DNA of 64,000 nucleotides from positions 27,682,898 through 27,746,897 of the forward strand of contig NC_092577.1 in the NCBI RefSeq assembly GCF_037975245.1, read 5' to 3'. Positions 1 through 64,000 of the stretch are shown in pieces (position 1 is the stretch's first letter; each line of letters begins with the position of its first letter). A model generated the notes under the pieces. The model made no database searches and had not been told where the DNA came from. It worked only from the letters and a program-made list of their open reading frames with translations. A program made the translations under genes and the position numbers. The DNA comes from Apostichopus japonicus (taxonomy: Eukaryota > Echinodermata > Holothuroidea > Aspidochirotida > Stichopodidae).

Positions 1-650
1 TGTAATGTAGGCTCTAAATCTACATGACCCATCATGTAATGTAGGCTCTAAGTCTACATGACCCATCATGTAATGTAGGCTGTAAATCTACATACCACAT
101 CATGTAATGTAGGCTCTAAATCTACATGACCCATCATGTAATGTAGGCTCTAAGTCTACATGACCCATCATGTAATGTAGTGTCTAAATCTACATACCAC
201 ATCATGTAATGTAGGCTGTAAATCTACATGACCCATCATGTAATGTAGGCTCTAAGTCTACATGACCCATCATGTAATGTAGGCTCTAAATCTACATGAC
301 CCATCATGTAATGTAGGCTCTAAATCTACATGCCCCATCATGTAATGTAGGACCTAAATCTACTGTACATGACCCATCATGTAATGTAGGCTCTAAATCT
401 ACATATCCCTTCATGTAATGTAGGCTATAAATCTATATGACCAATCATGTAATGTAGGCTCTAAGTCTACATGACCCATCATGTAATGTAGGCTCTAAAT
501 CTACATGACCAATCATGTAATGTAGGCTCAAAATCTACATGACCCATCATGTAATGTAGGCTCTAAATCTGCATACTCAATTATGTAATGTAGGCTCTAA
601 ATCTACATACTCCATGATGTAGCTTCTAAATCTACATACTCCATGAACTT
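1..650. repeat. 34-bp tandem repeat array (minisatellite)
   Basis: About 19 head-to-tail units of about 34 bp run from the left edge, so the array probably continues outside. Each unit holds TGTAATGTAGGCTCTAAAT followed by CTACATGACCCATCA. The words ATGTAG and CTACAT inside a unit are reverse complements, so each unit can form a short hairpin. Variation is scattered point changes. By position this lies in the intron before the first visible SLC18B1 copy A exon. Degenerate single units recur near 735-750, 1811-1830 and 11340-11370. Confidence 0.95.
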
Positions 651-706
651 CCTGATTGCTAAGCCTCATTGCTTCTATTGCCACAGCCGGCCACAGCACC
701 CGTCTA
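651..706 (-). repeat. Truncated tRNA-derived SINE fragment
   Basis: This segment shares GATTGCTAAGCCTCATTGCTT and the word GGCCACAGCACC with the fuller minus-strand SINE at 49125-49245. Only the tRNA-like part is present. It directly abuts the end of the 34-bp array. Confidence 0.6.
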
Positions 707-907
707 TATCAAGTTAGGTTCTATATCTACACTCTCCATCATGTAATGTTGGATTTATTTGCTCCCATATTACCTGTCTCCCCCTTTAGTACTACGCCCT
801 CCCTCTCCGGGCACCTTCTTCTTCCTTTCAAATCTACCATTCCGATTATTTCCAAGGTTTATCTATTGCTATCTGTCTTCTGGTAATCATTTTTTGGATT
901 TCCCTGC

Positions 908-1800
908 ATGTGCAACCCATTTCTGTCTCTGTTTGTGATGCACTGTGTAAGAATCCTTTACATTTCACATGACTTTACACATGTATTTTGGTCACTCTTG
1001 TTACTTCGGCCAGAGAAGTGGCAAGAGATGAAGTCATGGCTTTCCACTCGTTGTGAGAAACTCCAGAAACAACCAACCCAGTTGTCACCAGTCCCTGCTC
1101 TAGTTCTTGTGCCGTATGCATTTAAGGCAACTGACCTTGACCCAGTAGTGCAAGGCTCTGGGAGTGCTCTTCCATCAGTACCGGTGGACATTGGGAATAG
1201 TACGGTAGCCAATCGTAAAGCTAAGAGTAGGAACGTAAGTAAAGGGGAATGGAAAAGCGGTCCTGGGAAAGGAAAAGGGGTCCTACTGAAGGCTCCTCCT
1301 GAAGCTGTCCTCTGACCACAGAGCCACTGAACTCAGTTTGCTCACGGCTCCACTAACTGTTTCACCAGGCAAGGAGCTCGTTAGAGATTAGGAAGTATGA
1401 CCAGTGGGACCCCATCTAGACTGTGGGTGAGGAATAGATCGCCGAGAGGGAGAGACCTGTCGCCAATCTAGGACGACTCCTCTCGGACAACTGATGTAAA
1501 CGGCACAGTAACTACGGTGAAATGTAAACTGAGGGAACTCCTCAGGAACGACGTCCTCAACAGGCCCCAGCGGACTGTGAGTGGCTACTCTGTTCTAAGG
1601 CGATGTTCCAGCCATTGGTCCAACAGCTATTGACTAGCAATGTTGTTCCAACATCATCCATAGACCCTCTGCTGAGGAGAGTGCCGAAATCTCTGGTCCA
1701 TAGATACCGGTTATAGAGGGTTCAGACACATATGTTTTGCACCTCAGAGCTGAGGAGACCTGGTCCATGTCGGGGGACTGGAGTTTCGGCTTCAATGAAT
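908..1800 (+). other. GC-richer block with short open frames, possibly a decayed mobile-element ORF
   Basis: This stretch is richer in G and C than the introns around it. It carries an open frame at 908-1315 ending in a basic, glycine-rich tail, followed by further short broken frames. I recognise no domain. There is no splice context linking it to SLC18B1, and it does not resemble the missing first three SLC18B1 exons. A degraded retroelement gag-like frame is one possibility, but that is a guess. Confidence 0.3.
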
Positions 1801-1863
1801 ACTACTCCAATGTCATGTTATGTAGGTTTTAAAACAATCATGTACTTGTTTTTTATTTTGAAG

Positions 1864-4800
1864 TGTTCTGGATAAAATTGAAGACAGACAGACATTCCTG
1901 ATTTACTGTTTGGTGATCCGTTCTGTGGAAGCCTGTGGTTCGGCAGCTAGTATGACTGCAAGCATGACTATTACTGCAAATACATTTCCCAACAATGTAG
2001 CTCAGATGATGGTAAGTATTTTGTTTTGCCTTTACATTGATATCATTGAAACCTAATGAACATTTAATCATGACAATTTGAATTTATGGCTGCAGTAGTA
2101 GACTGGCCCTTCAGATCTGTAATGTGTTACTAGTTGTTCATGGTTTCTATACTTTTATTATTATATATTATTATTTATATTTTATATTTATTATTTTTAT
2201 TTTTATTTATATTTATTATTTATATTATTTATATATTATATATTATTTATACATTATATATATTATTATTATATATGATTATATATATTATTTATATATT
2301 ATTATATTTTATTTAAATATTATATATTATTATATATTAATATATACTATATATTATATAAGGGTAGGGTCAGTCATGTCTCCACATCTTTCTATGATTC
2401 TTTAAACTTTACTTTCAATTCACAGGGTATTCTGGAGTCTTTTAGTGGACTTGGCCTGATGATTGGACCGCCAATTGGTAGTTTATTTTACAGTGTGAGT
2501 AGACTGAAGTATTTAGTTCTCTTCTAACATTGGGTCTGTATTGCTTCTGTCTCTCATTCAGTTTGACCTACTCATCCTAATATATGTACCTGTTACAGCA
2601 GGTATACGCAAGTGGTGTCCTTGAAGATATTTCTATCACCAATAGGTGACATCCTGAGGTTAATGGAGATGAATAAAATGTACATTTTGGCAAACATATA
2701 TTTTAGTTATTTGGAATTGAATGGAGCAAAGATCAACATTATAATGCAATTGTGCTCTAAAATATAGTCTTTGAAATATATGGTTTGGTGGATAGCTACA
2801 GTAATGGTTTTTCGACATCTTCTAATCAGTTCAAATTTATGTTACATTGAATCTTTATACTTGTATCGTACCATTGATGTTTGGAACATTGTATTATTTT
2901 CTTATGGAATTTGGGAAAACTTGATCAAACCTAGTACTTTTGGACAAGGAATTTGCTTTTTTTGCAAAATTCCTAAGCGCTCATGTGACTGCAGGTCACC
3001 CTGTGACGTCATTGTGTGGATTCGGTTGAGGAAAACTTTCGATCAAGCTGTTCACTTCAGCACTAACACTACGATGATCATACAACACTCTGTCATACTG
3101 TTAATATCATATGCCAACGAATTGTGTATTAGGAGGTTGCAAAAACACTTCTGAAAACCAAAATTTCAGTCCTTGCATGGTGTTTAGATTGTAAAGCTGT
3201 TAGTGGTTCCACATATTTGTTGATGTCATTCAATGTATGAGAGTGTGTAATATACATGTGCTTGAATTGATTACCATCCTCCTCTTTCAGATCGGAGGTT
3301 ACTCTTTGCCATTCTATGTCCTTGGAGGAATGTCCGCAGCAACCATTGTTATCAATATCTTCTTGTTGCCTTCAGTCGGTAAGAATTTGACAGATATTCT
3401 TGTGGCAGACAATCTAATACTTATATTCTGAGCTGGTGTTTAAAGGCATTGAAGACTCGCCCCAAATCGCATGCTGCCCTGTGAAAAAGTTAACTTTCCG
3501 TTGCTTGCAAAAGTTTTCTTTTTGTCGCTACAAAATGCAGACAGTAATGAAACGTGATACCTTGTTAATACCTTTTATCTGGACCTGAGATCAGGGAGTT
3601 CCATAACAACTCCCTGCTGAGATGTCCATCGCCGCTATGTACAAAATGTTATGGGTATTGACAGTAGCTGCATGTAGTGACTGTACACTAGTGTCTAATT
3701 AACGACGGTAGCAAGCTGTGTGTGTATTTTCTGGGATCGATGGTGGTGTCTAACACTTCTGTTACACCTCAGTCGAAACTAGGTCAAATTACCGGCATGA
3801 GACGTTTCTTTGTGCACGAGTCTTCACACCCTTTAATGAAAACCTGATCCCAATATCTTGTCCCTAACAGGAGATATGGTTGACTGAATTATGTAACCCT
3901 CCATTCTTCTTGGGATAATATCATTGTGGGCCGTCTGTGATATCATCACAACTGCAGAGGTTCTTCCAAAGTTTTACCCAGGTTCCTATTATAATTTTTC
4001 TTGTTGTTTCAGTGATCTCTGTGCCTAGAACTTTTTTGGGAGAAATAATATTTTCTTCTGAAAATTAGAGAGTTCAGAATTATAGAGAAAGATAAAACCA
4101 ATTTTTCAGGTCAATATGCAGTGACAACATTATTCACTCTGCTTTTGCCAAATAAATAACTAAATATCACAAATATTGAAACTTCATATCTTCCCCTTAC
4201 AAAATGCTATGAGGATGTGGGTTTGATCTGAACATGCCAAAAAATGTTCTTGCTGTTGGTCAAGCAATCAACTATAGTCGCAGAAATATCCAATTATGAT
4301 GCACTCTTCAAAGAGATAACACCAAGGTACTTATTTGTTTGATAAGTTCTTTCTTTCATATTATTTGCTTCCCATTTTTATGTGATACAGTTGCTTGATT
4401 ATAGTCAGCCATGTTATAAATAGAACACAGACTTTCAAGGGGCAGCAGGGGCACAAACACCTTTTTCGGTAATGGGGGGAGGGGGTGGGGGGTGATGGCA
4501 ATTAATCCAGGGGAGGGGTGTCCCCTCCCCTGTGAGAAGCTTTGAGAGCCAACTATCATGTGTTATAGATAAATTTTAGAAGAGAACTTTCATCTGTTCT
4601 GCAAAATTTTACCAGTACCATTTCCTACACCTCCCCTAACAACTATTAGCAGTGAATGCAGCAGTGAAGTGTTTGCTAATCTGTTTGAGTTGGCAGTCAC
4701 TGAACATCAGTGGCGTAGCTAGGATTTTTTGAGTGGGGGGGCCATGGGGGGGCTGTTCTTTCTTGTGGGGGGGCCGGAGGTTACTATCTAAGCGGAGCAC

Positions 4801-7800
4801 CACCTTGGTTGGCGCGGAGCGTACAGAGAAAATTTGAGATTTCAGCACCCCCCAGATCGCAGGAGATGGCACCTGTGAGGCAAAATAGCAACCAAAAAGA
4901 TGTGCAACTTTGGTGACAGAAATGCCCAAAAAAAAATTTCTCTTTCATGCTGACTGGCCTTGCCAACTCAGCCAGACTTTTAACTTGAGGGAAATTGGCA
5001 TCATTTGTCGTTTCAAGGTGTCAAGGCCTTTCTCCTAACTCAAACCCCTGTGGGCTACCGGTAGGTTTGTAGGATATGCCCACATGTGGACTTAAATAGC
5101 ATTAGAGGAAGGGGATGGAAGACTAACACGCATCGATGTTTCGGTAATGGTCCAAATTGGTGGCTCGGTGCTAATTAGGCCATTTATTGGGTTTTTTGAG
5201 GCAGCTGTCATCAGAATCTGGGTTTTTGTGCCAATCGATGACCGATAACATGTATTGGTATGTAAATTTCTTCTTCATATATCTAGCAACACTCTAAAAA
5301 CAAATGAGTGGATTTCATTCCATTGGGGTGATCACTCGGCGCACTTCAAATTAAGAGTGAAATTTAACTCTATTGGAGTTATCCCTCACTCCTAATATGA
5401 GTGAATATAACTCTATTAGGAGTCAAGATTTACTCCAATGGAGTGGAAATTCACTCTTATACCGGAATGTGCTCAGTGATCACTCCCATGGAGTGAAATT
5501 CACCTATGTTTTTATCAGTACAGTACAGTGCATATCATCATAGACGTACTACGTACGTTCGTATATCAGACGCACTCAATACCCACGATACGATATGGTC
5601 CTGGAGAAATAATTTCCACTCATCATTTTTTAAGGCGATACAGTAGTGAGTAGTGAACAGGCATAGCCGCATGTTTGCAGGAATTTCAGAATTACCAATA
5701 TTTTATATCTCTACCAGTAGTGGAAAAACATGTTTCGACAGTTTCGTGGGCATAAAGTAAGTAGTTTTGTGGAATATTCAATGACATATCAGAGGCGGAT
5801 GCAGGGTTTGTGACAGGGGGGATCTGACTGGTCCAGCCGCGCCTGAACGTAAGACTATCTAAGCGGAGCGCCATCATCGGTTGGCGCGGAGCGTACAAGA
5901 AATTTTTTGGCTTTACAAACCCCCAGATGGCCGGAAACGGCACTTCCCGAGTATTCTAAGCTGCATGTACCTAGCCTGAAAATATGGATCTCATGTCTGC
6001 AATTTCTCAATTGATGAGAAAAAAACAATCTATGAAATATGGTATTACATATCAGATGAGTTGAGATGATACAAAAATCATAATGCCTTTAGCCCCCAAT
6101 CCCCTCCCGTTCCGTCACCACTGTTTGATGCAGGGCCGGATCCAGGATTTTGGAAGGGTGAGGGGTTTGCTCATGAAAAATTCGTTAGCGCATCCTAGCA
6201 GCCTACCGCTCTGTAACCTCACCGCCCAAAAAAATTTGAACACCACATCAATTTTGAAACTTTTCTGTCTGAAAATTGAGATTGTAAGACATTTTTGGCA
6301 CGTGTAGCACGCGTGCACACTATAGTTCATTTGACGGAAAAGACACACCTGGCTGACTTGTGAGGATAACCGCTTTTCTGACGTCCTACATGTTTAAAAT
6401 TGGCGTTTAATTTAATTATTTTTTTCTCTCTCTTTTTTTTCTCTTTTTTTTGGCCAAGAGCAGGGGGGGGGGTCCGGACCCCCTGGACCCCCTGGATCCG
6501 CACCTGCATATATTTATTTGACTCGAGGCAATATATGAATACCTGATACCTCGGCTCAGTACAAACGGTGCCAATCTTTTGATAGATTGTTGCGCTAGGT
6601 GGAAGCACTGAACATATTCAGCAGATATCGATATCGCGCAGCACAACAAGGTTCGTGGTGTATGGTCGCAATCGTCGCATCGACCATTGCCATGCCATGC
6701 TGTGTGACCATTCTCATGATTACTACAGATATTGTATTATTCTTATTCTACCAGATGCAGACGAGAAAATTGTGTAACTCTATTTCCCAAATTATTGAAC
6801 AACAAATATTAGTGAATCGCACTTATTTTTTTTTTTACAACATTTTTTTTTACCCCATTCCCAGTGGGGGGGCCAGTGGGGGGGCCAGCCGATTTCATGG
6901 GGGGGCCTCGGCCCCCCCTGGCCCCCCCGTAGCTACGCCACTGCTGAACATGACTAGATTTACTGGTGCTGACAGAGTATATTGGATTTAACGTAAATAG
7001 AGTTTGCATCTAATGAACAATGTGAGACTCATTCATCATTATTGAAGTGAGTTCATGATCTTGTAAACAATATGAAAATTGTAGCAGTTTGTGACTAGGA
7101 CATTAGGCAATATATACAGTCTTAAAGAGTCTGATGAATTTTAGACAAACACAAATTAGGGATATTTGCTGATTAGATCGTCAGCGGTAATGACAGTCTT
7201 AGTAAAGACGGACATGTTACAGACCTGTCAACCTGTTTGACCCCAAAATAGGGAGAATAACATTTTTCAGGGCCAAAAAATAGGGAGAACAAGGGGAAAA
7301 TAGGGAGGTTAGCAATTTTCGACTGAAATGATATAAATACTCCTAAATAAGTTTAGTCTACTTATGCAATACAGTGAGAGAATCATCCAATCAGTGTTTC
7401 TTGTTGTAGTTTACAGCAGCTCGCTTCACTTTCTCCAGGGTTTCTTTAGTACGCTTCCATTTGAAACAGGGAACAGTGGACTCTGGGTACTGTGACTTCA
7501 TGGCTAGTATGCTAGATAGAGTCCCATCAAGCTTGAGACTTGACCAACTGTCTGTCTTGTTCTTGCGAACTACACTGAATAGCCGTTCCTGTTCAGTGTA
7601 ACTGTGGGAAATGACTAATAATTACTAAGCATAGGACTAACTGTTGGCTATTTTCAGAAATGTCGCAAGTGATGAAACAGTGAAAAACCGGGAGATTAGA
7701 ATATGAAACCGGGAGATTCCGTTAAAAACTGGGAGAGTTGACGGGTCTGATGTTTCCACCCAATATTCGTTTGTTCTTTTAGGTGCTAATATGACACAGA

Positions 7801-10800
7801 GTGGGTCCATCAAGGGCATGTTGTATATGCCCTGTTTCTATCCAGCAGCCCTGACAATCGTCGTAGGAAGCGGTTGCCTTGGTTTCCTGGATCCAACTTT
7901 GTCTCCTCATCTAACTTCTGTAAGTCCTTGTGTTGATTTACCGTTCATCATTTTACATGTTCTGTCATATTCTTCATTTTATGTACCGACCAGTGGCGGA
8001 GCGTCCATACAGTCAGGGGGGCCGAGCACCCCCCCCCTGACGGACTCAAATGGACTGCTGGCTCCCTTTGCAGCATTTTACCACTTTTTACTGATTTGCA
8101 ATTATTGACTTTTTTTATTGCGCTCTCATCTACCTATTGACATTTGTCACATTATCTGCAAATTAGCAAGGCCCGGAAAGTGTCATTTCTGGCAATCTAG
8201 GGAGTATCTTTACTCAAAAAAATTCTGTATGCTCCGCGCCAACCTGTGGTGGCGCTCCGCTTAGATAGTGTCGAAAGCGCCCCTACAGACCATTCTCGCC
8301 CCCCCTGACCAATACCCCTAGCTCCGCCTCTGCAACCGATGTAGAGATGAGAAGAAGACTCTGTCACAAATGATGAAAGAGTCCGATCGAAATACCATTC
8401 ATGTTCAGAAAGTGTCGATGGCCAAAATATAAATAGAAATAAACTTAAGTCAAATTCTGTCAATTTGGACACACTGTTATATTGTATTAGCATCATTATT
8501 TTTGAAACAGCAAAAGCGTTATTGCTTGTGAATAAAAATTCTTCGCTCGTTCAAGTCATTGATAATTTTATCCTGTCGGTTTTCTGTTTCTGAGTTTATG
8601 TTAAATTATGCATCAATTTGCTGAATAGCTCTTGAAAACCCTTCAATGCCACTTTCCAGTTTGCATCCAATAAAACTTGGGTGTGTACCCTGGTTACTTG
8701 GTGTGAAATATACTTTTGGTTTCTGTCTGGTACCCCCCCAACCCCCCCAGCAAATAAATGGTTATACAGGGATTACCACCAACTAGGGGACTGGATACCT
8801 CAGTTGGTACAGGAACTTGTAACCCTGAGAGCACTGGTTCGAATCCTGTGCTAGCCTATATCTTTCTGCTAATTCAAAAGTCATGTATCATTTCCCTGTC
8901 AGTTTCTGTTCATGATTTACTCAAAGGACAAAAAATATTGATGATTTGGTGAACGTTTTCATTCCTTCATGATGTGAAGGTTATTTTGTTTGTTAAAACT
9001 GTTTTCCTTGCAGTTCTCATTAAGCCCATCTTTGATTGGTGTGGTTTTCTTACTGATTGGAGGTCTCTATGCTCTTACTCAACCATTGTGGGGATATCTT
9101 GCAGATAAGAAGGTAGGTACTATTTGCCAGTATTTCTTTTATCAGACATTTCAGTTAATTCTGTGATAATATGTGCTGTTGGACCACAATTTCTAGTCCA
9201 TTTCACTGAAAATTGCTCGAGTGATATCATGTATACTCAATCTGGTAAAGGAAAATGATATGAGAGTAGCTAGGCTAACAATAGCTTAATTGTGTACAGT
9301 TGGATAACTTCACTGAACTTACATTAATTGGAAGTCTGGTGAGTCTAGTGAGCTAACTGATTTATAACACTGCATCTTTCAGAGGAACACCAGGTTCATG
9401 ATGGTAATTGGGCTGTGGTTCTCAACAGTGTGTTACTTGCTGCTTGGACCATCTCCATTGCTAAAGTTACCAAAGTAAGTCATAGTAGAACACACAAATC
9501 ATAATAACCATCACTAACATCAACTCTATAGTCAGCTTTCATGATGTATTTGTGATCTTATTACTAACAGATCTCGCCACTAAATCTTGTCAAAACCAGA
9601 GCTCTGCCTGGATTCAACATATAAGGTTGTAATGTAAACAGGATTGTCAAAGTTTGACTCACTTTGTCTCTGGCACCCCTGTGTATAAAATAGGGATCAG
9701 CGCTGTAATGATGTCACTGTTCCTCTTTCTCTCCCCGGTGTCTTGGGTTTTTCTTCTACTCCCTCCTATTCTCCTTTCTCTTCTTTTCCCTTCCTTCCTT
9801 TCCTTCCTCCTCTTTTTCCCCCTCTGGTTTCCCTTTCTTCTTCTCTCTTTTTTCTCTCCTCTTTTTCAAGTTTCAAGTTTATTTTCCACTTTCCATATGT
9901 ATAAACAGTTACAGAGTCAATGAGTGATTTACTCACAATATGATAAAATAACAATAAACAAAGTTCAAAATATGTTATAATGGAAGTGGGGGAACCAGAA
10001 GTAAGTAGAGACTTTTCGAGTCTGGACCCTTAACAAACAAAAGAGAATTTCAAAAATCACATAAGTACAGAGAGAGTAGAGAGATAAGGAGATTTTCTAT
10101 CCCGGGGGCACGCGCCCCCATCGCTCCCCCCTGGATATGCCCCTGGAATCATTTTTCCTTTAATCCATTTGTGAGATTATCTATTGCACATTTAACTAAC
10201 CATGTCAGTGGTTGGCAGAATATCTTTCTGTGTGTGTAGTTTGTGATATGACTTCCCTGCTAAGCCATGATTGTTTACAATACACTTTCCCTCATAACTA
10301 GGATTCTGGATTGTTCCTAGTGATTGTTTCACTGTTATCAACTACTACTGGTTAATATACAAATGTCTCAGCTAATTTTCTTTTTTTCCTATTTTTGTAC
10401 TTTTAAACTGTATTTGTTTTTGCAGTGAGCTGTGGATTGTAATAGTTGGCATAGGGATGACTGGTTTCTGTCTCGGTTGTGCACTGATGCCAGCGTTCTT
10501 AGATCTATTCATATCTGCTCGGTATGTAAAGTTTCTTTGCAAAGTTTCTCTAACAACCTAGCGTCATTCCTTATAATTAAATCTCCGTTGTTTTGTATAG
10601 TATGTGTGGCAAGGTGTTTAAATTACACTCATTTACAGTTGATATTGATTATGAATTTCACTGGAGAGAGCTGTTACTGAGGATAGGCTACAGTGTTCTA
10701 TTGTTTCATCATTTTTGTATATATTATAGGACATGTAATTGATTCTAATAAATCTTTGACTTTTCAGTACTGCAGTGTGGTTAGTTGGTAATGTTTAGGC

Positions 10801-13800
10801 TAACAAGCAGTTGTATAACAGTAAATAAAACCATCTGCCTCTTGTATGTGTGTATGTGTATATGTATGTATGTATGTATTTTGATCCTCCTGCAAGCAGG
10901 AACTCGCTAAGAAGCCTCATTGGCTTATCAAAGCCGCAAGCTGACCGAAGTCAGTCTCTTACATTCATATTTAACGTCCATGATTGTCAATTGTCAACAA
11001 CTCTGTAACTGGACGACATACATTAATCTTGGAGAAACCCGAACCGGGGACCTTATGATTGAAAGGCACCGGCATTAACCACTGAGCTAACACTCCACAA
11101 TTTTTCATCAGTTTGTCTCTTTTTACTTTATTCAGATGGTATGGCTATCCAGACGATCTGGCTACTCAAGGTGTCGTTTCTGGTCTCTTCAACAGTTGTT
11201 TTTCTCTCGGGTTTGTCAGCAGTCAATGATCTAGTATTTATTCATAGCTCTCTCTCTCTGCCAGCAGTGCTTATTGCTCATTAAGTTTCTGAACGTACCA
11301 ATTGCTATTTAACTTTATTAATAGCCCCACTGACTTATACACTCCATCATTAATATAATGTGGTCTCTAAGTCTTTGTAGAAGTTCTCCGCACCCTACCC
11401 ATCGTTTGATGCCTGACAAGTTAGCCTTACATGGCACCATCAATTTTCTGTATCATGACCATGAAGATGTTTCTTTACGAGAGCCTAAAGTTTCAGTCGC
11501 TTGTAAAAAAAACTCTTTACTCAGTAGTAAGCAATTTTCATACGCTGCTCCTGGGAAGCCTAAAGTGATCTAAAATAACCTCAACTGACCAAATGTTTGC
11601 ACTACATCTACGTCCATTTGTGTACCCTGATATTCAAGCCACAAAAGACAGATTTTGTTTTCATAACATATGACAAAGATGTTCTCCCGCTGCTTTTAAG
11701 CACTTTACCTGAGGAAAAACTCTCTGGCGGTTTGATACCTTGATTGCTCTCTGGTTCTATTATGCACAAACTGCTTTTAGTTTGACATTATTTTCAAATA
11801 CATTAATTGCTATCTAATGATGAGTTAAGCTTATTGCTGTCTTGCTCCATACCTGGCATATTTGCTGGCTTAAATGTTATTTTGTTATAATAATTTCTCG
11901 GTAACTCTATCCTTGATAGTTTGATATATTAGATATTTGATGTATTTTATAATTCATAGAATTTTGCAAATGCAAGTGAGGAATTATAAGTAAAAAGCTA
12001 TTCATAGATTATAAACTGTTTATAAGTACCTACAACTTGAAAGGCCTGTGTTAATTGGTAGCCAACATATTGTTCCTTTTTACAGAGGTTTCATAGGACC
12101 ATTACTGGGAGGATACTTGGTCGATCAGTATAATTTTCAGTGGACATCAACAATATTTGCTTTCGCAAACCTGAGTGTGATGTTACTTCTGTGTGTGTTT
12201 GGTCTCTGGGAATTCAGGTGTGGCAAAGGGTAAGAATCATCTTGGTATGTCAATAACCTATTAGAATAGGGAATTGCAAAGGAGAGGGGGAGGTGGGAGG
12301 GAGGGAGGGAGGGAGGTAGTACACCAATATATTAAAGTGGTATAGGTTTAGTATTTGGCAGGAGAGGGGATTTGTAGGACAGAGACTGCATGGTGAGCAC
12401 TTGTCATGTGAGTAATGCATGGCGAGCACTTGTCATGTGAGTACTGCATGGCGAGAACTTGTCATGTGAGTACTGCCTGGTGAGCACTTGTCAAGTGAGT
12501 ATTGCATGGCAAGCACTTGTCATGTGAGTACTGCATGGTGAGCACTCGTCATGTGAGTACTGCATCGTGAGCACTTGTCATGTGAGTACTGCATGGTGAG
12601 CACTCGTCATGTGAGTACTGCATGGTGAGCACTTGTCATGTGAGTACTGCATGGCGAGCACTTTTCATGTGAGTACTGCATGGCGAGCACTTTTCATGTG
12701 AGTACTGCAATGGGAGCAATCATCATGTGAGTACTACATGGCAAGCACTCGTCATGTCAGTACTGCATGGCGAGCACTCATCATGTGAGTACTGCATGGT
12801 GAGCACTTGTCATGTGAGTACTGCATGGCGAGCACTTTTCATGTGAGTACTGCATGGTGAGCACTTTTCATGTGAGTACTGCATGGTGAGCACTTTTCAT
12901 GTGAGTACTGCATAGCGTGCACTTGTCCTGTGAGTACTGCATGACGAGCACTCGTCATGTGAGTACTGCAAGGCGAGCACTTGTCATGTGAGTACTTTGA
13001 CATGGATGGCATGGGTTGGTATATGGGGGGAGGGGTTGATTTAGGGAATATAAAAGGTGGTGATGGATTAGAGATGTATAATATTCAGTGTTGGATTTTC
13101 AGGAATTTGAGAAGGTTGTCCGAAGGACTACCAGTTTCAAGGATTTTCAAATATTTGGTAGTCCTGCAAAAAACTTGGTAGTCCTTCCAAATTTTCTACC
13201 AAAATTGAAAATGAACACAAATAATACAAAACAAAACATTTTGGTGCTCAATCTCATGATTGTGTCAACCAAAGCTTTATTAGTTTAGCATATAACCATG
13301 TTATTGTGTACTGTTTTCAAAAAGTGTTTGCACGTGGTATTCGGGTAGCCGGATACCCGCCAGACGCGATACTACCCGGTTCCTTATTTATTACCCAATT
13401 AATACACTGTGATTTTTTTTTTGGCAAACCTATGGTTAGGCAAGATATTCCCATTGAGTTATGCTACCATGTGGTCTAAGATAACAGCAATAACGAAAGT
13501 ATTCCAGCATTGTTACGAACACAGGATTCTGGGTACGGGACGCAATGTTTTGGCCAGGGACGCAAAATCTTCAAATTGCTTGCAATCTCCAAGTACACAC
13601 TCACAACTAGGTCAACGGAAACAAAACAAAACATATTTTTGAATGAACATCTTCATTATTTCTTCTTCTGACAAGAATCAAAAGTTCTCCTACTCCTACA
13701 GATCATTGAATTTGTTTGAAAATAAATATATCATAACAATCAACCGCAAGGTACAGGGCTACCAAAACTTCATTACAGAGATTTTCATGCTAAAATTAGA

Positions 13801-16187
13801 CAATGATGCTTTACCAAGATTCCCGTGATTTGATTGGCTAATAGTCCCTACCGATTGTGTGCAAACATTCTTGCATTTTTAGTGCGCAATGAACACGAAG
13901 TAACTTGTTTAACAACAATTACTTGCAACGTTTACTTTTCCCTGTGTAGAGATAACGAAGCTTGTGGTAAAGACTATCATATGTCTGCACTCAAATATCA
14001 TACCGTTAGGGCTTGTCTTATATTTGTTACATACATTTTGACAACAATCACTGGTGGTACGAAGATGCATTTGAATTGTATCTGAGACTATCACGTAGGG
14101 TTGGGCGATATATCGAAAATTATTATTATCGCGATATTTTTTTTTTTCAAAACGATATTTTTTGAGGATTGAACAAATGACGATTTCAACTTCATTTACT
14201 GACTTTTGAACTTCGAAAAAACCCGTCCTTTACAACATTGACTGTATAGAGAAAAAAACTCTGAAAATCAGTAGAGAAATTACCAATTGTGTACGAACAG
14301 TAAGTTGGTACACCTTTCAAACTTTACGAAAGATCGAGCAAAATACTTTCGAAAAATTCACGCGAAACTGGCATATCGTGCTAAATGCAACTAATGCCAT
14401 GTAAACAAGGCTCTAGTTCACCCATTTATGAATAAACATAAGTCCACATCTGGTGTGAAGCGGGGGGAAAAGAAAGTATTTTCTAGAATTTCCACAAAAA
14501 AAGGAAAAATTAATATCCTACCATAGTTAAATGTATAGTATATAGCCTAACCACTTCGTCGGTTACGGATCTCACGTAACAACAAAAATACAACTAATTG
14601 TATTTTGCGAAGTTGACGTTTTCCACAAGGACATGGGAACAATATTTAGCATTTAGTTAATCATGCCAAGTGGCCTAAAACATGGGATTAAAAGGTTTAC
14701 TTCCATAAAGATGGCCATACTTTAGCCATTGGGCCTTGATATCGTGCTATGTCTGTATGTTATAGACTGTGCCTCGTGTATCATGGGGAATAGATTGTTT
14801 TGTTCATGCGGAGGAGTCGGTTGGCTTGAGGTGTGTTTTACCTACCTTTATGTTACGGGGATATTTACCTACTTTTCTTGAACGTCTAAGATAATATTTC
14901 GCATAACTTTACCGATCCTTTACTGACTGACCTTATTAATTCTAGAGTGGAGCCAAAATAGTTTACTACATGAAAACTTTGTTGGAAACGTGCCAAAAAT
15001 GTTAGGGGTAAACACTGCAGTTGTAAACTGATGTACGTATGGTGCACGTTGTTCATTGTAAGGCAGTCTAGAAACTGGGCTTTGCCGAACGTAGTTTGTT
15101 TCATAATATCGACAGTTTTGTTGTAGCTTTTTAAAGATTGTAAAACAGATTTAATCTCTTTTCATTTTATCACGTAATATAGCTGCTCTAACTTGTCATT
15201 TTAAAAATTTCATCAGTTTCCGTTTCGTGACAATTTAAATTAAAAAGTTGTCAGTATTTTTTTCGCTAATAACATTACTGTATTCCATGGATACCTTACA
15301 ACTGCGTCACAAATTCAGCGGTATAGGCTAGATTTCCCCAATTGACTTAGTGTGCTGTTAGGCAACCATGTGGTCGAAGATAACAGCAATACTTAAAGTA
15401 TTCCATGGATATCTTATAACTGCGTCACAAATTCGGCAGTGTAGGCTAGATTTCCCCCATTGTCCAGCAATGCATTTTCACTCGGCCTATAGACTGTCAG
15501 TGTCTGATCGAATGTTTTTACAACACCGTACAAAATGCATTGCACTGACATTTAGCCACAAGTCTCATTTGTTTTCTGGGTACATCATTAGAGACTAACG
15601 TTAGGCGACTTTATTAGTGAACAGAATTTTTTCTAACGATGTTGTAAAGTTAATATTTCGCGCATGTTTTTAAATAATTCATGTTTGGTTTGGGTGTTAT
15701 TCAGAAAGTATTTAATTAAATTGACTTTCGTTTTTAATGAAATATAATTAGGCTCAATAATTCTTCAAAGCCTTCATATTTTTTTGGTCGTCCGAAGGAC
15801 TACCAAGCACACAACATTTTGAAAGATTTGGTAGTCCGACGTAATTTCTAGTCGTCACGGACGACCGTGAAAGTCCTACACTGATATTGGTACAGGGCTA
15901 GTTGATTTTGGTGGAGACGTTGCATGTATGAGGATGGTAGGATATGTGGGATAGAGCCTAATGAGTGCATAAATCTAAAAGTTACATAAATTCATCTTTA
16001 TTGTACCTGACTCACTTCAATTTGATGTATCACGTTCACATCTTTGAATTGAATTTTTGGAATACTTTTCAGACGAAGACCTCCATGGATCTGGCTAGGT
16101 GATTCACCGAGGGAAGAAGAAAACGATCCTTTGCTTGGAAATGGTGTGACCACTCCAGCTATACAAGAGAAACTAGTAAATGCATAG
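1864..16187 (+). CDS. SLC18B1: SLC18B1-like vesicular polyamine transporter, copy A (exons 4-13; 5' part outside window)
   Basis: Ten coding exons: 1864-2011, 2426-2494, 3291-3378, 7783-7919, 9014-9112, 9383-9474, 10426-10521, 11136-11210, 12086-12229, 16073-16187 (stop TAG 16185-16187). All junctions are AG/GT and all phases join into one open frame of about 353 residues. The first exon opens mid-codon (phase 2), so three upstream exons, as in copy B, must lie off the left edge. Family marks seen: GPPIGSLFY (MFS antiporter motif C), GFLDPTLSPHL, the loop GYLADKKRNTRF (MFS motif A) and GFIGPLLGGYLVD. The C-terminus carries an acidic dileucine signal, ENDPLL, typical of vesicle sorting. Known family role: proton-driven loading of spermine and spermidine into vesicles. 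I see no frameshift or stop, so this copy looks functional. It is about 70% identical to copy B. Introns hold several transposons and a 29-bp minisatellite. Confidence 0.9.
2150..2362. repeat. AT-rich low-complexity tract
   Basis: Nearly pure A and T built from TATTATTTATAT-type words, inside the intron between the first two visible copy A exons. The open frames across it are compositional artefacts. Confidence 0.9.
3440..3836. mobile_element. TTAA-flanked MITE (Kolobok/T2-like), copy 1
   Basis: This element starts AGGCATTGAAGACTCG and ends GAGTCTTCACACCCT, with TTAA at both sides (3440-3443 and 3833-3836). Its ends are inverted relative to each other. Three relatives lie at 29341, 32542 and 44537. 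A TTAA target and an outer TTAAAGG terminus are known for Kolobok-superfamily T2 MITEs; placing it there is inference, and piggyBac also uses TTAA. It has no coding capacity. Unlike the other three copies, it carries a 27-bp hairpin insertion at 3592-3618. Confidence 0.8.
3587..3623. mobile_element. Micro-hairpin insertion with 5-bp target duplication, copy 1
   Basis: A 27-bp segment (3592-3618) with arms CAGGGAGTT and AACTCCCTG, and CCATAAC between them, is flanked by GAGAT on both sides (3587-3591 and 3619-3623). The other three copies of the host MITE lack it and have a single GAGAT, which gives the empty site. A second, independent copy lies at 54345-54385. Confidence 0.75.
4700..6951. 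mobile_element. 2236-bp non-autonomous hAT-type element, copy 1
   Basis: The element spans 4708-6943. It starts CAGTGGCGTAGCTA, ends TAGCTACGCCACTG (perfect inverted ends) and has the 8-bp target duplication CTGAACAT at 4700-4707 and 6944-6951. An 8-bp duplication is characteristic of the hAT superfamily. G-runs and C-runs lie just inside the ends. No transposase frame is present. The interior is a patchwork of other repeat fragments, including an inverted-repeat block at 5303-5506 and two copies of a GCGGAGCG core motif. It looks identical to 20399-22634. It sits in the intron before the copy A exon at 7783. Confidence 0.92.
5303..5506. repeat. Foldback block nested inside the hAT-type element
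   Basis: Roughly 40-bp imperfect inverted arms (GAGTGGATTTCATTCCATTG at the left, CCATGGAGTGAAATTCAC at the right) enclose several shorter inverted GAGTGAA/TTCACTC words. It looks like an older MITE carried along by the larger element. The same block occurs in copy 2 at about 20994-21197. Confidence 0.65.
7220..7749 (-). mobile_element. Deleted hAT-type transposon with terminal inverted repeats
   Basis: The left end is CAGACCTGTCAAC and the right end is GTTGACGGGTCTG, 13-bp inverted repeats with one mismatch. Inside, on the minus strand, is the C-terminal piece of a hAT transposase (7391-7620). I could not find a clean target duplication. The right end lies only 33 bp before the splice acceptor of the copy A exon at 7783. 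Confidence 0.75.
7391..7620 (-). pseudogene. hAT transposase C-terminal dimerisation-domain remnant
   Basis: On the minus strand an open frame of about 75 codons, ending at TGA (complement of 7391-7393), contains ERLFSVVRKNKTDSW, then SSLKLDGTLSSILAMKSQYP, and a lysine-rich tail ending NYNKKH. The pattern of an E-R-x-F-S block followed by a conserved leucine/serine stretch is the hAT family dimerisation region. The rest of the transposase, with its catalytic residues, is missing, so the element cannot move itself. The enclosing inverted ends at 7220 and 7749 support the assignment. Confidence 0.75.
7991..8332. mobile_element. Short MITE with CAGTGGCGGAGC-type ends
   Basis: The left end CAGTGGCGGAGC matches the reverse complement of the right end GCTCCGCCTCTG with one mismatch. 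It contains a minus-strand copy of the GCGGAGCG core motif (about 8225-8272) and C-runs near both ends. The flanks TACCGA and AACCGA suggest a decayed target duplication. It lies in the intron between copy A exons 7783-7919 and 9014-9112. Confidence 0.6.
8787..8853 (+). repeat. tRNA-like sequence (SINE head or tRNA pseudogene)
   Basis: It has an A-box-like TACCTCAGTTGGTACAGG and a B box GGTTCGAATCC at tRNA spacing. The loop would place TGT at the anticodon (threonine type). The acceptor arm pairs poorly and the T stem has a mismatch, so I do not call a functional tRNA gene. Confidence 0.55.
9640..10145 (+). repeat. Dispersed polypyrimidine-rich element, copy 1
   Basis: This contains ATAGGGATCAGCGCTGTAAT, then CTGTTCCTCTTTCTCT and a long C/T-only tract, and ends near GGATATGCCCCTGG. 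The first part recurs in reverse orientation at about 19595-19800. It looks like a non-coding transposon of the GC-ended MITE class. The open frames across the C/T tract are artefacts. Confidence 0.55.
10845..11097 (-). repeat. tRNA-derived SINE with TATG/CATA tail (family S1, copy 1)
   Basis: On the minus strand it has a tRNA-like head, TGTTAGCTCAGTGGTTAATG, then the B-box region CCCGGTTCGGGTTTCTCC, a body including GAGACTGACTTCGGTCAGC and a (CATA)n tail. It is about 250 bp. The same family is at 58938-59188 in + orientation. It is transcribed by RNA polymerase III when intact. It lies between copy A exons at 10426 and 11136. Confidence 0.8.
12388..12995. repeat. 29-bp minisatellite
   Basis: About 21 units of TGAGTACTGCATGG followed by CGAGCACTTGTCATG, with scattered single-base changes. 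It lies in the last intron of copy A, shortly after the exon ending at 12229. A short G-rich GGGAGGGAGGGAGGG run lies just before it (about 12297-12315). Confidence 0.95.
13086..15883. mobile_element. 2.8-kb inverted-repeat transposon-like element
   Basis: The left end CAGTGTTGGATTTTCA matches the reverse complement of the right end TGAAAGTCCTACACTG with two mismatches. ATATT flanks both ends. Just inside both ends are repeated blocks of GTCCGAAGGACTACCA type. The interior has duplicated segments (for example around 13450, 15275 and 15365, sharing CATGTGGTC and GATAACAGCAATA) and a TTGGGCGATATATCG block near 14100 resembling ends of other hAT elements. I find no clear transposase. It fills most of the last intron of copy A. 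Confidence 0.65.
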
Positions 16188-17700
16188 AAGAAATCTCCTT
16201 GGATTCTCTGAAGTTTAAGTCAACTATTGAAGAGACACCCTGCAGATTAGAGGGATATTATCAAACTTAAGGATCTTCGCCCTCAATCTCGTAAGTGTCA
16301 ACGAGGGCTGCAGGAGCATTTCGTGCGGGGAGACAACGACAGCTGTTCCGGAGAAAACAGACTAAACAAAATAATCAAAATCTTGTAATGATCAAAATGA
16401 AACTAAAATTACAAATGGAATAGTGATATACAATTGTTTCTATGGCAAACAGATAACATCTTTGACAAAACAAATTCAGAGCTTCTTTACACACAAAGGG
16501 CAATTCTCTCAGCCAATACAGAAAATATTACAGTTAATCATAAGTTAATACAATGAAAACATTTTGTAAATTCAGCTAAATAGACTGATCAATCACATCT
16601 TATCAATTGAAGGATAATACAGGAATACATAAAAATATTCAAAGTAAGTTATAGTCTTGAATGCAGCTGTTCCTTGTTGGTTAAGGATGGTACATTTACA
16701 AACCCAAACCTTAGACCAACTTCACCCATGACTCGCTTAAGCGTTCCCTCTATGGTACTAGCACGTTGACAGTACAAACCCCAATTAGGTAAATATATTT
16801 ACCTAATTGGGGTTTGTACTGTCAACGTGTACAACCAGCAATCAATCAACCAGCAATCAATACAGATTGACAGAACTATTACTTCAAGTTAACGAATATA
16901 TATGAGATACAGACTCAACCAGTAATCAATACCATCTCACAGTTCAATCTGGCACAATTTTGTGAGTCATTCAATAAATTGACATTTAACCATATGTTAT
17001 GTAGTGATTAGAACCCTGCATGTACTTCAAATTATAAATCTTATATCTTGTACACTCCCGTTAACTCCGGTTTTCCTCTTAGTCACTTGAATATCTGAAA
17101 TACATGACAGAAACTGCAATAACTAACTAAACAATACAGTGCTTGTGCCAGCTCTGAACACAAACAAAATGAAAGTGATAGAAACTTAACCTCACACTTC
17201 TCGCTGGGTACAAATATACAGTAATGACTCGCAATGTTCACAATACCACTAGCCCTTCAACTCGTGACTAGAAGAACTACAATGTGTGTGCCATTACGCT
17301 CTAGTTCTTGAAACCACGTACTAGAAACGAGGACAAACTACATAACTTAAAATCAAAACACTCATAATAATCAACATCAACTCTCAATACACCTCTGTGT
17401 AATTACGTTACTTGACTCTGTAAAACTTTAATCGTATGTGGTATTCAAGACACAAAATGATAGTAAACACCAACTCAAATCGATGTCCAACAACTTGCTC
17501 AACCCTTTCCAAAGACGGGAAGTTAGAATCATGTACAATCGCAATTACCTATACTAGCAGATATACCCGTATATAAAATATGCCAATATACTGTGGTTGT
17601 ATAGTTATGGCTGTAACTATGGCTGCTCTTTGTAAAATTGTACCGATTGAAAGGTGAAGAGGCATTATTAGATAGAATTAGGGGCAGTGCCTGTGGCAGG
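16188..17700 (+). other. 3' region of SLC18B1 copy A
   Basis: No coding exon is seen after the copy A stop at 16187. An AATAAA hexamer at 16973-16978 is a possible polyadenylation signal, but such words are common in AT-rich DNA. The region contains the perfect 68-bp palindrome at 16762-16829. Confidence 0.35.
16762..16829. repeat. Perfect 68-bp palindrome
   Basis: Two 34-bp arms are exact reverse complements with no spacer. The outer end is CACGTTGACAGTACAAACC and the centre is AAATATATTT. The match stops at the first base outside each end. It lies about 575 bp after the copy A stop codon. Confidence 0.95.
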
Positions 17701-17704
17701 GAGG

Positions 17705-17905
17705 CGGTGAAATATTGGTCAATTTTTTGACCAATATTTCATGACCAATATTTCATGACCAATATTACATATTAATATTACATCTTTGTCATGTAATGAC
17801 AAAGATGTCATTACATCCTTCAGACAATGTAACAAATGAGAACATATATCTACATTCACTGCAACTAAGTCTGCACCCTTCAGGTAATGTAACAGGTGAA
17901 ATTTG
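17705..17905. repeat. Local inverted and direct repeats
   Basis: There are three direct copies of GACCAATATTTCAT type. A near-perfect hairpin at 17780-17808 has 13-bp arms (ACATCTTTGTCAT / ATGACAAAGATGT) and a 3-base loop. CCTTCAG plus AATGTAACA occurs twice, about 65 bp apart. No gene is seen. Confidence 0.7.
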
Positions 17906-18089
17906 GTACCTGTCAAGCTAAATACAGTAGTCAGTAACATGTTGTCTCTTTACTGTGGCTATCACTAAGCATTTACTGTTCATAGCTTACTGTGTATACC
18001 ATTGAAAACTACAAAGCTTTTTATGCAAGATTTTTCAGTAGAACATTTAACCCCATATGGTTATGGCTAAAAATGGTCACGGTCACACT

Positions 18090-18735
18090 GAATTCCTGAA
18101 TTCGAGAATAGCTAAGGATAGTGTGTACAGTGACGTCAATGTCACGCCGAATCCGAGAATAGCATAATTCGCTCAGTGTTTGAGGCACATGTTCACTTAA
18201 ATGCAAATAACGTTAGACCTAGGCTAAGAATAGTCACACGAACATCACCATGTTACACACGAACATCAACAGGTGTAACATTAGGCCAAGGCTAGGCCTA
18301 TGTCAAGTTAGGATAGCCAACCTGCAGTGCTACCGTGCGTACGAACAGCACCAGGTCTACCGAATTCGAGAATAGAATAATTTGCTCACTGTTTGAGGCA
18401 CATTACTTGAATGCAAACTGAAGGGCCGATCACACAACTCACCAATCGTAGTCACACGAACATCACCACGTTACACACGAACAGCACCAGGTGTAAACAT
18501 TAGGCCAAGGCTTTGCCAGGTTCGGATATACTATATAGCCTACCGTACCGTGCGTACATGAACAGCGCCAAGTGTAACAGTGTAACCTCTAGGCTAGGCT
18601 AAGGATAGTGTGTGTACGGTTCCCGGTCACACCGAATCCGAGAATAACATAATTCGCTCACTGTTTGAGGCACATGTTCACTTGCAAATTGAAGGGCCGA
18701 TCACACAACTCACCAATCACTTACTAATTGTCCCG
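18090..18735. repeat. Degenerate long-period repeat, three units
   Basis: The block CCGAATTCGAGAATAG, then ATAATTCGCTCACTGTTTG, AGGCACAT, and in the later units GGGCCGATCACACAACTCAC, recurs near 18148, 18360 and 18636. A second block, ACACGAACATCACCA, then CAGGTGTAA and ATTAGGCCAAGGCT, is interleaved. I see no coding frame. Confidence 0.75.
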
Positions 18736-18799
18736 CTACTGCCGTGGCGTGTAGGCCTACATCTACAAACTGTACAACTTCGTTTCATTTAAACAACTT

Positions 18800-19540
18800 T
18801 TATACCGCAGCGCTACGTCGACGAAGGAGCGCAAATATCTGCTAAGACACAAAGCTCACGATGCGAAAAACAATCTGTAATGGATATTTCAAGATGATTT
18901 ATTCTTAAGTTACCAAAACGCGACAATTATACCAAAACTAAACCCCCTTAGGACAATAAGAAAAAAAAATTATGTCTTTTCCGAAAATTGTAGTCTAATC
19001 GAGCAGCAGACGACTGAGAAAAGTGATTTCAAACAATTATAAGCTTAGCCAAATTATAGTAAGGATTCTACAAGTCTCAGCGTGTGATATTTGACACTAG
19101 CTTGTAACTTACAGTTACTTGGATAGAACACTCACACAACTCATGTGTATCCTAACATAGGCCCACACAATACGTGAAGGCGTAAATATAGGCTCTATAT
19201 TGCCTGTTTCCTCAAGTTGAGATGTTGGTTTTTCGATTTTCCCCCTTTGTGTATCACTTTCAAGAAGCTGTTGGCTTCCCAGTGTATCTATGTAGTTAAG
19301 ATAACATAACTGATGTAAGGCCAACAGAGAGATTTATCATATTTTAGTCTTGCCAAATAGGTAACCATCAATTTATTGACTCAGTGCAAATGCTCATTCA
19401 ACCATGAAAGGATAAAAAAGATGTGACTAAATATTCTTAATGATAATTATAAATTGAAAGTAACAAATTTGTACTTGTTTTGCCTGTTTATTTCGCATAG
19501 CAACCAAAATGTGTGAGGCTCACGTCATTTGGATAAGCAT
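18800..19540. other. Non-coding spacer
   Basis: AT-rich sequence with no gene, RNA or recognisable repeat that I can support. Short open frames are not conserved or in splice context. Confidence 0.5.
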
Positions 19541-19542
19541 AG

Positions 19543-20299
19543 CAGGCGCGTATCCAGGGGGGCGTTGGGGGCGCCCCCCCCCCCCCCCGGGTAAGGAAAA
19601 GAGGAGAGAAAAAAAGAAGAAAAAAGGGAAAGGAGGGGAAGAAAGAAAAGGAGGAGAGGAAGGAAGGGAAAAGAAAAGAAGAAAGAGAGAAAAGGGAGAA
19701 AAGGAAGGAGTAGAAGATAAACGCCAAGACCTCGGGAAGAGAAAGAGGAACAGTCATAATTACAGCACTGATCCCTATTATAAACACAGGGTAGCCAGTG
19801 ACAGATCGAGGATCACGGAGGGGACGTGCGCCTCACCCTACCCCTTAATTACACCGACAACTCCATTTTTGACGTTTCCATTTTTCCTCTCTCACTAATG
19901 TATCTATATATATATATACTATATATGGTCTATCATAACGCGTGTGTGTGTATGGACGCCTTAAACAATTGTACAATTGTGCTATGGAATAATGGAACCA
20001 ACTGTGGCTGGTCTTGAACTCGACCGAGTCGTCGGGGAATATGACGCATTTCGGGAAAGGGCGACCGTCCCCCCCCCCCCCCCGAGCAAATTTTCTTTAT
20101 GATATCGCTAGTAATTTCAAAATAGACAATGCTTAGATGCAACTTACAAGGCCTGGGAAGTGTCATTTCCAGCGATCTGGGAGGCATTTTCGGCCAAAAT
20201 TTTCTTGTACGCTTCGCGCCAACTCATGGTGGTGCTACGCTTAGATAGTTTGCCTACAGGCTTCGCCCCTCCCTTGGGAAATTACTCGCTACACGCCTG
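19543..20299. mobile_element. Composite GC-ended repeat with purine tract
   Basis: The outer words CAGGCGCGTATCC and (reverse complement of the right end) CAGGCGTGTAGCG suggest inverted ends. Inside are a C-run, a long purine-only tract, and a minus-strand copy of the polypyrimidine element also seen at 9640-10145. A minus-strand GCGGAGCG core motif lies at about 20200-20250. No clean target duplication is visible, so this may be two abutting elements. Confidence 0.5.
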
Positions 20300-20390
20300 T
20301 TCGAATTTGTAAAGCAAAGAGCAGATATCACATCATATCAGTGAGCATGAAAATGCATGTTCCAGGATGAACGGCCTCAAAACTGCCTAT

Positions 20391-22642
20391 GTGTGTAGCA
20401 GTGGCGTAGCTAGGATTTTTTGAGTGGGGGGGCCATGGGGGGGCTGTTCTTTCTTGTGGGGGGGCCGGAGGTTACTATCTAAGCGGAGCACCACCTTGGT
20501 TGGCGCGGAGCGTACAGAGAAAATTTGAGATTTCAGCACCCCCCAGATCGCAGGAGATGGCACCTGTGAGGCAAAATAGCAACCAAAAAGATGTGCAACT
20601 TTGGTGACAGAAATGCCCAAAAAAAAATTTCTCTTTCATGCTGACTGGCCTTGCCAACTCAGCCAGACTTTTAACTTGAGGGAAATTGGCATCATTTGTC
20701 GTTTCAAGGTGTCAAGGCCTTTCTCCTAACTCAAACCCCTGTGGGCTACCGGTAGGTTTGTAGGATATGCCCACATGTGGACTTAAATAGCATTAGAGGA
20801 AGGGGATGGAAGACTAACACGCATCGATGTTTCGGTAATGGTCCAAATTGGTGGCTCGGTGCTAATTAGGCCATTTATTGGGTTTTTTGAGGCAGCTGTC
20901 ATCAGAATCTGGGTTTTTGTGCCAATCGATGACCGATAACATGTATTGGTATGTAAATTTCTTCTTCATATATCTAGCAACACTCTAAAAACAAATGAGT
21001 GGATTTCATTCCATTGGGGTGATCACTCGGCGCACTTCAAATTAAGAGTGAAATTTAACTCTATTGGAGTTATCCCTCACTCCTAATATGAGTGAATATA
21101 ACTCTATTAGGAGTCAAGATTTACTCCAATGGAGTGGAAATTCACTCTTATACCGGAATGTGCTCAGTGATCACTCCCATGGAGTGAAATTCACCTATGT
21201 TTTTATCAGTACAGTACAGTGCATATCATCATAGACGTACTACGTACGTTCGTATATCAGACGCACTCAATACCCACGATACGATATGGTCCTGGAGAAA
21301 TAATTTCCACTCATCATTTTTTAAGGCGATACAGTAGTGAGTAGTGAACAGGCATAGCCGCATGTTTGCAGGAATTTCAGAATTACCAATATTTTATATC
21401 TCTACCAGTAGTGGAAAAACATGTTTCGACAGTTTCGTGGGCATAAAGTAAGTAGTTTTGTGGAATATTCAATGACATATCAGAGGCGGATGCAGGGTTT
21501 GTGACAGGGGGGATCTGACTGGTCCAGCCGCGCCTGAACGTAAGACTATCTAAGCGGAGCGCCATCATCGGTTGGCGCGGAGCGTACAAGAAATTTTTTG
21601 GCTTTACAAACCCCCAGATGGCCGGAAACGGCACTTCCCGAGTATTCTAAGCTGCATGTACCTAGCCTGAAAATATGGATCTCATGTCTGCAATTTCTCA
21701 ATTGATGAGAAAAAAACAATCTATGAAATATGGTATTACATATCAGATGAGTTGAGATGATACAAAAATCATAATGCCTTTAGCCCCCAATCCCCTCCCG
21801 TTCCGTCACCACTGTTTGATGCAGGGCCGGATCCAGGATTTTGGAAGGGTGAGGGGTTTGCTCATGAAAAATTCGTTAGCGCATCCTAGCAGCCTACCGC
21901 TCTGTAACCTCACCGCCCAAAAAAATTTGAACACCACATCAATTTTGAAACTTTTCTGTCTGAAAATTGAGATTGTAAGACATTTTTGGCACGTGTAGCA
22001 CGCGTGCACACTATAGTTCATTTGACGGAAAAGACACACCTGGCTGACTTGTGAGGATAACCGCTTTTCTGACGTCCTACATGTTTAAAATTGGCGTTTA
22101 ATTTAATTATTTTTTTCTCTCTCTTTTTTTTCTCTTTTTTTTGGCCAAGAGCAGGGGGGGGGGTCCGGACCCCCTGGACCCCCTGGATCCGCACCTGCAT
22201 ATATTTATTTGACTCGAGGCAATATATGAATACCTGATACCTCGGCTCAGTACAAACGGTGCCAATCTTTTGATAGATTGTTGCGCTAGGTGGAAGCACT
22301 GAACATATTCAGCAGATATCGATATCGCGCAGCACAACAAGGTTCGTGGTGTATGGTCGCAATCGTCGCATCGACCATTGCCATGCCATGCTGTGTGACC
22401 ATTCTCATGATTACTACAGATATTGTATTATTCTTATTCTACCAGATGCAGACGAGAAAATTGTGTAACTCTATTTCCCAAATTATTGAACAACAAATAT
22501 TAGTGAATCGCACTTATTTTTTTTTTTACAACATTTTTTTTTACCCCATTCCCAGTGGGGGGGCCAGTGGGGGGGCCAGCCGATTTCATGGGGGGGCCTC
22601 GGCCCCCCCTGGCCCCCCCGTAGCTACGCCACTGGTGTGTAG
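20391..22642. mobile_element. 2236-bp non-autonomous hAT-type element, copy 2
   Basis: The element spans 20399-22634, with the same inverted ends (CAGTGGCGTAGCTA) as copy 1. The 8-bp target duplication GTGTGTAG is at 20391-20398 and 22635-22642. Same length as copy 1 and, by eye and by all shared translated frames, identical in sequence. It is inserted in the spacer between the SLC18B1 copies, within the left flank of another element (22647-23113). Confidence 0.92.
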
Positions 22643-22646
22643 TCAA

Positions 22647-23113
22647 AGGCGTAGGAGCCCAATTGGATTGGGGGCTGTAACGACTTGCCCGAAAAATATA
22701 ACCAAAATTTTTCGCGCGCATTCAACATGTTAGTGTCAATATCATATAAGCAAGCATCGGTCATTACATCGCATGGCATCGTGTACCGTATACGGACCGT
22801 GAAAGTTGCGCAGTATACCGCCGGATGCTAATGTTAATAACGAAATGTCTTATGGAGAAAAAGCATACAGGTCCAATTATGTCAAAACTCTCTTTTACAG
22901 TGGAATAATGGCGAATAAGTCGGCCAAGCTTAGAACTTTATTTTAATTACCAAGGAGATAATTTTTAAACTATTCATTTCTTTAAGCTACACCATTGCTA
23001 TTAATTTTTCTTTCAGTAGGTGCCCGAAAAATTCTCAGCATATTGCCCGAATTTTCAAGGGAAAAAATTGTTTGGGGGGGGGGGGGGTGGCTGCAGCCCC
23101 GCCTCCTACGCCT
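22647..23113. mobile_element. MITE with AGGCGTAGGAG inverted ends
   Basis: The left end AGGCGTAGGAGC and the reverse complement of the right end, AGGCGTAGGAGGC, match. The internal words TGCCCGAAAAATATAACC and TGCCCGAAAAATTCTCAGC are related. The right flank CTATGTGTGTAGT also occurs left of hAT copy 2 (ends at 20398) and again just after it, so this element's target duplication was later split by the hAT insertion. Confidence 0.65.
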
Positions 23114-23479
23114 ATGTGTGTAGTATTCGGTTATCTTATATCGGAATATCTGGTATTTTTCATTTTCCTTCAACGAAGTTTTATAATAGCCGTTATAAGA
23201 GGTTTTAATATTTGTACACCAATAAATTAGCTGTGTCTGAATTTTCGAAAATTTCCTGACCAACATTCTTCATCATACTTCCCTCCACTCGTGCAATTTT
23301 GACCTGTCTGTTAGTGGTTGAAGGAGGTTTTTCTATATTGGTTGTCCATAGATTGAATTTTGTGCAACATTATGGGTATGTTTTGAAGTGATTTTATTTA
23401 CGAGAAATGTGAATTTTCAAATTATGAACAATAAATGGATTTGAATGGGCTTGAAAAGTGGGCTTTCGGATATTGTGGG

Positions 23480-23790
23480 CCGTGACGTAGAATCACCTAC
23501 AAAAGCAATGATCCACAGGACATGCAATGAGGTCGAGCATGATGTGTGACTGGTGACAATCTTCAAAAAGGTTATGGATGGAAGAAAAAAAAATTGGGAA
23601 ATACTTGGTTCTTAGGCAAAAGTGTACATCTGCTTGGTCATTTTCAAGCCCGAGAAGTGCCATTTCCGGTGATCTGGGGGGTATCAAAACCAGAAATTTT
23701 CTTGTACGCTCCGCGCCAACCGATGGTGGCGCTCCGCTTAGATAGTAATTCGCGCCCCCCGGGTTAGAAAATCCTGGATACGCCCCTGCA
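23480..23790 (-). repeat. GC-ended MITE fragment with GCGGAGCG core
   Basis: A minus-strand copy of the core CTATCTAAGCGGAGCGCC lies at about 23700-23750. The right boundary reads GGATACGCCCCTG, the usual terminus of this class. The left boundary is unclear. Confidence 0.55.
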
Positions 23791-23799
23791 TAGGACTAT

Positions 23800-25127
23800 G
23801 ACACTTCAATGCTTTGAGTTTGCTAAAAAACTGTTTACAGGAAGGCATCCGATCATTAAAGGCGATTTGCTATAGCCCACTTAGCCATGCCTTAGTTATG
23901 GCCCATAGTAGTGGCGTGGGTAGGATTTCAAAGGTTGGGTATGCTGGGGGATTCAAAATCCACCCAGATTGATACAGGTAAGCACTCTTGTTCAAGCCAA
24001 CTCCCAGTACATAAATGTATCGTTCACACTGTGTCTACAAAAGCCTTTGTATGTCTTTATAATAGGACGATTCATTTATTACAGTAAGATTCGTTATTTG
24101 CCGAATTAAAGTTAAAATTTGGAAAAAATCAAAGATGCTATTAGAGCGATGGTATTTTGACAATTAATTGGGGTCAGCAGTTTCCACCTTTCAATTGTTT
24201 CCCCTGAAGTTATCATTTCCGTCCGAACTTTTCTTTCAATAGTAAAGTTGAAGCTATCTCATTGTCTATGATTTACTATAATTATGATTCAAATAAATTT
24301 GTATATGAAACCTCATCGACTTAGGCTTCATTCATTCATTCAGTCACTATAACATTGTCTGTCCAGCGCCATCGCCCATCGGTTTTATTGCATTAATCGG
24401 CTTAAATCTTTATAGACTCGTTGGAAACAATATTTCGGTTAGGTCTATTCTAACGACTGATCAGTATGTGTGATGTTGAAATTACGTTACATATTATGCT
24501 GCAAGTAACAATATCAGATTAAATTCGGACGGTCGATATAACGATGGTATAAAGTTAAAAACATATCATATAACAAGCAATGTAGCAGGTCATCACGTTG
24601 GTTAGCGTGTGAGGGGAATGGGGCCTCGTAGCGATGACAAAAAGCAAATAACAGGATAATATGTAACTTTAGACGCAATGGGCTGGTTTTAAGTTTAGGG
24701 CAACATTAACATTGGGCAATCGGGGAGGGGGGGGGGGGGTGGCAAGATATTTGACTGCCGTGTATGTGCCCACAGCTGTGGATCAATATGAAATTCAATA
24801 GACTATATTGTTATTATTTCATGTGATTGATTTCAGTTTAATTTACTCGAGAAAAGATAACTGGAAGGAGGGGCGATGGTGACTTTTACTCCGAATGAAA
24901 TTAAAAAAAGCTGAACACAATAAACGCATATACGAATTGCAGATACATATATTCCCAAAGGCATGTGTAAATAAAGACCAATGCACTAACCAGTCAGGCA
25001 AACAGGTATGCATCGAGTACTCGAGGAAAAAGTTAAACATAATTGCCTTCTTAAGATTTATTAAAAACATGTCAAAATAAATTTTTCGCATGAATGCCAT
25101 CGGGTTAGGGTGGGGTTGTGAATTTGG
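23800..25127. other. Non-coding spacer
   Basis: I find no gene here. A fragment beginning GTAGTGGCGTGGGTAGGATT at about 23909 resembles a hAT-type MITE end, and a poly-G run lies near 24725-24740. Short open frames are unsupported. Confidence 0.45.
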
Positions 25128-26612
25128 AGCAAAGATCTACATCAGCTGCCCGTTAAACAAATGACGTAAAGAAGGCGGCTGTAACTACGTAAAACTGTCG
25201 AAAGGAGCGCAAAGCTACATTAAGAGAGCTAAATTTAAAATGAATATGTATAGATTTCGGATTTTAAAATAAGGATTTCGGATTTTAAAAAACAGATTTC
25301 GGATTTCAATAAACAGATTTCGGATTTAAAAAAATAGATTTCGGATTTTAAAATAAGGATTTCGGATTTCATAAAAAAAAAAAAACAACCTTGACCCTTA
25401 TGGGCTTCCGTACAAATCTACATAAAGAGATAAAGTCAATTTGCATGCTCAGTCCACGATAATTTCGCAATATCCATAGTTTCATTGTGATGTCGCAATA
25501 AATTAACGGATGCTGCTAAAGGCCATACCTCACTATTATAACGGGATGTAGGTAAGTGAAGGCGGAACCGTAACTTTGGGACAAGGATTGGCTCTTGACA
25601 ATGCCGGTATCAGCTGCATCGCCGTGAGAACCATATTGTGGCACTTCTAGACCACCCCCCCCCCCGCTTACCTTCCTTTCACCACCACCACCAAAAACAT
25701 CAAAAGTGCTTTTTTTAATAAGAAGTGCTGAATGTAATTTGATAATGCCCTTTGTGGTATCTACGTCAGCTGCCCGTTAAAACGAATGACGTAAGGAAGG
25801 CAGTTGTAACTAAGTAAAACTGTCGAATAGAACGCATTACTAAATTAAGAGAGCTAACTTTAAAGTCAATATGCGTGCTCCTCAGTCCACGATAATTTCG
25901 CAATACCCATAGTTTCATTGTGATGTTGCAACAAATTAACGGATGCTGCTAGAGGCCATACCAAACTATTATAACGGAACAATGTAGGTAACTGAAGACG
26001 GAATCGTAACTTTGGGACAAGGATTGGCTCTTGACAATGCCGGTATCAGCTGCATCGCCGTGAGAACCATATCGTGGCACTTCTCGACACCCCCCCCCCC
26101 ACCCCTTACCGTCCTTTCACCACCACCTAAAACATCAAAAGTGCTTCTTTAAATAAGAAGTGCTGAATGTAAGTTGAAAATGCCCTTTGTGGTATCTACG
26201 TCAGCTGCCCGTTAAATTGAATGACGTAAAAAAGGCAGCTCTGTAACTAAGTAAAACTGTCGAAAAGAACGCAAAACTAAAGAGCTGAACTCAAAATGAA
26301 TATGTATGCTCCTCGGTAATTTCGCAATATCCATAGGTTCATTGTGATGTCGCAATGAATTAACGGATGCTGCTAGAGGCCATACCACACTTCTATAACG
26401 GAACAATGTAAGTAACTGACGGCGGAACCGTAACTTTGGGTCAAAGTTTGGCTCTTGACAATGTCGGTACCAGCTGCATCGCTGTGAGAACCACATCGGT
26501 CACTTCTCGACCCCCTCCCCTTACCGTCCTTTCACCACCACCAAAAACATAAAAAATGCTTCTTTAGTGAGAAGTGCTGAATGTAATTTGAAAATGCCCT
26601 TTGTGGTATTTG
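25128..26612. repeat. Three tandem copies of a roughly 420-630 bp unit
   Basis: Units begin near 25128, 25758 and 26194. Each contains TCAGCTGCCCGTTAAA, TGACGTAAxGAAGGC, AACTGTCGAA, TTTCGCAATAxCCATAG, TTAACGGATGCTGCT, GGCTCTTGACAATG, CAGCTGCATCGC, a C-run, and AAGAAGTGCTGAATGTAA. The first unit is longer because it holds the 22-bp array at 25253-25377. No conserved open frame runs through the units. Confidence 0.85.
25253..25377. repeat. 22-bp short tandem repeat
   Basis: About six units of GATTTCGGATTTTAAAA type, inserted inside the first of the three larger tandem units and absent from the other two. Confidence 0.85.
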
Positions 26613-28786
26613 TGCAATGGAATACACAGAGGATCCATTTTCGGACGGTCTTGTATATACATATTCCCACGTCCCACTGCCCAACTTGGATCCTCAGCTG
26701 CCGACCCTGTCACTACGCTCTTTCTTTTCTTTTTCTTTTGCAGTAGATAAGCAGTTTTTCAACAGTGTTGACGCCGAGTCTGCATGGTCCGTACATATAG
26801 TGCGAAGTTCCTGGATGCTATCGAGGGCCCTAAGCGGCCTCTGAACCCCATATGCTTAATGCGCGCAAAGCTTTTAACTAGTAATGGGGTCCAGAAGTTC
26901 TGTTTTCAATTGCTAAGGGTTGTGAAAGAGTTGAAAATGTTAAGGAACACTGTTCTAAGCCCTGGTATTCAACTTGGGAGCCACGACTATATAGCCGCCA
27001 AAAAGGACGCTAAAATAGGCGTTAAAAAACTTCAATTGTCGATATTTGTGGGAAACAAAAAATCTTAACTTAAGAAAAGTTGAAAACGTGTAATTCCAGT
27101 TTGCAAGTAAGGAAGTAAGCACCTCCCATCACATAAACATTATTCAATCGGGATGGGGGGGGGGGGGCTATACCTTCTCCCGTCATGACGGACCACAACT
27201 TACGCCATTGAGGGTCGCCAAAAGATGAAGGTGTAAACTTATCAAAGTAGCTTGACTGAACACTATCTTTCTGAACTATCCTTTCTGTCTCGAAGATTCA
27301 AATCTATTGTTTATATTCGTTCCCTGCGAAGTGGCTATTGCATGCTAAACCATCCAATGATTCAATGCTCGATCGTGAAGGGAGAGGGTCTGCATTGCCA
27401 TCGGTTGCAGCTAAAGCGGTGAGACACTCGTACAAGACACCGTATCATATCAAGTTATTACACAATATTACAGGACCATGCAAACATTTTCTCTGAAGAG
27501 CAAATATTGCTAATCATGTTTGTGCAATGTGAAGGAATCGAAGGAGCGTTGGTAACTACAGAACGACTGCATTGGTAACTACAGCTACCGAGTAAGGCCT
27601 ACACACCTCGCAACTACGGCGAATACCAGGTAATAGGGAGAATGAAGAATCTGAACAAATTGTCTGGAAACAAATTTTCCGACATGTAAACGACAAAAAA
27701 GTGTTAGGCCTGTAGGCTAGGCCTAGTATTACTGTATTTGTAGTTGGCCTAGTACAAGTTGCGTTACTGCTTACTGTAGGTTTTAATGTAACTTAGTGTT
27801 ACTGTTAGTTAGACATAGTTCTGCGAGTACAAAACACTGCAATGAATTCGTAGCGATTTTAATGCCAATTTGGTAATATTAACGTGGAAAAAATAAACCA
27901 TAGCTCATTTAATTATTGGTTGTTATTGGAATCTCTGCATTCAAATCATGGAGTTGGCAAGTTGGGAAGTACAATAATAAAATACTTTCTTAATTCCATG
28001 ATTTGCTGGTCATAAAAATGTATCATTAGGCCTAGGCCTATATTCAATTAACTTTAAATTGTTAGGTTTATATACAGCATACAGTCATTTAATAAACAGA
28101 AACTTGGTTTTGGTGACTTTTCTTAAAGAAAAATAAAATAGTGAATTAAATTCAGCCCATTTTTTAAATTTAAATATATTTTTCATATACCATGTAATGT
28201 TTATGCTGAATATATGAATTTTTTAGTGCACACAACCATGTCACTGTCAATAAAGTTATTTTGACCCATTAGTTTTCAACACACTGAACACATCTTTGAT
28301 TGCATGAAGGAACCGTAATAAATTGTTATCTACTTACAAATTTAGTACTCGAGTCCTTCCATTACTTGTAACATTAATTTGTGTTTTTAGTTTTAAGAGA
28401 CATAACATTGTACAGTTAACATAACAAGCATGTTTGATGGTACTGCCTATTTGACAATTTTGTTATTCTGTTAGATAAAGCCCTGGTATGATGTACTTGA
28501 TTGAATCATTTCATGTTTAAGACTATGAAGTTGACTTCAATTAGGCATTAATAAAAACAAGTGATTTAATGGTTTAGATCCTCCAAACCTGAGTAAAAGG
28601 ATTGTGTAAGTGACTTCAGACCGTGAGCGATTCAACCTTTCCTTAACATGAGAGAATTATGCACAGTCATTACATACAGTATGTACCTGAAATCATTCAG
28701 CAGGCCAAAGCTTATGTTTCGTAAACTTGTTGTCGAATGCAATTTATTTTAATTTAATTTTTATATACAGAGAATAGATAAGTACT
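26613..28786 (+). other. Upstream region of SLC18B1 copy B
   Basis: No coding exon is seen. TTATATACAG at 28761-28770 looks like a splice acceptor 16 bp before the copy B start codon, so a non-coding first exon probably lies upstream in this stretch. I cannot place it or a promoter. The sequence has scattered TAGGCCTAGGC words near 27700 and 28030. Confidence 0.4.
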
Positions 28787-31700
28787 ATGGCAGAGGATCA
28801 GCAAAACGTTAATGAAGTTGATGTATCAGCCTCTCCACCTCTAACGAAAAGACAAAAGATAATCTTCTGTGGGATTGCTGCCTCCTATGTATTCAATTTG
28901 ATGTCCTTTTCAATCATTGCTCCATTCTTTCCTGCAGAGGTTTGTCAACATTATTCTCTAACGATTTGATATATTTTCATAGAAATATTTTTATGATTAG
29001 GAGATTCATATAGATCAAATCAAGGCTGAAACTGCAACAGATCAGAGGTTTTTTGTTGTTTTACTTTTAGTCTCTGGCAATATCTACCTGTCTTGTCACT
29101 ACTATTGCACTACTATTGTCTTCTGCCTGCCTGACTTAGTAGGTCTGCTGCAATAGGTCTACAGAAGACTGCCATTGAGTGTCACCTACTAACATGTAAT
29201 GAATGGGAAGATGGGAATTTGTCAAGAAAGTGGTGATTTAAGAGATTGGAGCTTCACCTTAATAATGTTAAGATATATAAAACTGTCAAGTGTGCAGCAT
29301 CAAGTTTAATTATCAATCTCAAGCTATCAGCTCTGCAATATTAAAGGCATTGAAGACTCGCCCCAAACCGTGTGCGGCCATCTGAAAAAGATAACTTTCC
29401 GTTGCTTGCAAGTGACGTTTTGTTCGTGTCGCTACAAAATGCAGACAGTACAGTAATGAAACGTGATACCTTAATTGTTATCTTCAGCTGGACCTGAGAT
29501 GTCCATCGCTGTATGGTTTGTATACTGTGCTGTGGGTATTGACCGCAGCTGTATGTACTGACTGTACACTAGTGTCTAATTACCGACGGTAGCAAGTTGT
29601 GTGTGTATTTTCTGGGATCGATGGTGGTGTCTAACACTTCTGTTACACCTCATTCGAAACTAGGTCAGATTACCGGCATTAGACGTTTCTTTTTGCGCGA
29701 GTCTTCACACCCTTTAATAACGTTAAGATATATATAATGCTGTCAAGTGTGCATCAATTTTAATTCCCAATCTCAAGCTACCATAGCTGCGATATTAAAG
29801 AACAAAGACTATTTGATGACAGTAATGTTGAAAATTGAAATCTCGAGTGATGTTCTTCAGCTGGATCACTATGACATCTATATCCTTACTTTATCTTTTA
29901 AATTGTGTAGAATCCTTCATGTGAATACAAGAGCTGTGCGGGTACATATAAGGTGGGGTAAAAGTCCATTTAATGCAACGAGGGGCAGCTTCCTTACCCA
30001 GAAAAGTTTGCTTCCAGAGGAGGTTGTATCAAGGATTATCTAGCCTTTACATGTGCAGGAGAGTGTGGCAACATTATTGAGATATTGAAATGCATTTTTA
30101 TTGTTTGTTATCTTTCAGGCAGCTAAGAAAGGTCTGTCACCCACTCAAGTTGGCTTTATCTTTGCTTTATTCAACTTGGTTAATTTTTTGGCCTCACCAT
30201 TGTTTGGAAAATTTGTAAGTTAATTAAGCATTGAATTTACAGGAAAATAATTGAAACCTTTCCACTCTTTTCTTTAATACAAACCTCACCAGGTAGTAGT
30301 GAGTGCTAGTCAAAACATTTTGTTTTTATTAGTCATTTTTAGCTTCCTCAAAATAACTGAACATACTCTTCATACAGACCAGTGTATGACCACATGACAT
30401 CAAACTCTTAACAACTTTTTACAGAAAGTGGGTTCTTGTTAATTGAAACCTTTCAATCATGATAAGGACTTATTCCAACCATTACAATAGCATTGCTCCT
30501 TATCATACACAACATGAAAGTGTGAATCATAGCACTTGTATAAACTCGTGGTTCCCATCCAGTGGCTCCAAGTTTCACCAAAAATAACTCCTTGTCGCTT
30601 CAATCCTCATATAGTTATTATTCTCTGATGTACAACTCGTGCTAGATATATCAGAATATTAAATATACTAACATAAACTTATAACGTAATACAGTCATAA
30701 TGTGATTAATGTCTTTATTCTCTGAGCTGCTAGCAGTGCTTAACAAGTACAACAAGAGACTCCAGTCTCTCCTCAACTAAAGTAGCTGGAGGCCCATGCA
30801 TTATTAATATTGTGTAGCTGACGCAAAGTGCTTGTGTTATTTTCCTGTGTCCTTGAAAGGTTACTAGGCCCTGAACTCATTTATGATTCTTTAGTGGCAT
30901 GCATATATGCTGGATTATTTATGTACATGTTGTATAAATGTCAATTTATTTCTGTTTATTCCAGCTACCAGTATTAGGAGCAAAGTTTGTCTTTCTTTCT
31001 GGTGCATGGGTTGCTGCTGGTTGTAATGTACTCTTTGGGTGAGTAGTAAATGTTGATGAGGATTAATATGTTGATGAGAATCATTTTTGATAATTATTAA
31101 ATTGATGAATATTAACGTTGATGAGCATAAATTGTAAATCTGTATTGTGATTGCTTGGGAATATATACAGTAACTTACTGCTAAGATAAATGCAGTTAAT
31201 GTTGAGAACCACATAGTAGAACTTGTTGATACTTGTTGATAGTTGTTGATACTCAACATGTATGTTCCTGCTTTATTATCTACACATAAAGTCATCAATT
31301 CCTTTCCATCTCTTGTATTCTACAGAGTGTTAGATGAGATTGAGGACACACAGACTTTCATGATATTCTGTTTTGTTGTCCGGGCTGTTGAGGCCTGTGG
31401 GTCAGCAGCCTCTATTACTGCCAGCATGACAATAACAGCTAATGCATTTCCAGATAATATGGCACAAATGATGGTGAGTGAGCCCATACATACTAGTGCT
31501 GATTGTCGTAATCCATTAATTAAAAGTAGTCGCGATTACGCTTTGGAAGTTTGATTAATTGCGCTCAAACCTAAGTTGCGATTACTCAACTACAAGTTAG
31601 CACTACACATAATCAAAATAATCTGTTTTTGAAAAATTGGCAAACCTCTCAAAAACAACACTTAAGCAGTTTGACAGCAAATATCATGAAAAATCGGCAT

Positions 31701-34700
31701 GCAAGAACTTGCTACGGTTTATTCATGCGTTTGCTTGTCAGTAATACGCTAGTTCTGCAGAGCAACATTGAGTCCTAGCAATTTTTGATCGTGAGTTTTA
31801 TGATTGCGAAAGTATTTGTCATTTCTTCAAACATGTTTACAATTACTTCATTCCTGGCCTGGTTCACATTTATCGAATGTCTGATTGAGTGTGTTTATTG
31901 CGGTGTAGTTTACTAATTTCAATGTGCAAAACATGTGCCTGCTATCGTTCTAGGCTAGAGCCTAGCCTAGAACTTTGAACGTCCTTCAACAGAAAAATCT
32001 TGCATACTAATCATCACACCACTGCAAAGTGTTACATCTACAGTATTCATTTGTTGCACGTTTGTTTTTATTAGTGCTAGTAGTTGTAGTAGCCTCATAG
32101 ATTCATTAGAAAGTTTCTGATTTACTATGAAGGATTTTAGGAAATGTTGTATATTGATAGTTGTTCACATTTTTTGTTTGGTAGATGATTTAGACACCAC
32201 ACGTTGAGACCCAAAAGAACAGATAAATACAGTGCACCATGGAGAAAGATTTGTTTTGACTGTAGTTCTGCAATGTAAAATGACAGTGTTGACGTCATAA
32301 CTGTAATCGAGTAATTGCAGTAATCGCCAGAAGAGCTATGCGATTAATCGACTACAAAAGAGTCGACTATCAGCACTATTGCATACATACAGACACCTAT
32401 ACATACACCCATACATGCTTGCATACAAACACACATACATACTCGCATACAAACACGCATACATTTAAAGGCTGAATACCCGAAACTCATTATCAACCCC
32501 TGCGGCATCATCCGCTAACCGTACCATTTACCTAAAGGGACTTAAAGGCATTGAAGACTCGCCCCCAACGGCGTGCCACGCTCTGAAAAAGTTAACTTTC
32601 CGTTGCTTCCAAGTGAAGTTTTCTGCTTGTTGCTACTAAATGCAGACAGTAATGAAACATGAGACCTGAGATGTCCATCGCTGTATCGTTTATACACTGT
32701 GATGTGGGTATTGACCCCAGCTGTATGTACTGACTGTACACTAGTGTCTAATTACCGACGGTAGCAAGCTGTGTGTGTATTTTCTGGGATCGATGGTGGT
32801 GTCTAACACTTCTGTTACACCACATTCAAAACTAGGTCAGATTACCGGCATGAGACGTTTCTTTGTGCGCGAGTCTTCACACCCTTTAAAGTGCCATCCC
32901 ATGTTCCCACAACAGGCCGGAGTAGTGTGGCTAATAAATCAGCTTTGCTTAAAGATGACAATGTTTACATACATTTCCAAGTTACATGGCACAAATAATG
33001 ATCATATATATCGTATTAGTTTTAATGTGTCCTTTCTTTGGAATAATTCTATGGAATAACTCTTCATCTCCACAGGGTATCCTGGAGTCTTTTAGTGGGA
33101 TCGCTTTCATGGTTGGTCCTCCATTAGGTGGTTTATTTTATAGTGTAAGTACATCCCTCAAACTTTTATATCATTATTTCTCCAATTTTCATTGAATATT
33201 TAACTTAGGACCCCATTTTCATATCAAATCAATACAATTTAAATTTTGTTCTAGGTCATTATGCAATAAATTTGTGTGGAAGACATTGAAATATCCATGT
33301 GTAATACTTGTATTAGCACTTAACTGTACCCAAATTTAAAAAAAGAGAAGTTTGTTCAGCGATAACAGCAATTGATGAATCAAAGTTATTACCTGTATAT
33401 GTTAATTTTAGAACAATATTGTTATGAATGGAAAATTTTAAAACAACTTCATTCAGTTTGTAAATTGCTCATTCAGACTTGGTTAAATGACATAATTTGA
33501 CAACCTCAATACCAAGACAGCTTCTACATAAATTGTGTTCAATTAAACAGTGTAATCAATTATATTTCATATGCAAATAAGTTGTGAACCTTTGTGGGAA
33601 ATTTCAACTTTGTAAGAGCTGTAAATAATCGCTGAGACAAGTTAATTCAGGATATTGTTAAGTTGTGGTGGTCAGTTTGTGACTATTTTGCATGTTTGAG
33701 AAGAACTCTTGTCTTTAAAAATTTTTCCTTAGTATATATATTTATATTAATATTCAAGCTGTGTCCATTTTATTTTTCGTATTCATATTTTAAGGGGTTT
33801 TGTCATTTTGTTACTTAAAATTACTTAAAACTCACTTTTTCAAGTTAGGAATTTCACTGTAAATCTATATTGTTTTTAAAATTATTACTTCGTATATATA
33901 TATTTTTTTAATATAAACATTTAAGCTGCATCAATTTTATTTAACATATTCATATTTGAAGGGTTTTGTCATTTTGTTGTCATTGTAAAGCGCTCTTGAA
34001 CATGCTTAAGCATGAAAAGAGCGCTTTATAAATCTGGTAAATATTAATAATAATAAGTCTCTGAAATTTGTGAAATACTGTTCAACTGGGAAGAAACTGA
34101 GTTTAATATGCTTTTATAGTGATTATGTCTTGTCCGTCATCTGGTTCATAGTTTCTCTTCCAATCAGTATTAGTTTATAGTTTGTGACCACATGTTACTG
34201 AAAGTTATAACAGCTCAAGACCTTGTGTTAAAGCGCACAGATTATGGTTCCCTGAATTCAGTATCGTCTGTTTCCTCTTCAGATTGGAGGGTACAAATTG
34301 CCATTCTTTGCCTTAGGAGGAATTTCTGTGGCCACCATAATCTTCAACATCATTCTATTGCCATCAGTTGGTAAGTAAAACATGACTTTTGTCATATCCA
34401 AGTTCATGATTATTCATATGTTGTCCGGTAAACAATTCCCATCGTGCATCATTCTGTGTAGCACATGACTTGGAGTTGATTGAAGAGTGAAAAATATAGA
34501 GAACGTAATTTGTAACACACGTACTGTACTCTTGCTGCAGTCTTTACTTACATACATGTACATCCTACCGTCTAACAGTGTATTGTGAGAACTGCTATTT
34601 CGGGAGTCTAACCAAGCTGTGCGCCTAATACTACAAATAAACCATCCGATATAACAACTTTGTTGATCCATGAATGTCATTTCTAGCAATTTCAAACCAG

Positions 34701-37700
34701 TAGTGATCAGCGTTCTGTCATTTCTTACAGGTGTTGGCCGAGCAGAGAGTGGCTCTCTCAAGAACATGTTCTTGATTCCAGCATTTTATCCGACAGCTCT
34801 GGCTGTTATTATCGGGAGTGCGTCTCTAGGCTTCCTGGATCCTACTCTTTCGCCACATCTCTTGTCTGTGAGTTCTGATGAAGTACTTCTCTTACAAAGT
34901 CATTCTTTCTACATGCTCAGCCGTGACATTCATTATTCCATAATGTTTATGAAGCTATAGGGATAACTATTTTTCTAGGAATATTGTTCTCAGTGAAGTC
35001 TTGAAGGCTGTCTATGCATTTTGTTTGTATATTAGAGCCTTGCAGTAAAACAAGTCCCTATTTTAAACCAGTTTGTAGTGAGCTGATAGATAGGAACGTG
35101 CTTTCATCTGTTAATGCAAAGTTTATAATGTTTAATCCGGTCTGCACTTCTTTGAATCTCAGAATGCTTTCATCTGTTAATGCAAAGTTTATAATGTTTT
35201 ACCCGGTCTACACTTCTTTGAATCTCAGAATGCTTTCATCTGTTAAGGCAAAGTTTATAATGTTTTACCCAGTCTTCACATCTTTGAATCTCAGAATGTT
35301 TTCATCTGTTTAGGCAAAGTTTATAATGTTTTACCCAGTCTTCACATCTTTGAATCTCAGAATGCTTTCACTACAAATTTGCTTCAAAACTGTCCTCAGC
35401 TTTTGTCTTTGTTTGGGAAAAACCACAAAGTTGAACTTGTGTAATGCTAGTGTTTGTCCAAGATTTGCTTTAGACCTCATTGTTTGCTGGTTCCCTTTTT
35501 ATAAATTTCATAGCCTTTGTTTGAGTCATAATGGTGCCAGAGCACAAGAAATGCCTTGCGTGTGAACAATTAGGTCAAGGCTAACATGCATGTATGCTAG
35601 TGGCATAAACGTGCCACAGTAAACTATATTGAAGTGACAAAACTAAAAAAAAGGTAATGTTGTAGAACTGTGTGTAACAACTTAATGCTTTCTGCTAACG
35701 ATGTCAGCTTTTCTGCCCTACACAGTATAGCTACCTTTGCATGTATACATTGCACAGATAAATATTTTGATTGACTTTAAAATCTGAAGTATGTTTTCCC
35801 TTGACCTTTGTTTTTTGTTTTTATTTCCCAGTTTGATTTAAGTGCACCTTTAGTTGCTGTTTCCTTCTTACTGATGGGTGGAGTCTATGCACTCACATCA
35901 CCATTATGGGGGTATTTAGCAGACAAGAAGGTATGGACATCCTCTATTCTTCCCTAGAAGTAGGCACAGAATGTCTACTCATGCAGGGATGTGCCCACGC
36001 TAGGCGGCACTGGGCGGCCCCGCCGAGCACTAAAATTTACCGCCCAGCACTGTCTTAAAAATCTTGAATCCAGCAATATTATTATCTAAAATCCTGACAT
36101 TCCTAACATTATATTCAACATAAATTGGGCCACATGTATCCTTGTTTAACCCCCATTTGTCAGATTCACGTAAACACAGGTGCAGGGATATGGAGTATCA
36201 CACTACACTAGCTCTGTATACAACTTGCCCTTGTCAATGTCAGGCTGGCAGTTGTAGTGCGAGTGCACCACGTACGTAAAAATGTCACCCCTCCCCTTAG
36301 ACCCCTCCCCAGGACGGCGATCAGTATACCCGGCACTCAGGAAATCCTGGGCACGGCCCTGCTCATGTATGTTGTGCTCCCACAAATAAGTCATTGGAGA
36401 CTGAAATGCTGTCAGGCTGTGTTGATAGCTCACGAATACTTATGAAATCACTTGTCTCAGTGCATCAGAGATTGAGCACAAACCATAGATTCTAGGTATA
36501 AATGTCAGTTACAGTCATAGAGGAAGGGAGTACTACCCAATATCAGGCATGAGCTTTTTCCGCGAATTCGCAGAATATCCGTGATTTCTTTTCTACCTTG
36601 GGGACAAAAACTATTATCCTAACACACTGTAGCATATGCAAACTGGAGCCTATACTGCAAAATTCTGTGATTTGTTTTTTACCCCAGGCTTATCCCTGCA
36701 ATATGTAATTGAATTTTTGTAATTATTATGCATTCTGTTTGGTGTACTGGTGTCAGTGTGCTTCTTCTATAGTCAAGGATTCCGATCACCCTCTCTTTGA
36801 TTTTTACTTGAAACCACGTAGATTCTAACGATCCCACGTATGCGGACAGAACGGTTTAGGCGATCATTTAGGCGATAATTTTTACCTAGAAGTATTAAGA
36901 CTTTGAATTGTATGATGCATAGATAACTTTTTTTAACCTATTTTTGAGATGCTGTAGTCCATTTTATTATATTGTCATTTTATGTTGAATATCAATAAAT
37001 TTTACTTTACTTTTTACTTTAAAAATATCAATCAGATCATATGCATATCATACTTTCTGTCATTTTTCAGAAAAATACCCGTTTCATGATGGTGATAGGG
37101 TTTTATCTCTCAGCTATATCGTACTTGTTACTAGGGCCATCACCTCTTTTAAATTTGCCAAAGTAAGTCACTTTCATACTTCAGTCTATGTGAGACTAGG
37201 AGGTGGGGCCTATGGCGGGCCATCAGTCTCAAATCGTGGGAAATCGACATTTACCGATTTAATCGACATATACACATTTTCCTTCGACTTATACCAGTTT
37301 CCAGCAGCTTAAATTGAATTCTACCGATTTAAATCGACATATACCAGTTTAATTCTACATATCATCGATTTAAAATCTACATATACCAGTTTAAATCGAC
37401 ATATCATCGATTTAAATTGACATATACCAATTTAAATGGATGATAAGTAAAATAAATCGGTATATGTCAATTTAAATAGACATATACCAGTTTAAATCGA
37501 TGATGTGTCGAATTATATCGGTATATGTCAATTTAAATCGACATATACCAATTTAATTTGACTTATACCAGTTTAAATCGACATAAACCGATTTAAATCG
37601 ACATTTACCAATTTAAATCGATGATATGTAAAATAAATCGGTAAATGTTAATTAAATCGCCATCTACCAGTTTAAATCGATGATATGTCGAATTAAATCG

Positions 37701-40700
37701 GTAGAAGTCAATTTCCGTGGACTTATACCAGTTTCTAGTAACTCAAATTGACATATACTTATATAAATCGACATATCATAGATTTAGCTCATTAACATAT
37801 TCCAAATCCCAATTTCGGTCATGATTGACATGTGGAGATACATCACGTGTAATTAATTAAGTAATTAAGTATTATTTAATTAGGCTGCCATTGTTATTAG
37901 ATGGTCAGTTTTATATTCTTGTGTTGATTTCTACTTTCAGGCAGCTGTGGATTGTATTATTTGCTCTTTCTCTTGCGGGTCTCTCCATTGGATGTTCTCT
38001 GATGCCAGCTTTCTTAGATATGTTCATATCTGCTGGGTAAGTCTGTTGTCCATTCACTGTTGAGCTTAACTGTAAAAGTGAAGATAATCCTTCATGAAGG
38101 AAGGGAGTGTAAAGTGCTGTTCTACATTCATTCATTGATAGGTGTATATGTAGGAATGCATTAATTCTCTTTGATATTTACAAGCAAATGTAACTTATAT
38201 TTTCTTTTTCCCCCCCCCCCTCCCCAGAAAAGAAAATTTTGTATTTTGTTCATGAACTAGTTGAAGGTTGCTTTGGTTGATTATTTTATCGTTCATTATT
38301 GTTTTTCCTTGCTTCTCATGTGGGGCATACAAGGCAACATGTCAGTTTGGCACTCTGCAGAACCAACCTGGTGTAGTAATTTATCACATGTGAATTTCAC
38401 TCTCATAGAAATTCCCTTTTTTTTTATATACACCAAACAATTACAATGCCATTTGTTTATGTTTAAGAAAGATGGGCTTCCAAACTGACTTAATATGCAA
38501 TTCCAAAACAAACAAATTTTTGGTTCCTTGCCTTAAGCAGGCAAGTAACCTTTGCAGTCAAGTTTACATGTCTGTGACGACACTAGCTTGTAAACAGATA
38601 AGTAACTTCAACATCAAAGGAGTTCACATATACATGGTAGGATAGCCTTGAGTAATGTTAAGCTTTTACACAAGTTGGTGAAGGTCAGAGTTCATTTATT
38701 GTCACCAGCGGTCAAAACTTGAAATCCTTGGAAACACGATATCTACAGATAGGAAACTATTGGTTCTAATATTGCCACAATTCCCTAAAATGAGTACAAG
38801 AACCTTATTGGTTCGGTGGAGTTCAAAGGTCTTTTGGGGTCATCAAATGTCAATCTGTAAAGCCTTATAAACACAAATCTTGTATACACAATATCCCAGG
38901 GTCGGTTACATCATGTAGCTCACATTCGTCTTTCTAATAGTAAGTACCAGAACCCTATTTTTTCAGGGGTGGCAGGTAAAGGTCATTTGGGGGTCAGTAG
39001 AGGGCCCAAATGGTCAAAATATGAAAAGTACTTTATCTCAACTCTTCTGTCATGAAATATGTTTTTAAGAGTAATGAAAATTGACCCTGATCATGGAATG
39101 ATAGACATGTGCAGTTTTCTGTTAGTATCTGGTGCCCCCCAATTAGTTTGATTAAATTGTTTCACTTAACTGTGCAGTTATAGCAGTGAACCACTGCACA
39201 CTGCCATCTGCCAGTCCAGAAAACAATATGCTAATTTATTAATAATTTGTGGTAGTAGCACGGTTTCATTTTCTCCATCTAATGACGGCCAATTTGAGTT
39301 TGTCAGTGGGCAACATTGCATAAAGCCTTTTGTAGTTTGATGCAGGAGGTCTACATTAGAGTGAGAACGTTGCCTGAAATCTACAGTGGTTAAAATTTTG
39401 ATAACTTGTTCATATTTGTATGAGGCTAGCATAGTTAACCCTGCATTATAAACAACTCACTTAAACCTTTGCACAGTTTGTAGCCGACTGTTTATGTGTG
39501 TTTTTCTCTTCAGCTGGTATGGCTTCAGTGATGATCTGAGCACCCAAGGAGTTGTGTCTGGTCTCTTCAACAGTTTCTTTTCTTTAGGGTAGGTAAATTC
39601 AGAGCAGTAGACTTGCGGCCTTCTTGTATCCGTTCAGAGATTTTGTGTAACTTTGATACATGTGGGAGTTCTCTTCTATGCTTGTAGATAGAGGCAGTAT
39701 CTAAACTTTGAGCTCAAGAGAGGTCATCATAATGGGTGCCAGAGTATTCAAATGTGGGTAAATTGATCACTGGGTGGGAGACTGTCTGTGGAGGGTCAGT
39801 GGAGTGCACAAATGGTTATCCCCTCATCCCACCCCACCTCTGATCATCAGTTGGTGGAAAAGGGTTCAGTCTGGAGACTCAGCTGCTCACACAAGTAGCC
39901 TCCCTGCCCCTTCCCTCCCACCACCTCACCTCCTTTTCCAACCTAACACACAGTATTTATCAGCTTATGCTTTTAAGCAATCTTATATAAAAACAAATTA
40001 TAGTCTAAATGTACCACAGAATGCACCATTAGATGTCCACTTGTTTGTCTGGAGTTGGCTTTAATGACCCCAGTGCAGTCACTCTCCTTTTATTCTGCAT
40101 TGGCCTCTGGCCCTTCCACAAATGTTCAGCCCCTACCTTAATCAGCCGGGGAAATTTGGAATGTGCTACTCCCCACCTCTACCAATAAAATCCTGTGCAT
40201 GCCCACTGTGGCCACTGTACCCCCAAACCCCTCCTTCCTTTTCTTTCCCCTGATCAGAATGCATGAGCCTTGTAACACTGGGGGTGTGTTTCGTTCTCAT
40301 CTCCAGATTGTGAGTCACGATTTCACAAATATATCAAACTTATATATATATGTATATATATATATATTTATCCTGTACATATATCTATGTATATATATAA
40401 AATTATAATAACAAAATATACAACAATTTAAGTTTGTTCTTGACACAAGTTTGCTGTTATTGCAGCTAGGTTTTTGGTTTCGACGAAATTGTAACCTTTG
40501 TAGTCATGCAGGCGGATCAGTGTGTGTGACGCCTTGTATAGATTCCTCAAGAAGGGAAGCTTGAACCAAGCTCATAGTTGGTGTGTAGGAGTTCCACATT
40601 AAGTAGAAGAGGCCTATTGCTTTCTGGGTACGTCAAAGGTCATTTGGGGTCACCAGGGATTAAATTGTGAAACCAACATGATATCTCAATAAGGGGAGCT

Positions 40701-43700
40701 TGGAGCAATCTCATATTTGGTGTGTAGGAGTACCACATTAAGTAGAAAAAGCATATTGTTTTCTTGTAGGTCAAATGTCATTTGGGGTCACCAGGGGTCA
40801 AACTCTGATAAACGTTTACATGCTATCTAACGATGGGAATCGTGGATACATTTCATTCTTGGTGTGTGGATGCATCATATTGAGTATAAGACCCTTATTG
40901 TTTTTGGTGGAGGTGTGTATTGCCACGTACAGCATACTGACCTGTGTTATCATGCCATAGTGTAATTGTACATCAAAATAGTGGTTCGGGCCATTTTTTA
41001 TTGTAACAGCTATTTCAGAAGTCTAGTGCAATGAAGTCATGGAAACCTCAATGCGTTTTGCATTCTGGTTATCATAGTTTTTACGTTTCTCAAAGACAGA
41101 AAAAAGTGTACACCTCCTAGTGTGCTCTATTGTTTTGTGAAATTAAATATGTATTTTTGGATTTCTTTTATTGTATATAAACAAACAAAACACTTTTCCT
41201 TCTTTCAATGTTGTATTTCTACATTAAATGCCAACAGCAGCCCACTGTATTAAATACAGTCATGTGTCGTTTAGGGTTCTATTTATTATCGTTTAGTATT
41301 GGGTGTCTGTAACAATACAGTCATGTGTCGTTTAGGGTTCTATTTATTATCGTTTAGTATTGGGTGTCTGTAACAATACAGTCATGTGTCGTTTAGGGTT
41401 CTATTTATTATCGTTTAGTATTGGTGTCTGTAACAATACAGTCATGTGTCGTTTAGGGTTCTATTTATTATCGTTTAGTATTGGGTGTCTGTAACAATAC
41501 AGTCATGTGTCGTTTAGGGTTCTATTTATTATCGTTTAGTATTGGGTGTCTGTAACAATACAGTCATGTGTCGTTTAGGGTTCTATTTATTATCGTTTAG
41601 TATTGGTGTCTGTAACAATACAGTCATGTGTCGTTTAGGGTTCTATTTATTATCGTTTAGTATTGGGTGTCTGTTACAATACAGTCATGTGTCGTTTAGG
41701 GTTCTATTTATTATCGTTTAGTATTGGGTGTCTGTTACAATACAGTCATGTGTCGTTTAGGGTTCTATTTATTATCGTTTAGTATTGGGTGTCTGTTACA
41801 ATACAGTCATGTGTCGTTTAGGGTTCTATTTATGATCGTTTAGTATTGGGTGTTTATAACTATCTGTTTTAGGCTTTTACATTAATTGTCTTACTGTACT
41901 AAAGTTTCTCATACTTATATATATTTAAATATTGACTACGATTTAATCCATTTTACTATTTACTTCTGAATTTGTTTTGGACGTTTGCGTTTTGGGCATC
42001 TTTTTTTTATGTTTATTTTTTATTTATTTTTAGTATCGTTTGGCCCGGGTGTTTTTTATATAGTTGCTTTCACATTTTTTGCCTTATTGGTTCTATATAT
42101 TTAATACTTTGGTTTTTGTTACTATTTGTTTTTAGGTTTTACATTTGTAAAGCACTTTGAGCAGCTTTGCTGATTATGCGCTATAAAAATATTACTTATT
42201 GTTATTATTATTATAGACCTTCTCAACGGCTACAAAATGGGACTCTCAATCACATGACTGTAACCCTAAATCACAACTCTCTATATACAGCTCTGAGGTA
42301 ATCATGGCAACACATGCCCTCAGTTGTTGGTGACCATATGTCGTCATAAGAGTCATATTTTTATCACTGACTGCCTTTACTCACTGACCAGATATATTTA
42401 TTGGCTTCCTGTCTGGGTTCCATATAAGTAGTCATTATTGCTGCAGTTTTCTTTTTTTCTTTTCAGAGGTTTTATTGGACCTTTGTTAGGTGGATACCTG
42501 GTAGATAGATATGACTTCTCCTGGGCATCAACGGTCTTTGCTGGTGCAAACCTCTCTGTTATGATATTGCTCTGTCTGTTCGGAGTTTGGGAGTACAGAT
42601 GTGGCAAAGGGTGAGTGGAAAAATAAACCAGACCTAAAGTGACTTTTAGGGTTACTCTCAGGATCCAACACAGCTAAGATCATGTGTAGTATCTGTTCCC
42701 TTTCGAGGGGATTGGTGATGCACACCTGACGATGATCACACAGTCACAGTCCCCATGCAAGGGGACTGAGGTTGAGAGCGGATCAGTCTTTCGGTAGTAT
42801 GGTTTTCGTGCCCAGGTTCTTTCCTGGGCGACTTTTGCTTAAAAAAAAAGGTAGTCCCTGGGGAAATCTGTCCATTTCATGATACTCACTGTATGTGCCT
42901 TTAAGTCTGATTTTGTTAACTTGTTTGCTTAAAACTCAAAGTCCTGAGCTCCCAGTTACCTTTAAGACATGCATGCTTTGTGTAACATTAGGATCAGTAA
43001 GTTCACAAGTCCCCTAAATGATTATTATTGTTTGGTTTACCTATCACTACTAGATGTACGATTGTGCCCCATTATACTTCATCAGCCCTGCCATAAATAA
43101 ATCACTTGTACATCATAATTCCTGTAGGCAGTGAAAGTTACTAGTTTTGCTTAAGATATTCCGGTCATCTTTGACCTTGTTTCCCATGGCAATCACATAT
43201 TTTGGTACTATTTGACATTTCTATGGTACCTGTGAAGGTTCCAAGCTTCCCCTTGGAGTTTAGCTAAAAATTCTTGATTTGAACTCACTTTGACCTCTTG
43301 TTCCAGGAGTAATTGAGACACAAGGGTTCACCCTGGGGTACCCACCAAGGTTAAAGAAAATTGGCCCTTTTTTTTTAACACAAACTTGCATTAAAATATC
43401 CATCTGACCTTTAACCATGTAACCTTTGATCTCGGTCTCCATGGCAACCATATATTTTGATAGCACTTGATGTTTCCATTATACCTGTGAAGGTTCTATA
43501 TCCCTGTTTCCCCTTGGGAGTTATAGCCAAATTTAGATCTTCACTTCGATCAACTTTGACCTTTTGTTTTGAGGGTCTGCGAGACACAAGGATTCACCCT
43601 GGGGTACCTTCCCAGAAAATTGGTCCAGCCACAAGTTTTGACCCCTCCCTCAGTCATGGACTTCCGGTCAACCATGGACTGGAATTTTTTTATCTTGGCT

Positions 43701-44037
43701 TTTGCTATTAAAGACTGTAACATGGCAAATATCCTGAACAACATTGAAAACTAATCAAGTAGTCAGCATACAATATGTCTGAGACAATAAAGCCAAACAA
43801 AATCCATGGATTAGTTGCTGGATCTCGCATATGTTAATCTGATGAGCTTAGATATCATAGAATTAGTTAATCATCAGCAAATTTTTGATATCTTGCTGTA
43901 TATATGTGATTTCCATTTTCAGACGAAGACCTCCGTGGGTCCGGTTTGACGATTCAAGCAGAGAAGATGAAAGAGACCCTTTACTACCAAATGATGTCAT
44001 ATCGCCTGCCATCCCTGATAAAACTGTTAATATGTAG
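28787..44037 (+). CDS. SLC18B1: SLC18B1-like vesicular polyamine transporter, copy B (complete)
   Basis: Thirteen coding exons: 28787-28939, 30119-30214, 30965-31038, 31326-31473, 33076-33144, 34283-34370, 34731-34867, 35832-35930, 37071-37162, 37941-38036, 39514-39588, 42467-42610, 43923-44037. They join in phase to 461 residues, close to the usual family length of about 456. The start ATG lies just after a probable acceptor at 28770. The first membrane segment is at about 25-49 and follows a short polar N-terminus. Other marks: GPPLGG at about 171-176 in a segment matching MFS antiporter motif C, GFLDPTLSPHL at about 243-253, GYLADKKKNTRF at about 282-293 (MFS motif A loop), and GFIGPLLGGYLVD near 376-388. 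The tail has an acidic dileucine motif (ERDPLL, about 440-445). Known family role: proton/polyamine antiport into secretory vesicles. The frame is intact. Transposons and three minisatellites sit in its introns. Confidence 0.93.
29341..29717. mobile_element. TTAA-flanked MITE (Kolobok/T2-like), copy 2
   Basis: TTAA at 29341-29344 and 29714-29717 bracket an element starting AGGCATTGAAGACTCGCC and ending GTCTTCACACCCT. It lies in copy B intron 1. It lacks the micro-hairpin found in copy 1 and keeps a single GAGAT at that place. Confidence 0.8.
31494..32378. mobile_element. Inverted-repeat element with TAGTGCTGAT ends
   Basis: The left end TAGTGCTGATTGTCG matches the reverse complement of the right end CGACTATCAGCACTA with one mismatch. 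Sub-terminal words GTAATCGA/CGATTAATCG are repeated inside. It starts about 20 bp after the donor of the copy B exon ending at 31473. No transposase frame or clear target duplication is seen. Confidence 0.65.
32542..32889. mobile_element. TTAA-flanked MITE (Kolobok/T2-like), copy 3
   Basis: TTAA at 32542-32545 and 32886-32889. Same ends and body as the other copies, slightly shorter. It lies in the intron before the copy B exon at 33076. Confidence 0.8.
33985..34055 (+). repeat. LINE/SINE 3'-tail-like sequence
   Basis: The sequence AAAGCGCTCTTGAACATGC, then AGAGCGCTTTATAAAT and a short (AAT)n tail resembles the stem-forming 3' ends of L2/CR1-type retroelements. A relative lies at 42145-42215. 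Confidence 0.5.
35096..35375. repeat. 66-bp minisatellite, about four units
   Basis: GCTTTCATCTGTTAATGCAA recurs with an exact 66-bp step from 35101 to 35365. Because 66 is divisible by three, an open frame persists across the array. It lies in the copy B intron after exon 34731-34867 and has no splice context. Confidence 0.9.
36890..37025 (+). repeat. Probable LINE 3'-UTR fragment
   Basis: AT-rich tail-like sequence with TATCAATAAATTTTACTTTAC and tandem TTTACTTT words. It resembles a retrotransposon 3' end. No coding part is attached. Confidence 0.35.
37245..37795. repeat. Degenerate array of AAATCGACATATACC units
   Basis: Units near 20-30 bp (TTTAAATCGACATATACCAG and relatives) occur in both orientations, so the array is full of small palindromes such as ATCGATTTAAAT. 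It lies in the intron before the copy B exon at 37941. Confidence 0.85.
38560..40320. repeat. Intronic sequence with dispersed AGGTCATTTGGGGTCA words
   Basis: Apart from the exon at 39514-39588, I see no coding signal here. Words such as GGTCATTTGGGGTCA recur at about 38830, 38980 and again near 40630 and 40770, suggesting fragments of one dispersed repeat family. Confidence 0.45.
40325..40402. repeat. (TA)n microsatellite
   Basis: Interrupted TATATA and TATGTATA runs in the large intron of copy B between exons 39514 and 42467. Confidence 0.85.
41259..41855. repeat. 61-bp minisatellite, nearly identical units
   Basis: About ten units contain ACAGTCATGTGTCGTTTAGG, then GTTCTATTTATTATCG and TTTAGTATTGGGTGTC. 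Differences are mainly a missing G (60-bp units) and an A/T change near the unit end, so the array is young or homogenised. It is in the intron before the copy B exon at 42467. Confidence 0.95.
42145..42215 (+). repeat. LINE/SINE 3'-tail-like sequence
   Basis: GTAAAGCACTTTGAGCAGC, then GCGCTATAAAAATATTA and a (TTA)n tail. It resembles retroelement 3' ends that end in short tandem repeats. Confidence 0.55.
42678..42845 (+). repeat. Dispersed repeat, copy 1 (shared with 57137-57300)
   Basis: Begins GATCATGTGTAGTATCTG and ends TTTCGTGCCCAGGTTCTTTC. It matches 57137-57300 almost throughout. Class unknown. It starts shortly after the copy B exon ending at 42610. Confidence 0.75.
43160..43640 (+). 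repeat. Two direct copies of a roughly 260-bp unit
   Basis: The shared blocks ACCTGTGAAGGTTC, CCCCTTGG, TTTGACCT and CAAGG, then TTCACCCTGGGGTACC, occur in the same order twice. It is intronic, in the last intron of copy B, and of unknown class. Confidence 0.65.
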
Positions 44038-44536
44038 GTTACCTCTAAACCTGAGGTCAAGAAAGGTCAACTTACAGCATGGATGGTCAACTGTTTCAGG
44101 AGGTTGGGACTAACAAGCAGGGTGGCCTGATTATAAGGCAGTTTTCTGTATTACCAATGAATCATGAAAGAAATTATAGTTTGGTATTTTTGAACCAACA
44201 ATGATATAGTTTCTATATAGCACTTTAACTAGTTTTAGGGTTCATTTATGGCTAAAACAGCACAAATGTTTATCACATAGGGTTGCAGACTGAAATATAT
44301 ATTTTACCTTACAAAGCAATGTGTTTCTTGAGGTTCTTTCATCTTGTGTGAGTTTTGACATATTATACAGAAAATACAGAATTGAATGTAGCAGTCTACA
44401 CAGCTTTATCCTGATGTTTTAATAATTCACAAAGACAAAGGAATGCTGCATATGCTAAACTGCTTGTTGGCTGCAATTCATTAGCCTTATAATCTACAGC
44501 AGATCACAAGTAATTGAACCATTAGTTACAGGGCTG
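44038..44536 (+). other. Probable 3' UTR/downstream flank of SLC18B1 copy B
   Basis: No coding signal follows the stop at 44037. I do not find a convincing AATAAA here. The next identifiable feature is the TTAA-flanked MITE at 44537. Confidence 0.35.
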
Positions 44537-44899
44537 TTAAAGGCATTGAATACTCACCCCAAACCACGTGCGGCCATCTGAAAAAGTTAACTTTCCGTTG
44601 CTTTCAAGTGAGTTTTTCTTGTCGCTACAAAATGCAGACAGTAATGAAACGTGATCCCTTGTTATCTTTGATCTACACCTGAGATGTCCATCGTTGCTAT
44701 GTACACTGTGCTGTGGGTATTGACCCTAGCTGCATGTAGTGACTGTACACTAGTGTCTAAGTACCGACGTTAGCAAGCTGTGTGTGTATTTTCTGGGATT
44801 GATGGTGGTGTCTTACACTTCTGTTACACCTCATTCGAAACTTGGTCAGATTACCAGCTTCAGACGTTTCTTTGTGCGCGAGTCTTCAATGCCTTTTAA
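44537..44899. mobile_element. TTAA-flanked MITE (Kolobok/T2-like), copy 4
   Basis: TTAA at 44537-44540 and 44896-44899. This copy preserves the best inverted ends: AGGCATTGAA at the left and TTCAATGCCTT at the right. It is 500 bp downstream of the copy B stop codon. Confidence 0.85.
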
Positions 44900-45566
44900 A
44901 GCTCCTGTTTATCTTTAGTAACCAAGTGCTACTAAAATGATCAAATTTTGACTTCCTACAAGCATTATTTACTAATTGAGCATTACAGAGCGAGTGTTTT
45001 TCATCCACTTTAAACAATCAGTGGTCCAGGCACTTTTTTGTACCAATATTGAATTCATGTCACAAAGAAATTCACAAATAATTTAAAGTTCACTTTTAAT
45101 TCACTATTTCAGTCCTAAAATACTGGAATTTGTTCAGGACAGTACATCATTAGTACTCAAAAGAACACTTATGTATTTGACTTCATATTGAGTAAATCAT
45201 TTGTTTTAAAACAAGCAATTTCTCTTTTCTCCAAAGTTTTGGGCAGACCATAATCACTGCAATCCACACTTTAAAATTCCAGGGCTGAACTAAGTAGTAA
45301 AGTCAGTGTTGTAACCAGTCGTGACTAGGTCAATAATACCGAGTGATACCAATGACTTTATCACAATTTGCCCCATAGAGATAATACAGTGACTGCCTTG
45401 AGTGAAGCAAAATACTGGTAATGACTTGACTCAACCATAAATTGAAGTTACCTGGTCCAACTCAAGAAAGAAGTTTTAATTGACAGTGTCTCAAGATATA
45501 CCAGATGTAGGATTGACAGTGTGCCAAAGACTGCCGGAGTGTGTAAAGGTTGTAACTAACATCAAT

Positions 45567-46600
45567 CGGCTTAACAGCCTGTCACACTGCGGGATTGAAT
45601 GCGACCAGATGTGACTTGACAGTCATAACGGGACATCGTAGGTAGGCAATGCTTATAACTGACTACATCAATCGGCTGAACAGCCTGTCACACTGCGGGA
45701 TAGGATGTGACTTGACAGTCGTAACGGGACATTGTGGGTAGGCGGTGCTTGTAACTGACTACATTAATCGGCTTAACAGCCTGTCACACTGCGGGATTGA
45801 ATGCGACCAGATGTGACTTGACTGTCGTAATGGGACATTGTGGGTAGACAGTGCTTGTAACTGACTACATTAATCGGCTTAACAGCCTGTCACAATGCGG
45901 GATTGAATGCGACCAGATGTGACTTGACAGTCATAACGGGACATCGTAGGTAGGCAATGCTTATAACTGACTACATCAATCGGCTCAACAGCCTGTCACA
46001 CTGCGGGGTAGGATGTGACTTGACTGTGGTAACGGGACATTGTGGGTAGGCGGTGCTTGTAACTGACTACATTAATCGGCTCAACAGCCTGTCACACTGC
46101 GGGATTGAATGCGACCAGATGTGACTTGACTGTGGTAACGGGACATTGTGGGTAGGCGGTGCTTGTAACTGACTACATTAATCGGCTCAACAGCCTGTCA
46201 CACTGCGGGATTGAATGCGACCAGATGTGACTTGACTGTGGTAACGGGACATTGTGGGTAGGCGGTGCTTGTAACTGACTACATTAATCGGCTCAACAGC
46301 CTGTCACACTGCGGGATTGAATGCGACCAGATGTGACTTGACTGTGGTAACGGGACATTGTGGGTAGGCGGTGCTTGTAACTGACTACATTAATCGGCTC
46401 AACAGCCTGTCACACTGCGGGATTGAATGCGACCAGATGTGACTTGACTGTGGTAACGGGACATTGTGGGTAGGCGGTGCTTGTAACTGACTACATTAAT
46501 CGGCTCAACAGCCTGTCACACTGCGGGACTGAATGCGACCAGATGTGACTTGACTGTCGTAACGGGACATTGTAGGTAGGCTGTGCTTGTAACTTACTGA
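45567..46600. repeat. 106-bp minisatellite, about ten units
   Basis: Units contain GGCTCAACAGCCTGTCACAC, TGCGGGATTGAATGCGACC, AGATGTGACTTGAC, ACGGGACATTGTGGGTAGG and TGCTTGTAACTGACTAC. The last five or so units are almost identical; the earlier ones are more varied and two lack about 14 bp. This pattern suggests recent expansion at the right end. The following sequence is a dead LINE fragment. Confidence 0.95.
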
Positions 46601-46657
46601 TCAAGAGTTTAGCAGATTTAAGTCTCATCAGTGTTAGCCAATGCAAAAGACGTATCT

Positions 46658-46905
46658 TTTTGACAATATTCTCAATGCAAAAATGCAGTCTGCATATCGT
46701 CCTTACCGCAGCACCGAGACTGTCCTTTTGAAGGATCATAACGATATTTTATACACTTGATCATCGCAAGGAACTCTTTCTTGTACTCTAAGACTTCTCT
46801 GCGGCATTCGATACAATAGATGACGATCACCTTTGCTTTCGTCTATTCTCTCGCTATGGCATCTATGACACCGCTCTGAACTGGATATCTTCGGAACAAA
46901 TCTGT
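46658..46905 (+). pseudogene. Non-LTR retrotransposon reverse transcriptase fragment
   Basis: The + strand encodes SAYRPYRSTETVLLK and NDIL, then after a stop and frameshift FLVL, DFSAAFDTIDDDHL and YGIYDTALNW. This order (AYR..STET.LL, then a D-x-SAAFDT-D motif, then YGI..ALNW) is the finger and palm region of CR1/Jockey/Rex-type LINE reverse transcriptases. At least two in-frame stops show it is dead. Only a short piece is present, without endonuclease or the YxDD motif. Confidence 0.8.
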
Positions 46906-47165
46906 TTACATTAATAATGTTACATCTGACTCTCACAATCTTTTTCTCACAATCCACTTGAACCTTCTTCCTGTAGCAGCTACAAAATTCTTTAAAAATG
47001 GGCAAATACTTCCCTGGACGGAGTACATGTTACAAAAATAAAGACAAAACAATCGAACTACACATATATTTTTAATTTATTTTTTGGAGACGAAAATTAA
47101 ATACAGAACAAAACAATTTTTATTATGATTATCCTTTTTTTTAAAAGTTTTTTCTCCTTTTTTCA

Positions 47166-50100
47166 TTAATAAGGACAGCCTGATTTCTTTGACCGATGGC
47201 GTTTCTTTTTACGCTTTTTAGGTTGTTTGGCCCGGTTCGCTTGCTCGGCCTTTTTCTTTCCTTCGATCTCATCAGCAAGTCTACAGGCCCTCTCCCATCT
47301 GAGCTGATAATCTGGTGTAGCTTCCTTCACCAGTAAGGTCCTGAAGCAGACAAGACACGAACTTCAAATAACTATCGTCAAAAATAATACATACTGTAAA
47401 CTAACTTTAATTTCCGTTTCAATTATTCAAAATTCAAAAAACAGTACTGAGCGAAAAGAAAGTTAACGTAAGTTTCGTTACTATTTTCAAACTGTAACGG
47501 ACATTTCTACCACGTGGTGAAACAGGAGATGTGCTAGGTTTCCTTGAAATTAACTAGGTATTTGATTCTGAAGGTTTATCTCGAAGAAATATCGTTTAGA
47601 AATTATGTTCCAGTTTTCTGTTTAGCGGGCAAGATTTGAATTTTCGTGACGTCAGAAATCGGCAAAAATTTGTGAGGTCACGGGGTCAGACTCCCAACTG
47701 TTAATGAATTGAAGAGAAACTACATAAGGTCCGTAGAAGTATAGCATACATTGAACCGAGTCCGCTTTTGAAATATTTTCTCTATTTTCTGTGACGAAGC
47801 GGAGCAAACGTTTTCCGAGATCATGATTTACTAGAATGTAAGACGTAAACCCACTTACGTGTACTCAGACAAGGTTTCATCGAAGGTTGACTTGAAGCCA
47901 AAGTCAGCCTCGTTTGTAGCAAACATATCGTTGACGTCCCAGCCTTCAACCTGCTGATAGATAAATTCCATAAACTTTGAATTTTCAACTTTTTGAGAAA
48001 GATTTCAATTGCAAAGTATTAATGGATCAGTTCGCAAATATTATATTAACTATTCATTCAACTGTATTCATAACTATTAAAAACGTCATCATTTGCAATA
48101 TGAAAGAGGCACAAATAGAAGAAAAATGATAAAAAATAATCATAGTACTGAAAATATGAAATGTATTCATTACCATCCCCTTCCTTCGCCAATGTGACAT
48201 GAAGAACACAAAGTTCCCTTTTGTCTTCTAATTAATTAATTTAACAGATTCGCGACACCTTTGACCATCATAGGAAAAATTATGTACAAGTATTGTCGGA
48301 GAAAAAAAACAAAAAAGTTTTTCGAATAATGGTAGAGCTTTTCTCGTCTATATATACCTGATCTAAATCGAGGCCAGGGTCAGTTACGTCTTTAAGCCCC
48401 GCCCACTTGACCAGTTGTTGTGGTCTCATTGGTTCGGCGTAAGGGAGTTTGGCAATATCTTCGTCAAAAAGGAAAGCTGTTGGGCCAAAAATTCAGTCGC
48501 ATTATAAAGTAATGAATATTTATTAGAGAAGTGAAGACCGTAATGAAGGTTGGTGACGGTTCCATGCCTCAAAACAAGCTCATTTTCTTGTAAATTTCCT
48601 TTCTCAGGAATTTGTTTTGTCATTCCATTTTATTGTGTTTAAAACATTATGCATCTTCCTACAAGATAGAGTACAACAATATCGGAAACAAACAAAGCAA
48701 TTGACATGAATAATAGTGATGTATAACCATACGAAATAAAGTTATTTAAGCTTACCCTGAGAACCTTCTTTCTCAACGTCTCTTTCATGGGACTTGCCCT
48801 GTCCAGTAGTGACGTCAGTCTGCTGTTGGTTGCAGCTATAAAGTACACAAATAATATAATATTGATAATAATAATAATAATAATGATGATGATGATGATG
48901 ATGATAATAATAATAATAATAATAATCATAATAATCATCATAATAATCAGAAGTTATTTTTACGACGCTGAAGCGACCACAGATGTGGGAGAAATCCTCA
49001 ATGGCTTATGGATTACAACTAACACATCGGGTGGCTTCCAATTCAACATTTAACTCACATTTGGAATCCTTTCAATTTAGAAAGTTATTTCAGATGGGAA
49101 AACCGTAGATTGCTCTAGGATGAACTTGAGCCACCTTACTATGACCCGGCCGGGTATCGAACAAGGAACCTCTCGATTGCTAAGCCTCATTGCTTCAAAT
49201 GCCACCGCCTTTATCCACTCGGCCACAGCACCGGTATACCGTCGCTATTATAATTACAGGGCGCTAGCCATGTTTGATCCTTTCAGAAGGAGTCATTTCC
49301 CCACTATTTACTACTTCGATTAAATAGTAAATTGTGCAACCATTAAATAGCTGGTGTCTTGTCTTACCTTTCTCTGAGAGAAAAGATGTCATCACAAGAT
49401 TGTTTCTCGCTGTCCACACTAACTGTTTCATCAGCGACAATCTGTCAACAAATGAAGGAAAGACATCCAGTTTCTTATTCGAAAAGTTTTAAAAGCGAAC
49501 TCATTTTACAGTCATACATTTTATGGAACATAACTGTAATAACCGGTTGAGAGACTTGGTTTGCGTGGCTGCCTAAGAGCCGTGTAATAACTGTGATAAT
49601 ACCACACTACAGTTGGTAATGACTGACGAATACGCAGTTGCATATTATTAACCTTCTCATGTGTTTTCTTTTTATGCAGGTGTTATGAAAGAGTATTTAA
49701 AGTCTCAGTACGTGTTTGCCAAATTTAAACTTCGACCTTTCCAGCTTACTGGATATGAAGCTCAGTTAAAAATGACACTGTTCTATGCAATATCAATATT
49801 CATGAGTTGAATTGAGCTGAATAAAATTTGCCAGATTTTTTAACGAGTCCGTAGATTCTACAAATTTCAATCAATTTGCAAGCCCTGACGAACTGATCAT
49901 GCGCCAATCAAATCTCTCTGTTTTGTTTACGACCGTAATACCTAGGACTACTTTTAATTTCGTGGCTAGCCTGTCTTAGGCTATAGGTCCCTTCTCTTGA
50001 GTAGTATCTTTGTCTCGGTCTTACCAATGTAGCTTGCAGAATTGTGTCATTTCCTTCCATTGCAATGAATAAACAGGTGTTTTTAGACGTTTCCTCCGTG

Positions 50101-53083
50101 TAATTGTAAAAAAAGTGGACAATACGAGTATAGGGCTGTCTTGATCTGGCCGCATGTGTAGACTATTTTGTTTACATTTGTGAAATGAACATGCTGACAT
50201 AGGCGGTCGCGGTGATTTTACGGTAAATCGTTCGCACCATAAGGGCAACAGCAAATAAATTTCTTTCTTTCGATTGCGACAGCTTTTCTCCAACCCACCT
50301 GGTCAGAGTGCATTTAGAATAAGAAACACCGAATCTACTTTGGAAGTTTGTTTACCGAAATTCATCAGTAAACGGGTATTGAGACTTTAAAAGAACAACT
50401 CATATTTCAAAGATGTCCTCACCTGTGTTTGAACACCATCAGAGCCATCAAGGAGCTCTGCATGGATGTTGAGGACTCTAAGTTTGATGTATTCTACGTA
50501 AATGAGGGCAGCAGATGGAGACTGGAACATCCGGGCAATGTCACAGGCAACTAAATCAAAATAGAAGTTACATAATGGACTGACATTAACAACATATTTC
50601 ATTGTGTTGGTGTAATGTTCTGCTCAAATCAATCAGTCATTTTTTTTTCTGTCATCTTAGGCGATATAGCTCTTACACAAACTGACGACTTCAGAATTTA
50701 AGTATTCTTATTAACTTGATAGGATGTTGCCTCACCTGTGAGGTCAAGGGTCAATAGATGAAAGAAGCTGCGAGGTCTATAAACCACAACTTCCAGTCCT
50801 GTAGGTGGATAATCGTTGATGTGTCCAGGACGGGTGGTTTGTGATGCATGGACAGCAGCAAGCATGGTTTGAAACACGCGAGCAAGGTCACATGCAGCTA
50901 TTGGAAAGACAAGAGAGAATTGATTGCCAAATGGGCACGTTAAGATGTCAGTGGAATTAAAGAATATATAATAATGATATAAAGTCATCTTGGGGTTTTA
51001 TTTGTCTCACTAGAACAGCACATAGACGAGGCAGAGTTTATCTATTAAAATTTATCATATTGTAAATCGAAGTATATTTTAAATTCGAGGAATAACTGAT
51101 GATTTGTGAAAATATCAGCGACAATCAACGATGTTTGAATTACTATCCAACTTTCGCCCAATCTCTTCCGTACCCCAAACTCCATCCCCTTTCAACCCCC
51201 CCCCCACCTCCACCCCCTCCTCCACGTTGTACTATCCCATGGGCAACATTCAAACATAATAGGACAACTCACCGGTAACATCAATCCGAAGGTTCAGTAA
51301 ACTGGCCGGTGGTCGATAAAGAACAAGTTCCTTTCCGGTCTTCTGTTTATCGCTACAACAAAATCAAAACATACCTGATTAATAAATGCACGGTTTAGGT
51401 AAAGAAGTTCGATATAGCAGAACAGTATGTAAATTGTTATGAAGGAAGCAAATGCCAATTGAAAGTACTCACGTGGTCAAGGTCATTCCAAGGTCAGTGG
51501 TTGATTGAGAAATATCAAAGAGGCAGATGAGGACATTCCTTACGGTAGTCTGGTCCTGTCCAAGAGGAAAACAAAATAGTTGAAGATGAAACAGACAAAT
51601 CCATTCTATCACTTGTAACTGCAAGTTACTTACAAATTTACCGACCTGACGAGAGAGTGATCAAGGAGTACTGCTTCGGGGGCTAGGGTTAATTAGGGGC
51701 ACTGGAAAATTATGGAAGATACCCGGGAAAATAATGGATAAAGAATGGTCACTGTATGCTCATTTCGGAAGATATCTTAATTAGGGGTCCGGTGTCGTGA
51801 GAGCTGTCGCCAGCGGCTATTAGACCTGGCTCTCTGCACCTTCGGATTATATAGGGCTCAAACTACAATGGAGGAAGTTTCTTCTTATACAGCCCATAAT
51901 AACAACATTTTCTTTACTCTTTTTTTTTTGGATAACATTTACATATGACAATACCCATTACCAGGGTGTCTATCCGGCTTATAAAATATATGTGACATTA
52001 TACCAGGGTGTCTATCCCGGCCTATATAGTATATGTGTAACATTACCAGGGTGTCTATCCCGGCCTATATAATATATGTGTGACATTACCAGGGTGTCTA
52101 TCCCGGCCTATATAATATATGTGTGACATTACCAGGAGGTCTATCCGGCTTATAAAATATATGTGACATTACCAAGGTGTCTATCCCGGCCTATATAATA
52201 TATGTGTGACATAACCAGAGTGTCTATCCCGGCCTATATAATATATGTGTGACATTACCATGGTGTCTATCCGGCCTATATTATATATGTGTGACATTAC
52301 CAGGGTGTCTATCCCGGCCTATATAATATATGTGTGACATTACCAGAGTGTCTATCCCGGCCTATATAATATATGTGTGACATTACCAGGGTGTCTATCC
52401 GGCCTATATAATATATGTGTGACATTACCAGGGTGTCTATCCGGCCTATATAATATATGTGTGACATTACCATGGTCTTATGAAGATCCTGAGATGTTGT
52501 TCTTGTCTGCATCTTGTTGATCTTCTCCAGATAACGAAGGATTTTTCTTATTTGCTGATCACGAATCCTCTCTACAAGTTTTGAATAACAAAGTTATGGA
52601 AGAGTTTATGTGAACAGGTTCTGTTTTATAGAACATAACTTACTGTGGATGGGATGGAGAAGGGGGGGGGGTGGAATAGATGAAAGCCAGGTTGTCACCA
52701 AATGCTTGTACAATATTTATTAACAGAAATCACAGAAATAGAAGCCATGCTCTTATAACCAAATCATCTACAATGGATATGAAATATTTTTCAAATGTTA
52801 CTTTACGGACGAATCAATTTGGTCATTAACGGAGATCTCGTATACATGTTATATAGCGATCTCTTCTTTAAATGGTTGTTTTAAGCTCTATAGCATTCAG
52901 GCGACAGAGACTGTTCCTCGAGTTAAAATGCTTGACTGAAATGTTCCGATTGATTCAGTGTACCATTTTAAACGATACAGATTCTGAACAACTTGGAATA
53001 TATACAACATATACAATATATACAATATGTACAATGTATACAATATCTTATTAGTTATGTTGTAATCCATTGATGTGAAGAAG

Positions 53084-53118
<35 letters not shown>

Positions 53119-54040
53119 GTATATATATATATATATATATATGTACGTATATCAAATAACCAAGACATAAAGTAAACTAAATAAGATATATAACTCACTG
53201 ACTAGATCATTTTAACTAACCTCGTCGGTTCTGACGCCGCAGTTTTCTTATCAACCTAGTCATAGTCTTCCAGGAGCCGTTTTCTTTAAAAACCAAAACC
53301 AAATCAAATATGACGACAAGCACATTATGCCTGCAGAGCGAGTGATACAATGCCACATGTTGTATGACAATAGTGTACATATTATCTAGGAGATATGTAA
53401 TCCTATTAAAACCGTACGTAATCCAAACGCTGGATTAATCCATTACCTACGAGGCGGCTATATTTTGAAAGTTGGGAGCAGCTGCGCAACTATTAACAAA
53501 GGGTCCGGGCCAAAGATAAGTTGGGCTACTAAAACAGGGTTCGGGTCCGGGCTTCGCCCCTCACTTTGGGAATCAAGTAGGCTATGCTAGCCTTATTCAG
53601 TTCTACCAGGTAATGTTCGAATGGGACATCGATTCCGAGAACGGGCATATAGCCCTTCCGTAAAATTATCAGGCGATAAAATAATATGAACACAGCCAGG
53701 ATTGTTTACATATTGCTTATGCTATAATCATGATACAAAAGGCATCACCGGTTCCAACCCTTCCGCCTGCCCCCACCCCCACCAACCCCACTCCCTCCTC
53801 CTCCCACCGTGGATGTGGACTATTTCTTATAATATTTACAAGGGAATACTTCCTGTTTATATCGGAGACAGCAAACATCGATCTTGCTTCATTAACATAT
53901 TCTGTTAACATAGCGATACAAATTTATGAAAATAGGTGCAAGTACTCACTGACTCCATTTAGCCATTCTCGGATGATGTTGATAAATCCTTCAACGAGAA
54001 ATGGCAGAAAGATCAGAAATAGTTTAAGAGATAGTAGCAT
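47166..54040 (-). CDS. LsmAD-domain protein of unknown function, 12 coding exons
   Basis: Minus-strand exons in order: 54040-53950, 53283-53221, 52571-52471, 51555-51473, 51352-51273, 50897-50736, 50550-50423, 49441-49368, 48835-48756, 48476-48358, 47950-47859, 47340-47166. All introns are GT-AG and phases join to 415 residues. Residues about 328-385 match the ataxin-2 LsmAD domain: GWDVNDMF, a TNE block, FGFKSTFD, SEYT, then ERACRLADEIEG. The tail (about 395-411) is a lysine/arginine run that looks like a nuclear signal. Residues about 1-22 are strongly hydrophobic, which would suggest a signal peptide or anchor and conflicts with the tail. Residues 31-85 are charged and helical. Exons 5-7 carry a repeated pattern: YRP, then D(V/L)T, then ACD(L/I)AR(V/M)FQ. 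No Lsm domain is seen before LsmAD. The start is uncertain: the frame stays open upstream to an acceptor at 54124. Known LsmAD proteins bind RNA; a role here is not established. Confidence 0.8.
48865..48955. repeat. (AAT)n/(ATG)n trinucleotide microsatellite
   Basis: Runs of AATAATAAT and GATGATGAT in the LsmAD gene, starting about 30 bp outside the exon 48756-48835, so just upstream of that exon's acceptor on the minus strand. Confidence 0.9.
49125..49245 (-). repeat. tRNA-derived SINE (family S2)
   Basis: On the minus strand, GGTGCTGTGGCCGAGTGG is an A box of serine/leucine tRNA type and GGTTCCTTGTTCGATACCC carries a B box. The body continues with GGCTCAAGTTCATCC. A truncated relative is at 651-706. 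Intronic in the LsmAD gene. Confidence 0.7.
51950..52470. repeat. 43-bp minisatellite abutting a splice donor
   Basis: About twelve units contain ACCAGGGTGTCTATCCCGG and CCTATATAATATATGTGTG, then ACATT. The array ends exactly at the donor of the LsmAD exon 52471-52571. The true junction on the minus strand reads CCATG|GTAATGTCACAC, and most units repeat CC(C/A)TGGTAATGTCACAC. Confidence 0.9.
53083..53145. repeat. (AT)n microsatellite
   Basis: A long ATATAT run with one ACGT interruption, in an intron of the LsmAD gene near the exon at 53221. Confidence 0.95.
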
Positions 54041-54254
54041 GGTTAAAGCTCTTCGAGATAATAACACAACTGGATCGCTGTATGTATCAATATGAAGTGA
54101 TTGTGCGGTACGTGGTAAGTTTACTGTAAACAAAACAATATTGGTTTTATTTGTTACGCAATAGGATATAGGTATACGCATCTACGCGTTGTAAGAACGC
54201 AATTCGTGTTATTTATAGAACGCAGAGCGCATCTGGACGTTCTTGACTGTGTGA

Positions 54255-54433
54255 CAAAGAGGCAGATGAGGACATTCCTTACGGTAGTCTGGTCCTGTCC
54301 AAGAGGAAAAGATGAAACAGACCCATCCATTTTATCACTTAACTGTAACCAGGGAGTTTTTTCCATAACAACTCCCTACTGTAACTGCAAGTTACAAATT
54401 TACCGACCTGACGAGAGAGTGTTCAAAGAGTAC
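54255..54433 (-). pseudogene. Partial duplicate of an LsmAD-gene exon and its flank
   Basis: This matches 51516-51671, which is the start of exon 51555-51473 plus its upstream intron. The duplicate keeps the splice acceptor CCTCTTGGACAG and the codons for DQTTVRNVLICLF, then diverges and loses the rest. It lies upstream of the first coding exon, so it is probably a non-functional segmental copy. A 31-bp hairpin has been inserted into it at 54350-54380. Confidence 0.7.
54345..54385. mobile_element. Micro-hairpin insertion with 5-bp target duplication, copy 2
   Basis: A 31-bp segment (54350-54380) with CAGGGAGTT, a short T run, then CCATAACAACTCCCTACT, flanked by GTAAC at 54345-54349 and 54381-54385. 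The paralogous sequence at 51615-51619 has a single GTAAC and no insert. Same arms and core as the copy at 3587-3623. Confidence 0.75.
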
Positions 54434-56366
54434 ATATACATACTTATACCGCAAAGCGTTAACACGCTATAACAGATAGGCCTACGTGATTTACAACATT
54501 GGTGGACTGTTTTATAGATGGATGCGCGCAGACGCGTCACATGTAGTGGTTTCGATGACGCTCGTGGGCTGTTGCTTAGCATCTTTACGTCCGTAAACAA
54601 GACGGACTGTTTCTAATCGCTTTAGTTTATAAGGATAGTCATCGACTTGCAGCAGCGCAACGATATGTGCGCATGCGTCGCGAAGTCAAAATACATTTCT
54701 TTTAGCATTATCGTCGCAAACCACGGGTTATGTACCCGTTGTTGTGCCTTGACCAGTGAAACACTTAGTGATATTTGACATCATCGATTATATAATATGT
54801 GGCTGGCCTATATATATATTTCATGGAAATATTAGGGAGGGAATGTAAGCCCCCATATGTAATTGTCAGCTCTTTCATCAAGTTCACGAAATTTTTCCGG
54901 ATTACAAATAAGGCTTCCGGACGTTGAAGTTTTGGCTTTTTCCTTAAAAATTTCGAAATGTCGAAAATGTCGAAAGTTTGAAGGAAACACCGAAATCATT
55001 CAACAGTTTAATTGGACCTTTCTTTATGCCCTCATACACTCTACTTCTTTATATAGTAGCACCTAACTATGTAATTATCCCGAATTTTCAAAAAAGTTGA
55101 TATTTTGAGATTAAAATAGTCTGCTGACCATTTTGAGATAAAACGTTCCAATTTCAAGGAATATATCGAAAAATTTTTGAAATATATCAGGATTTAAATT
55201 TGTGTCATGAGTGTGTCATTTTGTCTAGTCATGATGACAAAGTGTTGCCAGGAGGTGGAAAAATGGCTCTTCTCTTAGCAATTCTTTTTTTCTCTATTCA
55301 TTTTTACCTTCTTTCATTTCAAGCTAAATTTACACACTTGACACTGAAGAATGAAAGCATAACTTATTAGGTACATGCTCAGAAATTCAACATGTTCGAT
55401 CCACCATTATTTTGTGAAGCCCAACTTTATAACGGAAAATAGGTACTGCAATAAATAATAGGCTAAGTCTATAAAAATCAAAGCAAATGAGAATCGGTCT
55501 GTAATATTTTGATTTTGTTCAAGCCATCACCTTTGTCTGTCAAAGAACTTTTAAGTTGCTATTTCCCTGCAGGGTGGAATAAACATGTTTTTACCTTTTG
55601 GAGGGTATGTCGTTCATCTCTATCACATAGACACCTGATGATGGTTGGTGTGCTTCTGCTACCTTAACTAAGACTCTTCTAAGATGGGTAAATATATTAT
55701 TAGAGAATTATTTTGTATACAAGCATTAACATATGCCAGTAGCAGCGGCAAATAAGGTATAGGAGGCTGAAATTTTATGGAAACAGCCAGATGCGATTGA
55801 AGGATCGTGTGGAGGAGGGGGCATTCCCGCCCTCCCTCCTTGCGCACGCCATTGGAGTTTAGTGCTGTTGCCAGATAATGGTACCGCTTGGAACCATATC
55901 GTGACCGGGTTTGCGTTACTTTGACCAAACAGCGTAATACAAAAACATTACTGGATCTATTCACTTGTACAAATAACGAATTGTAAACGAATTTAATTTT
56001 CAGTCTTCTATTTTGCTCATTTGGAACCCATGAAAGGGGTTTTCTTATATAATCGTCCCTGGTCCTACCGATGGAATACCATTACACGGTGCTTTTTCAG
56101 GGACCGTAAGTTTCCTTGATGAGGTCGAGTTTGATTTCCCAGATTGCGAGAAAATATGCTACCAAATTAGATTTTGCAGCAAATGATAATAATGAAAGCA
56201 AATGATCCTCACCGACGTACCTCAAGTAAGAGTAAATTAATCTCCATATGCTTAACGTCTTTTTAAAATTTTATATATACATCAATTGAATGTTTCATAC
56301 GTGTTACCGAAGCCGATTAAAGAGCTAAACGTTCACTGTGAAGTCTCGACTGCTCATATAGAGTAA
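54434..56366. other. Upstream flank of the LsmAD gene, no gene seen
   Basis: AT-rich with short unsupported open frames. The promoter of the minus-strand LsmAD gene is expected in or near this stretch, but I see no decisive core promoter or first exon. Confidence 0.4.
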
Positions 56367-56791
56367 ATACGGAAGCGTAGAAGGGACATTGCATTGACTA
56401 GGTAACGGATCTCGTCAATGCAACAATTTTCTGCAAATTGACGAGTTGCACACTTACTACCATCTCGACAAAACGACAAAATTCAGAAAATTGACGTTTT
56501 GAAGAGATAACGGATCTCGTCAATTTGCAGAAAGTTGTTGCATTGACGAGATCCGTTATCTCGTCAAAACGTCAATTTTCTGAATTTTGTCGTTTTATCG
56601 AGATGGTAGTAAGTGTGCAACTCGTCAATTTGCAGAAAATTGCTGCATTGACGAGATCCGTTATCTCATCAAAACGTCAATTTTCTGATTTTTGTCACGT
56701 TACCATCTCGACAACTCGTCAATTTGCAGATAATTGTCGTTTTGTCAAGTTGGTAACGCGTCAATGCAATGTCCCTTCTACGCTTCCGTAT
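56367..56791. mobile_element. 425-bp foldback element with perfect long inverted ends
   Basis: The ends are perfect inverted repeats of at least 31 bp; the left one starts ATACGGAAGCGTAGAAGGGA. The interior is built of many alternating direct and inverted copies of GACGAGATCCGTTATCTCGTC, AAAACGTCAATTTTCTG and CTCGTCAATTTGCAG. There is no transposase. The target duplication is not obvious. Confidence 0.85.
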
Positions 56792-57136
56792 GTAAACATA
56801 TTGTCGTACAGGTTTGAGAAGTAAGAAAGCAAATGGACCACGTGAATGGCATTAATATCCATTGTTATGAATTTGTTTTAAATAAGGCAGATGTGGTTCG
56901 TCATTGAGTATCGATAAAGTCCATTAGTGAGTTACGTGTTCGACATAATGGGGAATACTTGGTATTCCATTAATGGCAGTTATCTTCATCTGTTCATTTG
57001 TCATCCGAATGTAGTTCATTGAAATAGAATAAAGAACAAGGAATCGGATAATATTCTTCCGAGATCAAACTAGTTTTATCCTGAATCGTGTACAACTAAC
57101 AGATCGAACGAAGAGTTGAAGACATTCCCGAAGATC

Positions 57137-57300
57137 ATGTGTAGTATCTGTTCCCTTTCGAGGAAAATTGTGATACACACCCCACGATGATCACACAGTC
57201 TCGATGCAAGGGGCCTGGGGTTGAGAGCGGATCAGACGTACGGTAGTTTGGTTTTCGTGCCCAGGTTCTTTCTTGGGTGACTTTTCTTAAAAGTCTCCCC
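57137..57300 (+). repeat. Dispersed repeat, copy 2 (shared with 42678-42845)
   Basis: GATCATGTGTAGTATCTG through TTTCGTGCCCAGGTTCTTTC, matching the copy inside SLC18B1 copy B with scattered substitutions. Confidence 0.75.
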
Positions 57301-57673
57301 GGTATTCAATCATGGGAGAATGATCGACAGATAGATTTTGCTGACACTTTATAACTCAATTAAATAATGAATAAGGCAGAATTTTAGTTTTGTTATGTTA
57401 TAATACAAAACAAAACAGACAACTTTGAGTCCAATAATGTTTCTGTAGCTATTCCAGTATTTTTCAAGATATGTTTCGTTAAAGATACTTATTTCTGGAA
57501 TATTCGTTTAGGCTAACTTGATGGTGACGTCGGCTCCTCATGGTAGTTCTTATAGTTAATGTTAATCCGTTGGTTTTGAGGTCAACCAGAACACGTTCGT
57601 TAAACTTCATTTAAGCAACAGAGCACCCTTGGATGGCATTCACCACCATTTGTCCTTAATAAATTTGTAATAA

Positions 57674-58327
57674 TTTGCAATTGCATCAGGTCTGGCACCG
57701 TACATCGTAGAGGCAAACCAGAATAAATTCAATACATCCGAGACTCTGGACTTCATCTCTACAATAGCCTTTCGTACAGCTGATGGCCCAACGTACCGAA
57801 ATCCAGTCCTGCCACTTCCAAAGACAGAGCCAACCAACATCCTGAAGAAGGCCAATGACTGGATATTCTTGATGGATGAGGAACACAAGCAAATAGTGTT
57901 CCCTCCAGAAATTACTGAGACCGCTAAGAGACCAGATATCACCATCTTCTCTAAGAAAACAAAGAATGTTATCATCATAGAGCTTACAGTTCCTATGGAG
58001 GAGAATCTGGCAAATGCATATGCTAGAAAGAAGTGTAAATACCAAGACCTAGTGGCTGACTGCGAGAGCAGAGGATGGTCTACATACTACTTTCCGATAG
58101 AAGTAGGAAGCAGAGGCTTTTGCAACACATCAGTCAACAAATGTCTTGCATCCTTGGGCATCCCTAAAGGAAAGAAGAAGGCTATAACCGATACAGCAGC
58201 CAATATCACACTCAGAGCGAGCTACATCATCTGGCTATGCAGAAACTCAAAGGCATTCAGACAGATGGAGCTACAAACAACACCAGCAATTTGCTCTGAG
58301 GGAAGTGGGATGGTTGAGCGCTCATAA
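57674..58327 (+). pseudogene. Retroelement-like open frame with PD-(D/E)XK-type nuclease pattern
   Basis: The frame is open for 217 codons from just after TAA at 57671-57673 to the stop at 58325-58327, but has no clear start codon, so it is probably the 3' part of a larger ORF. It contains KRPDITIFS, a short gap, IIIELTVPMEENL, then KKCKYQDLVADC, GWSTYYFPIEVGSRGF and SLGIP. RPD(I/V) followed by IELTVP is a pattern I associate with C-terminal regions of repeated, transposon-related ORFs in marine animals and with PD-(D/E)XK-like nuclease folds. No reverse transcriptase is attached here. I see no splice context. A domesticated single-exon gene is a less likely alternative. Confidence 0.5.
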
Positions 58328-58937
58328 AACCAGGTTTAACCCACCAAAGTCTGGTGCCAAGTCCAGAGACCTTAGAGCAAACTAATCTAGACAGAGATAT
58401 TCTGCATAAGGTGAATTTTTCCCTACTAAGTCACCTTCACAGAGTGATGTACCAGGAGTGCTTATCTTCAAACGGATAAAAATAGGCTCCGAAGGTGACA
58501 GCGCTGGTGTTCTACCAATGAACTATTCCTGTCATTTGAGACCATATAATCTTAATTTTTTCCCATTGAGTTTTGTAGTGCACCTGAGGAACCAGTCCGA
58601 TGGGCTGTGTACTAAACTAAAAGGACCAGTCACTTTAACTAGTGAACCTCAACTGTTTAAAGGGTCATTCCAAAAACAACAAAAAATAAGTAATTGTGTT
58701 ATAGGAATACAACCCTAGCTAGACTGCGAGCAATGGTTGTTTAAGGTCCACGGCATATGAAAGTTAATTTTGTTCCTGAAGTTATCAAAACACAATACGT
58801 GTTTTTTTTTTTTTTTTGAATCTCAAACAAATTTCTTAAGAATCACTGTTTCCGAAACTACCTACTATCCGGTATGAGAATTTGCTACAACACTATGGCT
58901 TAGAGTGTGGCTTAGAGTTGGACCATATTGGACCTTA

Positions 58938-59188
58938 GAGTCGGAGTGTTAGCTCAGTGGTTAACGCCGGTGCCTTTCAATCATAAGATGCCCGGTTCGA
59001 GTCACTCCCAGATTAATGTATGTCGTCCAGTTACAGAGTTGTTGACAATTAACAATTCATAATCATGGACGTTAAATATGAATGTAAGAGACTGGCTTCG
59101 GTCAGCTTCCGGCTTTGATAAGCCAATGAGGCTTCTTCGCGAGTTCCTGCTTGCAGGAGGATCTAATATACATACATACATACATATT
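58938..59188 (+). repeat. tRNA-derived SINE with CATA tail (family S1, copy 2)
   Basis: The tRNA-like head GGAGTGTTAGCTCAGTGG pairs at its acceptor end with CACTCC; B box GGTTCGAGTC at about 58994-59003. The body GAGACTGGCTTCGGTCAGC is followed by GCTTGCAGGAGGATC and (CATA)n. It matches the minus-strand copy at 10845-11097. Confidence 0.8.
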
Positions 59189-59559
59189 GACACTTTTGTT
59201 TCTTGCAAAAGTGATATAGATTGAATTCTATGTATGTTAACTTTTTTATCTCATGGTCTTGCTGGCTTGTATGTCTCTGGCATTGTAACGAATATAATGC
59301 TTGTTTTGGTGTAGGTAGTGTAAATCTTTGCCAACACATTTATGTCAAACAATGAGTTTAATTAAGTTCCTGCAAACCCTTGTGAACCGCATGACTGTTT
59401 GAATGTTTTGCTGACTTACCACAAATAACCCATTGCAATAGAATTCATTCACCTTCAGAGTGACAAGATAAAAAAAACGGCTTTTAAGGAATTCGATGGC
59501 GCTAGTTTGAAACAGGGTGTTTTTTTTAATACAAAATAATTATATGGCTCTTAAAGGCA

Positions 59560-59890
59560 TCCGTAGATTCACTTTTAGGAGAATAGCGCCTCATCAGGCC
59601 ACGTATTCAGTGGACGGTGGCTGCAAGCATGCCGGTCGCAGAGATGTCACCACCTCTGGCCAAAGGCAAGGATTCACGCACGCCACCTAGTACGCTTCTG
59701 GTCGATTTGACCGACCCTCTGCGCATCCTCCCGGGTTCTTTTGCGACAACAAGGGAGACATGGCACGAGATCCTAAGCCACAAAAAGTACCATACCTACA
59801 GCCAAAGGTATTATCGCCAGAGGCCTGTCTTGAACCCTAGCCACGATTTACACGACCGACGAGGAATGAGTCTTTCGTCACCCTCTTAAC
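59560..59890 (+). other. GC-richer open frame, unidentified
   Basis: An open frame (ATG at 59617-59619 or upstream, stop at 59887-59889) of about 90 residues is proline-, threonine- and arginine-rich, with better than local GC content. I recognise no domain and see no splice partner. It may be a remnant of a mobile-element ORF. Confidence 0.3.
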
Positions 59891-60002
59891 AGCATCGGCC
59901 ACCACGTTAGCTAGTAAATTATGTGGTTGAATTAATATATCAAGACTTCAGCGTCGACTACTGAAAGAGAAAAAGAAATTTATAACGTGTATAACCAACC
60001 AT

Positions 60003-60072
60003 TGATGGAGTCGAACTCAAGTTTCATCGGGTTACCAGTCCACTGCTCTACCATCTGAGCCACTAGACGAGT
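60003..60072 (-). repeat. tRNA-like sequence (SINE head or tRNA pseudogene)
   Basis: On the minus strand, GGCTCAGATGGTAGAGCAG is an A box and GAGTTCGACTCC a B box at tRNA spacing; the anticodon loop CTGGTAA would be threonine type. Anticodon and acceptor stems pair poorly. Confidence 0.55.
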
Positions 60073-60079
60073 TAACTTA

Positions 60080-62390
60080 CTTCGAGCTTAATTTGATATT
60101 GTTGGTTGGATACAATCTATTGGTAACAGTGAACGACACTGCTTTCAACGAAATCTCTATTCATCCTGTTTTACTCTCATTAGAACAACATATCTGAATA
60201 TATTTATTAACAAGAAGCTCACGCTTGTCTTTGTTTACATTGCAGCAAGCAGTAAGAATGTCGCTTCCTTCCAAGACGTTAATGTACAATAGGCTTATGC
60301 CCTGATACTATCGATGACTTCGAAGCAAGCAGTAAAAGACAAACGGATTCCGTGAAATCTTCTTATTCACAAAAGGCTGCTTAAGATTATGCTCGTAAGA
60401 GAGGTCTTGTTGTAAGTTGTCTCCCTTTACAACTATATTCTATGCAGACGATCATGAACTGGAGTAAGCCTGAAATTTCAACAAACAATGCCTATTCACA
60501 TTTCAGTACCGTTTTGATTGAGGAAGGGACAATGCTTATTAAGTCAAACACTTTAACTTCAACAGACTAATCTTATTTAGGGATCTGAATGGCTGGAAAT
60601 AGCACGGTTATTCGAAACCCGAAACAGGATTCATAGGGTTTTGAGTTTATGCAAGTAGATTTGGAAAACACGGGGATCGGGAATTCGTCAACTACAAGAC
60701 TTTGTTTAGTCCGCAGTGACTTGATGTGCTTTTTTATCCTCTGAAACTGCGGCATTTGCGTGGATAGGACCCACCCCCCGCCCAAGCCCCCAAATGACTC
60801 CAAAATGTTCCACACATATACAGAAGTGTGTATTTAGCTTAATACAAAATATTAGAATCATCTTTATAAATATCAAATTTTGATCTATTAACAGCCAACT
60901 TGATCACGCCGTTTACAATTGTTGCATTTTGAAAGACTGAATGGTAATGAGGAAGGGACGGTGACGAGGACGGGGTTTGGATGTTTCAATAGCTTTTATA
61001 TGTGCAATACAAGTCAACACTATGACATGGTCGACTACATCAACAGCTATAATCACTCATATAAAACATAAGTTATAGGAGGCCATAGCATCCCTTTCAT
61101 GGTCATAGCTACCCGCCCTTCACCGCCGCCCCCCCCCCCTTCCCGGTATACCATTTGCCGGTACGTAACTGAACCATGAACATTGTATATTAGATTTCTA
61201 TGACAATGAAATATTTATTTGCATAAGTTTCCGATGAACGGAATACAGATAAAGTTTCCTCTTTCTTCTGCTGATTTGAAAAGTGTATTTGAATCGCCTC
61301 TCATATAGAGTATGGGTTTGAAAATTAATCCAAAACGCATCCAGAACTCTGCTTTACTTTCACTTCATCACCTGACCATATTTATTCATGCAACTTTATT
61401 GAATCTTGAAAAAACATCATGTTACAGAGTATTCTTTGAGCTGTTGTAAGTCTGAATCAAAAGGAAGGAATAAACCAATGAGAACATGTGAACTATCGAA
61501 ACATTCTTTGCATTTCCTTTCAAGTGGTTGGAAGATTAGAGAATATGTTGATCCAAGAATTATACTCCATGAAATGGGAGGAATGCTAAAAGGGAAATCA
61601 TTCTTGTAAGAAATTCCAACTGAAAATAAACACTATATGCAATCATAAAAGAGCTTTACATGCTGCTTGATTCTTTCTATGGATTTACTCAAGGAGGATG
61701 CCGTATACACTCTTAAATGACATGTTCAATAATTGTATGTAACAATTACTGTCTCAAAAACAAAGAAGATATTTACTTATTTATTTCGGATATGCGAATG
61801 GTTCCGTTTGTTTTGACTCCCTACTGACACAATCGGCAAGAATGGCTTCATTATCAATGAGTATATGTTGATTCCCTTCCGCCCTGCCATCCCCCACACC
61901 CTCCCCATCACTCCCTTCTCACACTCGAATACAACTGTACTCTGTTTTACATCCATGCATAAACTTGATACTTTCTAATAAACGAGGATCAAGTTAAACT
62001 CATTTGGATTACTACGGTACGTCCGAGTCTTTAACAGTGGCCGTTTGGTACACAAAGACTGCAAAATTTGCATTTTGCTACCTCACGTGACCTTTCATGT
62101 ATTTCTTGCCGAAAACATGGATTTTTGAGATGACATGCATGTTCATATATTTGATTTACATTCGAACACGTGCACTTACGTAGAGCGAAATTTACATAGC
62201 ATCGCCATGTTAATCTTATGCTAAGCGTACATAATAATAAAAAAAGACTACAAAAAACTTTGAGGTTTCGACTGAGTTCGATCGATAGTTTTATATATAC
62301 ATTTTTATTATATATTTACCTAGCTTGCTCAACAGCCTTTATTTTTCATGGAAGAAAAATTACCGGTTTCAAAACTCTGGACATACAATC
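60080..62390. other. Non-coding spacer
   Basis: No gene, RNA or clear repeat is supported here. Short C-runs (near 60770 and 61130) and isolated open frames below 80 codons are present. Confidence 0.45.
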
Positions 62391-62391
62391 A

Positions 62392-62520
62392 GCGTCCATA
62401 GCCTAGTGGTTAGGGTGTCTGCGTACAGAGCGGGATGACCGGGTTCGAATCCCGGTAGAGGCTGGAAGATTTTTCACTGTTCTTGATTTTCCAACTCATT
62501 ACGATTTTCATTTATATATA
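62392..62520 (+). repeat. tRNA-derived SINE (family S3), forward copy
   Basis: The tRNA-like part (62392-62463) has A box TAGCCTAGTGGTTAGGG and a perfect T arm around GGGTTCGAATCCC. The anticodon would be ACA, unusual for cysteine, and the acceptor stem has two mismatches, so it is unlikely to be a working tRNA gene. The tail reads TTTTTCACTGTTCTTGATTT. An inverted relative is at 63110-63200. Confidence 0.7.
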
Positions 62521-62734
62521 TTCATATGTCTTTGTCGTTTACCCTTATTTCATTAACATAAAGTCTGTTCAAAGTATCTCTTTCGAGATTTGGCTTTAGG
62601 AATCACAAATGATTTTCGAGTTGGTTAGCATCATGTTTCATCTCTAGAGTAAGGCAAATATGTCACCAAAAACAGGACGATAGTATCGTTTGATACAGGT
62701 GACAAACGCCTACAGTGGAATTACCACCTTCCTT

Positions 62735-62797
62735 ACCCGTTCAAAACTCTGGACATACAATCAGTGTTCATTGATTTTCCAACTCATTTTTATTTTC

Positions 62798-62800
<3 letters not shown>
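62735..62800 (+). repeat. Internally deleted duplicate of the S3 SINE locus
   Basis: CAAAACTCTGGACATACAATC, then TTGATTTTCCAACTCATTT and ATTTTCATTTATATA match the flanks of the SINE at 62370-62520, but the tRNA-like core is missing. It leads directly into the (TA)n tract. Confidence 0.6.
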
Positions 62801-62866
<66 letters not shown>

Positions 62867-62999
62867 TTAATTTAAATGTATATATATATATATATATAAA
62901 TATATATATATATATTTAAATGTATATATATATATATATATATATTCATTAATTTAAATGTATATATATATATATATAAATATATATATATATATTTAA

Positions 63000-63086
<87 letters not shown>

Positions 63087-63105
63087 AATAAATACATATA
63101 TATAA
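62800..63105. repeat. (TA)n array with AATTTAAATGTATA spacers
   Basis: Long TATATA runs broken by repeated ATTCATTAATTTAAATG and TATTTAAATG blocks. Open frames here are artefacts. Confidence 0.95.
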
Positions 63106-63109
63106 TAGA

Positions 63110-63200
63110 ACTTGTAATGAAAATCAAGAACAGTGAAGAAACTTCTAGCCTCCACACGGATTCGAACTATATATAAACATGCTGCTACAATACCGCTGTG
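63110..63200 (-). repeat. tRNA-derived SINE (family S3), inverted copy
   Basis: On the minus strand it has GTTCGAATCCGTGTGGAGGC followed by TTCACTGTTCTTGATTTTC, matching the 3' half of the forward copy at 62392-62520. The two copies face each other across the (TA)n array. Confidence 0.7.
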
Positions 63201-63250
63201 GTACATTTAATGTTACGTATACCATTAATAAAAGAACTGTCATTAACAAA

Positions 63251-63921
63251 GACAAACACAAGGGCGGCGGAATCACTTTTAATCTGGGGGGGGGGGGCAC
63301 CGACATCAAAGGGCACTTTGCAGAAATTCGATTGGACTGATGCAGCCTTATATTTAGTACCCTTTATAACTCTTATTTTACTATCTTATTTGCGTATACA
63401 CATCACTCCATCAACGCCCCCCCCCCCCCCCAAGGAAAATATGCATACTAGCACTGCAATATCCAATGTGCAAATTGGGAAACAAGGAACAAGTTTTCTT
63501 TTGAGACAAAATGAGGTGAAATCATGCTAGTTGCTAATGTAAGAATCTTCCGAATTAGAGTTTATTTCTTGTCAATATCTAACAAATTTTTTCCATTCGA
63601 AATAGCTTTGAATTTGACCCACAGAAATTCATTAAAAGTCAGGGGCGTAGCCAGGATTTTCAAAGTTGTATGCACGACTATCTGAGCGGAGCGCCACCAT
63701 CGGTTGGCGCGGAGCGTATAAGAAAATTTTTGGTTTTACAAACCCCTCAAATGGCTGGAAACGGCCCTTCTCGAGTGTTCATTCTGGTTCCCTGGCCTCT
63801 TGCTAACTTGAGACACCTCAATTTTTATGTAGAAAACGGGCACATTTTTAACCTGAGGAAAAGTGGGGGGGGGGGCACGTGCACCCTGTGCCCCCCCGGT
63901 TCCGCCGCCCTTGGACAAACA
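63251..63921. mobile_element. 655-bp non-autonomous hAT-type element
   Basis: The element spans 63259-63913, with perfect 14-bp inverted ends (CAAGGGCGGCGGAA) and a perfect 8-bp target duplication GACAAACA at 63251-63258 and 63914-63921. G- and C-runs lie near the ends. A second MITE end (CAGGGGCGTAGCCAGG at about 63641) and a + strand GCGGAGCG core (about 63680-63725) lie inside, indicating a nested origin. No transposase. Confidence 0.88.
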
Positions 63922-64000
63922 TCAGCTTTGAGCCTTAACAAAACTTCAAGTTTGCTATGAAGGAGATTTAGTTACTACCAGCATATTTTGAGTGCTATAA

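Follow-up and report, generated by a model that had tools for sequence, protein, structure and literature searches.

Two short hairpins, each lying between two copies of a 7-bp sequence, are present in the window, the whole stretch of 64,000 nucleotides of Apostichopus japonicus DNA analysed here. One of them sits inside a MITE with three sister copies in the window, and the other has a paralogous segment without a hairpin. The features, all on the forward strand, are as follows.

3440..3836, +, host MITE (TTAAAGG...CCTTTAA) carrying hairpin 1, aligned with three sisters
3585..3591, +, left 7-bp target duplication of hairpin 1, CTGAGAT
3592..3616, +, hairpin 1, 25 bp, CAGGGAGTTCCATAACAACTCCCTG, putative excision footprint with at most 9 nt from one end and 16-18 nt from the other
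3617..3623, +, right 7-bp target duplication of hairpin 1, CTGAGAT
29341..29717, +, sister MITE, empty site, single CTGAGAT at 29494
32542..32889, +, sister MITE, empty site, single CTGAGAT at 32666
44537..44899, +, sister MITE, empty site, single CTGAGAT at 44679
51611..51625, +, paralogous segment without hairpin (ACTTGTAACTGCAAG), one GTAAC at 51615-51619
54343..54349, +, left 7-bp target duplication of hairpin 2, CTGTAAC
54350..54378, +, hairpin 2, 29 bp, CAGGGAGTTTTTTCCATAACAACTCCCTA, putative excision footprint
54379..54385, +, right 7-bp target duplication of hairpin 2, CTGTAAC

The original prediction had recognized a tiny hairpin at these two sites. Both copies are real, and their lengths and ends had to be corrected to those given above. 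Exact matches to CAGGGAGTT-N0..12-CCATAACAACTCCCT occur in the window only at 3592 and 54350, and none of 100 window shuffles contained any. In hairpin 2, the right arm spans 18 nt with its final base mutated, the left arm is shorter, and additional T's are present. The flanking direct repeats had been read as 5 bp (GAGAT and GTAAC). Their true length is 7 bp, the 5-mers being the last five bases of CTGAGAT and CTGTAAC, and the GCT or ACT previously included in the hairpin consists of its terminal G (A in the second copy) followed by the first two bases of the duplication.

The three sister MITEs had been proposed as empty sites, which was borne out by the presence of CTGAGAT once in each. The same had been proposed for the paralogous segment at 51.6 kb, which indeed has a single GTAAC and no insert, but it also shows an additional 4-bp AACT indel exactly at the insertion site and is therefore an empty site only up to this indel difference. 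Elsewhere in the window, two 300-base stretches (4708-5007 and 20399-20698), 15,691 bases apart, are 100% identical, and the ORFs at 6416-6736 and 22107-22427 have an identical translation and the same spacing (15,691). A longer segmental duplication is therefore likely.

Hairpin copies and target duplications across the genome

The genome was searched for hairpin patterns over 671,581,487 bases in 35 contigs. The pattern proposed originally gave 661+621 matches and its reversed control gave 0, and the palindrome CAGGGAGTT-N0..30-AACTCCCTG, which is identical on both strands and permits lengths up to 48 bp, was found at 1981 places, with 1 for the reversed-pattern control. Hundreds of copies with duplications had been named as what would support mobility, and these 1981 exact palindromic copies, in many different flanks, reach that level. 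Hairpin lengths ranged from 21 to 34 bp among the matches listed (50 distinct places), with a few of 35 bp among the matches listed for the pattern that skips closed hairpins, described below. The hairpin pattern had 0 matches in viral contigs, a result that is uninformative.

Flanks were compared at loci with an exact 15-nt arm. The 51 distinct two-armed loci formed 41 groups by flank similarity, a loose grouping in which unrelated loci may be merged. A 7-bp duplication was perfect in 23 of the 41 groups and had at most one mismatch in 29; when right flanks were shuffled (2000 shuffles), the number of groups with at most one mismatch averaged 1.4 and reached a maximum of 7. An 8-bp duplication in the same register was perfect in only 1 of the 41. 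The duplications expected at the flanks are present, in a register of 7 and not 5 bp, and a 5-bp duplication was rejected, as all seven bases match in these 23 groups. Among the perfect duplications, T occupies position 2 in 22 of the 23 and A occupies position 6 in 19. Two or more mismatches were found in 12 groups, which were counted against the reading of the hairpins as excision scars that is developed below. Ten additional loci outside the 41 groups, some of which have host repeats in common, comprised two with a perfect duplication, three with one mismatch and five with more, the last again counting against scars.

Many of the 25-bp copies sit in two host repeats. The MITE subfamily that carries hairpin 1 accounts for nine tabulated hairpin copies with identical MITE flanks (the window copy and eight elsewhere), and a second host repeat, with TGGCAGTTGTAC / GTTGTACCAACG flanks, accounts for seven. 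A scar landing within another repeat, as copy 1 would have done in its MITE, would have been multiplied along with that host. Confinement of the copies to one larger shared repeat, which the original prediction had considered to weigh against mobility, is seen for copy 1 and some others but does not hold for the family. Among the first 20 C2 copies listed for the originally proposed pattern, 7 were inside the two host repeats; from this 20-copy sample and a total of 1282 or 1981 copies, independent scars outside the two hosts may be estimated, very roughly, at about 800 to 1300.

The parent element and the limit of the hairpin arms

A search pattern designed to pass over closed hairpins had 155 matches, and a 35-base end recurs among the 100 of these that were listed. 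With up to three mismatches allowed, this recurrent end and the opposite end were found at 20 places in the genome. The terminal inverted repeat of the parent is 33 bp long (CAGGGAGTTGTTATGGAATGGAGTTCTGTCTTC) and begins with the hairpin arm. It is identical at both ends in the C3 and C17 elements and has one mismatch in those of C2 and C12. The complete elements found were the following.

C3:19626415-19638456, 12,042 bp, perfect 7-bp duplication, encloses a P-transposase match
C17:23626432-23639549, 13,118 bp, perfect 7-bp duplication, encloses a P-transposase match
C2:29714454-29719013, 4,560 bp, perfect 7-bp duplication
C12:11435185-11439664, 4,480 bp, perfect 7-bp duplication
C14:11059946-11060028, 83 bp, perfect 7-bp duplication, one end sharing only 18 bp of the repeat

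The duplications of these five elements are GTCTGAC, CTGAAAC, GTTTAAC, GGTAATG and GTATGAC. Five is a lower bound, since the search covered ends with up to three mismatches in 35 bases. No partner end was found for the other copies of the parent end, and no second end was seen in the 1.5-3 kb read on the element side of fifteen partnerless 16-mer sites. Parent ends were not found beside six P-like transposases, with the ends of one of them (L069) falling beyond the fetched stretch. The pair at C17:20864855 / 20911623 (46.8 kb) has unlike 7-mers at its two flanks and was therefore not accepted as an element.

The P-transposase RNase H domain (PF21787) has 45 matches in the genome, and two of the five complete elements (C3 and C17) enclose one. 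In the parent, a frame of 628 residues matches PF21787 (E 1.8e-29) and PF12017 (25.2 bits, cut-off 23), and a second frame of 190 residues matches PF21789. A comparison of the parent transposase with PDB returned a single hit, the Drosophila P transposase 6p5a (E 1.4e-9). The GTP-binding domain PF21788, present in three other P-like ORFs of the genome, was not found in the two parent ORFs scanned, which come from an element only partly read, its middle excluded, and this result was likewise counted against scars. With a transposase combining an RNase H fold and an HTH domain, terminal inverted repeats and 7-bp duplications, the parent is, judged from its sequence, a predicted member of the P superfamily.

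The long P element of C3 contains a 28-bp mutated hairpin (L069:319-346), which is found at the same place in the 99% identical C17 copy (L072), as if another element had jumped in and out again. Three P-like ORFs have a segment resembling PF12560 (RAG1 importin binding) ahead of the P RNase H domain. This N-terminal match reaches 40.1 and 42.2 bits in L070:824-2752 (+) and L071:2357-4381 (-), above the cut-off of 23.3, and 18.3 bits, below the same cut-off, in L069:876-2759 (+). Its occurrence in P-like ORFs may be relevant to N-RAG-TP and to the origin of the RAG1 N-terminal region, as treated in the available text of PMC8355894. The P-like transposase regions C16:17490300-17494500 and C16:17666480-17670680 (L074, L075) are 99.5% identical over the fetched stretches, and a C19 pair (L067, L073) is 100% identical over its own. 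Both pairs are segmental duplications or recent copies.

The hairpin arms end well inside the parental repeat. Its first 16 nt occur at 1977 sites and its first 20 nt at only 26, of which at least 17 are ends listed for the parent family. We followed the parental base in 80 distinct sequences without the recurrent end, drawn from the 100 of 155 matches listed, selected for non-C at nt 22, 24 and 25 and in some cases mutually related; its retained fraction fell from 0.89 at nt 17 and 0.79 at nt 18 to 0.25 at nt 19 and 0.10 at nt 20. The longer arm measures exactly 18 nt in 30 of the 41 flank groups, and 16 (4 groups), 17 (3) or 19 nt (4) in the others. As the hairpin retains no more than 16-18 nt of the 33-bp parental repeat, it is probably not itself the unit that moves; of the mobility first proposed, the many copies with target duplications stand. 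The Drosophila P transposase makes a 17-nt stagger by cutting 17 nt inside the end (PMC7776569). From the limit of the arms, we infer that the parent transposase would likewise make a long staggered cut, about 18 nt inside its ends; the tail would exceed that of Drosophila by one nt, a difference counted against the scar reading.

Junctions, proposed excision scars and rival readings

We consider it very probable (about 93%) that each hairpin is the excision scar of a P-superfamily cut-and-paste transposon. The transposase would cut one strand at the element border and the other strand about 18 nt inside, and because of this proposed staggered cut each chromosome end would keep a 3' tail, CAGGGAGTTGTTATGGAA. 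Alternative end joining of the polymerase-theta type would pair an intact tail with a microhomology of 1-2 nt in the other tail, one arm remaining near 18 nt and the other being trimmed. The product between the two duplications would be a hairpin of 21-35 bp (the sizes seen) mimicking a minute MITE, left at the site by a long element that had moved away. The original observation is sound once the duplication length is corrected, and the interpretation of the hairpin as mobile should be replaced by that of excision scars of a mobile P-superfamily element.

When one 18-nt tail is kept whole, a 2-nt microhomology (two ambiguous bases) is obtained only in products of 25 and 28 bp. Among 100 listed matches of the originally proposed pattern, in which one place was counted twice, these two sizes accounted for 59, the three 1-nt products for 14, the six 0-nt products for 3 and other products for 24. 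The 25-bp class is inflated by the host repeats; across the 41 flank groups, 28 bp is the most frequent size, with 14 groups against 9 for 25 bp. Junction sizes alone are not decisive, because these two lengths could also be favoured if a longer palindrome underwent slippage.

Seven one-armed loci were sampled, of which six keep the 18 bases TTCCATAACAACTCCCTG, and the remaining one, L037, partly repeats the scar next to it. At L050, two 7-mers with one mismatch directly adjoin the 18 nt on either side, and at L040, with one arm only, part of one duplication is gone. Mobility is not expected of an element that has lost one end, and these loci fit trimmed breaks, not movers. Read as junctions, the hairpins bear apparent marks of end joining, namely microhomology, trimming and small insertions. 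At L037 / L038, a 28-bp scar precedes a further, incomplete copy of its right arm and duplication (GTCAAA-CCATAACAACTCCCTG-GTCAAAC), an arrangement that looks like a templated insertion made while joining. At L007 / L008, scars of 25 and 27 bp have just one 7-bp duplication between them, GTCTAAC / GTTAGAC.

About two thousand copies with target duplications, and the empty sites of the sister repeats, could also be produced if the hairpin were itself a mobile micro-MITE, about 25-36 bp long and mobilised in trans by the P-type transposase, its shorter forms having descended from a 34-36 bp palindrome through loss of the centre. GTT-repeat slippage in a 34-bp palindrome would likewise yield 25 and 28 bp, as far as the sequence can be reasoned through. 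We nevertheless find this reading very improbable. The hairpin includes no more than about 18 of the parent's 33 terminal bases and does not have the full parental repeat on both sides. One-armed loci, L040 and L050 among them, would be immobile, and their origin would require deletions halting repeatedly at one base. Ends 25 bp apart would be hard to pair within one complex.

Deletion derivatives of the long element do exist, as shown by the 83-bp element of C14 and the 4.5-kb elements, and the hairpins might have arisen in the same way through aborted gap repair. This process would be expected to give variable lengths, often with more than 20 nt of the end, whereas nt 20 is reached by 26 of 1977 sites, and an origin of this kind appears extremely improbable. 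The CAGGG start is like many hAT ends, and copy 2 alone is readable with an 8-bp repeat, ACTGTAAC. A hAT transposon making 8-bp duplications is nonetheless a scarcely credible source of the hairpins, as the register of the ends gives perfect duplications in 23 of 41 flank groups at 7 bp versus 1 of 41 at 8 bp, and the parent encodes a P transposase.

If the hairpins are excision scars, there are hundreds of them for every complete element found, with about a thousand independent scars (a very rough figure) versus five, an imbalance that was counted against the scar reading. Such an excess could result from prolonged activity in which each jump leaves a scar, from drift having removed elements, or from exceptionally strong excision. 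More speculatively, the P element of this lineage may be lost from the germ line much more easily than it is kept, possibly by mass excision that recurs or is even programmed, with about a thousand departures recorded versus a handful of resident copies and closure nearly always of the polymerase-theta type; we regard this as a tentative and rather unlikely extension.

Relation to known excision systems

No comparable set appeared among the papers listed by literature searches on very short MITEs, P-type or genome-wide footprints and echinoderm P elements. P-type excision scars are already known from fly experiments, and here one reference genome seems to be a natural, countable archive of them. 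If this is true, sequence alone could reveal where an uncharacterised transposase cuts (about 18 nt) and which spectrum of end joining occurs naturally in the germ line of an echinoderm, and transposon departures could be counted separately from surviving copies. The case also cautions that families of very short repeats flanked by target duplications may consist of scars instead of mobile elements, which would mislead repeat annotation.

Like MITEs, the hairpins are short, palindromic and present in many copies with target duplications. Unlike MITEs, they are missing 15 of the parent's 33 terminal bases, and a whole end is absent from some. Natural excision events of DNA transposons, showing deletions and filler DNA, have also been catalogued for a pair of rice genomes (PMC4423477). 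Those 94 putative events were recovered through a two-species comparison, whereas the scars proposed here are recognisable within one genome by their common motif.

Within the P type, the zebrafish Pdre/THAP9 transposase likewise excises its own element, but that element has 13-bp terminal repeats and 8-bp duplications (PMC10983969). Galileo, a P-superfamily element of Drosophila, has 7-bp duplications with the consensus GTAGTAC, near the GTnnnAC-like preference observed here (PMC2775673). Comparable scars are unmentioned in the available text of that paper, and Galileo is likened here by its duplications only.

Sequenced P excision junctions from Rad51-deficient flies have the same architecture as the hairpins (PMC2895639, Table 1), and polymerase theta is credited with much of the joining after P excision in flies (PMC2895639). 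As in the hairpins, both duplications are kept in many of the fly products, and each end contributes at most the length of its tail. Short microhomologies, blunt joins, small insertions and some deletions into the duplication are likewise found in both (PMC2895639). The fly footprints, with 17-nt tails and an 8-bp duplication, were obtained experimentally (PMC2895639), whereas the putative ones described here, with tails of about 18 nt and a 7-bp duplication, are natural and genome-wide.
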